Shown one piece after another: positions 1 through 42,466 of a stretch of 42,466 nucleotides of DNA. How positions within the stretch are numbered: the stretch's first letter is position 1; each line of letters starts with the position of its first letter. A program made the position numbers and the translations under genes. This DNA is from Candidatus Zixiibacteriota bacterium (GTDB lineage: Bacteria > Zixibacteria > MSB-5A5 > GN15 > PGXB01), in contig JBFMEF010000199.1 of the NCBI GenBank assembly GCA_040753495.1, positions 1-42,466 of the forward strand. Reading direction: 5' to 3'. The notes below the pieces were generated by a model, which had not been told where the DNA came from, made no database searches, and was given only the letters and a program-made list of their open reading frames with translations.

Positions 1-8
1 GATGGGCA

Positions 9-2186
9 ATGATGAGCCGTCTGACCCAGAAATTCCGCACTGCCGCCGATGCCCTTCTCAATTACCGCAGCCTGCCGCTGCTCAGTTCCATTCTGTTCAT
101 TCTTATCCTCTGCGGGACAATCTATATAATCTATCAGAATGCCGGCATCATGCGCGACCGCATCAATGAGGATTTCAATCAACAGCAATTAATATTGGCG
201 CGCCAGGCAAGCGGACAGGTCAGCGTCATTCTTCATGATATTGAGCTGGAAATCGACGGTCTGGCGCGGAAAATCGCCCGCTTTCCCGACCCGGGTGATA
301 TCCAGACTGTCTTCAATGAAGCGGCCAGCCGTATGCGCAATAAGGGACTGCTTGAGCTGGGTCTGGCGGACAGCACCCGTAAACTGATACAGGTGACCTC
401 TACCGATACCGCCGCTCAACTTGAAGAAACCCGATTGTTTCGCGACTGTGTCGATATGGGGACAGAGAAAACTTCACTGGGGCAATTGTATGTCGAAACG
501 CTGTCGGAAAATTACTCCCTTATAACCGGCGTGATCTGCAAGATGATTGTCACCCTTGCCGGCAGACAATTTCTATATGCCCAAATTGATGTGTCCCGGC
601 TGGTCACCGGTGTGACTCAGGAAATCCGTTCCGGGAAAACCGGCTATGCCTGGGTAATTGATGAAACCGGCATGTTCATCTATCATCCAGAGCGGGAGTT
701 TATCGGCAAGAACGCTTTCACCGCCCGCTACCAGCGCAAACCATATGTCAGCTTTACGCAAATAAATGATATCATGCGCAACCAGATGCTGAAGGGTGAG
801 GAAGGCACCGGCATCTATGAAAGCGGCTGGCATCGGGGAATCGAAGGGCAGATAACCAAACTTATCGCTTTTACACCAATCAAGAGCGGAATTCTAAGCA
901 AGAGCCAGGTCTGGTCGGTCGCGGTGGCCGCGCCTACATCGGAAATCGCCGGCGCTGTCCGGGGAGTCTATATCCGCCATTTTGCCGCCGAAGCCGCCAT
1001 CATTGCGGCCATGCTTCTTTTCGGCGTGGTGGTCGTGATTTATCAACAAAGAATCTCTCATGCGCTTAAGGAACGGGTCAGCCAGCAGGAAGAATTTATC
1101 TCCAGCATCCTGCAGAACTCCGTTGACGCCATCATCTTCATCGACAATGACAATCGCGTCAAAGTCTGGAACCGCGGCGCCGAAATCATTTTCGGATATA
1201 CCGCCAAAGAGATGATTGGTCAGACCTTCCATCGTCTCGTGCCGCCCGATATTGATGCCGATGAAGAACTTCTCAGCATCCAGGAAGAAGTCACCCGGCA
1301 GGGTTATATCCGCAATTATCGGGCGCAGCGAATGACCAAAGACGGCAAGAGAATCACTATCGACCTCTCCCGCACCATAATCCGTTCCCCGCACGGCGAA
1401 ATCTTGGGAAGCACCGCTATCATAAAAGATGTCACCGAAAAAATGGAATTGGAGCAGCGTATTTACAACACCGAGAAACTGGCCTCGATTGGAATTCTTG
1501 CGGCCGGCGTGGCGCACGAAATCAACAATCCCCTTGCCGTGATTCTTGGATTCACCGACCTCCTCCTGGAAAGATTTCAGCCCGGGACTCAGGAATATGA
1601 AGACCTTAAAATGATTGAAGCCAATGCCAATCAGGCAAAAAAGACGGTGGAAAATATGCTCGGTTTTGCCCGCATAACGGAAGGGCTGGAAGAGTTCGTC
1701 GACGTCGACCAGGCCCTGAATACGGTCATCAAGATTGTGCGCAACACCCTTATGACTAAGAAAGTGGAGGTCGCGCTGCATATTCCGGTCAGTCTACCCA
1801 AAGTCAGGTGCGACTCGCGAGAATTTCAGCAGGTCATTTTCAATCTCATAAATAATTCTTTTGCCGCTATGGAACCGGGTGGCGGCAAATTGACCATCTC
1901 GGTGCGCAGGCAGGAGGATTCCGTCCAGATTGCGGTGGAAGACACCGGCAAAGGGATTCCCGACAAAATAAAACCGCGCATCTTTGACCCTTTCTTTACA
2001 ACCAAGAAGGTCGGAGAAGGAACCGGTCTGGGGCTTTCTTTATGCTATGGAATTATCAAGAAATATGGAGGGAAAATCGAATTCTCTTCGACCTGCCGCG
2101 AGGATAACCCCCAACGGCCCAGCGGCACCAAATTTGTCATCTCGCTTCCGGTTCATGATACCGGCGAATCTTTAGAGGAGTCATAA
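9..2186 (+). CDS. Membrane sensor histidine kinase (PAS)
   Basis: Two-component sensor kinase of 725 residues. One membrane helix lies at about residues 22-44, a large extracytoplasmic sensing region of Cache/PDC type at about 45-323 (it contains the typical GKTGYAWVID stretch), a second helix at about 326-347, a PAS domain at about 360-480, a HisKA domain with the phosphoacceptor His503 in GVAHEINNP, and an HATPase domain with the N box NLINNS and the glycine boxes DTGKGI and GTGLGLSL. The frame is open to the window edge, so the true start could lie upstream; two consecutive ATGs at 9 and 12 are the first available. It ends 2 bases before a response regulator, its probable partner. The position upstream of the sulfate reduction genes suggests, but does not show, that it senses a pathway-related ligand. 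Confidence 0.9.
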   Translation: MMSRLTQKFRTAADALLNYRSLPLLSSILFILILCGTIYIIYQNAGIMRDRINEDFNQQQLILARQASGQVSVILHDIELEIDGLARKIARFPDPGDIQTVFNEAASRMRNKGLLELGLADSTRKLIQVTSTDTAAQLEETRLFRDCVDMGTEKTSLGQLYVETLSENYSLITGVICKMIVTLAGRQFLYAQIDVSRLVTGVTQEIRSGKTGYAWVIDETGMFIYHPEREFIGKNAFTARYQRKPYVSFTQINDIMRNQMLKGEEGTGIYESGWHRGIEGQITKLIAFTPIKSGILSKSQVWSVAVAAPTSEIAGAVRGVYIRHFAAEAAIIAAMLLFGVVVVIYQQRISHALKERVSQQEEFISSILQNSVDAIIFIDNDNRVKVWNRGAEIIFGYTAKEMIGQTFHRLVPPDIDADEELLSIQEEVTRQGYIRNYRAQRMTKDGKRITIDLSRTIIRSPHGEILGSTAIIKDVTEKMELEQRIYNTEKLASIGILAAGVAHEINNPLAVILGFTDLLLERFQPGTQEYEDLKMIEANANQAKKTVENMLGFARITEGLEEFVDVDQALNTVIKIVRNTLMTKKVEVALHIPVSLPKVRCDSREFQQVIFNLINNSFAAMEPGGGKLTISVRRQEDSVQIAVEDTGKGIPDKIKPRIFDPFFTTKKVGEGTGLGLSLCYGIIKKYGGKIEFSSTCREDNPQRPSGTKFVISLPVHDTGESLEES

Positions 2187-2188
2187 TT

Positions 2189-2743
2189 ATGAAGCAGAGA
2201 ATACTTGCGGTTGATGATGAACTGCATATGTTGAAATTGCTGGAAAGAATTATCGGCGAAAAAACCGCCTATCAGATTCAGACCACCAATAATGCGCTGG
2301 AAGTTCCCCCGCTTCTGACCAGAGAGAGCTTCGACATCATTATTACCGACCTCAAGATGCCGGGGATGGACGGCATTGACCTTCTCAAACATATTAAAGA
2401 GAAAAATATAGACTCGGAAGTAATCATCATTACCGCTTTCGGTTCCATGGAGAGCGCTATTGAGGCGCTTGCCCGGGGAGCCTTTGATTATATCACCAAA
2501 CCGTTCAAGAAAGAGCAGATTATATTCACCGTTGACCGCGCCATGAAATTCCAGCAGTTGAAAAGAGAAAACAAACGCTTCACGGATATGCTCAACCTGG
2601 AGCCGTTCGCCCAGGCCGCGGCAAGGTTTAAGCGGGAATACTTAAGCCGGTTGAAAGAGCGCTGCGGCGAGCAGTCGCCGGAGTTGGCCTCCCGCTCCGG
2701 TCTCAGCCCGGATGAAATCGCCGCTTTTTTGAAGAATGCATGA
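2189..2743 (+). CDS. Response regulator, receiver domain plus HTH-like tail
   Basis: A 184-residue response regulator. The receiver domain fills about residues 3-120, with acidic residues D9/D10, phosphoacceptor Asp54 in ITDLKMPGMDG, the conserved Thr in ITAFGS and Lys in TKPF. There is no AAA+ sigma-54 activation domain. The last ~45 residues (FKREYLSRLKERCGEQSP, then a second helix ending FLKNA) resemble the Fis-type helix-turn-helix at the end of NtrC-family regulators, in a diverged form. It follows the kinase gene by 2 bases and is very likely its partner. Whether the tail binds DNA is uncertain; the protein may act by protein contacts instead. Confidence 0.88.
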   Translation: MKQRILAVDDELHMLKLLERIIGEKTAYQIQTTNNALEVPPLLTRESFDIIITDLKMPGMDGIDLLKHIKEKNIDSEVIIITAFGSMESAIEALARGAFDYITKPFKKEQIIFTVDRAMKFQQLKRENKRFTDMLNLEPFAQAAARFKREYLSRLKERCGEQSPELASRSGLSPDEIAAFLKNA

Positions 2744-2787
2744 TGCTTATTATCTATAGATGACAATAAAAATTTGAAGGGAGATAT

Positions 2788-3312
2788 ATGCCGGAAATAA
2801 AACGAATCGAAGAAATAATGATACCGCTCAATAAGTATCCCCATATCCCATACTGGTTCACCTTGCGCCAGGCTATTGCCGAAATGGAAAAGTCGGAACT
2901 TGATATTAACGGACGCAAATCGCTTCCCCGCGTGGTGCTGGTATTTGACGAAAAATACCGTCTCATGGGGACTGTGCGCCGACGCGATATTATGCGAGGG
3001 CTCGAACCGGAGTTTCTAAGTTCACCGTCAAAACAGCAGAGCAAATGGTTTAACATCCAGGTTGACCCCAACCTGATGGAGCTATCCTTCGATAAAGTGG
3101 TCAATGGGATTCGCGAACGGGCGGAGCGCCCGGTGAGCGAAGTGATGCTGCCTATCGCGCGCACCATTGATGCCGGCGACCACCTGATGAAAGTGATTTA
3201 CGAAATGGTCAGCAACGACTTGAGCCTGATTCCGGTTACCCGGGAGGGACGGGTAATCGGTGTAATCCGGTCGGTCGATGTTTTCCACGAAATTGCAACT
3301 CTGATACTTTAA
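2788..3312 (+). CDS. CBS-domain-pair protein
   Basis: A 174-residue protein made almost only of two CBS motifs, at about residues 10-75 and 110-172. Both carry the typical ending (YRLMGTVRRRDIMRG and GRVIGVIRSVDVFHE). CBS pairs bind adenosyl ligands such as AMP, ATP or SAM and act as regulatory modules. A good Shine-Dalgarno (GAAGGGAG) precedes the ATG. It sits between a two-component system and an anion permease, so it may tune one of them according to energy state; that role is inferred. No catalytic domain is present. Confidence 0.85.
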   Translation: MPEIKRIEEIMIPLNKYPHIPYWFTLRQAIAEMEKSELDINGRKSLPRVVLVFDEKYRLMGTVRRRDIMRGLEPEFLSSPSKQQSKWFNIQVDPNLMELSFDKVVNGIRERAERPVSEVMLPIARTIDAGDHLMKVIYEMVSNDLSLIPVTREGRVIGVIRSVDVFHEIATLIL

Positions 3313-3351
3313 CAGGAATCTCAGCAATCGGACAATCAATCTGGAGTGACT

Positions 3352-4890
3352 ATGTTCTGGAAAAATAGAGGCGCCAAAAATAAATCAACTCAAAGGGGCG
3401 GGCTGCCGCCGATGCCGGCCGATGTCTTTCTGGCGGGTGTTCCCGGCAAAAAAATCGACTGGAAACGGATTTTCTTTTTGACCCTGGGACTGGCGCTCTT
3501 CGCCGCCGTCTATTTTTCTCCCCCCTGGCCTGATGCCGTTGACCCCCTGGGCAAGCATTTTGAGCTTTCTCGCGAAGGAAAAGCGGCTGTCGCGCTCTTC
3601 CTCTTTGCCGCCACCTGGTGGGTCTTCGAAGTCGTCCCAATTGGAATTACCAGTATCGCCATCGGAATCCTTCAGGCTCTCTTCCTCATTCGTGACGCCC
3701 GAATCGCCTTCACCGATTTTATGGACCCGTCCGTCTGGTTTATCTTCGGCTCTCTGGTCATTGGTATGGTTTTTACCAAGACCGGCCTGACGCAAAGAAT
3801 GGCGTACAAGATGCTCGTTCTTGTTGGCGAGCGGACCAGCATGATTTATCTCGGCTGTTTCGCCATGACGGCGTTTCTCACCTTGATCATGGCGCATACC
3901 GCGGTGGCGGCGGCGGTCTTCCCGCTGTTGATGGCTATCTATGGATTGTACGATGACGAGCAAAGACCGAGCCGTTTCGGCAAGGGCCTCTTCATCGGTA
4001 TGGCTTTTACCGCCGGAGCCGGAAGCGTCGTCACTCTGCTGGGCGCCGCCCGCGGCGCCGTCGCCATCGGTTTCTTCAAGGATATGACGGGAAGGGAAAT
4101 ATCTTTTTTTGAATTCTCATATTATATGCTGCCCCTTGGCTGGCTGATGGTGTTCTTAATCTGGCTCTTCTTTCTGATTGCCTTCAAGCCGGAACGAAGC
4201 ACCATCCCGGGATTGCGGGAGCGAGCCTCGTCCCTTTACGCCAAACTGGGCCCTATTACCCGCAAAGAGATTATCGCCATACTCGTCGTAGGGCTGGTCA
4301 TCGCCGCCCTTGGACTGCGCTCCTTCATTCCCTTTCTGAAACCGCTGGAGAAGAGCGCCCTGATACTTCTGGCAACCTTGATATTCTTCGCCTCCAATAT
4401 CCTAACTATAAAAGACCTCGAGGAAATCCCCTGGAATATCGTCCTCCTGTTCGGCGGCGCCATGAGTATCGGTTTCTGCCTCTGGCAAACCGGGGCGGCC
4501 AACTGGCTGGCGGTCAACTGGCTCCTCCTGTTTCAGAACGCCACCTGGTTTGTTTTCGTCATGGGTGTCGCCTTCTTTGTCCTGATAATGACCAACTTCA
4601 TTATGAATGTCGCCGCCATCGCCATTTCCCTTCCGGTGGCGCTGGTCATCGCCCCCTACCTGGGGGTAGCGCCGGAAGTCATCCTGTTTGCCTCACTGGC
4701 AACCGCCGGAATGCCGTTTCTCCTCCTGATTGGAGCCGCTCCCAATGCCATTGCCTATGAAAGCCGTCAGTTCTCCTCCGGCGAATTCTTCCGCGCCGGC
4801 ATTCCTGCCAGTTTGATACTGATGATTATTCTGGGTCTGTTTGTCTGGCTTATCTGGCCCATGATGGGTATGCCGGTGCTGGCAAAATAG
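3352..4890 (+). CDS. SLC13/DASS-family anion permease (sulfate or dicarboxylate)
   Basis: A 512-residue inner-membrane protein with about 11-13 hydrophobic helices, the size and layout of the divalent anion:sodium symporter family. Family-like segments are the repeated re-entrant regions near MAHTAVAAAVFPLLMAIYG and NFIMNVAAIAISLPVALVI and the GAAPNAIAYE stretch near the C-terminus. The ATG at 3352 is preferred over a GTG at 3346 because GGAG lies 5 bases before it. Members move sulfate, phosphate or C4-dicarboxylates; being next to qmo/dsr/sat genes makes sulfate the likeliest substrate, by context only. The 180 bases after it hold the qmoA promoter region. Confidence 0.85.
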   Translation: MFWKNRGAKNKSTQRGGLPPMPADVFLAGVPGKKIDWKRIFFLTLGLALFAAVYFSPPWPDAVDPLGKHFELSREGKAAVALFLFAATWWVFEVVPIGITSIAIGILQALFLIRDARIAFTDFMDPSVWFIFGSLVIGMVFTKTGLTQRMAYKMLVLVGERTSMIYLGCFAMTAFLTLIMAHTAVAAAVFPLLMAIYGLYDDEQRPSRFGKGLFIGMAFTAGAGSVVTLLGAARGAVAIGFFKDMTGREISFFEFSYYMLPLGWLMVFLIWLFFLIAFKPERSTIPGLRERASSLYAKLGPITRKEIIAILVVGLVIAALGLRSFIPFLKPLEKSALILLATLIFFASNILTIKDLEEIPWNIVLLFGGAMSIGFCLWQTGAANWLAVNWLLLFQNATWFVFVMGVAFFVLIMTNFIMNVAAIAISLPVALVIAPYLGVAPEVILFASLATAGMPFLLLIGAAPNAIAYESRQFSSGEFFRAGIPASLILMIILGLFVWLIWPMMGMPVLAK

Positions 4891-4946
4891 ATTATGCCGC
4901 AAGTCATTCCTATATTTCAAAAGGGATAGATTTATCCAGTTACCAC

Positions 4947-4975
4947 TTGACAAAACCGGAAACGGCGTTTATATA
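4947..4975 (+). promoter_or_regulatory. Sigma-70-type promoter upstream of qmoA
   Basis: A TTGACA -35 box at 4947-4952, a 17-base spacer and a TATATA -10 box at 4970-4975 give a near-consensus promoter pointing at qmoA. Expected transcription start is about 4982, leaving a leader of about 90 bases. Found by eye; no transcript evidence. Confidence 0.6.
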
Positions 4976-4985
4976 TGAATTGAGT

Positions 4986-5003
4986 TTGTTAATATGTTCA
5001 CAA
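4986..5003. promoter_or_regulatory. CRP/FNR-type palindrome before qmoA
   Basis: TTGTTA, six bases, TCACAA: both half-sites are identical to those in the qmoC promoter (29427-29444), and it is one base away from the perfect palindrome TTGTGA-N6-TCACAA. It lies just downstream of the near-consensus promoter at 4947-4975 (suggesting repression) or upstream of a weak downstream promoter (TTTGCG 5011-5016, TACAAA 5034-5039; suggesting activation). The CRP/FNR-family regulator HcpR of sulfate reducers recognises sites of this form. Confidence 0.55.
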
Positions 5004-5072
5004 AGTTAAATTTGCGCTAATTATGTAAGACAATACAAAATAATGGCTTAGATATATCATCTGGAGGAGACT

Positions 5073-6350
5073 ATGGCAGATATTGAACCTGTTCCCGGCC
5101 TGATAAAAGCAGATATACTGGTTGTTGGCGGGGGTATCGCCGGCATGACCGCCGCCATTGAGGCGGCAGAAATCGGAAAATCGGTGGTCCTGCTGGAGCG
5201 GACCGCCTCGCTTGGTGGACGCGTCGCCGCCATGAACCAGTACTTCCCCAAACTCTGCCCACCTACCTGTGGCATCGAAATAAACCTCAGAAGAATCAGA
5301 GTCAATCCCTGCATACGAGTGTTGACTCTGGCGGAAATCGGAAAAATCAGCGGCGCTGCCGGCAGTTACGATATACAGGTCAAACTGTACCCCCGATATG
5401 TCAATGAGAAATGCACCGCCTGTGGCGACTGTGAAAAAGCCTGCGAGGTCGAAAGAGATGATGACTTCAATTTTGGACTTTCGCGGACAAAAGCCATTTA
5501 TCTTCCCCATCTAATGGCTTATCCGGCGCGATATGTTATTGACCCCAAATATATAAAAGACCCTTCTATGAAAAAGGTTGTCGATTCCTGCAATTATGGC
5601 GCTATCGACCTCAATATGACCGCCCAGGATATCAGTCTCAAGGTTGGCTCCATTGTCTGGGCGACCGGATGGAAACCGTACGACGCCACCAAAATCGATA
5701 ACCTCGGATTCGGCAAATATAAGAATGTTGTGACCAATGTCATCATGGAGCGGCTCGCCTCCGAGAATGGTCCTTCCGGAGGAAAAATAGTCCGCCCTTC
5801 CGACGGCAAAGAGATCAAATCGATCGGTTTTGTACAGTGCGCCGGCTCGCGCGATGAAAATCATCTCCCTTACTGCTCATCCGTCTGCTGTCTCGCTTCC
5901 ATGAAGCAGGCAACTTATGTCCATACCCAGTATCCGGAAGCAGATATACATATGTTTTACATTGATGTTCGCTCACCCGGCAGAATGGAAGATTTCTATG
6001 TCAAAGTCCAACAGGACCCGAAATTTCATTTTCACCGGGGCAAGGTTGGCAATGTCTCCGAAAATCCCGCCACTGGAAATATTATCCTGGAAGCGGAGAA
6101 TACTCTCACCGGAGTTATCACAAAGACGGAAGTCGATATGGCGGTGCTGGCAATCGGAATGGTGCCGAATACCGCTGATGACCTGCCATCGATTCCTGTA
6201 ACGCGGGACCCCTACGGGTTCCTTGTCTCCGACGGCAGCAGTGGGATTGTCGGAGCGGGGGCGGTGCTGCGGCCATGTGATGTCGCCAACAGCGTGCAGC
6301 AAGCCACCGGCGCCGCCATGCAGGCAATCTGTGCCGCGGGGAGGAAATAA
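5073..6350 (+). CDS. qmoA: QmoA, quinone-interacting oxidoreductase subunit A
   Basis: HdrA-like flavoprotein of 425 residues, part of the QmoABC complex that passes electrons from the menaquinone pool to APS reductase. Near the N-terminus it has the FAD-binding dinucleotide fold (ILVVGGGIAGMTAAIEAAE, then LLERTASLGGR), followed by a [4Fe-4S] motif CTACGDCEKAC. SVCCLASMKQA and the late FAD contact AGAVLRP-CDVANS are also typical. A strong Shine-Dalgarno (GGAGGAG) precedes the ATG. qmoB follows after 2 bases. The third subunit gene, qmoC, is not downstream but about 20 kb away on the opposite strand, which is unusual. Confidence 0.95.
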   Translation: MADIEPVPGLIKADILVVGGGIAGMTAAIEAAEIGKSVVLLERTASLGGRVAAMNQYFPKLCPPTCGIEINLRRIRVNPCIRVLTLAEIGKISGAAGSYDIQVKLYPRYVNEKCTACGDCEKACEVERDDDFNFGLSRTKAIYLPHLMAYPARYVIDPKYIKDPSMKKVVDSCNYGAIDLNMTAQDISLKVGSIVWATGWKPYDATKIDNLGFGKYKNVVTNVIMERLASENGPSGGKIVRPSDGKEIKSIGFVQCAGSRDENHLPYCSSVCCLASMKQATYVHTQYPEADIHMFYIDVRSPGRMEDFYVKVQQDPKFHFHRGKVGNVSENPATGNIILEAENTLTGVITKTEVDMAVLAIGMVPNTADDLPSIPVTRDPYGFLVSDGSSGIVGAGAVLRPCDVANSVQQATGAAMQAICAAGRK

Positions 6351-6352
6351 CT

Positions 6353-8614
6353 ATGGAACCGAAAATTGGCGTTTATATCTGCAAGGGGTGCGAAATCGGC
6401 AGCGCTGTCGATATCGAAAAGTTAAGCGGCATCGCTCTTAAAGATGGCAAAGCCGACCTCTGCAAAACTCACGATATGTTCTGCTCCCTCGCGGGTCTGG
6501 AACTGATAAAGAGTGACATCGCCACAGAAGGGATAAACCGGGTGGTGGTTGCCGCCTGCTCCAATCGCGCCTTTCCGGAGCTGTTCGATTTTGGAAAAGA
6601 TATCCTCACCGACCGGGTGAACCTCCGTGAACAGGTCGCCTGGTGCCACAAGCCCAATGACGATGATACCCAGCTTATAGCCGAAGATTATATTCGGATG
6701 GGAGTTGCCCGCGTCCGCAACAGTGAGCCGCCTCAACCCTTCATTGAAGAAACCAGCAAGACTATAATGGTGGTCGGGGGAGGCAAAGCCGGCTTGACGG
6801 CAGCCAAGGCCTCAGCCGCTGCCGGTTACAAAGTGATTCTGATTGAAAAAGAAAATCATCTGGGCGGATGGGCGGCCAAATTCTCGAAAGTATTCCCCAA
6901 AACGGCTCCCTATCAATTACCGGAGAATTCCGGCATTGACGAATTGATTAAAGAAGTCGAATCAAATCCTCATATTACGGTAAAGAAGGGCACGACGATT
7001 TCCAAAACCTCCGGTCAGCCCGGAAAGTTTAGTGTCGTCATTAACGATGGCTCTGTCGATACCGAACTGCAGGTTGGGGCGATTGTCCAGGCGACCGGCT
7101 GGAAATCCTACGACCCCGCTAAACTATCCCGCTGGGGATATGGGGTAACGCCCGATGTCGTAACTAATATCGACCTGGAAACGATGGTCTCCAACGGCGG
7201 TATTAAGAGACCCTCCGACGGTAAAGCGATTGAAAGCATCGCTTTTATCCAGTGCGCCGGCTCGCGCGAACCGGACCATCTCCCCTATTGCTCCGCCGTC
7301 TGTTGCCGGGTTTCGCTCAAACAGGCCCTCTATGTCAGAGAGAAATATCCCCATGCCAGGATATTTATAATCTACCGCGACCTCCGCGCCACGGCGCAGT
7401 ACGAATTATTCTACGCCCACGTGCAAAACGATGATGCCATCTTCCTGACCAAAGGTGAAATCGCCGCTGTCAATAAAACTGACGGCGGCAAAATTGCCAT
7501 CGATGTCAGAGAAACTCTCCTGGGTGAGGATATCCGAATCACGGCAGATATGGTCGTTTTGGCGACCGGCATGGTGCCGTCAACGAAAGTCGATGAATCT
7601 GAAACGGAGGCTGCGCCGCAGGAGACCTCTGAGTCAGCCGAAACTGCGGCTGCTCCTCAAGACGGTCTAATGGCCGACGGCAAAAAAGAAGCGGCCGGAG
7701 CGGAAAAAGGAGCAAAAATCTTAAATCTTTCATACCGGCAGGGAACCGACCTGCCCACTCTCAAGTACGGCTTCCCCGATTCTCATTATATCTGTTTTCC
7801 TTACGAAACCAGAAGAACCGGTATCTATGCGGCTGGTACTGTTCGCGCCCCGATGGACCTTTCCGCTTCCGCATCCGACGCCTACGGCGCCGCTCTCAAG
7901 GCGATTCAAGCGGTTGAATCAATTGCCCGTGGCGCCGCCGTGCACCCCCGCGCCGGCGACCTCTCCTTCCCCGAATTCTTCATGCAACGATGCACCCAGT
8001 GCAAACGCTGTACTGAAGAATGTCCCTTTGGAACTCTTGATGAAGATGCCAAAGGAACACCGCTGCCCAATCCGTTTCGCTGCCGCCGCTGCGGCATCTG
8101 CATGGGCGCCTGCCCCGAGCGCATTATCTCCTTTAAGAACTACAACGTAAATATGATCTCCCAGATGATAAAGGCGATTCATATTCCCGATGAGTTCGAA
8201 GAAAAGCCGCGCATCCTCGCTTTCATCTGCGAGAATGACGCCCTCCCGTCGCTCGACATGGCCGGAATGAAACGACTGCAGTACAATGCCATGGTCCGCC
8301 TCATTCCTCTTCGTTGTCTCGGCTCCATGAACACCATCTGGGTCGGCGATGCCCTGGCAAGCGGATTTGACGGCGTCCTCCTTATCGGATGCAAGAAAGG
8401 GGATGACTACCAATGCCATTTTATCCGCGGGTCCGAACTTGCCGCGACCAGGATGTCCAACGTGCGCGAAAAGTTGAAACAGCTGGTGCTGGAAGAGGAA
8501 CGGGTGCAACTGCACGAAGTAGCCATATCGGACTATGCCAGAATTCCGAAAATCTTTGATGAATTTCTGGAGACCATTGAAAGGGTAGGTCCCAACCCCT
8601 ATAAGGGAATGTAA
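6353..8614 (+). CDS. qmoB: QmoB, quinone-interacting oxidoreductase subunit B
   Basis: A 753-residue HdrA-like flavoprotein with a C-terminal MvhD-like domain, as expected of QmoB. Order: a short Cys segment (ICKGCEIGSAVDIEK), an FAD fold near residue 140 (MVVGGGKAGLTAAKASAAA), a second nucleotide-binding region, two ferredoxin-type motifs (CTQCKRCTEECPFG and CRRCGICMGACPE) near residues 545-590, then the MvhD-like part containing CENDALPS and LIGCKKGDDYQCHF. About 40 residues near 413-455 (bases ~7591-7719) are a low-complexity Ala/Glu-rich linker interrupting the second flavin half. QmoB is thought to form the electron-transfer core with QmoA. It shares a transcript with qmoA and is followed by a stem-loop. 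Confidence 0.95.
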   Translation: MEPKIGVYICKGCEIGSAVDIEKLSGIALKDGKADLCKTHDMFCSLAGLELIKSDIATEGINRVVVAACSNRAFPELFDFGKDILTDRVNLREQVAWCHKPNDDDTQLIAEDYIRMGVARVRNSEPPQPFIEETSKTIMVVGGGKAGLTAAKASAAAGYKVILIEKENHLGGWAAKFSKVFPKTAPYQLPENSGIDELIKEVESNPHITVKKGTTISKTSGQPGKFSVVINDGSVDTELQVGAIVQATGWKSYDPAKLSRWGYGVTPDVVTNIDLETMVSNGGIKRPSDGKAIESIAFIQCAGSREPDHLPYCSAVCCRVSLKQALYVREKYPHARIFIIYRDLRATAQYELFYAHVQNDDAIFLTKGEIAAVNKTDGGKIAIDVRETLLGEDIRITADMVVLATGMVPSTKVDESETEAAPQETSESAETAAAPQDGLMADGKKEAAGAEKGAKILNLSYRQGTDLPTLKYGFPDSHYICFPYETRRTGIYAAGTVRAPMDLSASASDAYGAALKAIQAVESIARGAAVHPRAGDLSFPEFFMQRCTQCKRCTEECPFGTLDEDAKGTPLPNPFRCRRCGICMGACPERIISFKNYNVNMISQMIKAIHIPDEFEEKPRILAFICENDALPSLDMAGMKRLQYNAMVRLIPLRCLGSMNTIWVGDALASGFDGVLLIGCKKGDDYQCHFIRGSELAATRMSNVREKLKQLVLEEERVQLHEVAISDYARIPKIFDEFLETIERVGPNPYKGM

Positions 8615-8621
8615 CCGTTTT

Positions 8622-8661
8622 CTTGCCCTGCCACCGCCAAAATCGGTGGTGGCAGGGCAAG
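8622..8661 (+). terminator. Long stem-loop after qmoB
   Basis: A 14-bp perfect inverted repeat (CTTGCCCTGCCACC with GGTGGCAGGGCAAG), extended by three more pairs including one G-U around an AAAATC loop, begins 8 bases after the qmoB stop. No T-tract follows, so it may be a transcript 3'-end stabiliser or a factor-dependent end rather than a classical intrinsic terminator. Confidence 0.65.
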
Positions 8662-8816
8662 ATTGACTATATATATCAGAACTGTTTTTGCTGCAGATTA
8701 AGGGCTAAGTCTTTCATCAGGCACAATGCATTTCAGTAACATCTTGTGGTATAAACGATTACGGTCGCATTAATTGAGCGGGCAGGCTATTTTCAAGTTT
8801 TTTAGAGGGCGAGACT

Positions 8817-8834
8817 TAATGAAATTTTTCACAA
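8817..8834. promoter_or_regulatory. CRP/FNR-like site upstream of dsrA promoter
   Basis: TAATGA, six bases, TCACAA: one perfect half-site and one 4/6 half-site of the TTGTGA-N6-TCACAA type. It ends 7 bases before the -35 box and is centred at about -51 from the predicted start, nearly the same geometry as the better site before qmoC. Weak alone, supported by the shared spacing. Confidence 0.4.
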
Positions 8835-8841
8835 ATTCTTC

Positions 8842-8870
8842 TTGACTCATTTTCTTCAATTTGTTAACAT
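8842..8870 (+). promoter_or_regulatory. Probable dsrA promoter
   Basis: TTGACT at 8842-8847, a 17-base spacer and TAACAT at 8865-8870 form a good sigma-70-type promoter. The predicted start is about 8877, giving a leader of about 160 bases before dsrA. Confidence 0.55.
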
Positions 8871-9034
8871 AGGTACTGAGAAACGGGAAAAACTATGTGT
8901 GACTCCTCTACCCAAATCTGTATCGGACAAATAAAGGCCAGCCAAAAAAGTCTAATTCAGTCTCTGTTGGGGAATTATCAGTCACATGCAATCAATTCTG
9001 AAAATTCGGTATTCTGATTATTTAAGGAGAAGAA

Positions 9035-10240
9035 ATGGCTGAAACAAAATCACAGACACCAAAACTCGATGAGTTGGAAAAAGGGCGATGGCCCAGTTTT
9101 GTTAAAGAAATCAAAACTGCGGCGCAGAAAAGCCCTATGGCGGCTGACCTCTTAGGGCAGCTGGAACTCTCGTACAACGAAAAGATTGGCCACTGGAAGC
9201 ATGGCGGCATTGTCGGCGTAATGGGTTACGGCGGCGGAGTCATCGGTCGTTACTCCGATGTCCCCGACAAATTCCCCAACGTTTCACACTTTCACACCAT
9301 TCGTATCAATCAGCCGGCGGGATGGTTCTACACTTCCGATTCCCTGCGCAAACTCTGTGACATCTGGGAAAGACATGGCTCCGGTTTGACTAATATGCAC
9401 GGCTCCACCGGCGATATTATCTTCCTGGGCACCAGCACTCCTCATCTGGAGCCGATATTTTCGGAATTGACCCAGGCTGGTTTCGACCTCGGCGGCTCCG
9501 GCTCCGATGTCCGCACACCTTCTTGCTGTGTCGGTCCGGCTCGCTGCGAATGGGCATGCTACGACACCCTGGCGTTATCTTATGACCTGACCATGAATTA
9601 TCAGGACGAGCTGCATCGTCCGGCGTTTCCTTATAAGTTCAAGTTCAAAATGTCCGGCTGTCCCAATGATTGCGTCGCCTCTATCGCCCGCGCCGACTGC
9701 TCCATCATCGGCACCTGGCGCGACAGCATCCAGATGGATAAAGACTCCGTTCGCGAGTATGCCGACCGGGGAATGGATATCCGCTCCGAAGTGGTCGATA
9801 ACTGCCCCGCCAAGTGTATGGACTGGGATGGTAAAGAACTCCATATCGACAATAGCTACTGCCGCCGCTGCATGCACTGCATTAATATTATGCCCAAGGC
9901 GCTTCGCCCCGGCAAAGACCGCGGTGCCGTGGTTCTCCTCGGCTCCAAAGCCCCGATTATTGAAGGCGCCCTGCTGTCTTCCGTTTTGATGCCCTTCATC
10001 AAGATTGAAGCCCCCTATCGCCAGATAAAAGACGTCATCGAAAGAATCTGGGATCTCTGGTGCGAAGAAGGCAAGAACCGCGAACGTATCGGCGAGTTCA
10101 TTCAGCGTGTCGGTCTGGGAAATTTCCTGGAAGCGGTCGAGCTGGAACCGGTGGCGGAGATGGTTGCCCACCCGCGCGAGAATCCTTATGTCTTCTATGA
10201 AGAATATTTCGTCGAAGATGAAGAAGAAGAAAAAAAGTAA
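9035..10240 (+). CDS. dsrA: Dissimilatory sulfite reductase alpha subunit
   Basis: DsrA, 401 residues, cytoplasmic. With DsrB it reduces sulfite at a coupled siroheme-[4Fe-4S] centre. The cofactor-binding cysteines are visible as C165-x5-C171 (CVGPARC) and C209-x3-C213 (CPNDC). A ferredoxin domain follows (CPAKC then CRRCMHC near residues 264-285), and the C-terminus is acidic (EDEEEEKK). A strong Shine-Dalgarno (AAGGAGA) fixes the ATG. First gene of a dsrA-dsrB-dsrD-dsrN-dsrL-dsrC operon. The presence of dsrD downstream argues for the reductive direction. Confidence 0.97.
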
Positions 10241-10266
10241 ATAACAATTTGCCATAGAGGTTTGAT

Positions 10267-11349
10267 ATGCCAGAAGCAATGCAAGAAAGATTGACCGACA
10301 TCGGTCCCCCGCATTATGAAAAATTCCTGCCGCCGGTAATTAAACAGAATTACGGAAAGTGGAAATACCACGAAGTCCTGAAACCGGGCGTCATGGTGCA
10401 CGTCTCTGAAAACGGCGCCAGGCTGTTCACGGTCAGAGCCGGCTCTCCCCGCCTGGTCAGTGTCGACAAGATTCGCAAGTACGCCGAACTGGCGGATAAG
10501 TATTGTGACGGATTCCTCCGCTTCACCAGCCGCCATAATGTCGAGTTTCTCTTAACCAAACAGGAAAACATCGACCCTCTGATTAAAGACCTGAAAGCCC
10601 TGGGACATCCCGTCGGCGGCATTCAGAACTCCATCTCCAGTATCGTTCATACTCAGGGCTGGATTCACTGCCATTCGGCGGCGACCGACGCCTCCGGCAT
10701 CGTTAAGGCGGTCATGGATGAACTGGCTGATTACTTTGAAACAATGGTTCTCCCCGGAAAACTCCGTATCGCACTCGCCTGCTGCCTGAATATGTGCGGC
10801 GCCGTCCATTGCTCCGATATCGCCATTCTGGGAATTCATCGTCGTCCCCCAAAAATCGACCACGATAATCTCCATAAGACCTGCGAAATCCCCAATGTCA
10901 GCGCTTCCTGTCCGACCGCAGCGATTCGTCCTGCAACGGTTGGCGGCAAACCATCAGTCGAAGTCATTGAAGAGCGTTGCATGTTCTGCGCCAACTGCTA
11001 TACCGTCTGCCCGTCGATGAAACTGAATGACCCGCTCAATGACGGCGTCTCCATCTGGGTCGGCGGCAAAGTCTCCAATGCCCGGCACGAACCAATGTTT
11101 TCCAAACTGGCGATTCCCTTCCTGCCCAATAACCCGCCTCGTTGGCCCGAAGTTACGGAAGCGGTCAAGAATCTGGTGGAGCTCTGGGCAAAGAACGCCC
11201 GCAAATACGAAAGAATGGGTGAGTGGATCGAGCGCATCGGCTGGCCCAGATTTTTCAGAATGGCCGGCATCGAATTCCGGAAAGAGCATATTGACGACTT
11301 TAAGCACGCCGGTCTGACTTTTAAGAGATCGACACACCTGAATTATTAG
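10267..11349 (+). CDS. dsrB: Dissimilatory sulfite reductase beta subunit
   Basis: DsrB, 360 residues, partner of DsrA in the alpha2-beta2 core enzyme. The N-terminal region ([18 protein letters not shown]) and the cluster-binding cysteines in [11 protein letters not shown] (from residue 172) and SCPTAAIRP are characteristic, followed by the ferredoxin motif [12 protein letters not shown]. The gene starts 26 bases after dsrA with AGAGGT-type ribosome binding upstream. Length is usual for the family. Confidence 0.97.
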
Positions 11350-11360
11350 AAGGATATATT

Positions 11361-11606
11361 GTGGCAAAAACTGTAGAGGAAGTTGCGGAAGCCATGTACA
11401 ACATGATTAAGGACGCCACCGGTTTGAAAAAACTGAAGGCGACCGACCTGACCAAAGGCATCATCGAGATGTTCGGCGATGAGGTGGACAAACAGATCTG
11501 TAAAGACGCCATCAAGCAGTTGGTCAACTCCGGAAGATGTGTTTACACCTATTTCGGAGGCAGTTTTATTGAACTTCCGCATAAAGAGGGCGCCGCTAAC
11601 GATTAA
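11361..11606 (+). CDS. dsrD: DsrD, sulfite reductase activator
   Basis: An 81-residue winged-helix protein, the usual size for DsrD, starting at GTG 11361 with GAAGGAT 6-12 bases before it. Recognisable parts are the KxxVxxxxYNMIKDATG-like N-terminal helix, the central LTKGIIEMFGDEV and the C-terminal GRCVYTYFGGSFIELP. DsrD sits directly after dsrAB in sulfite/sulfate reducers, where it has been reported to stimulate DsrAB turnover. It is generally absent from sulfur oxidisers, so it is the best marker here for a reductive pathway. Confidence 0.93.
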   Translation: MAKTVEEVAEAMYNMIKDATGLKKLKATDLTKGIIEMFGDEVDKQICKDAIKQLVNSGRCVYTYFGGSFIELPHKEGAAND

Positions 11607-11627
11607 TCCGGCGCCGGTCTGCTAAAT

Positions 11628-13085
11628 ATGCTGGTCAGTTTACCTCGCCTGGTAATCGCCGGAATTTCCGGCGATTCCGGCAAGACATTACTATCGCTCG
11701 CTCTGGTAGCTGGATTCAAGAAGGGGGGAAAATCAGTTGCGCCCTTTAAGAAAGGGCCTGATTATATCGACCCGGCCTGGTTATCGGCCATCGCCGCTAC
11801 CCCCTGCCGAAATCTTGATACCTTTCTTGTCCCGGCCGATGAGGTCCGTTCCTCTTTCCTGAAATATTCTCAAGGTTTCGACCTCAGCCTCATTGAAGGT
11901 AACCGGGGATTGTTCGACGGCAGGAATGTCGAGGGAGAGCAGAGCACCGCCGAACTCGCCCGTATGACCGGCTCCCCCATTCTGCTGGTTATCAACTGCG
12001 CCAAGGTAACCCGCACCGTTGCCGCCATTGTGAAAGGCTGCCTGGAATTCGAGCGCAGTCTGAGATTCGCCGGAGTTATTCTAAACCGGGTGGCGGGGGA
12101 ACGGCATAAGCGAATTATCACCGATGCCATCGAAGAGTATTGCGGCATCCCTGTTCTTGGCTCGATTCCGAATCTGAGAGATAAGTCTGTCACGATACCG
12201 GAACGGCATCTGGGGCTTATTCCGCCGGCGGAGTTTACCACGGACGCTCAATTCGAGAGAAATCTGGCGCTTCTGGCAGAGACTCATTTTGACCTGGAGC
12301 GGATATATAATGCCGCCCGGAAAGCCAGACCTCTGGAGATGATTCAGTCCCCGGTTCAGTCGACATCTTCTACTCAGGTCAAGATTGGTTACTTCTCCGA
12401 TTCCGTCTTCACCTTCTACTATCCAGAAAATCTGGAGCGACTGACCGAACTGGGCGCCGAACTGGTGCCAATATCATCTTTAAATGAGCGAAAACTTCCT
12501 GAGCTTGACGGCTTATATATCGGCGGCGGCTTCCCGGAAACTCACGCCGGAAAATTGGGTGACAATCAGACTCTGATGCAGTCGGTGAAAACCGCCGCTG
12601 ACTCCGGAATGCCGATTTATGCCGAATGCGGTGGACTGATTTACCTCTGCCGAAATCTGAACTGGAATCAAAACAGCTTTCCAATGGCAGGGGTTTATGA
12701 TTTGGACCTTGAGATGCATCCGCGACCGGTCGGGCATGGATATACTACCCTTGAAGTAACGGCCGGCAATCCTTTTTTCCCGGTTGGCGCCAGGATTAAT
12801 GGGCACGAATTTCACTATTCTGGAATCAGAGGCGCTCTGCCGCCTGACACCGGCTGTTGCCGGATGGAAACCGGGGTAGGATTGGGGAACAGGAAAGATG
12901 GCCTGGTTTACCGCCAGACTCTTGCCTTCTATACCCATATTCATGCTGATGGCAATCATGGCTGGGCTAATGCTTTTATCAGCAGAGCGCTTGACTTTGC
13001 CCGGACCAGGCGTGAGATGAGCATTCCGGATTCCATCGTTGCCAATGGGAACCGGCGAAGATTTGAGAATTATTGTCTTAATTAA
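11628..13085 (+). CDS. dsrN: DsrN, CobB-like siroheme amidase
   Basis: A 485-residue CobB/CbiA-type cobyrinate a,c-diamide synthase homologue. The N-terminal dethiobiotin-synthetase-like ATP domain has the P-loop (ISGDSGKTLLSLAL) and KKGPDYIDPAW. The C-terminal class I glutamine amidotransferase domain has GLYIGGGFPE and the nucleophile Cys in AECGGLIYLC, with a late FYTHIHADG. In dsr operons this protein (DsrN) is thought to amidate siroheme to siro(heme)amide for DsrAB. It begins 21 bases after dsrD with no strong ribosome binding site. A true cobyrinate synthase role cannot be excluded, but no other cobalamin-ring genes are nearby. Confidence 0.9.
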   Translation: MLVSLPRLVIAGISGDSGKTLLSLALVAGFKKGGKSVAPFKKGPDYIDPAWLSAIAATPCRNLDTFLVPADEVRSSFLKYSQGFDLSLIEGNRGLFDGRNVEGEQSTAELARMTGSPILLVINCAKVTRTVAAIVKGCLEFERSLRFAGVILNRVAGERHKRIITDAIEEYCGIPVLGSIPNLRDKSVTIPERHLGLIPPAEFTTDAQFERNLALLAETHFDLERIYNAARKARPLEMIQSPVQSTSSTQVKIGYFSDSVFTFYYPENLERLTELGAELVPISSLNERKLPELDGLYIGGGFPETHAGKLGDNQTLMQSVKTAADSGMPIYAECGGLIYLCRNLNWNQNSFPMAGVYDLDLEMHPRPVGHGYTTLEVTAGNPFFPVGARINGHEFHYSGIRGALPPDTGCCRMETGVGLGNRKDGLVYRQTLAFYTHIHADGNHGWANAFISRALDFARTRREMSIPDSIVANGNRRRFENYCLN

Positions 13086-13105
13086 TACAATGAGAGAGCG
13101 ACATA

Positions 13106-14788
13106 ATGGCTAAAATAGTAAAGAAAGAAAAGAAAGGTCTCCGGAGTCTCAGCAGTTCGGCAGGCGGCTCATCGGTTGAAACTTCTCCCCTGCGCCCGGT
13201 TTTTGTTGAGAAGACTCCCCCCTGCATCTGCAACTGCCCCAATCATAATCAGGTCCGGAAAGTTCTGATGACTATCGCCAAAACCGACGACCTGGGCAAA
13301 ACCTATGACCAGACCCTGGAAGAGTCCTGGCAGATATTCATGGAGACTACCCCCATGCCTGCCACTATGGGACGGGTCTGTCCTCATCCTTGCGAAACCG
13401 ATTGCAATCGCAGCGCTCTCGAAGGGGGCGTCGAAATAAACAGCCTCGAAAGATTTCTGGGGGATTACGGGCTGGCAAAGAATCTTAAGCCGCGCAAACT
13501 GACCGAAGAAAAGCGGAGCGAGAAAATCGCCGTTATCGGCTCTGGTCCGGCCGGTATTTCGTGCGCTTATCAATTAGCCCGTCGCGGATACGGCGTAACT
13601 ATCTTCGAAGCCTTTCCCAAACCGGGCGGAATGCTGCGCTATGGAATCCCAGACTACCGTCTGCCGCAGGATGTCCTCGACGCTGAAATAAACCGCGTCC
13701 TCGCCATGGGGGTAGAGCTTAAATGCAACACGGTGGTCGGAAAAGATATTCCGTACGAATCGCTGCAAAAAGACTATCGTGCCATTTTTGTCGGCATCGG
13801 CGCCCACAAAGGGATAAAACTGAATATCAGCGGCGATGACGCCGTTAATGTCTTCACCGGCACCGAATTCCTGCACCGCATCAACACCGGTCAAACGCTT
13901 GATGTCGGCGACCATGTTGTTGTTATCGGCGGCGGCGACACTGCTATCGATGCCGCCCGGGTGGCGCGCCGTCTCGGCGCCAAGTCAACCATTCTCTATC
14001 GCCGCACCCGCAATGAAATGCCGGCTATCAAAGAGGAAATTGATGGCGCTATCGAAGAGGGTGTGCAGATAGAATTCCTGGCGGCCCCTCTGGAAATCAC
14101 CAGGAACGGCGACAGGGCGGTCGGAATGAAATGCCAGCGGATGGAGCTGGGCGAGCCGGACGCCTCCGGCAGAAGAAAACCGGTCCCGATTCCCGGCAAT
14201 ACTTTTGACCTTGCCTTCACCACTCTGATTGCCGCAATAAGTCAGGAGCCTGACTTCGGCGGCGCCGAATTTCTCAAAGAAGGACGGGACTGGATTAAGA
14301 CCGACCAGAAAATGAAAACCAAAGCCGAGAATATTTACGCCGGCGGTGATGATATCGAATTGGGAATCGCGGTTACCGCCATTTACCATGGACGACGCGC
14401 CGCCGAGGCTATCCATGAACTGATAACCGGCGAGCCGGTGCCGGAACTGCCTCAGCAGGAGATTGTTCGTCACGAAAAAATGAAACTGTCCTATTACGAA
14501 GCCCGACAGCCGCATCCATCCCAGCATTTGCCCGTCGAGGAGCGTTTCAAAAAGATGGATGCCGAAATCGTCAGAACTCTTTCACAAGAAGAGGCTATCG
14601 CCGAAGCCAAAAGATGTCTCAGCTGCGGTCTCTGTTTTGATTGCGGCTCCTGCTGGAGTTTCTGTCAGGACAATGCCATAATCAAACCGGTCGTCAAAGG
14701 TCAAGCATATAAATTTAAACTCGAATTCTGCAACGGGTGTAAGAAATGTGCGGAGAACTGCCCCTGCGGGTATATCGAAATGCATTGA
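13106..14788 (+). CDS. dsrL: DsrL-like NAD(P)-dependent iron-sulfur flavoprotein
   Basis: A 560-residue GltD-like oxidoreductase. An N-terminal [4Fe-4S] region has CICNC, then CPHPCETDC. The FAD fold follows near residue 140 (KIAVIGSGPAGISCAYQLA), then a pyridine-nucleotide fold (VVVIGGGDTAIDAARVA with YRRTRNEMPA, a pattern often tied to NADPH). The C-terminal ferredoxin domain has CLSCGLCFDCGSC and CNGCKKCAENCPCGY. This layout and its place between dsrN and dsrC fit DsrL, shown in sulfur oxidisers to link DsrAB to NAD(P)H; it is shorter than the ~650-residue proteins of purple sulfur bacteria. With dsrD present it is probably the DsrL-2 type that would feed electrons into DsrAB. Glutamate synthase small subunit is the alternative, but no large-subunit gene is near. 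Confidence 0.85.
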   Translation: MAKIVKKEKKGLRSLSSSAGGSSVETSPLRPVFVEKTPPCICNCPNHNQVRKVLMTIAKTDDLGKTYDQTLEESWQIFMETTPMPATMGRVCPHPCETDCNRSALEGGVEINSLERFLGDYGLAKNLKPRKLTEEKRSEKIAVIGSGPAGISCAYQLARRGYGVTIFEAFPKPGGMLRYGIPDYRLPQDVLDAEINRVLAMGVELKCNTVVGKDIPYESLQKDYRAIFVGIGAHKGIKLNISGDDAVNVFTGTEFLHRINTGQTLDVGDHVVVIGGGDTAIDAARVARRLGAKSTILYRRTRNEMPAIKEEIDGAIEEGVQIEFLAAPLEITRNGDRAVGMKCQRMELGEPDASGRRKPVPIPGNTFDLAFTTLIAAISQEPDFGGAEFLKEGRDWIKTDQKMKTKAENIYAGGDDIELGIAVTAIYHGRRAAEAIHELITGEPVPELPQQEIVRHEKMKLSYYEARQPHPSQHLPVEERFKKMDAEIVRTLSQEEAIAEAKRCLSCGLCFDCGSCWSFCQDNAIIKPVVKGQAYKFKLEFCNGCKKCAENCPCGYIEMH

Positions 14789-14838
14789 GGAAACTAAGGC
14801 GTTTAACAATATAATCTATCATATCTGGAGGACTTACA

Positions 14839-15156
14839 ATGCCGATATTTGAACTCGGTGACGTCAAGATCAATGTCGATGAAGATGGCTTTATGGAAGA
14901 GCCCGAGCAGTGGAACGAAAAAGTGGCTCTGGCCCTTGCCTCGACCGAAGGTGTCGACAACCTGACCGAAAATCACTGGAAAGTGGTCAACTATCTTCGG
15001 GATTACTATCAGAAGTACGGGATTGCTCCGATGATTCGGAAACTGTGCAAGGAAACCGGCTTCTCGCTCAAAGAGATCTATGACATGTTTCCGTCGGGAC
15101 CAGCCAAAGGCGCCTGCAAAGTCGCCGGCTTGGCGAAACCGACCGGTTGCGTATAA
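14839..15156 (+). CDS. dsrC: DsrC sulfur-carrier protein
   Basis: DsrC, 105 residues, carries the sulfur of sulfite as a trisulfide between its two C-terminal cysteines, here Cys93 and the penultimate Cys104, ten residues apart in the flexible arm CKVAGLAKPTGCV. Both functional cysteines are present, so this is a true DsrC and not a TusE-like relative. A strong Shine-Dalgarno (TGGAGGA) precedes the ATG. It closes the dsrAB operon and is followed by a T-tailed terminator, in front of the dsrMKJOP genes whose product reduces the trisulfide. Confidence 0.96.
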   Translation: MPIFELGDVKINVDEDGFMEEPEQWNEKVALALASTEGVDNLTENHWKVVNYLRDYYQKYGIAPMIRKLCKETGFSLKEIYDMFPSGPAKGACKVAGLAKPTGCV

Positions 15157-15166
15157 GATATTTTCC

Positions 15167-15211
15167 GGGCGGGGAATTTCTCATTAACTTTGAGATACCC
15201 CGCCTTTTTTT
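15167..15211 (+). terminator. Intrinsic terminator/attenuator after dsrC
   Basis: GGCGGGG pairs with CCCCGCC, extended by TCTCA/TGAGA above a small internal mismatch, and the stem is followed at once by seven T. It lies only 24 bases before the next gene on the same strand, so partial read-through into dsrMKJOP is likely. Confidence 0.75.
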
Positions 15212-15234
15212 GAAACTCTGGGACAGAACCGACT

Positions 15235-15768
15235 ATGTTAGGCGAATTATTACAGAAGAAAAAAAATATCATCCTCGATAAATGGCGGGAAGCTATACTC
15301 GCCTCCTACCCCCCCGATTCCGGCCTCTTCCTGAAAAACCAGAAAAATCAATTCGCCAATCCCGTCGGCTTTACCATCGAGAAAGAAACGGCTGAAATAA
15401 TCCAAACCCTTTTCGACGACGGCGACATCGCACCCCTCCAAATCTCCCTTGACCGCTTGATTCGTATCCGCTCCGTCCAGGATTTCACCCCTTCACAGGC
15501 GACTCACTTTCTTTTCCAATTGAAACGGATTATTCGACTGGAAGCGGTAGCCGAAAGTACCGATGACTTCCAGATGATAGCGGCGCTGGAGGAGCGGATT
15601 GACCGCCTGGCGCTGGTTGCATTCGACATATACAGTCGCTGCCGCGAGCAGATTTACGACCTGCGCCTCAAAGAAATCAAAGCCCGTGCTTTCAGAATAT
15701 TGAAGGATTCTGACCTTGTCACCCTGGACTTCAAACAGGAAGGAAACTCACCCCATGAAAATATCTGA
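15235..15768 (+). CDS. RsbRD_N-domain protein of the dsrMKJOP operon
   Basis: A 177-residue soluble, mostly helical protein. Its start (LGELLQKKKNIILDKWREAILASYP) and pattern match the RsbRD N-terminal (non-heme globin-like sensor) domain seen on stressosome proteins and on stand-alone proteins encoded before dsrM in several sulfate reducers. No STAS or other output domain is attached. It ends 30 bases before dsrM. A sensory or assembly role for the Dsr membrane complex is guessed from position only. Confidence 0.75.
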   Translation: MLGELLQKKKNIILDKWREAILASYPPDSGLFLKNQKNQFANPVGFTIEKETAEIIQTLFDDGDIAPLQISLDRLIRIRSVQDFTPSQATHFLFQLKRIIRLEAVAESTDDFQMIAALEERIDRLALVAFDIYSRCREQIYDLRLKEIKARAFRILKDSDLVTLDFKQEGNSPHENI

Positions 15769-15798
15769 TAATTGCTCCTATTTCGGGAGGAATGCCGG

Positions 15799-16791
15799 AT
15801 GAAAATTTTCTATTCTTTACTGGCGGTAGCCGTTTTAATCACCCTGGCTTGGGTGGGAACCGCCTCCGGCGGTCTGTATTACCTCTTCGGTGTAATTTTT
15901 CCGGCGGCCGCGGTCTTCCTTTTCTTGTTCGGTATCGTTTACCGCGTCGTTAAATGGGCGCGCTCGCCGGTGCCGTTTCATATCACCACCACTTGCGGCC
16001 AGCAGAAATCGCTCGATTGGATTAAGTCCAGCCCCCTCGATAACCCATCCTCAACTCTGGGCGTTATCGGGCGGATAGCCCTCGAAGTTCTCTTTTTTCG
16101 CTCTCTATTTCGCAATACCAAAATGGAGCTCAAAAACGGCGGCAAACTGGTCTATGGCTCCGCCAAATATCTCTGGCTTGCCGGACTGGTTTTTCACTGG
16201 TCGTTTCTGATAATAATTCTGCGCCATTTCCGCTTTTTCCTCGAGCCGACTCCGGCATTTGTCACATTTTTGCAAAACCTTGATGGTTTCTTCCAGGTCG
16301 GCGTTCCGGTCCTCTTTCTGACCGATATCATGATTCTGGGCGCCCTGAGTTTTCTCTTCTTCCGCCGCGTTGTTACGCCGCAAATACGGTATATCTCACT
16401 CATTTCCGATTATTTCCCGCTGCTTCTAATCATCGCTATCGCCGCTACCGGTGTCTTGATGCGTTACTTCATAAAAACCGACCTGATTGCGGTAAAGCAA
16501 TTAATGCTCGGTTTATTCAGCCTCAGCCCGCTGGTACCCGAAGGCATAAGCTCGCTTTTTTATATACATCTTTTTCTGGTAAGTCTCCTTCTGGCTTACT
16601 TCCCGGCAAGCAAACTGGTGCATATGGCGGGGGTTTTCCTGAGCCCGACCCGCAATCTTTCCAACAACAGCCGGATGAAACGGCATATCAATCCCTGGAA
16701 TCCTCCTGTCAAGGTTCACACCTACGAGGAATGGGAAGATGAATTCCGCGAACTTATCAAGGGCGCCGGTATTCCGCTGGAGAAAGAATAA
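15799..16791 (+). CDS. dsrM: DsrM, NarI-like cytochrome b subunit
   Basis: Membrane di-heme cytochrome b-type subunit of DsrMKJOP, 330 residues. The ATG at 15799 is chosen because GGGAGG lies 8 bases upstream; the frame is open to a TTG at 15772. About six hydrophobic segments, with His residues in the helices (LVFHWSFLIIILRHFRFF and FYIHLFLVSLLLAYFPASKLVHM) as likely heme ligands, resemble NarI/HdrE. It oxidises menaquinol and passes electrons to DsrK. dsrK starts 2 bases after its stop. Confidence 0.92.
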   Translation: MKIFYSLLAVAVLITLAWVGTASGGLYYLFGVIFPAAAVFLFLFGIVYRVVKWARSPVPFHITTTCGQQKSLDWIKSSPLDNPSSTLGVIGRIALEVLFFRSLFRNTKMELKNGGKLVYGSAKYLWLAGLVFHWSFLIIILRHFRFFLEPTPAFVTFLQNLDGFFQVGVPVLFLTDIMILGALSFLFFRRVVTPQIRYISLISDYFPLLLIIAIAATGVLMRYFIKTDLIAVKQLMLGLFSLSPLVPEGISSLFYIHLFLVSLLLAYFPASKLVHMAGVFLSPTRNLSNNSRMKRHINPWNPPVKVHTYEEWEDEFRELIKGAGIPLEKE

Positions 16792-16793
16792 CT

Positions 16794-18413
16794 ATGTCAG
16801 AAAAACATTTTAAACCGGAAGAATTGACCGCAATAGGTTACCAGCCTCGTCGTCGAGACTGGATGGACCCTCATGTTGAATTCCGCAGAGGAACTTTCAA
16901 CTACAGCGCTAACCCCAAAAGCATGGAGTATCTGGGGCTTCCTTTTGTGCGCAAGTGGCAGCCGACTGAAGATGATTGGCAACTGCCGTCCAATTGGAAA
17001 GAAATCATCCTCGAGGGGCTCCGCGAACGAATTCACAAATTCCGCTCGCTGCGGATCTTCATGGATATCTGTGTCCGGTGCGGCGCCTGCGCCGACAAAT
17101 GTCATTTCTATATCGGCTCCGGCGACCCCAAAAATATGCCGGTCCTCCGCGCCGAATTGCTCCGTTCCGTTTATCGCAAAGACTTCACCACGGCCGGAAA
17201 AATTCTCGGGAAGATGGCCGGCGGACGTGAATTGACCGTGCCGGTCTTGAAAGAATGGTTCTACTACTTTTATCAATGCACCGAATGCCGCCGCTGCTCG
17301 GTTTTCTGCCCCTACGGTATCGATACCGCCGAGATTACCATTATCGGTCGGGAACTTCTGAATCTGGTCGGTATCGGAATCGACTGGATAACCACTCCCG
17401 CCGCCAACTGCTTCCGTACCGGAAACCATCTGGGCATTCAACCGCACGGCTTCAAAGACAGCGTCGATTTCGCCGCCGATGACCTCGAAGATATCACCGG
17501 CATAAAGGTAAATCCCTCCGTCAATAGAAAAGGGGCCGAGGTCCTCTTTGTCGTGCCATCGGCTGACTATTTCGGCGACCCGCACTATTTCGGTTTTCTC
17601 GGATACCTGGCTCTATTTCATGAAATAGGGCTCGATTACACCTTTAGCGCCTTCGCTTCCGAAGGCGGCAATTTCGGCCTTTTTCACTCTCACGAAATGA
17701 TGAAACGGCTTAACGCCAAGATTTACGCCGAAGCCAAGCGGTTGGGAGTGAAATATATTATCGGCGGCGAATGCGGCCATATGTGGCGTGTCCTGCATCA
17801 ATATATGGATACCATGAACGGCCCCGCCGATTTTCTGGAAGTGCCAAAATCGCCGGTGACCGGCACCGTCTTTGAGAACGCCCGCTCCACCAAAATGGTA
17901 CATATCGCCGAATTTACCGCTGACCTTATTAAAAATCGAAAACTAAAACTCGCTCCGGAGCGCAACGACAGCTATAAAGTCACCTTCCATGATTCCTGTA
18001 ATCCGGCGCGCGCCATGGGACTTCTGGAGGAACCCCGTTACATACTGAAAAGCGTCTGCAACCACTTCTACGAAATGCCGGAGAACACCATTCGGGAGCA
18101 GACATTCTGCTGTGGAAGCGGCTCGGGACTCGGTACCGATGAAAACCTTGAGATGCGCCTCCGCGGCGGCTTCCCCCGCGCCAATGCCGTCAAATATGTC
18201 CAGCAAAACCACGGTGTCAACCTCCTTGTCTGCATCTGCGCCATCGACAAAGCCACCCTCCCTCCGCTCATGGATTTCTGGGCGCCGGGTGTCGCTGTGG
18301 CGGGACTTCACGAGCTGGTCGGAAACGCCCTCATGATGAAAGGGGAAAAGGAGCGGGAGGCTGATTTTCGCGGGGCGCCGCTCCCGGGAAAGGAGGAAAA
18401 AGTCCATGTATGA
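16794..18413 (+). CDS. dsrK: DsrK, HdrD-like iron-sulfur protein
   Basis: A 539-residue catalytic subunit of DsrMKJOP, on the cytoplasmic face, thought to reduce the DsrC trisulfide. Two [4Fe-4S] motifs (CVRCGACADKCHF and CTECRRCSVFCPYG) are followed by heterodisulfide-reductase CCG regions: HDSCNPARAMG and TFCCGSGSGLGTDEN carry the cysteines expected for the non-cubane [4Fe-4S] site. Length and motif order are normal for DsrK. Its last 8 bases overlap dsrJ, showing tight coupling. Confidence 0.95.
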   Translation: MSEKHFKPEELTAIGYQPRRRDWMDPHVEFRRGTFNYSANPKSMEYLGLPFVRKWQPTEDDWQLPSNWKEIILEGLRERIHKFRSLRIFMDICVRCGACADKCHFYIGSGDPKNMPVLRAELLRSVYRKDFTTAGKILGKMAGGRELTVPVLKEWFYYFYQCTECRRCSVFCPYGIDTAEITIIGRELLNLVGIGIDWITTPAANCFRTGNHLGIQPHGFKDSVDFAADDLEDITGIKVNPSVNRKGAEVLFVVPSADYFGDPHYFGFLGYLALFHEIGLDYTFSAFASEGGNFGLFHSHEMMKRLNAKIYAEAKRLGVKYIIGGECGHMWRVLHQYMDTMNGPADFLEVPKSPVTGTVFENARSTKMVHIAEFTADLIKNRKLKLAPERNDSYKVTFHDSCNPARAMGLLEEPRYILKSVCNHFYEMPENTIREQTFCCGSGSGLGTDENLEMRLRGGFPRANAVKYVQQNHGVNLLVCICAIDKATLPPLMDFWAPGVAVAGLHELVGNALMMKGEKEREADFRGAPLPGKEEKVHV

Positions 18414-18789
18414 CGCTGGCAAAATAATCACCGGATTAATTCTTTTCCTGGTGCTCTTCACGACTCCCATCTGGGTAAATCTCGCCTCCGGGACCAGCGC
18501 GGAACGACCTGACATCAAACTGCCGGTCGATGAAAAGCAATGTGTGGCCGCCACCGAATATATGAAAGCCTCTCATATGGACCTCATCTATGAGTGGCGC
18601 GACCAGGTAGTGCGCGAAGAATTGCGCGCCTATCACTCCCTCTCCGGCAAAGAATATGAGATGAGCCTGACCAAAACCTGTCTTGGTTGCCATTCCAACA
18701 AGGCGGAATTCTGCGACCGTTGCCATAATTATGTCGCTGTTTCACCCTACTGCTGGGACTGCCACACCGAACCTAAGGAGGGGATATGA
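18406..18789 (+). CDS. dsrJ: DsrJ triheme cytochrome c
   Basis: A 127-residue periplasmic cytochrome anchored by an N-terminal hydrophobic segment (about residues 7-26) that looks like an uncleaved signal. Three CxxCH heme sites are close to the C-terminus: CLGCH, CDRCH, CWDCH. Cys46, in QCVAATEYMKASHM, lies where DsrJ of purple sulfur bacteria has an unusual Cys heme ligand. It overlaps dsrK by 8 bases and dsrO by 4, so the three are translated together. Confidence 0.94.
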   Translation: MYDAGKIITGLILFLVLFTTPIWVNLASGTSAERPDIKLPVDEKQCVAATEYMKASHMDLIYEWRDQVVREELRAYHSLSGKEYEMSLTKTCLGCHSNKAEFCDRCHNYVAVSPYCWDCHTEPKEGI

Positions 18790-19565
18790 GCGGCATTGAT
18801 AGAAGAAATTTCATCAAGATTGCCGGTCTGACCACTATAATCGGCCTTTCCGGCAAACCGTTGGCTGATGCCTTTGCTTCGCAACCGGCGCAGGCTTCCG
18901 CCGCCGAGAAGGAAGGTCATGTCGGCAAGAGATGGGCGCTGGTTATCGACCCGAAAAAATGTCTTGAAAAAGAGGGATGCCGCGCCTGCATCGATGCCTG
19001 TCACAGGATTCACAATGTCCCCCAGTTTGATAATCGCAAAGATGAAATCAAATGGATCTGGAAAGAAGAATACGAGAAAGCCTTCCTTGACCAGGAAAAT
19101 GAATTCATTGAAGACTCGCTGAAGGAGAAACCGGTCCTGGTGCTCTGCAATCATTGCGATAATCCCCCCTGCGTTCGGGTCTGCCCGACTCAGGCTACCT
19201 GGAAGCGCCAGGATGGCATCGTTATGATGGACTGGCACCGCTGTATCGGCTGCCGCTACTGTGTGGCGGCATGTCCCTACGGCTCCCGCAGTTTTAACTG
19301 GCGCGACCCGCGTCCTTTCATAAAGGAAATCGACAAGGACTTCCCTACCCGCACCCGCGGCGTGGTCGAGAAGTGCACCTTCTGCAACGAGCGACTGGCT
19401 AAAGGACTGCCGCTGGCTTGCGTGGAAGCCTGTCCCGAGAAGGCAATGGCTTTTGGGGACCTCGAAGACCCTGAATCCGAAGTCCGTCAGCTGCTGCGAA
19501 ATCGCTTTGCTATCCGCAGGAAACCGTATCTTGGAACTCAACCGGTCGTCTTCTACTTAGTGTGA
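18786..19565 (+). CDS. dsrO: DsrO, Tat-exported ferredoxin-like protein
   Basis: A 259-residue periplasmic iron-sulfur protein of the NrfC/HybA type. It begins with a twin-arginine signal (DRRNFIKIAG, hydrophobic stretch, cleavable region near residues 35-40). Four cysteine clusters follow, including CRACIDACH, CNHCDNPPCVRVCP, CIGCRYCVAACPYG and CTFCNERL...CVEACP, enough for about four clusters. It would link DsrJ to DsrP. AAGGAGG precedes the ATG. Confidence 0.94.
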   Translation: MSGIDRRNFIKIAGLTTIIGLSGKPLADAFASQPAQASAAEKEGHVGKRWALVIDPKKCLEKEGCRACIDACHRIHNVPQFDNRKDEIKWIWKEEYEKAFLDQENEFIEDSLKEKPVLVLCNHCDNPPCVRVCPTQATWKRQDGIVMMDWHRCIGCRYCVAACPYGSRSFNWRDPRPFIKEIDKDFPTRTRGVVEKCTFCNERLAKGLPLACVEACPEKAMAFGDLEDPESEVRQLLRNRFAIRRKPYLGTQPVVFYLV

Positions 19566-19572
19566 GGTATAT

Positions 19573-20730
19573 ATGCTCGAAAAAGCGTTAGTTGGAGATA
19601 AAAAATACTGGACCTGGGTGCTCTTTCTTATGGCAATCATTGCCACCGGCTTCCTATTCTATCTCAGGCAACTCGGGTACGGACTGGGAATCACCGGATT
19701 GAGCCGCGATGTCACCTGGGGATTTTACATCGCCCAGTTTACTTTTCTGGTTGGCGTGGCTGCCTCCGCTGTGATGGTAGTGCTCCCATATTACCTTCAC
19801 AATTACAAGATGTTCGGCAAGATGACCATCCTCGGAGAATTCCTCGCCATCTCGGCGGTTACCATGTGCATACTCTTCATCACCGTTGACCTCGGGCAAC
19901 CTATGCGAGCATTTAACCTGATTCTGCACCCGTCGCCCAGTTCGGTTCTCTTCTGGGATACCATTGTCCTGAGCGGATACCTGCTGCTCAACGTTATAAT
20001 CAGCCGGGTCACTCTGGAATCGGAGAGGAAAGGGATAAAGCCCCCCTCCTGGATTAAACCGATTATAATTCTCTCTATACCGTGGGCAATCAGCATTCAT
20101 ACCGTGACCGCATTTATATATAGCGGACTGGGCGGACGCCCCTTCTGGTTCACCGCAATCTTGACCCCGCGCTTCCTGGCATCGGCTTTCGCTTCCGGTC
20201 CGGCGTTTCTTTTGCTGGTTGTCTTCATTGTCCGGAAATTCACCCGGTTCGACCCGGGCCGCGAGCCGATTCAGAAACTGGCGCAGATTATCACCTACGC
20301 TATGCTTCTCAATCTCTTTTTCATACTGCTCGAAGTCTTTACCGCTTTTTACAGCCGCATTCCCGACCATATGACCAGTTTCCAGTATCTCTTCTCTGGT
20401 CTCGATGGTCACAGCAAACTGGTCCCCTGGATGTGGACTTCGGTTACGCTCGGAGTTCTGGCGGCGGTGCTTCTGGTTAACCCCAAAACACGTCAGAACG
20501 AAAAATGGCTAATCTTCGCCTGCGCCGCGGTGTTTGTTTCTATCTGGATTGACAAGGGAATAGGTATGGTGGTAGCCGGCTTTGTTCCCACCCCCTTAGG
20601 CGCCATCACCGAATATTGGCCTACCTTCCCGGAGACTATGATTACCCTGGGAGTCTATGCTCTCGGATTTTTGATGATTACAATTTTTTATAAAATCGCC
20701 CTCTCGGTGCGCGGAGAAATTTCGACCTGA
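19573..20730 (+). CDS. dsrP: DsrP, NrfD-like membrane subunit
   Basis: A 385-residue polytopic membrane protein with about ten hydrophobic helices, of the NrfD/PsrC quinone-binding family, and the last subunit of DsrMKJOP. The family-like stretch GLSRDVTWGFYIAQFTFLVGVAASA lies near residue 40, and the C-terminus holds GVYALGFLMITIFYKIAL. It starts 7 bases after dsrO. A GC-rich hairpin follows before the next gene. Confidence 0.93.
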   Translation: MLEKALVGDKKYWTWVLFLMAIIATGFLFYLRQLGYGLGITGLSRDVTWGFYIAQFTFLVGVAASAVMVVLPYYLHNYKMFGKMTILGEFLAISAVTMCILFITVDLGQPMRAFNLILHPSPSSVLFWDTIVLSGYLLLNVIISRVTLESERKGIKPPSWIKPIIILSIPWAISIHTVTAFIYSGLGGRPFWFTAILTPRFLASAFASGPAFLLLVVFIVRKFTRFDPGREPIQKLAQIITYAMLLNLFFILLEVFTAFYSRIPDHMTSFQYLFSGLDGHSKLVPWMWTSVTLGVLAAVLLVNPKTRQNEKWLIFACAAVFVSIWIDKGIGMVVAGFVPTPLGAITEYWPTFPETMITLGVYALGFLMITIFYKIALSVRGEIST

Positions 20731-20755
20731 TGCTCAGCCGGTCGTCAAACAGGAT

Positions 20756-20777
20756 GGGGGTTGTTGCGGCAACCCCC
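20756..20777 (+). terminator. Stem-loop between dsrP and the CoADR gene
   Basis: GGGGGTTG, a 6-base loop, CAACCCCC: an 8-bp perfect stem without a T-tract, 9 bases before the next ATG. Because it would cover the region where a ribosome binding site should be, it may act on translation or RNA processing rather than terminate. Confidence 0.45.
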
Positions 20778-20786
20778 TAATCATTT

Positions 20787-22478
20787 ATGAAACCTGAAAA
20801 AACCACTTCTGATTTTGTCATTGTCGGCGGTGTCGCCGCCGGTCCCAAGACTGCCGCCGTCCTTGCCCGACGTCTGCCGAATGCCTCCATCACTCTCTTT
20901 CAAAAAGGCGAGCGGCTCTCCTACGCCTCTTGTGGTCTCCCCTATTTTGCCTCAGGCGATATCGACAGCATCGATTCTCTGATGCGGACATCATACGGCG
21001 TTCAGCGTGACCGGATTTTTTTTCGCGATACCAAAAGTTTTTCTGTTGTCACCGGCGCTGAAATCATTCGGATTGACCGCAATAAGAAAGCTATAACGAT
21101 AAAGGATACCGCTTCTGGTGAAACTTATAATCATAACTACGGCAAATTAATCCTGGCGACCGGAGCCCGACCGAACCCGCTTCCTTTTCCTGTCCCCGAT
21201 TCGCCGCTGATTAGACATTTTACCACACCTGATGATGCCCTCCAGTTCCGTTCCCTGGCGGAAAGAGGGAAAATCGGAAAAGCGGCAATTATTGGCGGCG
21301 GATTCATCGGATGCGAAGTTGCCGAGGCTACCGGCGGCATCTGGGGCATTGAAACGACTCTCATTGAAAAAGAAGAGAACCTTCTACCCTATATCTTTGA
21401 CCCGGAAATCGCGGCCGTTATTGAAAGAGAGTTGACCCGCAAGGGAATTATCGTCAAGACTGCCGCGGAAATTAAAGAAGTCACAGTCGGCGCCGATTCC
21501 CCGCTCGCGCTGCATCTTTCCACTGGAGAGATTATCTCTTCCGACTATCTCTTTCTTTGTCTGGGCGTAAGGCCGGAAACCGTCCTGGCTAAAGAAGCCG
21601 GTCTGGAAATAGGCCGCAGTGGCGGCATCAAAGTCAACCGCCACCTTCAAACCAGTGACCCCGATATTTATGCCGGCGGCGATTGTATCGAATCGACACA
21701 TCGGCTCACCGGCGCGCCGATTTTCCTTCCTATGGGCTCTCTCGCCAATCGGCATGGCTGGGTAATTGCGGAAAACCTCGCCGGAAATCCGACCGAGTTC
21801 AACGGTGTCCTGGGAGCCTTTCTGCTCAAAGTCTTTGACCTGAATGTCGGCGCCGTTGGGCTGTCGGAATCATCATCGCTCAGAAGCGGGATTGAAGCTG
21901 ACTCCGTTGTGGGAAGTTTCGCCGATAAACCGGACTACTATCCGGAAAGCAAGTCATTGACGGCAAAAATGGTCTATGAAAAATCTGGCGGCAGGCTGCT
22001 TGGATTGCAGGTCGTTGGAGCCGGGGATATTTGCCGACGAATCGATCTCTTCTCTTCCTTTCTTTTGTGGCAGGCAAGACTTCCTGACCTTCTCTCGTTC
22101 GAACATGGATATGCCCCTCCCTATGCCGAAGCCCTCGACCCGCTTCATCAACTGGCATCTCTGGCGCTGGCGCAAAGACGCGGATTGAAAGTCCTCAAAC
22201 CTGCTGACTGCCATTCCGGCCATCCCCTCTGCCTTGATGTCCGCGAAGAATCGGAATTTATGATGGATAATGTCGAACGCGGGGTTGATTTGGCACCCGA
22301 AGTCCTCAATATTCCGCTGGGGTCGCTCCGTGCCCGGCTGGATGAACTGCCGCGCGACCGAAAAATAATTGTTGTCTGTAAACGCGGTCCCCGCTCTTAT
22401 CAGGCGGCGCTGATTTTGACTGCTGCCGGGTTCAAAGACGTCGCCATACTCGGCGGCGGGGTGCAGGGATTACTCTGA
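20787..22478 (+). CDS. CoA-disulfide reductase-like flavoprotein with rhodanese domain
   Basis: A 563-residue fusion. An FAD/NAD(P) disulfide oxidoreductase of the single-Cys (CoADR/Npsr) family occupies residues 1-445: VGGVAAGPKTAAVLAR at the FAD site, redox Cys49 in SYASCGLPYFASG, the NAD(P) motif IIGGGFIGCEVAE and a GGDCIES FAD contact. A rhodanese domain spans about 475-563 with Cys531 in CKRGPRS and the usual LDVREESEF start. Such fusions reduce CoA persulfide or polysulfide. Coming straight after dsrP it probably handles sulfane sulfur in this pathway. No clear ribosome binding site. Confidence 0.85.
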   Translation: MKPEKTTSDFVIVGGVAAGPKTAAVLARRLPNASITLFQKGERLSYASCGLPYFASGDIDSIDSLMRTSYGVQRDRIFFRDTKSFSVVTGAEIIRIDRNKKAITIKDTASGETYNHNYGKLILATGARPNPLPFPVPDSPLIRHFTTPDDALQFRSLAERGKIGKAAIIGGGFIGCEVAEATGGIWGIETTLIEKEENLLPYIFDPEIAAVIERELTRKGIIVKTAAEIKEVTVGADSPLALHLSTGEIISSDYLFLCLGVRPETVLAKEAGLEIGRSGGIKVNRHLQTSDPDIYAGGDCIESTHRLTGAPIFLPMGSLANRHGWVIAENLAGNPTEFNGVLGAFLLKVFDLNVGAVGLSESSSLRSGIEADSVVGSFADKPDYYPESKSLTAKMVYEKSGGRLLGLQVVGAGDICRRIDLFSSFLLWQARLPDLLSFEHGYAPPYAEALDPLHQLASLALAQRRGLKVLKPADCHSGHPLCLDVREESEFMMDNVERGVDLAPEVLNIPLGSLRARLDELPRDRKIIVVCKRGPRSYQAALILTAAGFKDVAILGGGVQGLL

Positions 22479-22483
22479 TAATT

Positions 22484-23698
22484 ATGAATAACTGGCATCT
22501 ATATCTCTGCGGCATCAGTCACAAGAATTCATCGCAATCGCTCCGGGAACCGTTGCAGTTTCAACCCGACCAGTTAGCTCGCGCTAATACTTGTTTCAGT
22601 CAGATTCATGGCGTCAGGGAATCGCTTATCCTGTCCACCTGCAATCGGATTGAATTTTATTTCACCGCCGGAAGTCGTCATGACCCCCTTGCCATTGTTG
22701 CCAAATTCTATGAGTCATTTTGTCAGCTCGGTATCGATTCCGTCCTGCCGCAATTTTATCTCAAGAAGGATAAGCATACCGCAGACCATCTCTTCCGGGT
22801 CGCCGCCGGGCTCGATTCGATGGTCATCGGCGAGAATCAAATAGTCAGTCAACTGAAAGATGCTTACAGCTCCGCCTGCGCTGTCAAGACCGCCGGCAAG
22901 GTAATCCACCGACTTTTTCACCAGGCTTTCCGAACCGGTAAACAGGTTCGTACCGATACCGATATGGGCAAAGGCGCCTGCTCGGTCAGTTCCGCCGCGG
23001 TGGAATTGATAAGAGAGAGATTGGGAGAACTCGACGGCGTTAAAGTTCTTATGATTGGTGTAAATCAGATGATCGCCCTCGCCGCAGAGGGGCTGAGCGC
23101 CGCCGGTTGCAACAATTTTGTTTTTGCCAACCGCACCCCGGGAAAAGCCGCCCTCCTTGCTGCCAGATTCGGCGGCGAGGTCTGCTCTCTTGATACCCTT
23201 ACGGAGGCTCTGTCCAGGGTGGACCTGGTTTTTACCTGCACTGCCTCGTCTGAGCCGCTCCTGACTGATGCCGTTATGGACAAGGTCCGGGAAAAAATCT
23301 CTTCCACGCGCCTTACCATCGTCGATATCGCTCTCCCGCGCGACACTGCCATCACCCTGGAAAAATTCCCCGGTCTTGAAATATTTGACCTCGACGCCGT
23401 CAAACATTTCGTAGAAACTGAGCAGGTCAAACGGGAGTTGGCGATTCCTCAGGCGGAAGAGATTATCGGGCGTAAGCTGGAGCAGTTTACTTACTGGTTT
23501 ACTCACATCCGCCAGGAGCCTATATATAACGGGCTGGAGGATACCTTTGAATTAATTCGCAGAGAAGAATCAGAGTCGCTGCTGGAGCGTCTGCCGGATA
23601 ATCTTCGCGAGGAATTTGACGCCGCCTTTCGACGTCTTACCGCGCGCCTTTTGCAGATGCATATTCGCGCCTCACAACCATCACAGAAAACGGAGTGA
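22484..23698 (+). CDS. hemA: Glutamyl-tRNA reductase
   Basis: HemA, 404 residues, first committed step of C5 tetrapyrrole synthesis (glutamyl-tRNA to glutamate-1-semialdehyde). Catalytic Cys53 sits in ILSTCNRIEFYF, and the family signature GLDSMVIGENQIVSQLKDAY follows. The Rossmann region has an atypical glycine motif (VLMIGVNQMIALAAEGL instead of GxGxM). It starts 5 bases after the preceding gene. With the two downstream genes it builds the siroheme supply for DsrAB. Confidence 0.93.
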   Translation: MNNWHLYLCGISHKNSSQSLREPLQFQPDQLARANTCFSQIHGVRESLILSTCNRIEFYFTAGSRHDPLAIVAKFYESFCQLGIDSVLPQFYLKKDKHTADHLFRVAAGLDSMVIGENQIVSQLKDAYSSACAVKTAGKVIHRLFHQAFRTGKQVRTDTDMGKGACSVSSAAVELIRERLGELDGVKVLMIGVNQMIALAAEGLSAAGCNNFVFANRTPGKAALLAARFGGEVCSLDTLTEALSRVDLVFTCTASSEPLLTDAVMDKVREKISSTRLTIVDIALPRDTAITLEKFPGLEIFDLDAVKHFVETEQVKRELAIPQAEEIIGRKLEQFTYWFTHIRQEPIYNGLEDTFELIRREESESLLERLPDNLREEFDAAFRRLTARLLQMHIRASQPSQKTE

Positions 23699-23703
23699 AT
23701 CTG

Positions 23704-24342
23704 ATGACATACAAATATCTTCCTGTCAGTCTTTCTCTTGAAGGAAAGCGCTGCCTGGTCGTCGGGGGCGGCAATGTGGCGCTGCGCAAAATAGAGACTC
23801 TTCTGGAATACAATGCCGCTCTCACCGTCGTTGCCATTGAGCCGGTGGAAAAACTTAACTACTACGCTGAAAAGGGGAAGTTGAGGCTGGAAAAGCGTGA
23901 GTATCAGTCCCCGGAGGCATCGCGCTATGACATCGTTATTGCCGCATCAGATTCGTTGGAGTCCAATCAGGTTGTCGCCCGCGACTGCCGCGAGGCGCAT
24001 GTTCCCATTAATGCCGTCGATAACCCCGACCTGTGCGATTTTATCTTTCCGGCGATTCTGCGGCGCGACTGCCTTACCGTGGCGGTCTCTACCGACGGCA
24101 AAGCACCTTTCCTTTCCGGACATTTGCGGCTGATTCTCGATTCGGTCTTCCCGGAGCGTTGGGCAAAAATCGCGCACTATGCCGCGCAGTTCCGCAATAT
24201 GGTCTTCTCGCGCTGGAAAGACAACCGCACTATGAAATTGAAAGCCTACGGGCGGTTCCTTGACGCCGACTGGAAACAGATGACTAACGACCTTGATGAC
24301 AGTCAGATTGAAATCGCCCTTGAAAAAATGCTGGAGGAGTGA
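23704..24342 (+). CDS. Precorrin-2 dehydrogenase/sirohydrochlorin ferrochelatase
   Basis: A Met8/CysG-N-type protein of 212 residues that oxidises precorrin-2 with NAD and probably inserts iron to give siroheme. The NAD fold near the N-terminus reads CLVVGGGNVALRKIETLLEY, the conserved Asp/Asn region NAVDNPDLCDFIFPAIL follows, then VSTDGKAPFLSGHLR. ATG 23704 is preferred over the overlapping GTG at 23695 because CGGAG is 8 bases upstream. It lacks the methyltransferase half of CysG, which is on the next gene. Confidence 0.9.
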   Translation: MTYKYLPVSLSLEGKRCLVVGGGNVALRKIETLLEYNAALTVVAIEPVEKLNYYAEKGKLRLEKREYQSPEASRYDIVIAASDSLESNQVVARDCREAHVPINAVDNPDLCDFIFPAILRRDCLTVAVSTDGKAPFLSGHLRLILDSVFPERWAKIAHYAAQFRNMVFSRWKDNRTMKLKAYGRFLDADWKQMTNDLDDSQIEIALEKMLEE

Positions 24343-24350
24343 CCGCTTGT

Positions 24351-25889
24351 ATGAATAACGGCAAGACTGGCGCCGTTTTCTTAATCGGCGCCGGACCGGG
24401 TGACCCCGACCTTATCACCGTCAAGGGGAAACTTCTTCTGGAAACCTGCGACGTGGTTGTTTACGACAATCTTGTCCCTGATGAACTGGTTGTCTCTCTG
24501 CCGTACGGAAGGGAAAAATATTATGTCGGCAAACGCGCCGGCAAACATTGTTATTCCCAGGAGGATATCAATCATCTTCTCCTGAAATTAGCCCTGGAGG
24601 GAAAAAATGTCGCCCGTCTCAAGGGAAGCGACCCGCTGGTCTTTGGCCGCGGCGGCGAAGAAGCCAAATTCCTCAAGAAAAATGGAATCAAGTTTGAAAT
24701 CGTCCCCGGCTTGACTTCCGGTATCGCCGGTCCAGAATATGCCGGTATCCCCCCAACCGACCGGGAACTTAGCTCTTTTGTGCTTCTGGTGACCGGTCAT
24801 AAGGCTCGTGAAAAAGAGGCTTCCAATGTCCCCTGGGACTGGGTCGCCCGGGCAAAAGGAGGAACCATTGCTGTCTATATGGGGGTCACTGAAATCAACC
24901 GGATAGTTTCGACCCTGCTGGAGTCGGGTATGAACCCCGAGACTCCCGCGGCAGTAATTGAGAGAGCCACTTATCCCTCTCAGCGAATCCTCACCGCTTC
25001 TCTGAAAACACTCCCTTCCGTCGTGATTGAAAACAAAATCAAACCACCGGCGCTGTTTGTATTCGGTGAGACCATCAGATTGCAGCCGGTGGTGGAATGG
25101 CTCTCCCATAAACCGCTTCTCGGACTCCGGGTGATGATTACCCGCGCCGCGGACCAGTCGCAGGAAATGTATCGCAATTTCCGATGGTTAGGCGCTGAAG
25201 TGCTGACCTATCCCACCATAGCCACTGTCCCCTTCCAAGACCGCGCCGCATGGCAGTCTCTTAGCGAAATCCGTTCCGCCACAAAGTGGCTGGCATTCAC
25301 CAGCAGCTCCGGAGTCCGCAATTTCATAGGGCAATTCACCGAATACTTCAGCGATATCCGCCGTCTCGCCGAATACCGGATTGCCGCCCTCGGTACAGGT
25401 ACCGCCCGCGTCCTCAGCAGGTACAGTCTCCGGCCTGATTTCATTCCCAGCCGTTCGGTGGTATCGGAATTTGCCGCTCAGCTGGGTGCCGCCATTGGTG
25501 ACGTCGATACCACGGTCATACGGGTTCGGGGTGAGCTCTCCGATAAAACCTTTGAAGAGATTTTGACCGGCAAGAATATACCGGCGCTCCCCCTGACTGT
25601 CTATCGAACCCTATTCACCGAATGGCCTGATGATTTCAAGGACAAACTGTTCGAATTTCCCCCGTCGGTGATAATATTCACCAGCGAGACGACCGTGGAT
25701 GGCATCCTCAAGAATCTGACGACAGAGGAATTCACTCAACTGGCCCGGCAGGCGACAATCGTTTCGATGGGGCAGGCGACCGCCGCCAGGTTACGACAAA
25801 TGGGAATTAAGATAGCCCTTGAGCCCAAAGGGCAGAGTATTCAGAGCCTGATTGATGAACTCTCCCGTCATCTAAAATCAGAGCGGTAG
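24351..25889 (+). CDS. Uroporphyrinogen-III methyltransferase/synthase fusion (CobA-HemD)
   Basis: A 512-residue bifunctional enzyme. The N-terminal SUMT domain (about 1-250) has FLIGAGPGDPDLITVKG, VVYDNLV and RLKGSDPLVFGRGGEE. The C-terminal uroporphyrinogen-III synthase domain (about 255-512) starts LGLRVMITRAADQSQEM and has TSSSGVRNF, IAALGTGTARVL and FTSETTVDGIL. It closes the tetrapyrrole ring and methylates it to precorrin-2, leading to siroheme. ATG 24351 is chosen with AGGAG 11 bases upstream; the preceding gene ends 9 bases before. The gene converges with the minus-strand gene 6 bases downstream. Confidence 0.9.
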   Translation: MNNGKTGAVFLIGAGPGDPDLITVKGKLLLETCDVVVYDNLVPDELVVSLPYGREKYYVGKRAGKHCYSQEDINHLLLKLALEGKNVARLKGSDPLVFGRGGEEAKFLKKNGIKFEIVPGLTSGIAGPEYAGIPPTDRELSSFVLLVTGHKAREKEASNVPWDWVARAKGGTIAVYMGVTEINRIVSTLLESGMNPETPAAVIERATYPSQRILTASLKTLPSVVIENKIKPPALFVFGETIRLQPVVEWLSHKPLLGLRVMITRAADQSQEMYRNFRWLGAEVLTYPTIATVPFQDRAAWQSLSEIRSATKWLAFTSSSGVRNFIGQFTEYFSDIRRLAEYRIAALGTGTARVLSRYSLRPDFIPSRSVVSEFAAQLGAAIGDVDTTVIRVRGELSDKTFEEILTGKNIPALPLTVYRTLFTEWPDDFKDKLFEFPPSVIIFTSETTVDGILKNLTTEEFTQLARQATIVSMGQATAARLRQMGIKIALEPKGQSIQSLIDELSRHLKSER

Positions 25890-25895
25890 ACGAGC

Positions 25896-26708
25896 TCAGG
25901 CGCTTATATCGACTTTGGTGACTCCCTCAACCTTAGAAACGACATCTTTGATATCGTTGCGCCAGATTTCGCTTCCATAAACCGGCGCCATTCCCCGCAC
26001 CGTTACCAGACCCGTCGCCGAATCGCACTCTACCCTGAGATCCATCCCCCGTGTGCGCGGTGAGCGCACCAGGTGGGCAAATATCACCGCCCGCAGACGG
26101 GCATCGCGTATCTGCTTCAAGGATGTCTCGTCCAGTTTGAATTCCGGCCTTTCTGTGGCGCAGCCTATTATGCCGGCAATCGTATCGATGCTCATTCTGT
26201 CCAGGTTCAGAATCAGGTCAAAATTCATATTGCTGTTGAAATCTACGCCGTACAGAAATTTCGCCCAGCTGACTCTCTTATTGTCGATTTCCCTGATATG
26301 CTGCTCCGCCTGTACTTCAGTCATCCCCGATTCTTTCATCAGATTATTGATGCGGAACTGCACCGAGGCATTGGCGCGGACACGCAGCAGTTTCGGGACA
26401 TCACTCAATAGAAACTGCCCGAGATGCCCGTGATACACGGCGCAACCTTCGACAATTTTATCCATCAGCGCCGCTTTGAATATGGTCAGGTAATAACGTC
26501 GCTGCGGAGCATGACGATCCCAGAAATGCGGCGGCTCTTTCTCCATAATTCCGACCGTCCCCAATCCGGTTTCTTCGATACCGTATTTGGATGCATACTT
26601 AAGGACATCTTCCCGCGAAACCACCTTGCACCCGATTGTGTCCGACAGCTTTTGGGCAAGCTTAAAAGTGGCGCTCAACGAACCGCGAGTGATAGTGATA
26701 ATCGGCAT
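25896..26708 (-). CDS. Cytidylate-kinase-like protein with C-terminal BON domain
   Basis: A 270-residue protein resembling the cytidylate-kinase-like family at the N-terminus (PIITITRGSLSATFKLAQKL). The glycine-rich P-loop found in that family (GSGG near residue 10) is missing, so nucleotide kinase activity is doubtful. The last ~65 residues, with VECDSATGLVTVRGMAP and VEGVTKVDI, look like a BON domain. GGGAGG precedes the ATG. It is the last gene of the minus-strand group qmoC - small membrane protein - TSUP permease - this gene, so it may be a nucleotide-sensing accessory for transport or sulfate metabolism; that role is a guess. Confidence 0.65.
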   Translation of the reverse strand: MPIITITRGSLSATFKLAQKLSDTIGCKVVSREDVLKYASKYGIEETGLGTVGIMEKEPPHFWDRHAPQRRYYLTIFKAALMDKIVEGCAVYHGHLGQFLLSDVPKLLRVRANASVQFRINNLMKESGMTEVQAEQHIREIDNKRVSWAKFLYGVDFNSNMNFDLILNLDRMSIDTIAGIIGCATERPEFKLDETSLKQIRDARLRAVIFAHLVRSPRTRGMDLRVECDSATGLVTVRGMAPVYGSEIWRNDIKDVVSKVEGVTKVDISA

Positions 26709-26794
26709 ACCTGCCTCCCCATAGTCTTATTGACAAAAAACAAGATATTTTCAGGCTCGGAGTAATATATAAATGTCAGACCGAATTTCAATAA

Positions 26795-27838
26795 TCAATG
26801 ATTGTTATTTTCCTTTCTGAGACCTAAAAGCAGTCTGACAAAAATCAAAATAGTCATACTTCCTGCTGAACCCATTACAAAATATGCCGCAAGCGTTTTC
26901 ATAACGGCAATATCGAGAACTTCCTGCGCCTGTTTAAGAGCAACCGATATCCCGGCAAAAATTATCATCACGGCAAATAGCAGCCGGATGCCGTATCCTT
27001 TGATATATTTGGTTGCCATTACGCCGATCTGCGCCCCAACCGCGGCTCCAATTAGCATAAGCATGGCCGCGGTCAATTCCGTTCGGCCCGACAAAGAATA
27101 GGTAAAACAGCCATACCCCGACATGAAACAGACGCTCAGAAGCGAGGTCCCTACCGCTACGGTCGTCGGACATCCCACCATATAAATCAACGCCGGAAGC
27201 AGAATAAATCCCCCTCCGACACCCATGAATCCGGAAAGAAAACCGGTCAGCAGGAATATAAGAAAAACTACCCAGAACGATATTTGAGTAATCCCCGACG
27301 CCGGCAATGCTATCATGGGGGGAACAGAAATTCGTCTTAAGCGAACCGCCATCGGGGCCGTCACTTCAATCGGCTGACGCCCTTCCCCTTCCTGTCGGTC
27401 AAGCCTCTTCTGAATTCGCATGGCGTTGATGTAATCATATACCATATAGAAGCCAAGACCAAAAAGAAAAATCATATATACCCAGCGCACCACTGTGCCG
27501 ACGTCGCCGGTCCGCTCCAGCATAAGAACAAACCTCTTCCCCGCTTCGATGCCGGCAATAGAACCAATAATGGAGAAGAGACCGAGGCGCCAGTCAACGT
27601 TTCCCAGGCGACTATGCTTTTTTGTAGCGATAATCGATTTTCCAAAAATATGCGCCAGGTCGGTGCCTATGGCAAATGGCATGTTGAATCCGAAAATATT
27701 CAGGGCCGGAGTGACAATCCAGGCTCCGCCGACTCCAAAAAAACCGCCCAATGTTCCGACACAAAAACCAATCGCGATAAGAATCAGGATATTAAATTCT
27801 ATTCCGGCAATCGGCAGGTATATGTTGAATATGGTCAT
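26795..27838 (-). CDS. TSUP-family (TauE/SafE-like) anion permease
   Basis: A 347-residue membrane protein with about eight helices in two related halves, each opening with a glycine-rich motif (GFFGVGGAWIVTPALNIFG and GFMGVGGGFILLPALIYMVG). This is the hallmark of the sulfite exporter TauE/SafE family. A cytoplasmic loop of about 50 charged residues separates the halves. Members move sulfite, sulfate, sulfonates or thiosulfate; location beside qmoC and sat suggests sulfate or sulfite. It begins 15 bases after the small membrane protein gene in the same transcript. Confidence 0.87.
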   Translation of the reverse strand: MTIFNIYLPIAGIEFNILILIAIGFCVGTLGGFFGVGGAWIVTPALNIFGFNMPFAIGTDLAHIFGKSIIATKKHSRLGNVDWRLGLFSIIGSIAGIEAGKRFVLMLERTGDVGTVVRWVYMIFLFGLGFYMVYDYINAMRIQKRLDRQEGEGRQPIEVTAPMAVRLRRISVPPMIALPASGITQISFWVVFLIFLLTGFLSGFMGVGGGFILLPALIYMVGCPTTVAVGTSLLSVCFMSGYGCFTYSLSGRTELTAAMLMLIGAAVGAQIGVMATKYIKGYGIRLLFAVMIIFAGISVALKQAQEVLDIAVMKTLAAYFVMGSAGSMTILIFVRLLLGLRKENNNH

Positions 27839-27853
27839 ATCGTCCCGGTACTC

Positions 27854-28165
27854 TCAGAGGCTCTTTTTGACTTTGCGGAATCCGATCAACCGCAGGAGAT
27901 AATCGGTAATTAGCGCCACCAGTATTCCCAGAAGCGCCATCGTGGCAGTAACTATCAAAGCATAGAGCAGCCGGTGTTCGTTATATAAATCCGCCAGAAA
28001 AAGGCTCAGGCCGCTTAAACTGTCGGTGGGAACGACATATTCCAGGTCGCCCCCTTCCTCATGGTCATCGCCGGCGGAAAGAATCAAAGGGAAGAACAGT
28101 ATCGATGCTAAAATAACAGCCAATAGCGCCGTCGGCTTCCGAAGAAACCAGCTTCTCATCGACAT
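27854..28165 (-). CDS. Small membrane protein between qmoC and TSUP permease
   Basis: A 103-residue unrecognised protein with a signal-like N-terminus (about residues 9-31), a short acidic segment (DDHEEGGD) and a C-terminal membrane helix (about 70-94) followed by basic residues. The start is either 28165 or the second Met codon 28159; both have a GGGAG-type site upstream. It lies 33 bases after qmoC and 15 before the TSUP gene. A subunit or accessory role for the permease is possible, on context only. Confidence 0.7.
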   Translation of the reverse strand: MSMRSWFLRKPTALLAVILASILFFPLILSAGDDHEEGGDLEYVVPTDSLSGLSLFLADLYNEHRLLYALIVTATMALLGILVALITDYLLRLIGFRKVKKSL

Positions 28166-28198
28166 CTCCCAGAAACCTCCCGGTAAAAAAATTTCCGA

Positions 28199-29323
28199 TT
28201 AACTGCGGGGCTCGCGTTTTATCATTCGGGCATGCGTCAGCGCCAGTGAGCGATAAAACATATGGGCGAATTTCGAATACGGCGCATACCACAGCAGGAA
28301 GAATACTATCACCAGGTGGATATAATAAATGGAATAAGCAATATATGCCGTATCTGCCAATCTCAAGAACTGCGTCAGAAGCCCCGTAATGAAAACCAGA
28401 TAAAGCATCACCAGGAATAACCAGTCGGGATAACCGTTGGCGCCGACTTGGTCTTTTCCGGTTATTCTCCGAAACACAAGCATGGTCAGCCCCACAAAAC
28501 CGGCAAATCCGCTGATATTCCCCAGCCATTTTATCGGGTGCGTTAACGGTATCGGCGGGTCAAGGTCTATCAGAACCAGCGCCATCACCGCCAGACCGGC
28601 GGTTATCATGGCGCCGATAAATCCAAAGAAAACCAGAGCATGCGCCAGAAAGCGGGCATTGTTTGCCTCGCACCGGCTGAAGCGCATATGTGAAATGATA
28701 TCTTTAATGGTGATTAGCACCGCCGGTATGAAACCGATTGAGGAACTTCCCGGCTGGGATGGCTGAATCCCCTTCCAGAATTTCCATAATCCCATAAAGG
28801 CAAAAAGGAAAATCAGAATATTGCCGGAGATAAACATCATCTCAAGCCAGCCGTGCGGCAAAAATTTCGAATAGACAATTTCCGTTTCCATGAATGCAAA
28901 ATTGCCGCCGGTGAAACTGTACATCATGGCAAATATGGCAATCATCGGAACCAGCAGCAGCAACGGAAGCGCCCGGGGATTCGCCAGGGCTTTCCCCATA
29001 AAGGAAGGAAAGGAATAGTACTTGTAGATATATGCCCGAATCGCCGCCAGAACATCTCCGGGCCTTGCCCCGCGCGGGCAGTAAGTTGAGCAATCATTGC
29101 ACTGATAACAGAGCCAGAGGTCCGGGTCGCGCGAAAGTCGCTCCACCTGTCCCCACTGCGCCATAATCATCTCTTTGCGGGGGAACGGATTTTCCGACGG
29201 GGATAACTTGCATACCACTGTGCAGGTGGCGCACTGGTAGCACTTCTTGAGGGTCTCGCCCCCGGCTTTCTTTACTTCTTTGATTAGATTAATATCTGGG
29301 TCAGCCGACCGAATCTGAGTCAT
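28199..29323 (-). CDS. qmoC: QmoC, membrane subunit of Qmo complex
   Basis: A 374-residue HdrC-HdrE fusion. The N-terminal domain carries two [4Fe-4S] motifs (CYQCATCTVVCKLSP and CYQCNDCSTYCPRGARPGD). The C-terminal part has about six membrane helices of NarI/HdrE type, with His residues such as LAHALVFFGF and IYYIHLVIVFF probably binding heme b. It takes electrons from menaquinol for QmoA/QmoB. GGGAGAG precedes the ATG. In typical sulfate reducers it follows qmoB directly; here it is about 20 kb away, opposite in strand and divergent from sat. Confidence 0.93.
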   Translation of the reverse strand: MTQIRSADPDINLIKEVKKAGGETLKKCYQCATCTVVCKLSPSENPFPRKEMIMAQWGQVERLSRDPDLWLCYQCNDCSTYCPRGARPGDVLAAIRAYIYKYYSFPSFMGKALANPRALPLLLLVPMIAIFAMMYSFTGGNFAFMETEIVYSKFLPHGWLEMMFISGNILIFLFAFMGLWKFWKGIQPSQPGSSSIGFIPAVLITIKDIISHMRFSRCEANNARFLAHALVFFGFIGAMITAGLAVMALVLIDLDPPIPLTHPIKWLGNISGFAGFVGLTMLVFRRITGKDQVGANGYPDWLFLVMLYLVFITGLLTQFLRLADTAYIAYSIYYIHLVIVFFLLWYAPYSKFAHMFYRSLALTHARMIKREPRS

Positions 29324-29391
29324 TTAGTCTCTCCCAAAAGGACGTCATTTCTCGTCGGTTAAGATGTCGCGGTCAAATCTGTCTTACCGGA

Positions 29392-29420
29392 ATAATAGAA
29401 TTCAGACTGAATCGTGTCAA
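29392..29420 (-). promoter_or_regulatory. Consensus promoter for qmoC
   Basis: Read on the minus strand: TTGACA (29420-29415), 17 bases, TATTAT (29397-29392). The predicted start is near 29385, about 60 bases before the qmoC ATG. The boxes and spacing equal those of the peptide-cluster promoter at 36681-36709. Confidence 0.7.
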
Positions 29421-29426
29421 GCACTT

Positions 29427-29444
29427 TTGTTACTTTTTTCACAA
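29427..29444. promoter_or_regulatory. CRP/FNR-type palindrome at qmoC promoter
   Basis: TTGTTA, six bases, TCACAA; the same twelve half-site bases as upstream of qmoA. It ends 6 bases before the -35 box and is centred at about -50 from the predicted qmoC start, a position that fits activation. Confidence 0.6.
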
Positions 29445-29789
29445 TGATTATTATATTTTATCGGCATTCCGGACTCATTAATATATCTGGCGCTTTCCCC
29501 CTAAAGACAATCGACGGAATTGATAATCCATATAACTTTGTAGTCTTTGGGCGGCCTTGTTCTGTGCCCCATCCGGCCGTTTTGCTAATCTATTATTCCC
29601 AATCATCTTACCTGTCTTGAACGCAGACTGCCCGCAGACCGATATAAAATATGACAAAGCGGATATTTTCCCTCTTATTTTCGCCGATTTAAAAAAAACA
29701 TCATCCCCCACCGCATTCCCGCTTCCGGTAAAATTACGATATTTTTTGTCGATATTATACTATTATGTCGATTATACCCAATATTTCTC

Positions 29790-29818
29790 TTGACAGGGCT
29801 TGTGAAAAAAGTTACATT
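29790..29818 (+). promoter_or_regulatory. Distal sat promoter
   Basis: TTGACA at 29790-29795, 17 bases, TACATT at 29813-29818. The start would be near 29825, giving a leader of about 140 bases that contains the palindrome at 29879-29896. Confidence 0.5.
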
Positions 29819-29878
29819 CTTAGCACCATGCGAGATAGACGGGAAAATAACCAAATCAAACTATAGCTACGAAAAGGA

Positions 29879-29908
29879 TTGTGAAATATATCACATTCTA
29901 TTTATAAT
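29879..29908 (+). promoter_or_regulatory. CRP/HcpR-like palindrome and TATAAT box before sat
   Basis: TTGTGA, AATATA, TCACAT (29879-29896) contains the exact TGTGA-N6-TCACA core of CRP-type sites, followed by a perfect TATAAT at 29903-29908. The left half-site could itself serve as a -35 box (18-base spacing), so the bound protein would block this promoter and the distal one. HcpR, a CRP/FNR-family regulator of sulfate reducers, has been linked to sat and apr genes. Confidence 0.6.
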
Positions 29909-29964
29909 ATCTCAATGAATAATAGATCACTTTTTGTCTCTAAACTTTAGCGCAGGAATCCACG

Positions 29965-31191
29965 ATGGCAAAATCAAAACTGATTTCCCCTCACGGAAGT
30001 GACACGCTCAAGATTCTTCTTCTCGAAGGTAAGGCGCGCGAGGAAGAACTCAAGAGAGCCGAAAAACTTCCCAAGGTGGTTATGAGCTCGCGCGAAACCG
30101 GCGACCTCATCATGCTCGGCATTGGCGGTTTCACTCCGCTCGAGGGATTTATGGGTCAGGCTGACTGGAAAGGGGTCTGCCAGGATATGAAAATGTCCAA
30201 CGGACTCTTTTGGCCCATTCCTATCACCCTCTCTCATGACAGCAAAATAAATCCCGGAACCGAAATCTGCCTCGTTTCCGGCGAGACCAACGAAATCATG
30301 GGGACGATGAAGGTCACTGAGTCGTACAAAATCGACAAGGAATTCGAGTGCAAGCATGTCTTCATGACCAACGACCCGGAGCATCCGGGAGTCAAAATGG
30401 TAATGGAGCAGAAGGAATGGAACCTTGCCGGTCCCGTCAAGGTGCTTTCTGAGAGCTACTTCCCTACCGAGTTCAAAGGCATCTACCAGCGTCCCGCCGA
30501 AAGCCGCAAGATATTCGAGGAAAAAGGCTGGAAAACGATTGCGGCTCTGCAGCTGCGCAATCCGATGCATCGCTCCCACGAATATCTGGCTAAAATCGCC
30601 ATTGAGGTCAGCGACGGTATCTATATTCATCAGCTGGTCGGCAACCTGAAACCGGGCGACATTCCCGCCGATGTTCGGGTGAAATGCATCGACACTCTGG
30701 TGGAGCTTTACTTTGTTAAGGACCGCGTTGTTTGCGGCGGCTATCCTCTCGATATGCGCTACGCCGGTCCCCGCGAAGGTCTGCTGCACGCCGTTTTCCG
30801 TCAGAATTTCGGCTGCACTCATATGATCATAGGTCGCGACCATGCCGGAGTCGGCAATTATTATGGTCCCTTCGACGCCCAGGATATCTTCTTTAAGCTC
30901 TGGGATGGCGCTCTGGAATGCAAAATGCTTCCTATCGACTGGACCTTCTGGTGCTTTAAGTGCGGCGGTATGGCTTCCATGAAAACCTGCCCGCACGGCA
31001 AGGAAGACCGTCTCTTCCTCAGCGGCACGGCTCTGCGCAAAGGTCTGTCGGAGGGAGGCGATATTCCGGCCGAATTCAGTCGCAAGGAAGTTCTGGACAT
31101 CCTTCGGGAGTACTATGCCAGCCTGACCGAGAAGGTAGAAATCAAAATGCACGGTCATGCTACCGGCGACGCTGAGATAAAAAAGAAATAA
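29965..31191 (+). CDS. sat: Dissimilatory ATP sulfurylase
   Basis: Sat, 408 residues, activates sulfate with ATP to adenosine-5'-phosphosulfate, the entry step of sulfate respiration. The active-site motifs are [12 protein letters not shown] and [24 protein letters not shown]...CPHG group near residues 330-345 matches the zinc site of dissimilatory and archaeal enzymes. There is no APS kinase domain, as expected of the dissimilatory type. An AGGA element precedes the ATG. First gene of sat-aprB-aprA. Confidence 0.96.
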
Positions 31192-31240
31192 ATAACAGTA
31201 ACCGTTAACAGTAACGAACCAAACAACTCAAGAGGAACAA

Positions 31241-31681
31241 ATGCCAAGCTATGTAAACCCAGAAAAATGTGATGGGTGCAAAGCGCTGGACAAAACCGCT
31301 TGCCAGTATGTCTGTCCGAATGACCTGATGGTTCTTGATAAGGGCAAAATGAAAGCCTTCAATCAGGAGCCGGAGATGTGCTGGGAGTGCTACAGTTGCG
31401 TAAAAATCTGCCCGGTTCAGGCAGTGGAAGTGCGCGGCTATGCCGATTTTGTCCCGATGGGCGCTAATGTAACCCCGATGAGGAGCTCTGACTCCATTAT
31501 GTGGACCGTCAAGTTCCGCAACGGAATGATGAAACGCTTCAAATTCCCCATTCGCACCACTCCCGAAGGACAGGCCAAGCCGAATGGCGGATACGCTACC
31601 GCTCATAACGACCTGAACAGCCAGACCCTGGCGCAGGAACCGGAAGCGTTGAGAATGAACGAAGTTTATACCATCAAGTAA
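31241..31681 (+). CDS. aprB: APS reductase beta subunit
   Basis: AprB, 146 residues, the ferredoxin-like electron-entry subunit of adenylylsulfate reductase. It opens PSYVNPEKCDGCKALDKTA and binds two [4Fe-4S] clusters through CDGCKALDKTACQYVCP and CWECYSCVKICP. The remaining ~75 residues form the C-terminal arm that wraps around AprA. Starts 49 bases after sat, with AGAGGA before the ATG; the spacer has two direct copies of AACAGTAAC. Confidence 0.96.
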   Translation: MPSYVNPEKCDGCKALDKTACQYVCPNDLMVLDKGKMKAFNQEPEMCWECYSCVKICPVQAVEVRGYADFVPMGANVTPMRSSDSIMWTVKFRNGMMKRFKFPIRTTPEGQAKPNGGYATAHNDLNSQTLAQEPEALRMNEVYTIK

Positions 31682-31702
31682 GAGAAGGAAGGATGATTTA
31701 AT

Positions 31703-33628
31703 ATGGCACAGAATTTCGAAACTGTGAATGTAACGACCGACCTTCTTATCCTTGGTGGAGGTATGGCCGCCTGCGGGGCGGCGGTTGAAGCCTCTTACTG
31801 GGCAAAGAAACATGGATTGAAGGTCACTCTGGTTGACAAGGCGGCCATGGACCGCTCCGGCGCCGTGGCAATGGGCCTCTCGGCTCTTAACCAGTACGTC
31901 GGTCTCACCGAAGGCAAAAACACTGTGAAGGACTATGTCGATTATGTCCGGATGGACCTCATGGGCATAATTCGGGAAGACCTCGTCGCCAATATCGCCC
32001 GCCACGTAGACTCCACTGTCCACCTCTTCGAAAAATGGGGACTTCCCATTTGGAAAGATGAAAAGGGCGGATATGTTCACGAAGGTCGCTGGCAGCTGAT
32101 GATTAATGGCGAGTCGTACAAAGTCGTCATCGCGGAAGCAGCTAAGAACGCTCTGACAGAAGCCGGCGGCGAGTATTTCGAGCGCGTCTTTATCACAGAG
32201 CCGTTAATGGATGGCGACCGTGTCGCCGGCGCTATCGGCTTTAGTGTCCGCGAGAACAAGTTCTATATCTTTAATGCCAAAGCCACTATCGTCGCCATGG
32301 GCGGCGCCGTTCACGTTTTCAAACCGAGAAGCACCGGTGAAGGTCTCGGTCGCGCCTGGTACCCGCCGTGGAACTCCGGCTCCAGCGCCTATTTCACTCT
32401 CCGCGCCGGCGCTGAAATGACCAGCCAGGAAATCCGCTTCATCCCGGTTCGCTTCAAGGATGCCTACGGTCCGGTTGGCGCCTGGTTCCTGCTCTTCAAA
32501 TCGCAGGCTACCAATGCCATGGGCGGAAACTATATGGTCGAGCGCGTCAGCGAACTCGAAAAATGGAAACCATACGGATTGGTAAAACCGATTCCGGCTA
32601 ACCTCCGTAACTGGCTCGGCATGATGGATATCATGGAAGGCAAAGGTCCCATCTACATGCGCACCGAAGAAGCGATTAACAAAATCGCCTCGGCCGCCGG
32701 TGATGAGAAAGAAGCCAAAAAGAAACTTAAAGAACTCGAATCCGAAGCCTGGGAAGACTTCCTCGACATGACTATCTCGCAGGCTATTCTCTGGGCCGCC
32801 ACCAACGTGGAGCCGGAGAAGAAATCTTCCGAAATCGCCGCTGCCGAGCCGTACTTCATCGGTTCCCACTCCGGCGCCTCCGGCGCCTGGGTCAGCGGTC
32901 CCGAAGACCTGCAGACATCCGAAACCAAGAAGGAATACTTCTGGGGTTACAGCCATATGGCGACTGTCAAAGGTATGTTCTGCGCCGGTGACGCTTCCGG
33001 AGCATCTTCCCACAAATTCTCCTCCGGCTCCCATGCCGAGGGCAGAATTGTCGGAAAAGCCGCCGTCAAGTACATCGTCGAGAACAACTCGCTTCCGAAG
33101 ATCGATAACGCCAAAGTAGAAGAACTGAAGAAGCGCGTAATGAAACCGCTGGAGACCTTTGACCAGTTCAAGAACGCCTCCACCGACCCGGACATCAACC
33201 CCAATTACATTCGTCCCAAGATGTTCATGTTCCGTTTGCAGAAAATCATGGACGAATATGTTGGCGGCGTCTCGGCCCAGTTCTCCACCAACAAAGCGAG
33301 CCTCGACCGCGCTCTGGAACTTCTCGGCTATCTTAAAGAAGACAGCGAGAAACTGGCGGCCAAGGACCTCCACGAGTTGATGCGTTGCTGGGAAAATGTC
33401 CAGCGTCTCTGGCAGGCTGAAGCCCATGCCCGCACCATTCTCTTCCGTCAGGAAACCAGATGGCCCGGCTACTATCGCCGCGCCGATTTTCCCACGATGG
33501 ATGAAAAGAACTGGCATTGCTTCGCTAACTGCCGCTGGAACCCTGATAAGAATGAATGGGAAATGATCAAGCGTCCCATGCTCCACGTCTATCCCAAGGC
33601 GCAGGAACATGAGCTGCTTGGTGGCTGA
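31703..33628 (+). CDS. aprA: APS reductase alpha subunit
   Basis: AprA, 641 residues, the catalytic FAD subunit that reduces APS to sulfite and AMP. It belongs to the fumarate reductase/succinate dehydrogenase flavoprotein family: TDLLILGGGMAACGAAVEA at the FAD site, DRSGAVAMGLSALNQYV, FIPVRFKDAYGPVGAWF and the late SHKFSSGSHAEGRI. Length is normal. AGAAGGAAGGA precedes the ATG. It receives electrons from AprB, which is fed by QmoABC. Two stem-loops follow, the second a strong terminator. Confidence 0.97.
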   Translation: MAQNFETVNVTTDLLILGGGMAACGAAVEASYWAKKHGLKVTLVDKAAMDRSGAVAMGLSALNQYVGLTEGKNTVKDYVDYVRMDLMGIIREDLVANIARHVDSTVHLFEKWGLPIWKDEKGGYVHEGRWQLMINGESYKVVIAEAAKNALTEAGGEYFERVFITEPLMDGDRVAGAIGFSVRENKFYIFNAKATIVAMGGAVHVFKPRSTGEGLGRAWYPPWNSGSSAYFTLRAGAEMTSQEIRFIPVRFKDAYGPVGAWFLLFKSQATNAMGGNYMVERVSELEKWKPYGLVKPIPANLRNWLGMMDIMEGKGPIYMRTEEAINKIASAAGDEKEAKKKLKELESEAWEDFLDMTISQAILWAATNVEPEKKSSEIAAAEPYFIGSHSGASGAWVSGPEDLQTSETKKEYFWGYSHMATVKGMFCAGDASGASSHKFSSGSHAEGRIVGKAAVKYIVENNSLPKIDNAKVEELKKRVMKPLETFDQFKNASTDPDINPNYIRPKMFMFRLQKIMDEYVGGVSAQFSTNKASLDRALELLGYLKEDSEKLAAKDLHELMRCWENVQRLWQAEAHARTILFRQETRWPGYYRRADFPTMDEKNWHCFANCRWNPDKNEWEMIKRPMLHVYPKAQEHELLGG

Positions 33629-33637
33629 TATCTGAAT

Positions 33638-33665
33638 GTGAAACAGGGTATCGGCCCTGTTTCAC
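33638..33665 (+). other. Stem-loop directly after aprA
   Basis: GTGAAACAGGG, 6-base loop, CCCTGTTTCAC: an 11-bp perfect stem 9 bases after the aprA stop with no T-tract. It probably protects the transcript's 3' side or is an additional transcription stop. Confidence 0.55.
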
Positions 33666-33692
33666 CTGAATATGCCGTGATTTTCAATGGCG

Positions 33693-33734
33693 AGTCCTCC
33701 GGGCGTGACCGGCGCCTGGGGGACTTATTTTTTT
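33693..33734 (+). terminator. Intrinsic terminator of sat-aprBA
   Basis: A 13-bp stem with two G-U pairs (AGTCCTCCGGGCG with CGCCTGGGGGACT), a 7-base loop and a tail TATTTTTTT. This is a classical strong rho-independent terminator. Confidence 0.85.
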
Positions 33735-33813
33735 GGATGAATCGCCGCCGACTTTTGCCGTTGCTCTCGCCGGAAAGATGATTTATCTTAAGGAGAAAGA
33801 CAGGAATAATGAT

Positions 33814-34080
33814 ATGACTTCCGATGCCAATATCGCATGCCCTCACTGTGAAAAGAAAATGTCCCTTTGGGTCCCCCCGCCGGAATCTTCCTGGGGACCC
33901 CAGCCGCAATTGGTCTGTTTCAATGACGAATGCCCTTATTATGTTCGCGGCTGGGAATGGATGCGCACTCAATTCAACCAGAACTGCTCGTACCGTCATC
34001 GCTTCAACCCGCAGACAGGCGAATCGGGTCCATTGCCCGTCTGGTCACCCGATGCCCTTAAATCCGGCATCATAGATTAA
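33814..34080 (+). CDS. Small zinc-ribbon-like protein
   Basis: An 88-residue protein whose ATG at 33814 has CAGGA 8 bases upstream; the open frame extends upstream to 33733 but overlaps the apr terminator, so the short form is chosen. It has two Cys pairs typical of a zinc ribbon, CPHC near residue 9 and CFNDECPYY near residue 35, and a Trp/Arg-rich middle. Small ogr/Delta-like zinc-finger proteins occur near apr genes in some sulfate reducers. Function unknown. Confidence 0.7.
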
Positions 34081-34092
34081 AGGCCGTCTCCT

Positions 34093-34890
34093 ATGCAAGA
34101 AATCGAACGCTTCAAAGAAGCCATATTAAAAGAATATCCCAGGATGTCGCTGGAGGACCGCTTCTCTTTCCGCTGTCACAAAAACGTTCCCTGCTTCAAC
34201 CACTGCTGCGCCGATGTCAATATTTTCCTGACCCCGTACGACATTATCCGTCTGCGCCGAAATCTCAAGCTCTCTTCTGATGAATTCCTGAGCCGTTATA
34301 CCCTGGCGCCCTTTGATAAAAATCTGAAATTTCCCGTCCTCATGCTCAAAATGAATGAAGATGACTCCAAAGCCTGTCCCTTCGTTACCGCCGCCGGCTG
34401 TGGCGTCTATAACGACCGTCCTTGGGCATGCCGGATGTATCCGGTCGGCATGGCGTCGCCGAAAGAAAGCGAATCGGGCGGCGACCAGGATTTTTACTTC
34501 ATTCTTCGGGAAGATGTCTGCCATGGCCATAAAGAAAAGCAGGATTGGTCAATCCGGGAATGGGTCACCGACCAGGGGATTGACGAATACAACGAGATGG
34601 GAAAATATTTCAAGGAATTGACCCTGCATGACTTTTTCCTCAAAGGCGGCACCCTCGACCTGCAGAAGATGGAAATGTTCTTCATGGCGTGCTATCATCT
34701 GGACCGCTTCCGCAAGTTCCTCTTCGAAAGCACCTTTTTCGAGCGCTTTGAAATTGACAATGAAGAGAAAGCCCGCATAAAGGAAGACAACGTTGAACTG
34801 ATGAAATTCGGCGCCAGGTGGATTCGCTTCGCGCTGTTTGGCGAGCGGACCATTAAAGTCAAACCGGAGCGGATGAAACCGCAGTCTTAG
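34093..34890 (+). CDS. YkgJ-family cysteine cluster protein
   Basis: A 265-residue protein of the YkgJ (Fe/Zn-binding Cys cluster) family: FRCHKNVPCFNHCCADVNIF near residues 27-47, then CPFVTAAGCGVYNDRPWACRMYP near 95-117. The family is thought to bind zinc or an iron-sulfur cluster and its function is mostly unknown. It lies 12 bases after the zinc-ribbon gene, forming a two-gene unit behind the apr terminator. No promoter recognised by eye. Confidence 0.8.
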   Translation: MQEIERFKEAILKEYPRMSLEDRFSFRCHKNVPCFNHCCADVNIFLTPYDIIRLRRNLKLSSDEFLSRYTLAPFDKNLKFPVLMLKMNEDDSKACPFVTAAGCGVYNDRPWACRMYPVGMASPKESESGGDQDFYFILREDVCHGHKEKQDWSIREWVTDQGIDEYNEMGKYFKELTLHDFFLKGGTLDLQKMEMFFMACYHLDRFRKFLFESTFFERFEIDNEEKARIKEDNVELMKFGARWIRFALFGERTIKVKPERMKPQS

Positions 34891-34926
34891 CGATTTCTCT
34901 TCTTTTGGGCAGGCCAAAGCCCCGCG

Positions 34927-35601
34927 TCAGTTGGCGTCCGTTGCGGAGGAAATTTTGACTGGCGTTCCTTTCAGCAGGATGCCGGTGGCGAAATTATAAT
35001 ATTCTATCTCGCACTCGCGGACATTCAGGGGCACCTCACTCCAATCGCCAAGCAATCCCGCTCTTTTCATCGCCACCGTCGCCCAGACTGACTCTTTCAG
35101 GTCGGCCGCTTTCAGTGATTGCTGCAGTTCTCCGCGATAACTTCTGATAGTATCCGGGAACCGTCCCGATATTCGCGCCATCGCCCGGCAGATTCCTCCC
35201 CCGAACGGTTCAGTTTCGAGATTCGAAACCAGAAGCGGAAGATACTCCCCCTGCAGCGACGGCAGATTATAAAGGATTTCTCCAATCGCTTCCGGCGCAT
35301 ACCAGCCAATACTCCCCGATTCATCATTCATGCTCCAGAGAAGCTGCCGAATCAAACGCCGCAGCGGCTCCAATCCTTTTTCCCCCATCTTCATGCTCAC
35401 CCGCCCCAGCCCTTCAATCGTCCGCCAGACCACCAGCCGGTCGCTATCATATAGAAGAGAACTGAGTGTCCTGAGAATATTCTTATCCTGCGTTGCATAC
35501 TCCCCCAGCCCCGCAAAGTCGCGTCTTTGGAGTATCGACCGAACCTCTTCCTTCCTTCTCTTATTTCTTGATGATGCCAGCGACAGGCTTGATTTAGTCA
35601 C
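34927..35601 (-). CDS. DVU0298-type HEAT-like repeat protein
   Basis: A 224-residue helical protein starting at GTG 35601. Repeated amphipathic helices (VRSILQRRDFAGLGEYA, LSSLLYDSDRLVVWRTIEGL, then MNDESGSIGWYAPEAIGEIL) look like HEAT repeats. The N/DES-GxIGWxAPEAIGEI segment is typical of the DVU0298 family found mainly in sulfate-reducing and related anaerobes. No catalytic residues are evident; probably a scaffold protein. It follows the ZIP transporter gene by 27 bases. Confidence 0.7.
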   Translation of the reverse strand: MTKSSLSLASSRNKRRKEEVRSILQRRDFAGLGEYATQDKNILRTLSSLLYDSDRLVVWRTIEGLGRVSMKMGEKGLEPLRRLIRQLLWSMNDESGSIGWYAPEAIGEILYNLPSLQGEYLPLLVSNLETEPFGGGICRAMARISGRFPDTIRSYRGELQQSLKAADLKESVWATVAMKRAGLLGDWSEVPLNVRECEIEYYNFATGILLKGTPVKISSATDAN

Positions 35602-35628
35602 TCCCTTACTCCCTTCCCCTTACTTGTT

Positions 35629-36438
35629 CTATCCCAGAGCCACGTCTAAAGCCATCATCACCGCAAACCCCAGCATAACACCCGCGGTTGCTTCGTGCGA
35701 ATGCTCCCGCTGCGATTCAGGAACCAGTTCCTCCACCACCACAAAAATCATGGCTCCCGCGGCAAACGCCAGGGCGTAAGGAAGTATCGGCTCGGCCAGT
35801 ATTACCGCTACTGCTCCCAAAACGCCGGCGATCGGCTCCACTACCGCCGAAAGCTGCCCATACCAGAAACTCTTGAAACGACCAACCCCTTCCCTTCTCA
35901 GCGGCATAGAAACAGCCGTTCCTTCCGGAAAATTCTGTATCCCGATGCCGAGCGCCAGCGCCACCGCGCCGGCGAGCGACGCCGATGGCAAATCGGCCGC
36001 CAATGCCCCAAAGGCGACTCCCACCGCCAGACCCTCCGGGAAATTATGCAGCGTAATCGCCAGAACCAGAAGTGTCGTCCGGCGCCATTTAGTCTTTATT
36101 CCCTCGGCCGCCTCCGTCGGCAGAAATAGATGCAGATGCGGCAATGTTCGGTCTATCAATCTTAAGAATATCCCCCCCGCCAGGAATCCCACTACCGCCG
36201 GAAGCCAGCCCGGAATCCCTTTCTCCTCCGACATTTCAATAGCCGGCGCCAGCAATGACCAGTAGCTTGCCGCCACCATTACTCCGGCGGCAAATCCAAG
36301 CATCCCGTCCAGCACCCGACGACTCAACTCTTTTGCGAAGAAGACCGCCGATGCCCCCAGTGCTGTCATTAACCATGTAAAGCAGGTAGCGAGAAACGCC
36401 TGCATTATCGGATTCAATTCCTTGAAGTATTCAACCAT
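35629..36438 (-). CDS. ZIP-family metal transporter
   Basis: A 269-residue membrane protein with about eight helices. The metal-binding ZIP signatures are present: [16 protein letters not shown] and [16 protein letters not shown], plus [16 protein letters not shown] near the end and a His-containing loop (LPHLHLFLP). Members import zinc, iron or other divalent metals. AAGGAG lies just before the ATG. First gene of a two-gene minus-strand unit. Confidence 0.9.
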
Positions 36439-36680
36439 AAGTCTCCTTTATCGCTGCAATATATTGATTAATCATAACAATACGAACAGTTTTGACCAAT
36501 TTATCACCCTTTTTTGATTGGACGGCTTATCCTTATAGTCTCGTTCAAATCGCAAATATCTACTATCATGTATATTTATTTTTGCCAGAGTTCTTCATTA
36601 ATTGCAGACAAATTTGTACAGATAAAACCGGCACTCCATCATAATTATGGTATTGCGGATACAGATTTCGGCGATTTTTC

Positions 36681-36709
36681 TTGACAAACTCTATCGGCTG
36701 TAATATTAT
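36681..36709 (+). promoter_or_regulatory. Consensus promoter of the peptide/radical SAM cluster
   Basis: TTGACA at 36681-36686, 17 bases, TATTAT at 36704-36709. The predicted start near 36716 leaves an untranslated leader of about 185 bases before the first peptide gene. Confidence 0.7.
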
Positions 36710-36739
36710 AGGTTAGTTTCGCAGTATCTAAAGTGAAAT

Positions 36740-36769
36740 AAGAGCACTTTTGTCAGAATTCATGCTCTT
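36740..36769 (+). other. Leader hairpin
   Basis: AAGAGCA and TGCTCTT form a 7-bp stem with a 16-base loop, about 25 bases into the predicted leader. No T-tract follows. It may be a transcript-stabilising or regulatory element. Confidence 0.4.
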
Positions 36770-36900
36770 CGTTTATTTGTCAGGCTCATTAAACAGATGT
36801 TTTATTCGCAGCCGCGATATGGATTCAGTATCACGTTATGACAACACCCGCTAACCCTAAACCTTTAACCTCTAACCTTTGACATGAGGAGGTCTGGCCC

Positions 36901-37014
36901 ATGATTTATCTCATTGACCCGGCTGAAACGATCAAAGGGGCGTGCCCCAAGAAGTGCGCGACTCTCTGCGGCATTCTCTGCGCAGTGAAGCCGCTTTATG
37001 GCGTTCCCATTTGA
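36901..37014 (+). CDS. RiPP-like precursor peptide 1
   Basis: A 37-residue peptide missed by length filters. GAGGAGG stands before the ATG. It begins MIYLIDP and carries Cys15, Cys19, Cys23 and Cys27 in a strict C-x3-C-x3-C-x3-C series, and ends KPLYGVPI. First of four tandem paralogues that precede radical SAM genes, so it is probably a substrate modified at the Cys-rich core. Unlike the next two it has LYG rather than CYG near the end and an extra short insert with Cys27. No double-glycine or signal sequence. No family recognised from memory. Confidence 0.8.
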   Translation: MIYLIDPAETIKGACPKKCATLCGILCAVKPLYGVPI

Positions 37015-37059
37015 CGTCACTCTCTCGTTTTTCGCAACCTTTTCTGAGGAGGAGAAGAA

Positions 37060-37173
37060 ATGATTTATCTTGTTGACCCGTCGGTATCCAGAGATGCCTG
37101 CACTCTCAAATGCTCGACTTACTGCGGCATTAAACCTTGCTACGGCGTTCCCCCGGGACCGATTGAACTGTAA
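37060..37173 (+). CDS. RiPP-like precursor peptide 2
   Basis: A 37-residue peptide with a strong Shine-Dalgarno (GAGGAGGAG) before ATG 37060, 45 bases after peptide 1. It begins MIYLVDP, has Cys14, Cys18, Cys22 and Cys27 (spacing 3, 3, 4) in CTLKCSTYCGIKPCYGVPP, and ends GPIEL. The start of the gene is nearly identical in DNA to peptides 1 and 3, showing recent tandem duplication. A presumed substrate of the downstream radical SAM enzymes. Confidence 0.82.
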   Translation: MIYLVDPSVSRDACTLKCSTYCGIKPCYGVPPGPIEL

Positions 37174-37241
37174 TAGTTTCTGTCAACCTGAATTCATCCT
37201 TGTTTGACCAGTTTAGTGTGGAAGGTTGTGAGTTTGTGTAA

Positions 37242-37280
37242 GGCGGCGTCATAACTGACTTTTTCCAATGTGGCGCCGCC
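37242..37280 (+). terminator. Stem-loop between peptides 2 and 3
   Basis: GGCGGCG and CGCCGCC form a perfect 7-bp GC stem around a 25-base loop, followed by TGTTTATT. It lies in the 149-base gap between peptide 2 and peptide 3 and may attenuate or process the transcript, making the first two peptides more abundant than the enzymes. Confidence 0.45.
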
Positions 37281-37322
37281 TGTTTATTAATAACTAACTT
37301 CAGTTTTTAAGGAGGTGAAGGA

Positions 37323-37433
37323 ATGATTTATCTCATCGACCCCACTGCCGCGTCAAAGGACGTCTGCCTTAGACTGTGCGGTACCTATTGTGGGATTAAG
37401 CCGTGCTACGGCGTCCCGCCGGAGGAAATCTAA
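37323..37433 (+). CDS. RiPP-like precursor peptide 3
   Basis: A 36-residue peptide with AAGGAGGTGA before its ATG, the best ribosome binding site of the group. It begins MIYLIDP, has Cys15, Cys19, Cys23 and Cys28 (spacing 3, 3, 4) and shares TYCGIKPCYGVPP exactly with peptide 2, ending EEI. The identity of the core with peptide 2 and the divergence of residues 8-14 point to selection on both the N-terminal heptad and the Cys core. Confidence 0.82.
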   Translation: MIYLIDPTAASKDVCLRLCGTYCGIKPCYGVPPEEI

Positions 37434-37456
37434 CTTCAAATGCGGAGGAGATGAGA

Positions 37457-37561
37457 ATGGTTTATCTCATTGATCCAAATGCGGCGGTAAAGTCAGTTTG
37501 CACTTTTCTCTGCAAACTTTACAGACCGCCCACACCGTTATACGGCTTACCGCCGGATTGA
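37457..37561 (+). CDS. RiPP-like precursor peptide 4 (reduced Cys core)
   Basis: A 34-residue peptide with GCGGAGGAG before ATG 37457, 23 bases after peptide 3. It begins MVYLIDP and keeps Cys15 and Cys19, but the other two cysteines are replaced (LYRPPTPLYGLPPD). The YG(V/L)PP ending is retained. It is either a diverged substrate giving a different product or a decaying copy. The first radical SAM gene starts 32 bases later. Confidence 0.78.
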   Translation: MVYLIDPNAAVKSVCTFLCKLYRPPTPLYGLPPD

Positions 37562-37593
37562 TGTGTAAGGCGTTATTGCCAAACGGAGTTTGA

Positions 37594-38991
37594 ATGATTT
37601 CATCGATGGAGAGGGGCGACTCTCTCCATCAAGAAATGAAAAGACCGACCATTATGCACAAACTGTCACAATACAACCAGTTTCAGCCCTGGTTTGACGG
37701 CTATTACATAGCCTATAATGCCCGTTCCGGCGCCGTGGCATTGATGACCGCTGACAATTACTCTCTCTTTACCGATATCGCCCGCAAACTCCAGAGCGGC
37801 GATGCCAACTTCGACACCGAAGAGCAGAAACTTTTGACACAACTCAAATATGGCTCCTTTGTGGTCGATGACGATTTTGATGAATTCGAAACTCTCAAAT
37901 TCACTCATCAACTGGGTCGTTTCGATTCCACTTCTCTGGGGCTTACTATTGCCCCCACGATGGCGTGCAACATGGCTTGCCATTATTGCTTCGAGGAAAA
38001 CAAGAAGGGCAAGATGTCCTCAGCGGTAATTGAAGCCATCATTTCTTTCATCGAAAAACAGGCGCGCCAGCTCAAGAAACTTGAAATTGGCTGGTACGGC
38101 GGAGAACCGCTTCTCGCCATGGATGTCATCGAAGACCTCATGCTCTCCGTTAACGACCTCGCCGCGGAATATAAACTGGAGTGCGGCTCTTCTATAATCA
38201 CCAATGGGTATCTTCTCCATCGGGAAAATGTCGAGCGGCTGAGTCAGCTCAAAGTTTCGAGCGCTCAGGTCACTCTTGATGGCCCCGCTCGGCTTCATGA
38301 CCAGAAACGTCCCTTGAAAAACGGCAAGGGAAGTTTTGAGACCATCCTCGAAAATCTAAAATATGCTTCAACCCGAATCGGCATCGGCGTCCGGGTCAAT
38401 GTCGACAAGTCATTCACCAAAGAGACTATTCAGGAGCTTCTGGGAGAGCTCGCTGATGCTGGTCTGCGTGAACGGGTCGGCGTTTATTTCGGACAACTGG
38501 AGCCGGCGACCACCGCCTGCGCCAATATCTCCGAAAGCTGCTATGATACCGCCGGATTCTCCCAGATTGAAATCGAATATTACCGCCTTCTTCTGGAGAA
38601 CGGCTTTAGAATAGATAAGCTTCCCGCGCCGGCAGTTACTTTCTGCATGGCGCAAAATATTAACGCCTTTCTTGTCGACCCCGATGGCGAGCTGTACCGC
38701 TGCTTCAATTACGCCGGCGACAAGAAAATGTCGATGGGCAATATCCGCAACGAAATTAACTATCAGCATAAGAACTTTCTGCATCTCTTTCGCTACGACC
38801 CGTATGCTGATGGCGCATGTCGGGAATGCAATCTTCTCCCCGTTTGTGTCGGGGGATGTCCCTCCCGGCGCGCCGACCGCGACATTCCCCGGGAATTGCT
38901 CTGCGACAATTGGAAACATAATCTGGCGCCGATGCTTGAAATAATCGCCCTTTCACGGCAACAAGCGGCCGCTGCCGCCAAAAAGGAGTAA
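37594..38991 (+). CDS. Radical SAM/SPASM peptide maturase 1
   Basis: A 465-residue radical SAM enzyme. Residues ~20-105 form an N-terminal domain (YYIAYNARSGAVALM) of the kind that often precedes peptide-modifying radical SAM cores and may bind a leader. The SAM cluster is C125-x3-C129-x2-C132 (CNMACHYC), with GWYGGEPLL in the core. A full SPASM set for auxiliary clusters follows: C351, C370, C409, C412, C418, C422, C437. ATG 37594 has ACGGAG 5 bases upstream; Met codons at 37636 and 37654 are alternatives. Probably forms thioether or C-C crosslinks in the four upstream peptides. Confidence 0.88.
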   Translation: MISSMERGDSLHQEMKRPTIMHKLSQYNQFQPWFDGYYIAYNARSGAVALMTADNYSLFTDIARKLQSGDANFDTEEQKLLTQLKYGSFVVDDDFDEFETLKFTHQLGRFDSTSLGLTIAPTMACNMACHYCFEENKKGKMSSAVIEAIISFIEKQARQLKKLEIGWYGGEPLLAMDVIEDLMLSVNDLAAEYKLECGSSIITNGYLLHRENVERLSQLKVSSAQVTLDGPARLHDQKRPLKNGKGSFETILENLKYASTRIGIGVRVNVDKSFTKETIQELLGELADAGLRERVGVYFGQLEPATTACANISESCYDTAGFSQIEIEYYRLLLENGFRIDKLPAPAVTFCMAQNINAFLVDPDGELYRCFNYAGDKKMSMGNIRNEINYQHKNFLHLFRYDPYADGACRECNLLPVCVGGCPSRRADRDIPRELLCDNWKHNLAPMLEIIALSRQQAAAAAKKE

Positions 38992-38993
38992 CT

Positions 38994-40112
38994 ATGCTCG
39001 AATATAACGGCTTCAAAATTTTTCCCCAGTCTGTTATCTGGGAAATCACCTTTGCTTGCAATATGCGCTGCCTCCACTGCGGCACCTCGGCGGGGAAGAA
39101 ACGTCCCGATGAACTGACCACTGATGAAGCGCTGAAACTGATCGATGAACTCGCCGCCAATGGCGCCGAAGGTATTACTCTTTCCGGCGGTGAACCGCTC
39201 ATGCGCGAAGACTGGCGACTCCTTGCCAGGCGAATCAAGGAAAACGGCGTTCAGGCATATCTCATCACCAACGGCCTGGCCGTCACCCCTCAAATAATTG
39301 ACGACTTCGAAAGCCTCAATTTTGGCGACATCGGGGTCAGTTTTGACGGCACCGAGAAGACTCATAATTACATCCGCCAGCGCGACGACAGCTGGAGCAC
39401 CGCCTACGGCGCCCTGCAGATGATGGCAAAGAAGGGAACTTTCAAGTTCTGCGCCGTGACCCAGGTCTCCAACATGAATCTCGGCGAACTCCGTCAGATT
39501 AAACAGCTCCTGGTCGATGCCGGCTGCAGGCTCTGGCGTATCCAGATGACCACCTCCACCGGAAGAATGAAAAGTCTTAAAGACCTGATTCTCGGCATCG
39601 AGAACTACCCCAGGATGGTCGACCTGATTCTGGAGTTCCAGAAGGAAGGCGATATCAATATTGATGTCGGCGAGAATATCGGCTATTTCGGATGCAAAGG
39701 AAGTGAACTGCTTCAGGGAATGCCTTATTTCGGCTGCTATGCCGGCACCCGCGTTGTCGGTATCGAGTCCAATGGCAATATTAAAGGCTGCCTTTCCATG
39801 CCGGAAGAATTTGTTGAAGGGAATATCCGCGACTCCTCTTTCACCGAGCTCTGGCATCGTCCCGGCGCTTTCGCTTATAACCGCCAATTTACCCGGGAGA
39901 CCGCCAGCGGTGAATGCCGCGAGTGCCGTTATCTCCCGCTCTGTCGGGGAGGATGTACCACCACTTCCGTTTCCGCAACCGGGCAGCGCGCCGACAATCC
40001 TTATTGCATGTATCGCATCGAGAAAAAACAGGGGATTGTCTGCAAGGACAATGAAATCATAACCAATCTGTTGGACCAGATTAACGCCGGCGCAGAGAGC
40101 AAGACCACTTAA
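38994..40112 (+). CDS. Radical SAM/SPASM peptide maturase 2
   Basis: A 372-residue radical SAM protein starting 2 bases after the first. The SAM cluster motif C22-x3-C26-x2-C29 (CNMRCLHC) is close to the N-terminus, so no leader-binding domain is present; ITLSGGEPLMR follows. SPASM cysteines are C248, C266, C308, C311, C317, C321 and C338. It resembles PqqE and related RiPP maturases. Its presence beside maturase 1 implies a second modification or a complex. Its stop overlaps the next start by one base. Confidence 0.9.
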   Translation: MLEYNGFKIFPQSVIWEITFACNMRCLHCGTSAGKKRPDELTTDEALKLIDELAANGAEGITLSGGEPLMREDWRLLARRIKENGVQAYLITNGLAVTPQIIDDFESLNFGDIGVSFDGTEKTHNYIRQRDDSWSTAYGALQMMAKKGTFKFCAVTQVSNMNLGELRQIKQLLVDAGCRLWRIQMTTSTGRMKSLKDLILGIENYPRMVDLILEFQKEGDINIDVGENIGYFGCKGSELLQGMPYFGCYAGTRVVGIESNGNIKGCLSMPEEFVEGNIRDSSFTELWHRPGAFAYNRQFTRETASGECRECRYLPLCRGGCTTTSVSATGQRADNPYCMYRIEKKQGIVCKDNEIITNLLDQINAGAESKTT

Positions 40113-41542
40113 TGGAGTCTAAAGCTCCATCTATATATCTCGTTTACCCGTCCTGCTTCTACTATCCGGACTGGATGGAGAAGGTGGAGATGAAAACATC
40201 TCAACTTCTCCTGGCTTCATTCCTCTCCCGGTATTACCCGGTGGAATACGCCGATTTTGAATATGCCATTGGCCGTCCCAATAGCGTCGTCCAGATTAAA
40301 CGCTTCGAACGGAAAGTCCGCGACCTGTTCGAAAACTGCCGTCACAATATCCTGGCGATTTCCTGCTGGACCAGCCTCTCCTACCAGGCTACCCTGACTA
40401 TCTCCCGCATCTGGCGCGAATTGTACCCGGATAGATTAATCATCGTTGGCGGCTACCACGCCTCTGCCCGCCCTGACGAATTTCTCACCGCAAATAATCT
40501 CATCGATTATGTCATTTGCGGCGAAGGGGAACTGGCCCTCAAAGAAATCGCCGACGCCTTTGTCGCAGCCGGTCGGCCGCCTGCCACAACCGTTATCAAA
40601 GCGCCCTCTGTCCGTGAGGATAATTTTGTCGGTTACAACTGGGATATTGTGGACCGCTTTATGAGCGAGTACTTTCCCAATGGACCCGGTAATATCTATC
40701 TCTATCTTTCCCGCGGCTGCCCTTTCGGTTGTTCTTTCTGCATGGAGCCGCTCAAAGACCGGAAATGGCGCGCCTACACCCCCGAATCTGCCTTTAAGGA
40801 GCTGGAGACAGCCATCGCTCGCTTCAAGCCCTACGGTGTCGCTTTTGCCGATGCCTGCTTCGGGATGAGACCGGGCTGGCGCAAGGAATTCCTCCGCCTG
40901 CTTGCTGACTCCAAACCCCGCGCCTGGATTGTCATTGAGACTCGCCCCGAATATATTGATGACGAAGATATCGAGCTGTTCGCGCAGTTCAAGACCGAGA
41001 TACAATTCGGCGTCGAAAGCTGCTCGCCCGAAATGCTGCTTCTAATGAAAAAGACCCGACAGCCCGATAAATTTCTGGAGCGTTTCCGCGAAGTCAGTCA
41101 TAAGTTATCGGCCCGCGGCGTTCTCCACCGGGCAAATCTTATCTTTAATCATCCCGGCGAAACCCGGAAAACTCTTGAAGAAACCTATGGTTTCATCGAC
41201 CGTGAACTGGAGAATCGGAATTCTTACCTTATGTGGGCCGCCCACGGCTATATGCATTTTCCCGGTTGTGAACTCGATTCCAATAAAGCATATTATGAGA
41301 AGAATTTCGGAAGCCGCTTCCTTCGGCCCGAATGGTGGAAGGAGAATGACGACCAGTACTATGCCAGCATGCAGTTTATTCCTTCATCTGACCTGGGGGA
41401 AGAGAATCGCGGTCTCTGGGAGAAGATGATGGCGGATAGAAGAGAGAAACTGAAATCAGCCCTTGCCCCGCGAGCCTTCCGCTTTGCCGCCAACAAGTAT
41501 TTCCTCGACTGGAAAGTCGACCCCCGCTATGAAGAAGTTTAG
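40112..41542 (+). CDS. B12-binding-domain radical SAM protein
   Basis: A 476-residue radical SAM enzyme with an N-terminal cobalamin-binding-like domain (about 1-160; IIVGGYHASARPDEF and VICGEGELALKEI are typical) but no DxHxxG motif. The SAM cluster is C203-x3-C207-x2-C210 (CPFGCSFC). Such proteins often methylate unactivated carbons, including in peptides, so this gene could methylate the products. It may instead be a ring or lipid-modifying enzyme, but the one-base overlap with maturase 2 ties it to the cluster. Confidence 0.88.
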   Translation: MESKAPSIYLVYPSCFYYPDWMEKVEMKTSQLLLASFLSRYYPVEYADFEYAIGRPNSVVQIKRFERKVRDLFENCRHNILAISCWTSLSYQATLTISRIWRELYPDRLIIVGGYHASARPDEFLTANNLIDYVICGEGELALKEIADAFVAAGRPPATTVIKAPSVREDNFVGYNWDIVDRFMSEYFPNGPGNIYLYLSRGCPFGCSFCMEPLKDRKWRAYTPESAFKELETAIARFKPYGVAFADACFGMRPGWRKEFLRLLADSKPRAWIVIETRPEYIDDEDIELFAQFKTEIQFGVESCSPEMLLLMKKTRQPDKFLERFREVSHKLSARGVLHRANLIFNHPGETRKTLEETYGFIDRELENRNSYLMWAAHGYMHFPGCELDSNKAYYEKNFGSRFLRPEWWKENDDQYYASMQFIPSSDLGEENRGLWEKMMADRREKLKSALAPRAFRFAANKYFLDWKVDPRYEEV

Positions 41543-42466
41543 CCGGCTTTGGGGATATCTCAAACCTTACTGGCATCTGGAGCTGCTCGCCTTTCTGGTG
41601 ATGGCTCTCCTGGCCGGATTGGCTCTGGTTCTCCCCGGCTCTGTTCAGTATTTGATTGATGACCTCATTCCTTCGTTGACCGAACAGCCCAATGCCTCCG
41701 ACAATTTTCGCAAAGTCATCTACTTCGGCCTCTTTCTGGTCGGTATCTATCTGGCTAATGTCCTGTTCTCCTGGCTCCGTGACTATCTCGCCGCCTATAT
41801 CGGCGCCAATATCATCGCCGACATGCGCTCCCAGCTCTTTCGCCATCTGGAAAATCTCTCCTTGCGATTCTTCCAGACCCACCAGGTGGGCGAAATCATG
41901 TCCCGCTGCCTGTCCGATATAAACCAGATTCAGGGATTATTGACCTCAACTCTGCTTGTCTTTCTGACTAACATCCTGATGCTTGTTGCCATTGTCATTT
42001 ATCTGCTTACCATAAATCCCCTCCTGACTCTTATCGCCATTGTGCCGGTTCCTCTGACCATACTCTTTTCCCATATTTTTGGCAAGAAGCTGCATTTAAT
42101 CGTTAAAACTCTTCAGGAGACGGTCGCCCGACTGTCGGCGCGATTGCAGGAATCATTTCTCTCCGTAAAGACAATTAAGGCGTTTGGCCAGGAAGAATCA
42201 GAAAAAAAGAAAGTCGATGCAATCCTGAAGAAACTGACCGGCTTGTATGTCCGAACCAGCACCACATCTTCCCTGTCGGTTAATCTGGTGCACTTTATCA
42301 ATATGCTGGGTCCGATCGTCGTCCTCTCCTGGGGTACGTACCTGATTGCCGGCGGCTCCATGAGACTCGGTGCCCTGATGGCTTTCTACATGCTTTTGAC
42401 TTACTTCTATTCCCCCATCCAGGATTTGGCGTCGGTCAATATTCAGGTGCAAACGGCGATGGCGTC
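41529..42466 (+). CDS. ABC exporter, permease-ATPase type (partial, runs off window)
   Basis: The first 312 codons of an ABC transporter of the fused type I exporter family; the ATP-binding half lies beyond the window. The visible transmembrane part begins MKKFSRLWGYLKPYW, has helices near residues 15-37, 58-78 and 130-165, and the family-like stretch LRFFQTHQVGEIMSRCLSDI and ETVARLSARLQESFLSVKTIKAFG. No C39 peptidase domain precedes it, so leader removal, if any, needs another protease. It overlaps the preceding gene by 14 bases and probably exports the modified peptides. Confidence 0.88.
   Translation, partial: MKKFSRLWGYLKPYWHLELLAFLVMALLAGLALVLPGSVQYLIDDLIPSLTEQPNASDNFRKVIYFGLFLVGIYLANVLFSWLRDYLAAYIGANIIADMRSQLFRHLENLSLRFFQTHQVGEIMSRCLSDINQIQGLLTSTLLVFLTNILMLVAIVIYLLTINPLLTLIAIVPVPLTILFSHIFGKKLHLIVKTLQETVARLSARLQESFLSVKTIKAFGQEESEKKKVDAILKKLTGLYVRTSTTSSLSVNLVHFINMLGPIVVLSWGTYLIAGGSMRLGALMAFYMLLTYFYSPIQDLASVNIQVQTAMA

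Follow-up and report, generated by a model that had tools for sequence, protein, structure and literature searches.

A Zixibacteria locus predicted to join a Clo7bot-like leader and maturase to a spliceotide-type splicease and tag

Introduction

Spliceotide maturation consists of tyramine excision, with a loss of 135.0757 Da, and backbone-editing splicease has been used in protein labelling. The alpha-ketoamide is a known protease-inhibitor chemistry. PlpX-type splicease is described by IPR026482, which we take to be equivalent to TIGR04103. The natural sites of PlpXY include MYG and LYG, and a splice tag taken from the 10-residue minimal core of PlpA2 is listed in its LYG version as GPIRPLYGLPI (PMC10533398). 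Spliceotide products have been stated to be protease inhibitors (PMC11117315).

We analysed a locus of Candidatus Zixiibacteriota bacterium within a stretch of 42,466 nucleotides, hereafter the window (GCA_040753495.1, contig JBFMEF010000199.1, positions 1 to 42,466, forward strand), and its relatives, the window family. To our knowledge, the phylum Zixibacteria has no cultured representative. A literature search, outside which lay the main spliceotide papers (Science 2018, Chem 2022), returned nothing on the leader sequence or on Zixibacteria RiPPs.

Like the spliceotides of Pleurocapsa PCC 7319 (PlpA2/PlpA3 with PlpXY), the window precursors carry Xaa-Tyr-Gly (4/4 peptides); Xaa is Leu or Met, the residue preceding it is Pro, and another Pro usually follows. 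In both systems the precursors adjoin a SPASM enzyme; TIGR04103 (nif11-class maturase) is the second-best NCBIfam match of the second SPASM enzyme of the window, SPASM2, although at 225 bits the score is far below the cut-off of 725. Whereas spliceotide precursors have a Nif11 or nitrile-hydratase leader domain, the leader of the window family is 7 residues long. The family also differs in having a Cys-rich core and no separate PlpY, and where spliceotide clusters have an epimerase, it has a second, RRE-bearing SPASM enzyme (SPASM1), in many cases together with a B12 radical SAM enzyme.

Three other systems resemble parts of the locus. SPASM1 aligns over its full length with the Clo7bot maturase model TIGR04334 (347 bits, below the cut-off of 600). 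Clo7bot clusters, like the window, have tandem peptides 5' of the maturase and ABC genes, and these peptides open with M-x-[FY]-[IL]-x-x-P, after which comes a Cys core; however, each cluster has a single SPASM enzyme, and the peptides lack the Y-G tag. The best NCBIfam score of SPASM2 is to the GDL-motif maturase TIGR03913 (231 bits, far below the cut-off of 592). In the tandem GDL-motif precursors (DUF1843), Pro, Leu or Met precedes Tyr-Gly or Tyr-Ala, but DUF1843 proteins are 56-64 residues long and helical-looking, with the motif near the N-terminus, no Cys core and one enzyme. Finally, the ranthipeptide enzyme CteB (SCIFF), which forms thioethers, is the best PDB match of SPASM1 in both sequence and fold, N-terminal domain included (identity about 20%), whereas SCIFF precursors have neither the leader nor the Y-G tag of the window family.

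Results

Four peptide genes with strong, correctly distanced Shine-Dalgarno sequences lie on the forward strand of the window. They encode precursor peptide 1 (MIYLIDPAETIKGACPKKCATLCGILCAVKPLYGVPI; 36901-37014, 37 aa, preceded by GAGGAGG), peptide 2 (MIYLVDPSVSRDACTLKCSTYCGIKPCYGVPPGPIEL; 37060-37173, 37 aa), peptide 3 (MIYLIDPTAASKDVCLRLCGTYCGIKPCYGVPPEEI; 37323-37433, 36 aa) and peptide 4 (MVYLIDPNAAVKSVCTFLCKLYRPPTPLYGLPPD; 37457-37561, 34 aa). On the same strand follow the genes for SPASM1 (37594-38991), SPASM2 (38994-40112), a B12-binding radical SAM protein (40112-41542) and an MsbA-like ABC exporter (41529-42466; Pfam ABC_membrane) cut by the contig end. Radical_SAM was matched by Pfam in SPASM1, SPASM2 and the B12 protein, the last together with a B12-binding domain. 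An earlier note on this DNA had described four peptide genes of 34-37 codons with strong ribosome sites, followed by two SPASM genes, one gene for a B12-type radical SAM protein and another for an ABC exporter, spaced 32, 2, -1 and -14 bases apart from the last peptide gene onwards; the ORFs, Shine-Dalgarno sequences and Pfam/NCBIfam domains bear this out, and the gene coordinates reproduce the spacings exactly. The M[IV]YL[IV]DP start, C-x3-C core (CPKKC, CTLKC, CLRLC and CTFLC) and YG[VL]P ending that it reported are likewise present in all four peptides. That note regarded YGVP simply as the end of the peptide, and tyramine excision was not among the reactions it weighed.

A promoter-like site, TTGACA-N17-TATTAT, lies 5' of the peptide genes (36681-36709, forward strand) and agrees with 11/12 consensus positions in a consensus scan; it is only suggestive because such sites are not more numerous in the region than in shuffles. 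Between peptides 2 and 3, RNA folding gave a forward-strand hairpin, GGCGGCGTCAT ... CGCCGCC (37242-37280), with z -2.4 in the window and -2.7 in the same-genus genome L051. Its stem is kept between the two and its loop differs; it is a possible control element. An Rfam search of the window gave no match, and therefore no cobalamin riboswitch was found there.

The earlier note had suggested searching genomes for tiny ORFs with the leader motif near SPASM genes. Our genome-wide scan pattern combined a Shine-Dalgarno sequence with the leader, chosen to avoid selecting for Cys or Y-G. The leader DNA pattern matched 15/60 relatives and a reversed control none. Matches in L059 and L062 were set aside as longer, unrelated ORFs, and three matches in the phylum (G111, G114, G115) as parts of large proteins. 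Across Zixibacteria, the search yielded 37 clusters that encode both SPASM enzymes and together hold 69 peptide genes. There are several peptides per genome, and one cluster (L054) encodes seven precursors. Most clusters lacking peptides abut a contig end or an assembly gap.

From these, 67 unique peptides were picked by leader alone (M-x-[YF]-L-[IV]-[DE]-P). They are 31-48 residues long: the 7-residue leader is followed by a Cys core that varies, and the tag lies at the C-terminus. The leader and the Y-G tag are the constants of the family: P-[LCM]-Y-G-[VIL] is present C-terminally in 61/67, with Pro at -2 in 61/61. The remaining six carry YS, YA or no tag, and their clusters contain SPASM2. 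The Cys-x3-Cys core noted earlier proved common in the family rather than universal, with 1-7 Cys per peptide.

The SPASM domain of SPASM1 is just under the Pfam cut-off (18.4 vs 21.5 bits) and exceeds that of the NCBIfam SPASM-domain model TIGR04085 (55 bits, cut-off 27). Its CxxxCxxC motif (C125, C129, C132) and SPASM cysteines are invariant across 18 homologues, most of which begin at a position equivalent to 37654, so that the gene may start there and not at 37594. The modelled N-terminus is RRE-like, with strands followed by helices. Paralogues of SPASM1 in the same phylum that occur without SPASM2 are accompanied by Cys peptides without Y-G, and the peptides of its Clo7bot relatives begin with MKFIKKP, which resembles MIYLIDP. 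We consider that SPASM1 probably performs cysteine chemistry, thioether or similar. The thioether itself, the ranthipeptide/sactipeptide trait, is suggested for the family only by the Cys-rich core and the CteB-like enzyme.

SPASM2 has a SPASM domain (36 bits, Pfam). In a phylogenetic tree it joins the nif11-type and GDL maturases, apart from MftC and TIGR04053 (86/82 support), on a moderately supported branch that also contains TIGR04133, a family that our data do not connect with splicing. We read the neighbouring precursors of SPASM2 relatives from annotated plasmids. In Nostoc the relative adjoins a Nif11 peptide ending SIALYGLPPELF; in Agathobacter, an unannotated peptide with PVMYGTG; in Azospirillum and Aureibacter, DUF1843 peptides with LYG, PYG, MYA or LYA. 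One Azospirillum precursor has PMYM, so Y-G is not strict among these relatives. The P-[LCM]-Y-G-[VIL] endings of the window family, such as AVKPLYGVPI in peptide 1 and PPTPLYGLPP in peptide 4, are nearly the 10-residue PlpXY splice tag PIRPLYGLPI. No separate PlpY-like gene lies in the closely packed window operon, and an RRE-like domain is present in the SPASM1 model. Judging from the tag, enzyme family scores, the tree, the neighbouring precursors and the Y-G-free peptides beside SPASM1 paralogues that lack SPASM2, we predict with good confidence that SPASM2 is a splicease whose target is the Y-G tag. The low TIGR04103 score, the lack of a PlpY-like gene, the moderate branch support, the six peptides that depart from the tag and the Azospirillum PMYM precursor speak against this. 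The earlier statement that no named RiPP family has this peptide motif does not hold, since the tag matches that of spliceotides and TIGR04103 is the second-best match of SPASM2.

Both SPASM enzymes might instead act on cysteines, the Y-G tail being a recognition element that undergoes no reaction. At least two Cys in all but one of the 67 peptides, the proximity of CteB to SPASM1 and the resemblance of the SPASM2 model to SkfB as well as PqqE would fit such a thioether system; however, Pro-x-Tyr-Gly is the most constant part of the peptides outside the leader, and SPASM2 relatives adjoin Y-G precursors without a Cys core (Nostoc Nif11, Azospirillum DUF1843), which makes it unlikely. It is very unlikely that SPASM2 alters Tyr in another way (mycofactocin-like decarboxylation or crosslinking, or a PQQ-like crosslink) and that a cofactor results rather than a bioactive peptide. 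SPASM2 does match MftC (153 bits, NCBIfam), and its fold is nearest to PqqE, but the TIGR04103 and TIGR03913 scores exceed that of MftC, which is set apart from SPASM2 in the tree. Multiple, variable precursors within one cluster, as in L054, are also unlike a cofactor, and among the closely packed window genes there is no separate MftB- or PqqD-like chaperone gene.

The third radical SAM protein scored below cut-off against both TIGR04013 (82 bits, cut-off 251) and the RiPP C-methyltransferase TIGR03975 (72 bits, cut-off 282). Its gene is optional: it is present in about half of the clusters and missing from 14 whose exporter is seen. Whether this enzyme methylates, as a possible C-methyltransferase, is an evenly balanced prediction. 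Cys-x3-Cys was found in 33/35 cases with the B12 gene vs 18/34 without (p about 1e-4), and Lys-Pro-x-Tyr-Gly in 21/35 vs 5/34 (p about 1e-4); these associations are only a lead, given the relatedness of the clusters and the large number of features compared. The full-length exporter of L051 has membrane and ATPase domains only, and complete exporter relatives contained no peptidase domain.

Strong purifying selection acts on the peptides. In the four genes, 30 synonymous changes and 2 non-synonymous ones separate the window from L051 (pS 0.29, pN 0.006): peptides 1 and 2 each have 7 synonymous changes and 1 non-synonymous change, and the proteins of peptides 3 and 4 are identical despite 8 synonymous changes each. 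Given these codon changes and the leader pattern counts in relatives and reversed control, the peptide set is not due to chance. That the small ORFs are not precursors and the radical SAM enzymes have some other substrate can be dismissed as extremely improbable: no NCBIfam or Pfam family model matched the peptides, and the L114 cluster has no peptide ORF within 6 kb upstream (the second cluster of that genome has them), but selection at the codon level, strong ribosome sites and peptides in 37 clusters (most exceptions abut a contig end or an assembly gap) contradict it.

Discussion

Conservation and gene order lend good support to the earlier proposal of a radical SAM RiPP system with export. 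Our best reading, drawn from sequence comparison, is a composite RiPP of the spliceotide type, with predicted chemistry, that combines a leader and maturase resembling those of Clo7bot with a splicease and the tag at the peptide C-terminus. The leader MIYLIDP would bind SPASM1 by adding a beta strand to its RRE-like N-terminus, and SPASM1 would join Cys to neighbouring residues by a thioether or similar bond. SPASM2, as a splicease, would act at the Y-G tag; the B12 enzyme, if present, may methylate or otherwise alter a core carbon; and the ABC protein would export the peptide, with or without removal of the leader by a protease encoded elsewhere. That a single peptide receives three radical SAM changes (Clo7bot-like Cys crosslinks, tyramine splicing at Leu/Cys/Met-Tyr-Gly and a B12-dependent alteration, the last confined to about half of the clusters) we propose tentatively, at slightly under an even chance.

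If the composite reading is true, splicease would sit in another RiPP scaffold, whose leader spans just 7 residues, whose core carries Cys and whose partner enzyme bears its own RRE. The short precursors would offer a minimal substrate for a backbone-editing enzyme, with many natural variants, and the clusters with and without the B12 enzyme provide a natural comparison for finding its target. In Cys-Tyr-Gly peptides, splicing would yield a beta-cysteine-type alpha-ketoamide, possibly entering the crosslinks. The products of these Zixibacteria would be crosslinked alpha-ketoamides and, as ketoamides, protease inhibition would be their most likely activity.

Conserved peptide genes and their clusters

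The four cysteine peptide genes, three radical SAM genes and ABC exporter at 36681-42466 (forward strand) lie where an earlier note had placed them, and its description of the peptides' ribosome sites and of the gene spacings (32, 2, -1 and -14 bases) also holds; the window is a single contig of a metagenome-assembled genome of 3.1 Mb. The exporter gene reaches the contig end; in L051, the locus of a same-genus genome, it is complete and ends the set. The four peptides are real genes: against L051 they carry 30 synonymous changes and 2 non-synonymous ones (pS 0.29, pN 0.006), identity is 84% in intergenic DNA versus 93% in the peptide genes, and every gap is intergenic. Their leader pattern matches 15 of 60 related genomes, the reversed pattern none. 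Between peptides 2 and 3 (37242-37280) lies a strong hairpin, perhaps an element setting the peptide ratio, whose stem is kept and whose loop differs in the same-genus genome.

Public records with the same leader are nearly all named Candidatus Zixiibacteriota or GN15, which puts the window in this phylum. Aligning the first SPASM enzyme (SPASM1) gave a match at E < 1e-100 in 38 of 132 Zixibacteria genomes, with a clear split between true relatives (above ~530 bits) and paralogues (below 390). Reading the neighbourhoods yielded 37 clusters and 69 peptide genes, up to seven per cluster (L054), for 67 unique peptides of 31-48 residues. The gene order is peptides, SPASM1, SPASM2, an optional B12 enzyme (present in 18 clusters, missing from 14 whose exporter is seen) and ABC exporter. 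No peptide was found near four SPASM1 genes, two at contig ends (L120, L136) and one behind an assembly gap (L131); L114 is the one real exception, and a second cluster in its genome has peptides. Some cluster-bearing genomes (L043, L044, L045, L047) also hold stand-alone peptides that share this leader and tag, and the contig that carries one of the clusters (L057) is labelled Calditrichaeota. The contig of L071 is the same-genus relative of the window genome, and its public label, Ignavibacterium sp., looks wrong. In the distant group (L132 and L133) there is an extra radical SAM-like gene between peptides and SPASM1. Other stand-alone peptides (L048, 9882; L049, 9467) combine a MIYLIDP-type leader with another conserved core, LCGIDICRRLSIEPICPP, and lack Tyr-Gly.

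The C-terminal tag and SPASM2

Peptides were collected by leader only (M-x-[YF]-[LI]-[IVL]-[DENQ]-P). Their middle is variable, with 1-7 cysteines; Tyr-Gly is found in 61 of 67, always as Pro-[Leu, Cys or Met]-Tyr-Gly-[Val, Ile or Leu], and the next residue is in most cases Pro (38) or Asp (12). Among the six remaining peptides are YS and YA variants. L118 (9533-14158) has two SPASM1 copies, one SPASM2 and peptides with LYA, LYS or no tag, not LYG.

The Pleurocapsa splicease PlpXY excises the equivalent of tyramine at Xaa-Tyr-Gly sites and seals the backbone again, with MYG and LYG as natural sites (PMC10533398). The SPASM enzyme PlpX belongs to IPR026482 (PMC11002830), and a splice tag was derived from the 10-residue minimal PlpA2 core (LYG form, GPIRPLYGLPI; PMC10533398). 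Peptides 4 (PPTPLYGLPP) and 1 (AVKPLYGVPI) share 7 and 6 of the 10 core positions, and the differing positions are mostly conservative. SPASM2 scores 225 bits with TIGR04103, presumably the same family as IPR026482, and 231 bits with TIGR03913, both far under cut-off; a Nostoc relative passes TIGR04103 at 853 bits. That relative is preceded by a Nif11 precursor ending SIALYGLPPELF and followed by a 71-residue protein. In Agathobacter rectalis (L147, 4797) an unannotated PVMYGTG peptide, MFNLEELSLEFVKISELKTSKNLFGPVMYGTGVRM, lies just before the radical SAM gene of another relative and is likely a splicease substrate. The Azospirillum and Aureibacter relatives are preceded by DUF1843 proteins with LYG, PYG, MYA or LYA. 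At L146 (4168-4881) and L148 (4055-4755), the Pro/Leu/Met-Tyr-Gly/Ala motif near the N-terminus of such DUF1843 (GDL-motif) proteins, beside TIGR03913-type enzymes, suggests that this family is spliced too. In a tree SPASM2 joined these relatives, apart from MftC and TIGR04053 (86/82), and TIGR04133, on a long branch, also fell inside the group. Members of this group have W74, Q184, G256 and N335 in common, and five outgroup proteins lack all of these residues.

The leader and SPASM1

Among NCBIfam models SPASM1 scores highest with the Clo7bot maturase (347 bits, cut-off 600), its top PDB match is CteB by sequence and by fold, and its modelled N-terminus has strands and helices in RRE order. 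The Clo7bot likeness covers both first enzyme and leader: tandem Cys peptides of a Paraclostridium Clo7bot cluster start MKFIKKP or MKYIVKP and so share the M-x-[YF]-[LI]-x-x-P form of the Zixibacteria leader, and one Zixibacteria peptide starts MKFLIDP. Distant SPASM1 paralogues in the phylum, at loci without SPASM2 proper, adjoin Cys peptides that start MNWLVKP or MKFIEKP and lack Tyr-Gly. The simplest account is that the leader pairs with SPASM1 and the tag with SPASM2.

At L143, Cys peptides MNWLVKPSDSRDICYKHC... (1541) and MNWIVSPRNSAIYDNGYC... (1718) follow a SPASM1 paralogue, with no splicease-like gene. L138 (8596-11254, another contig of the window genome) and L144 (6293-10187) show a second RiPP-like locus with SPASM1 paralogues, another radical SAM gene and tiny ORFs sharing PCPCYKM (MRIIETARQAQSKPCPCYKMLFLILPPW; MKFIEKPQMKKTDRPCPCYKMFFPIICSAD).

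A probable spliceotide-type system

By what can be tested, the gene set works like a spliceotide system; unlike that system, it has no separate PlpY, the RRE partner of PlpX. It misses the curated TIGR04103, TIGR03913 and TIGR04334 cut-offs, and some of these clusters may already appear in the Chem 2022 splicease survey. The comparisons establish that the genes are there and are conserved, and that the tag goes with the enzyme family. Beyond this, we propose that the N-terminal domain of SPASM1 would bind the leader, SPASM1 would make Cys crosslinks, SPASM2 would excise tyramine, the B12 enzyme would make an alteration and the peptide would be exported. As the exporter lacks a peptidase domain and the set a protease gene, any leader peptidase must be encoded elsewhere. 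Protease inhibition has been reported for spliceotide products (PMC11117315) and would be the first function to suspect for these peptides.
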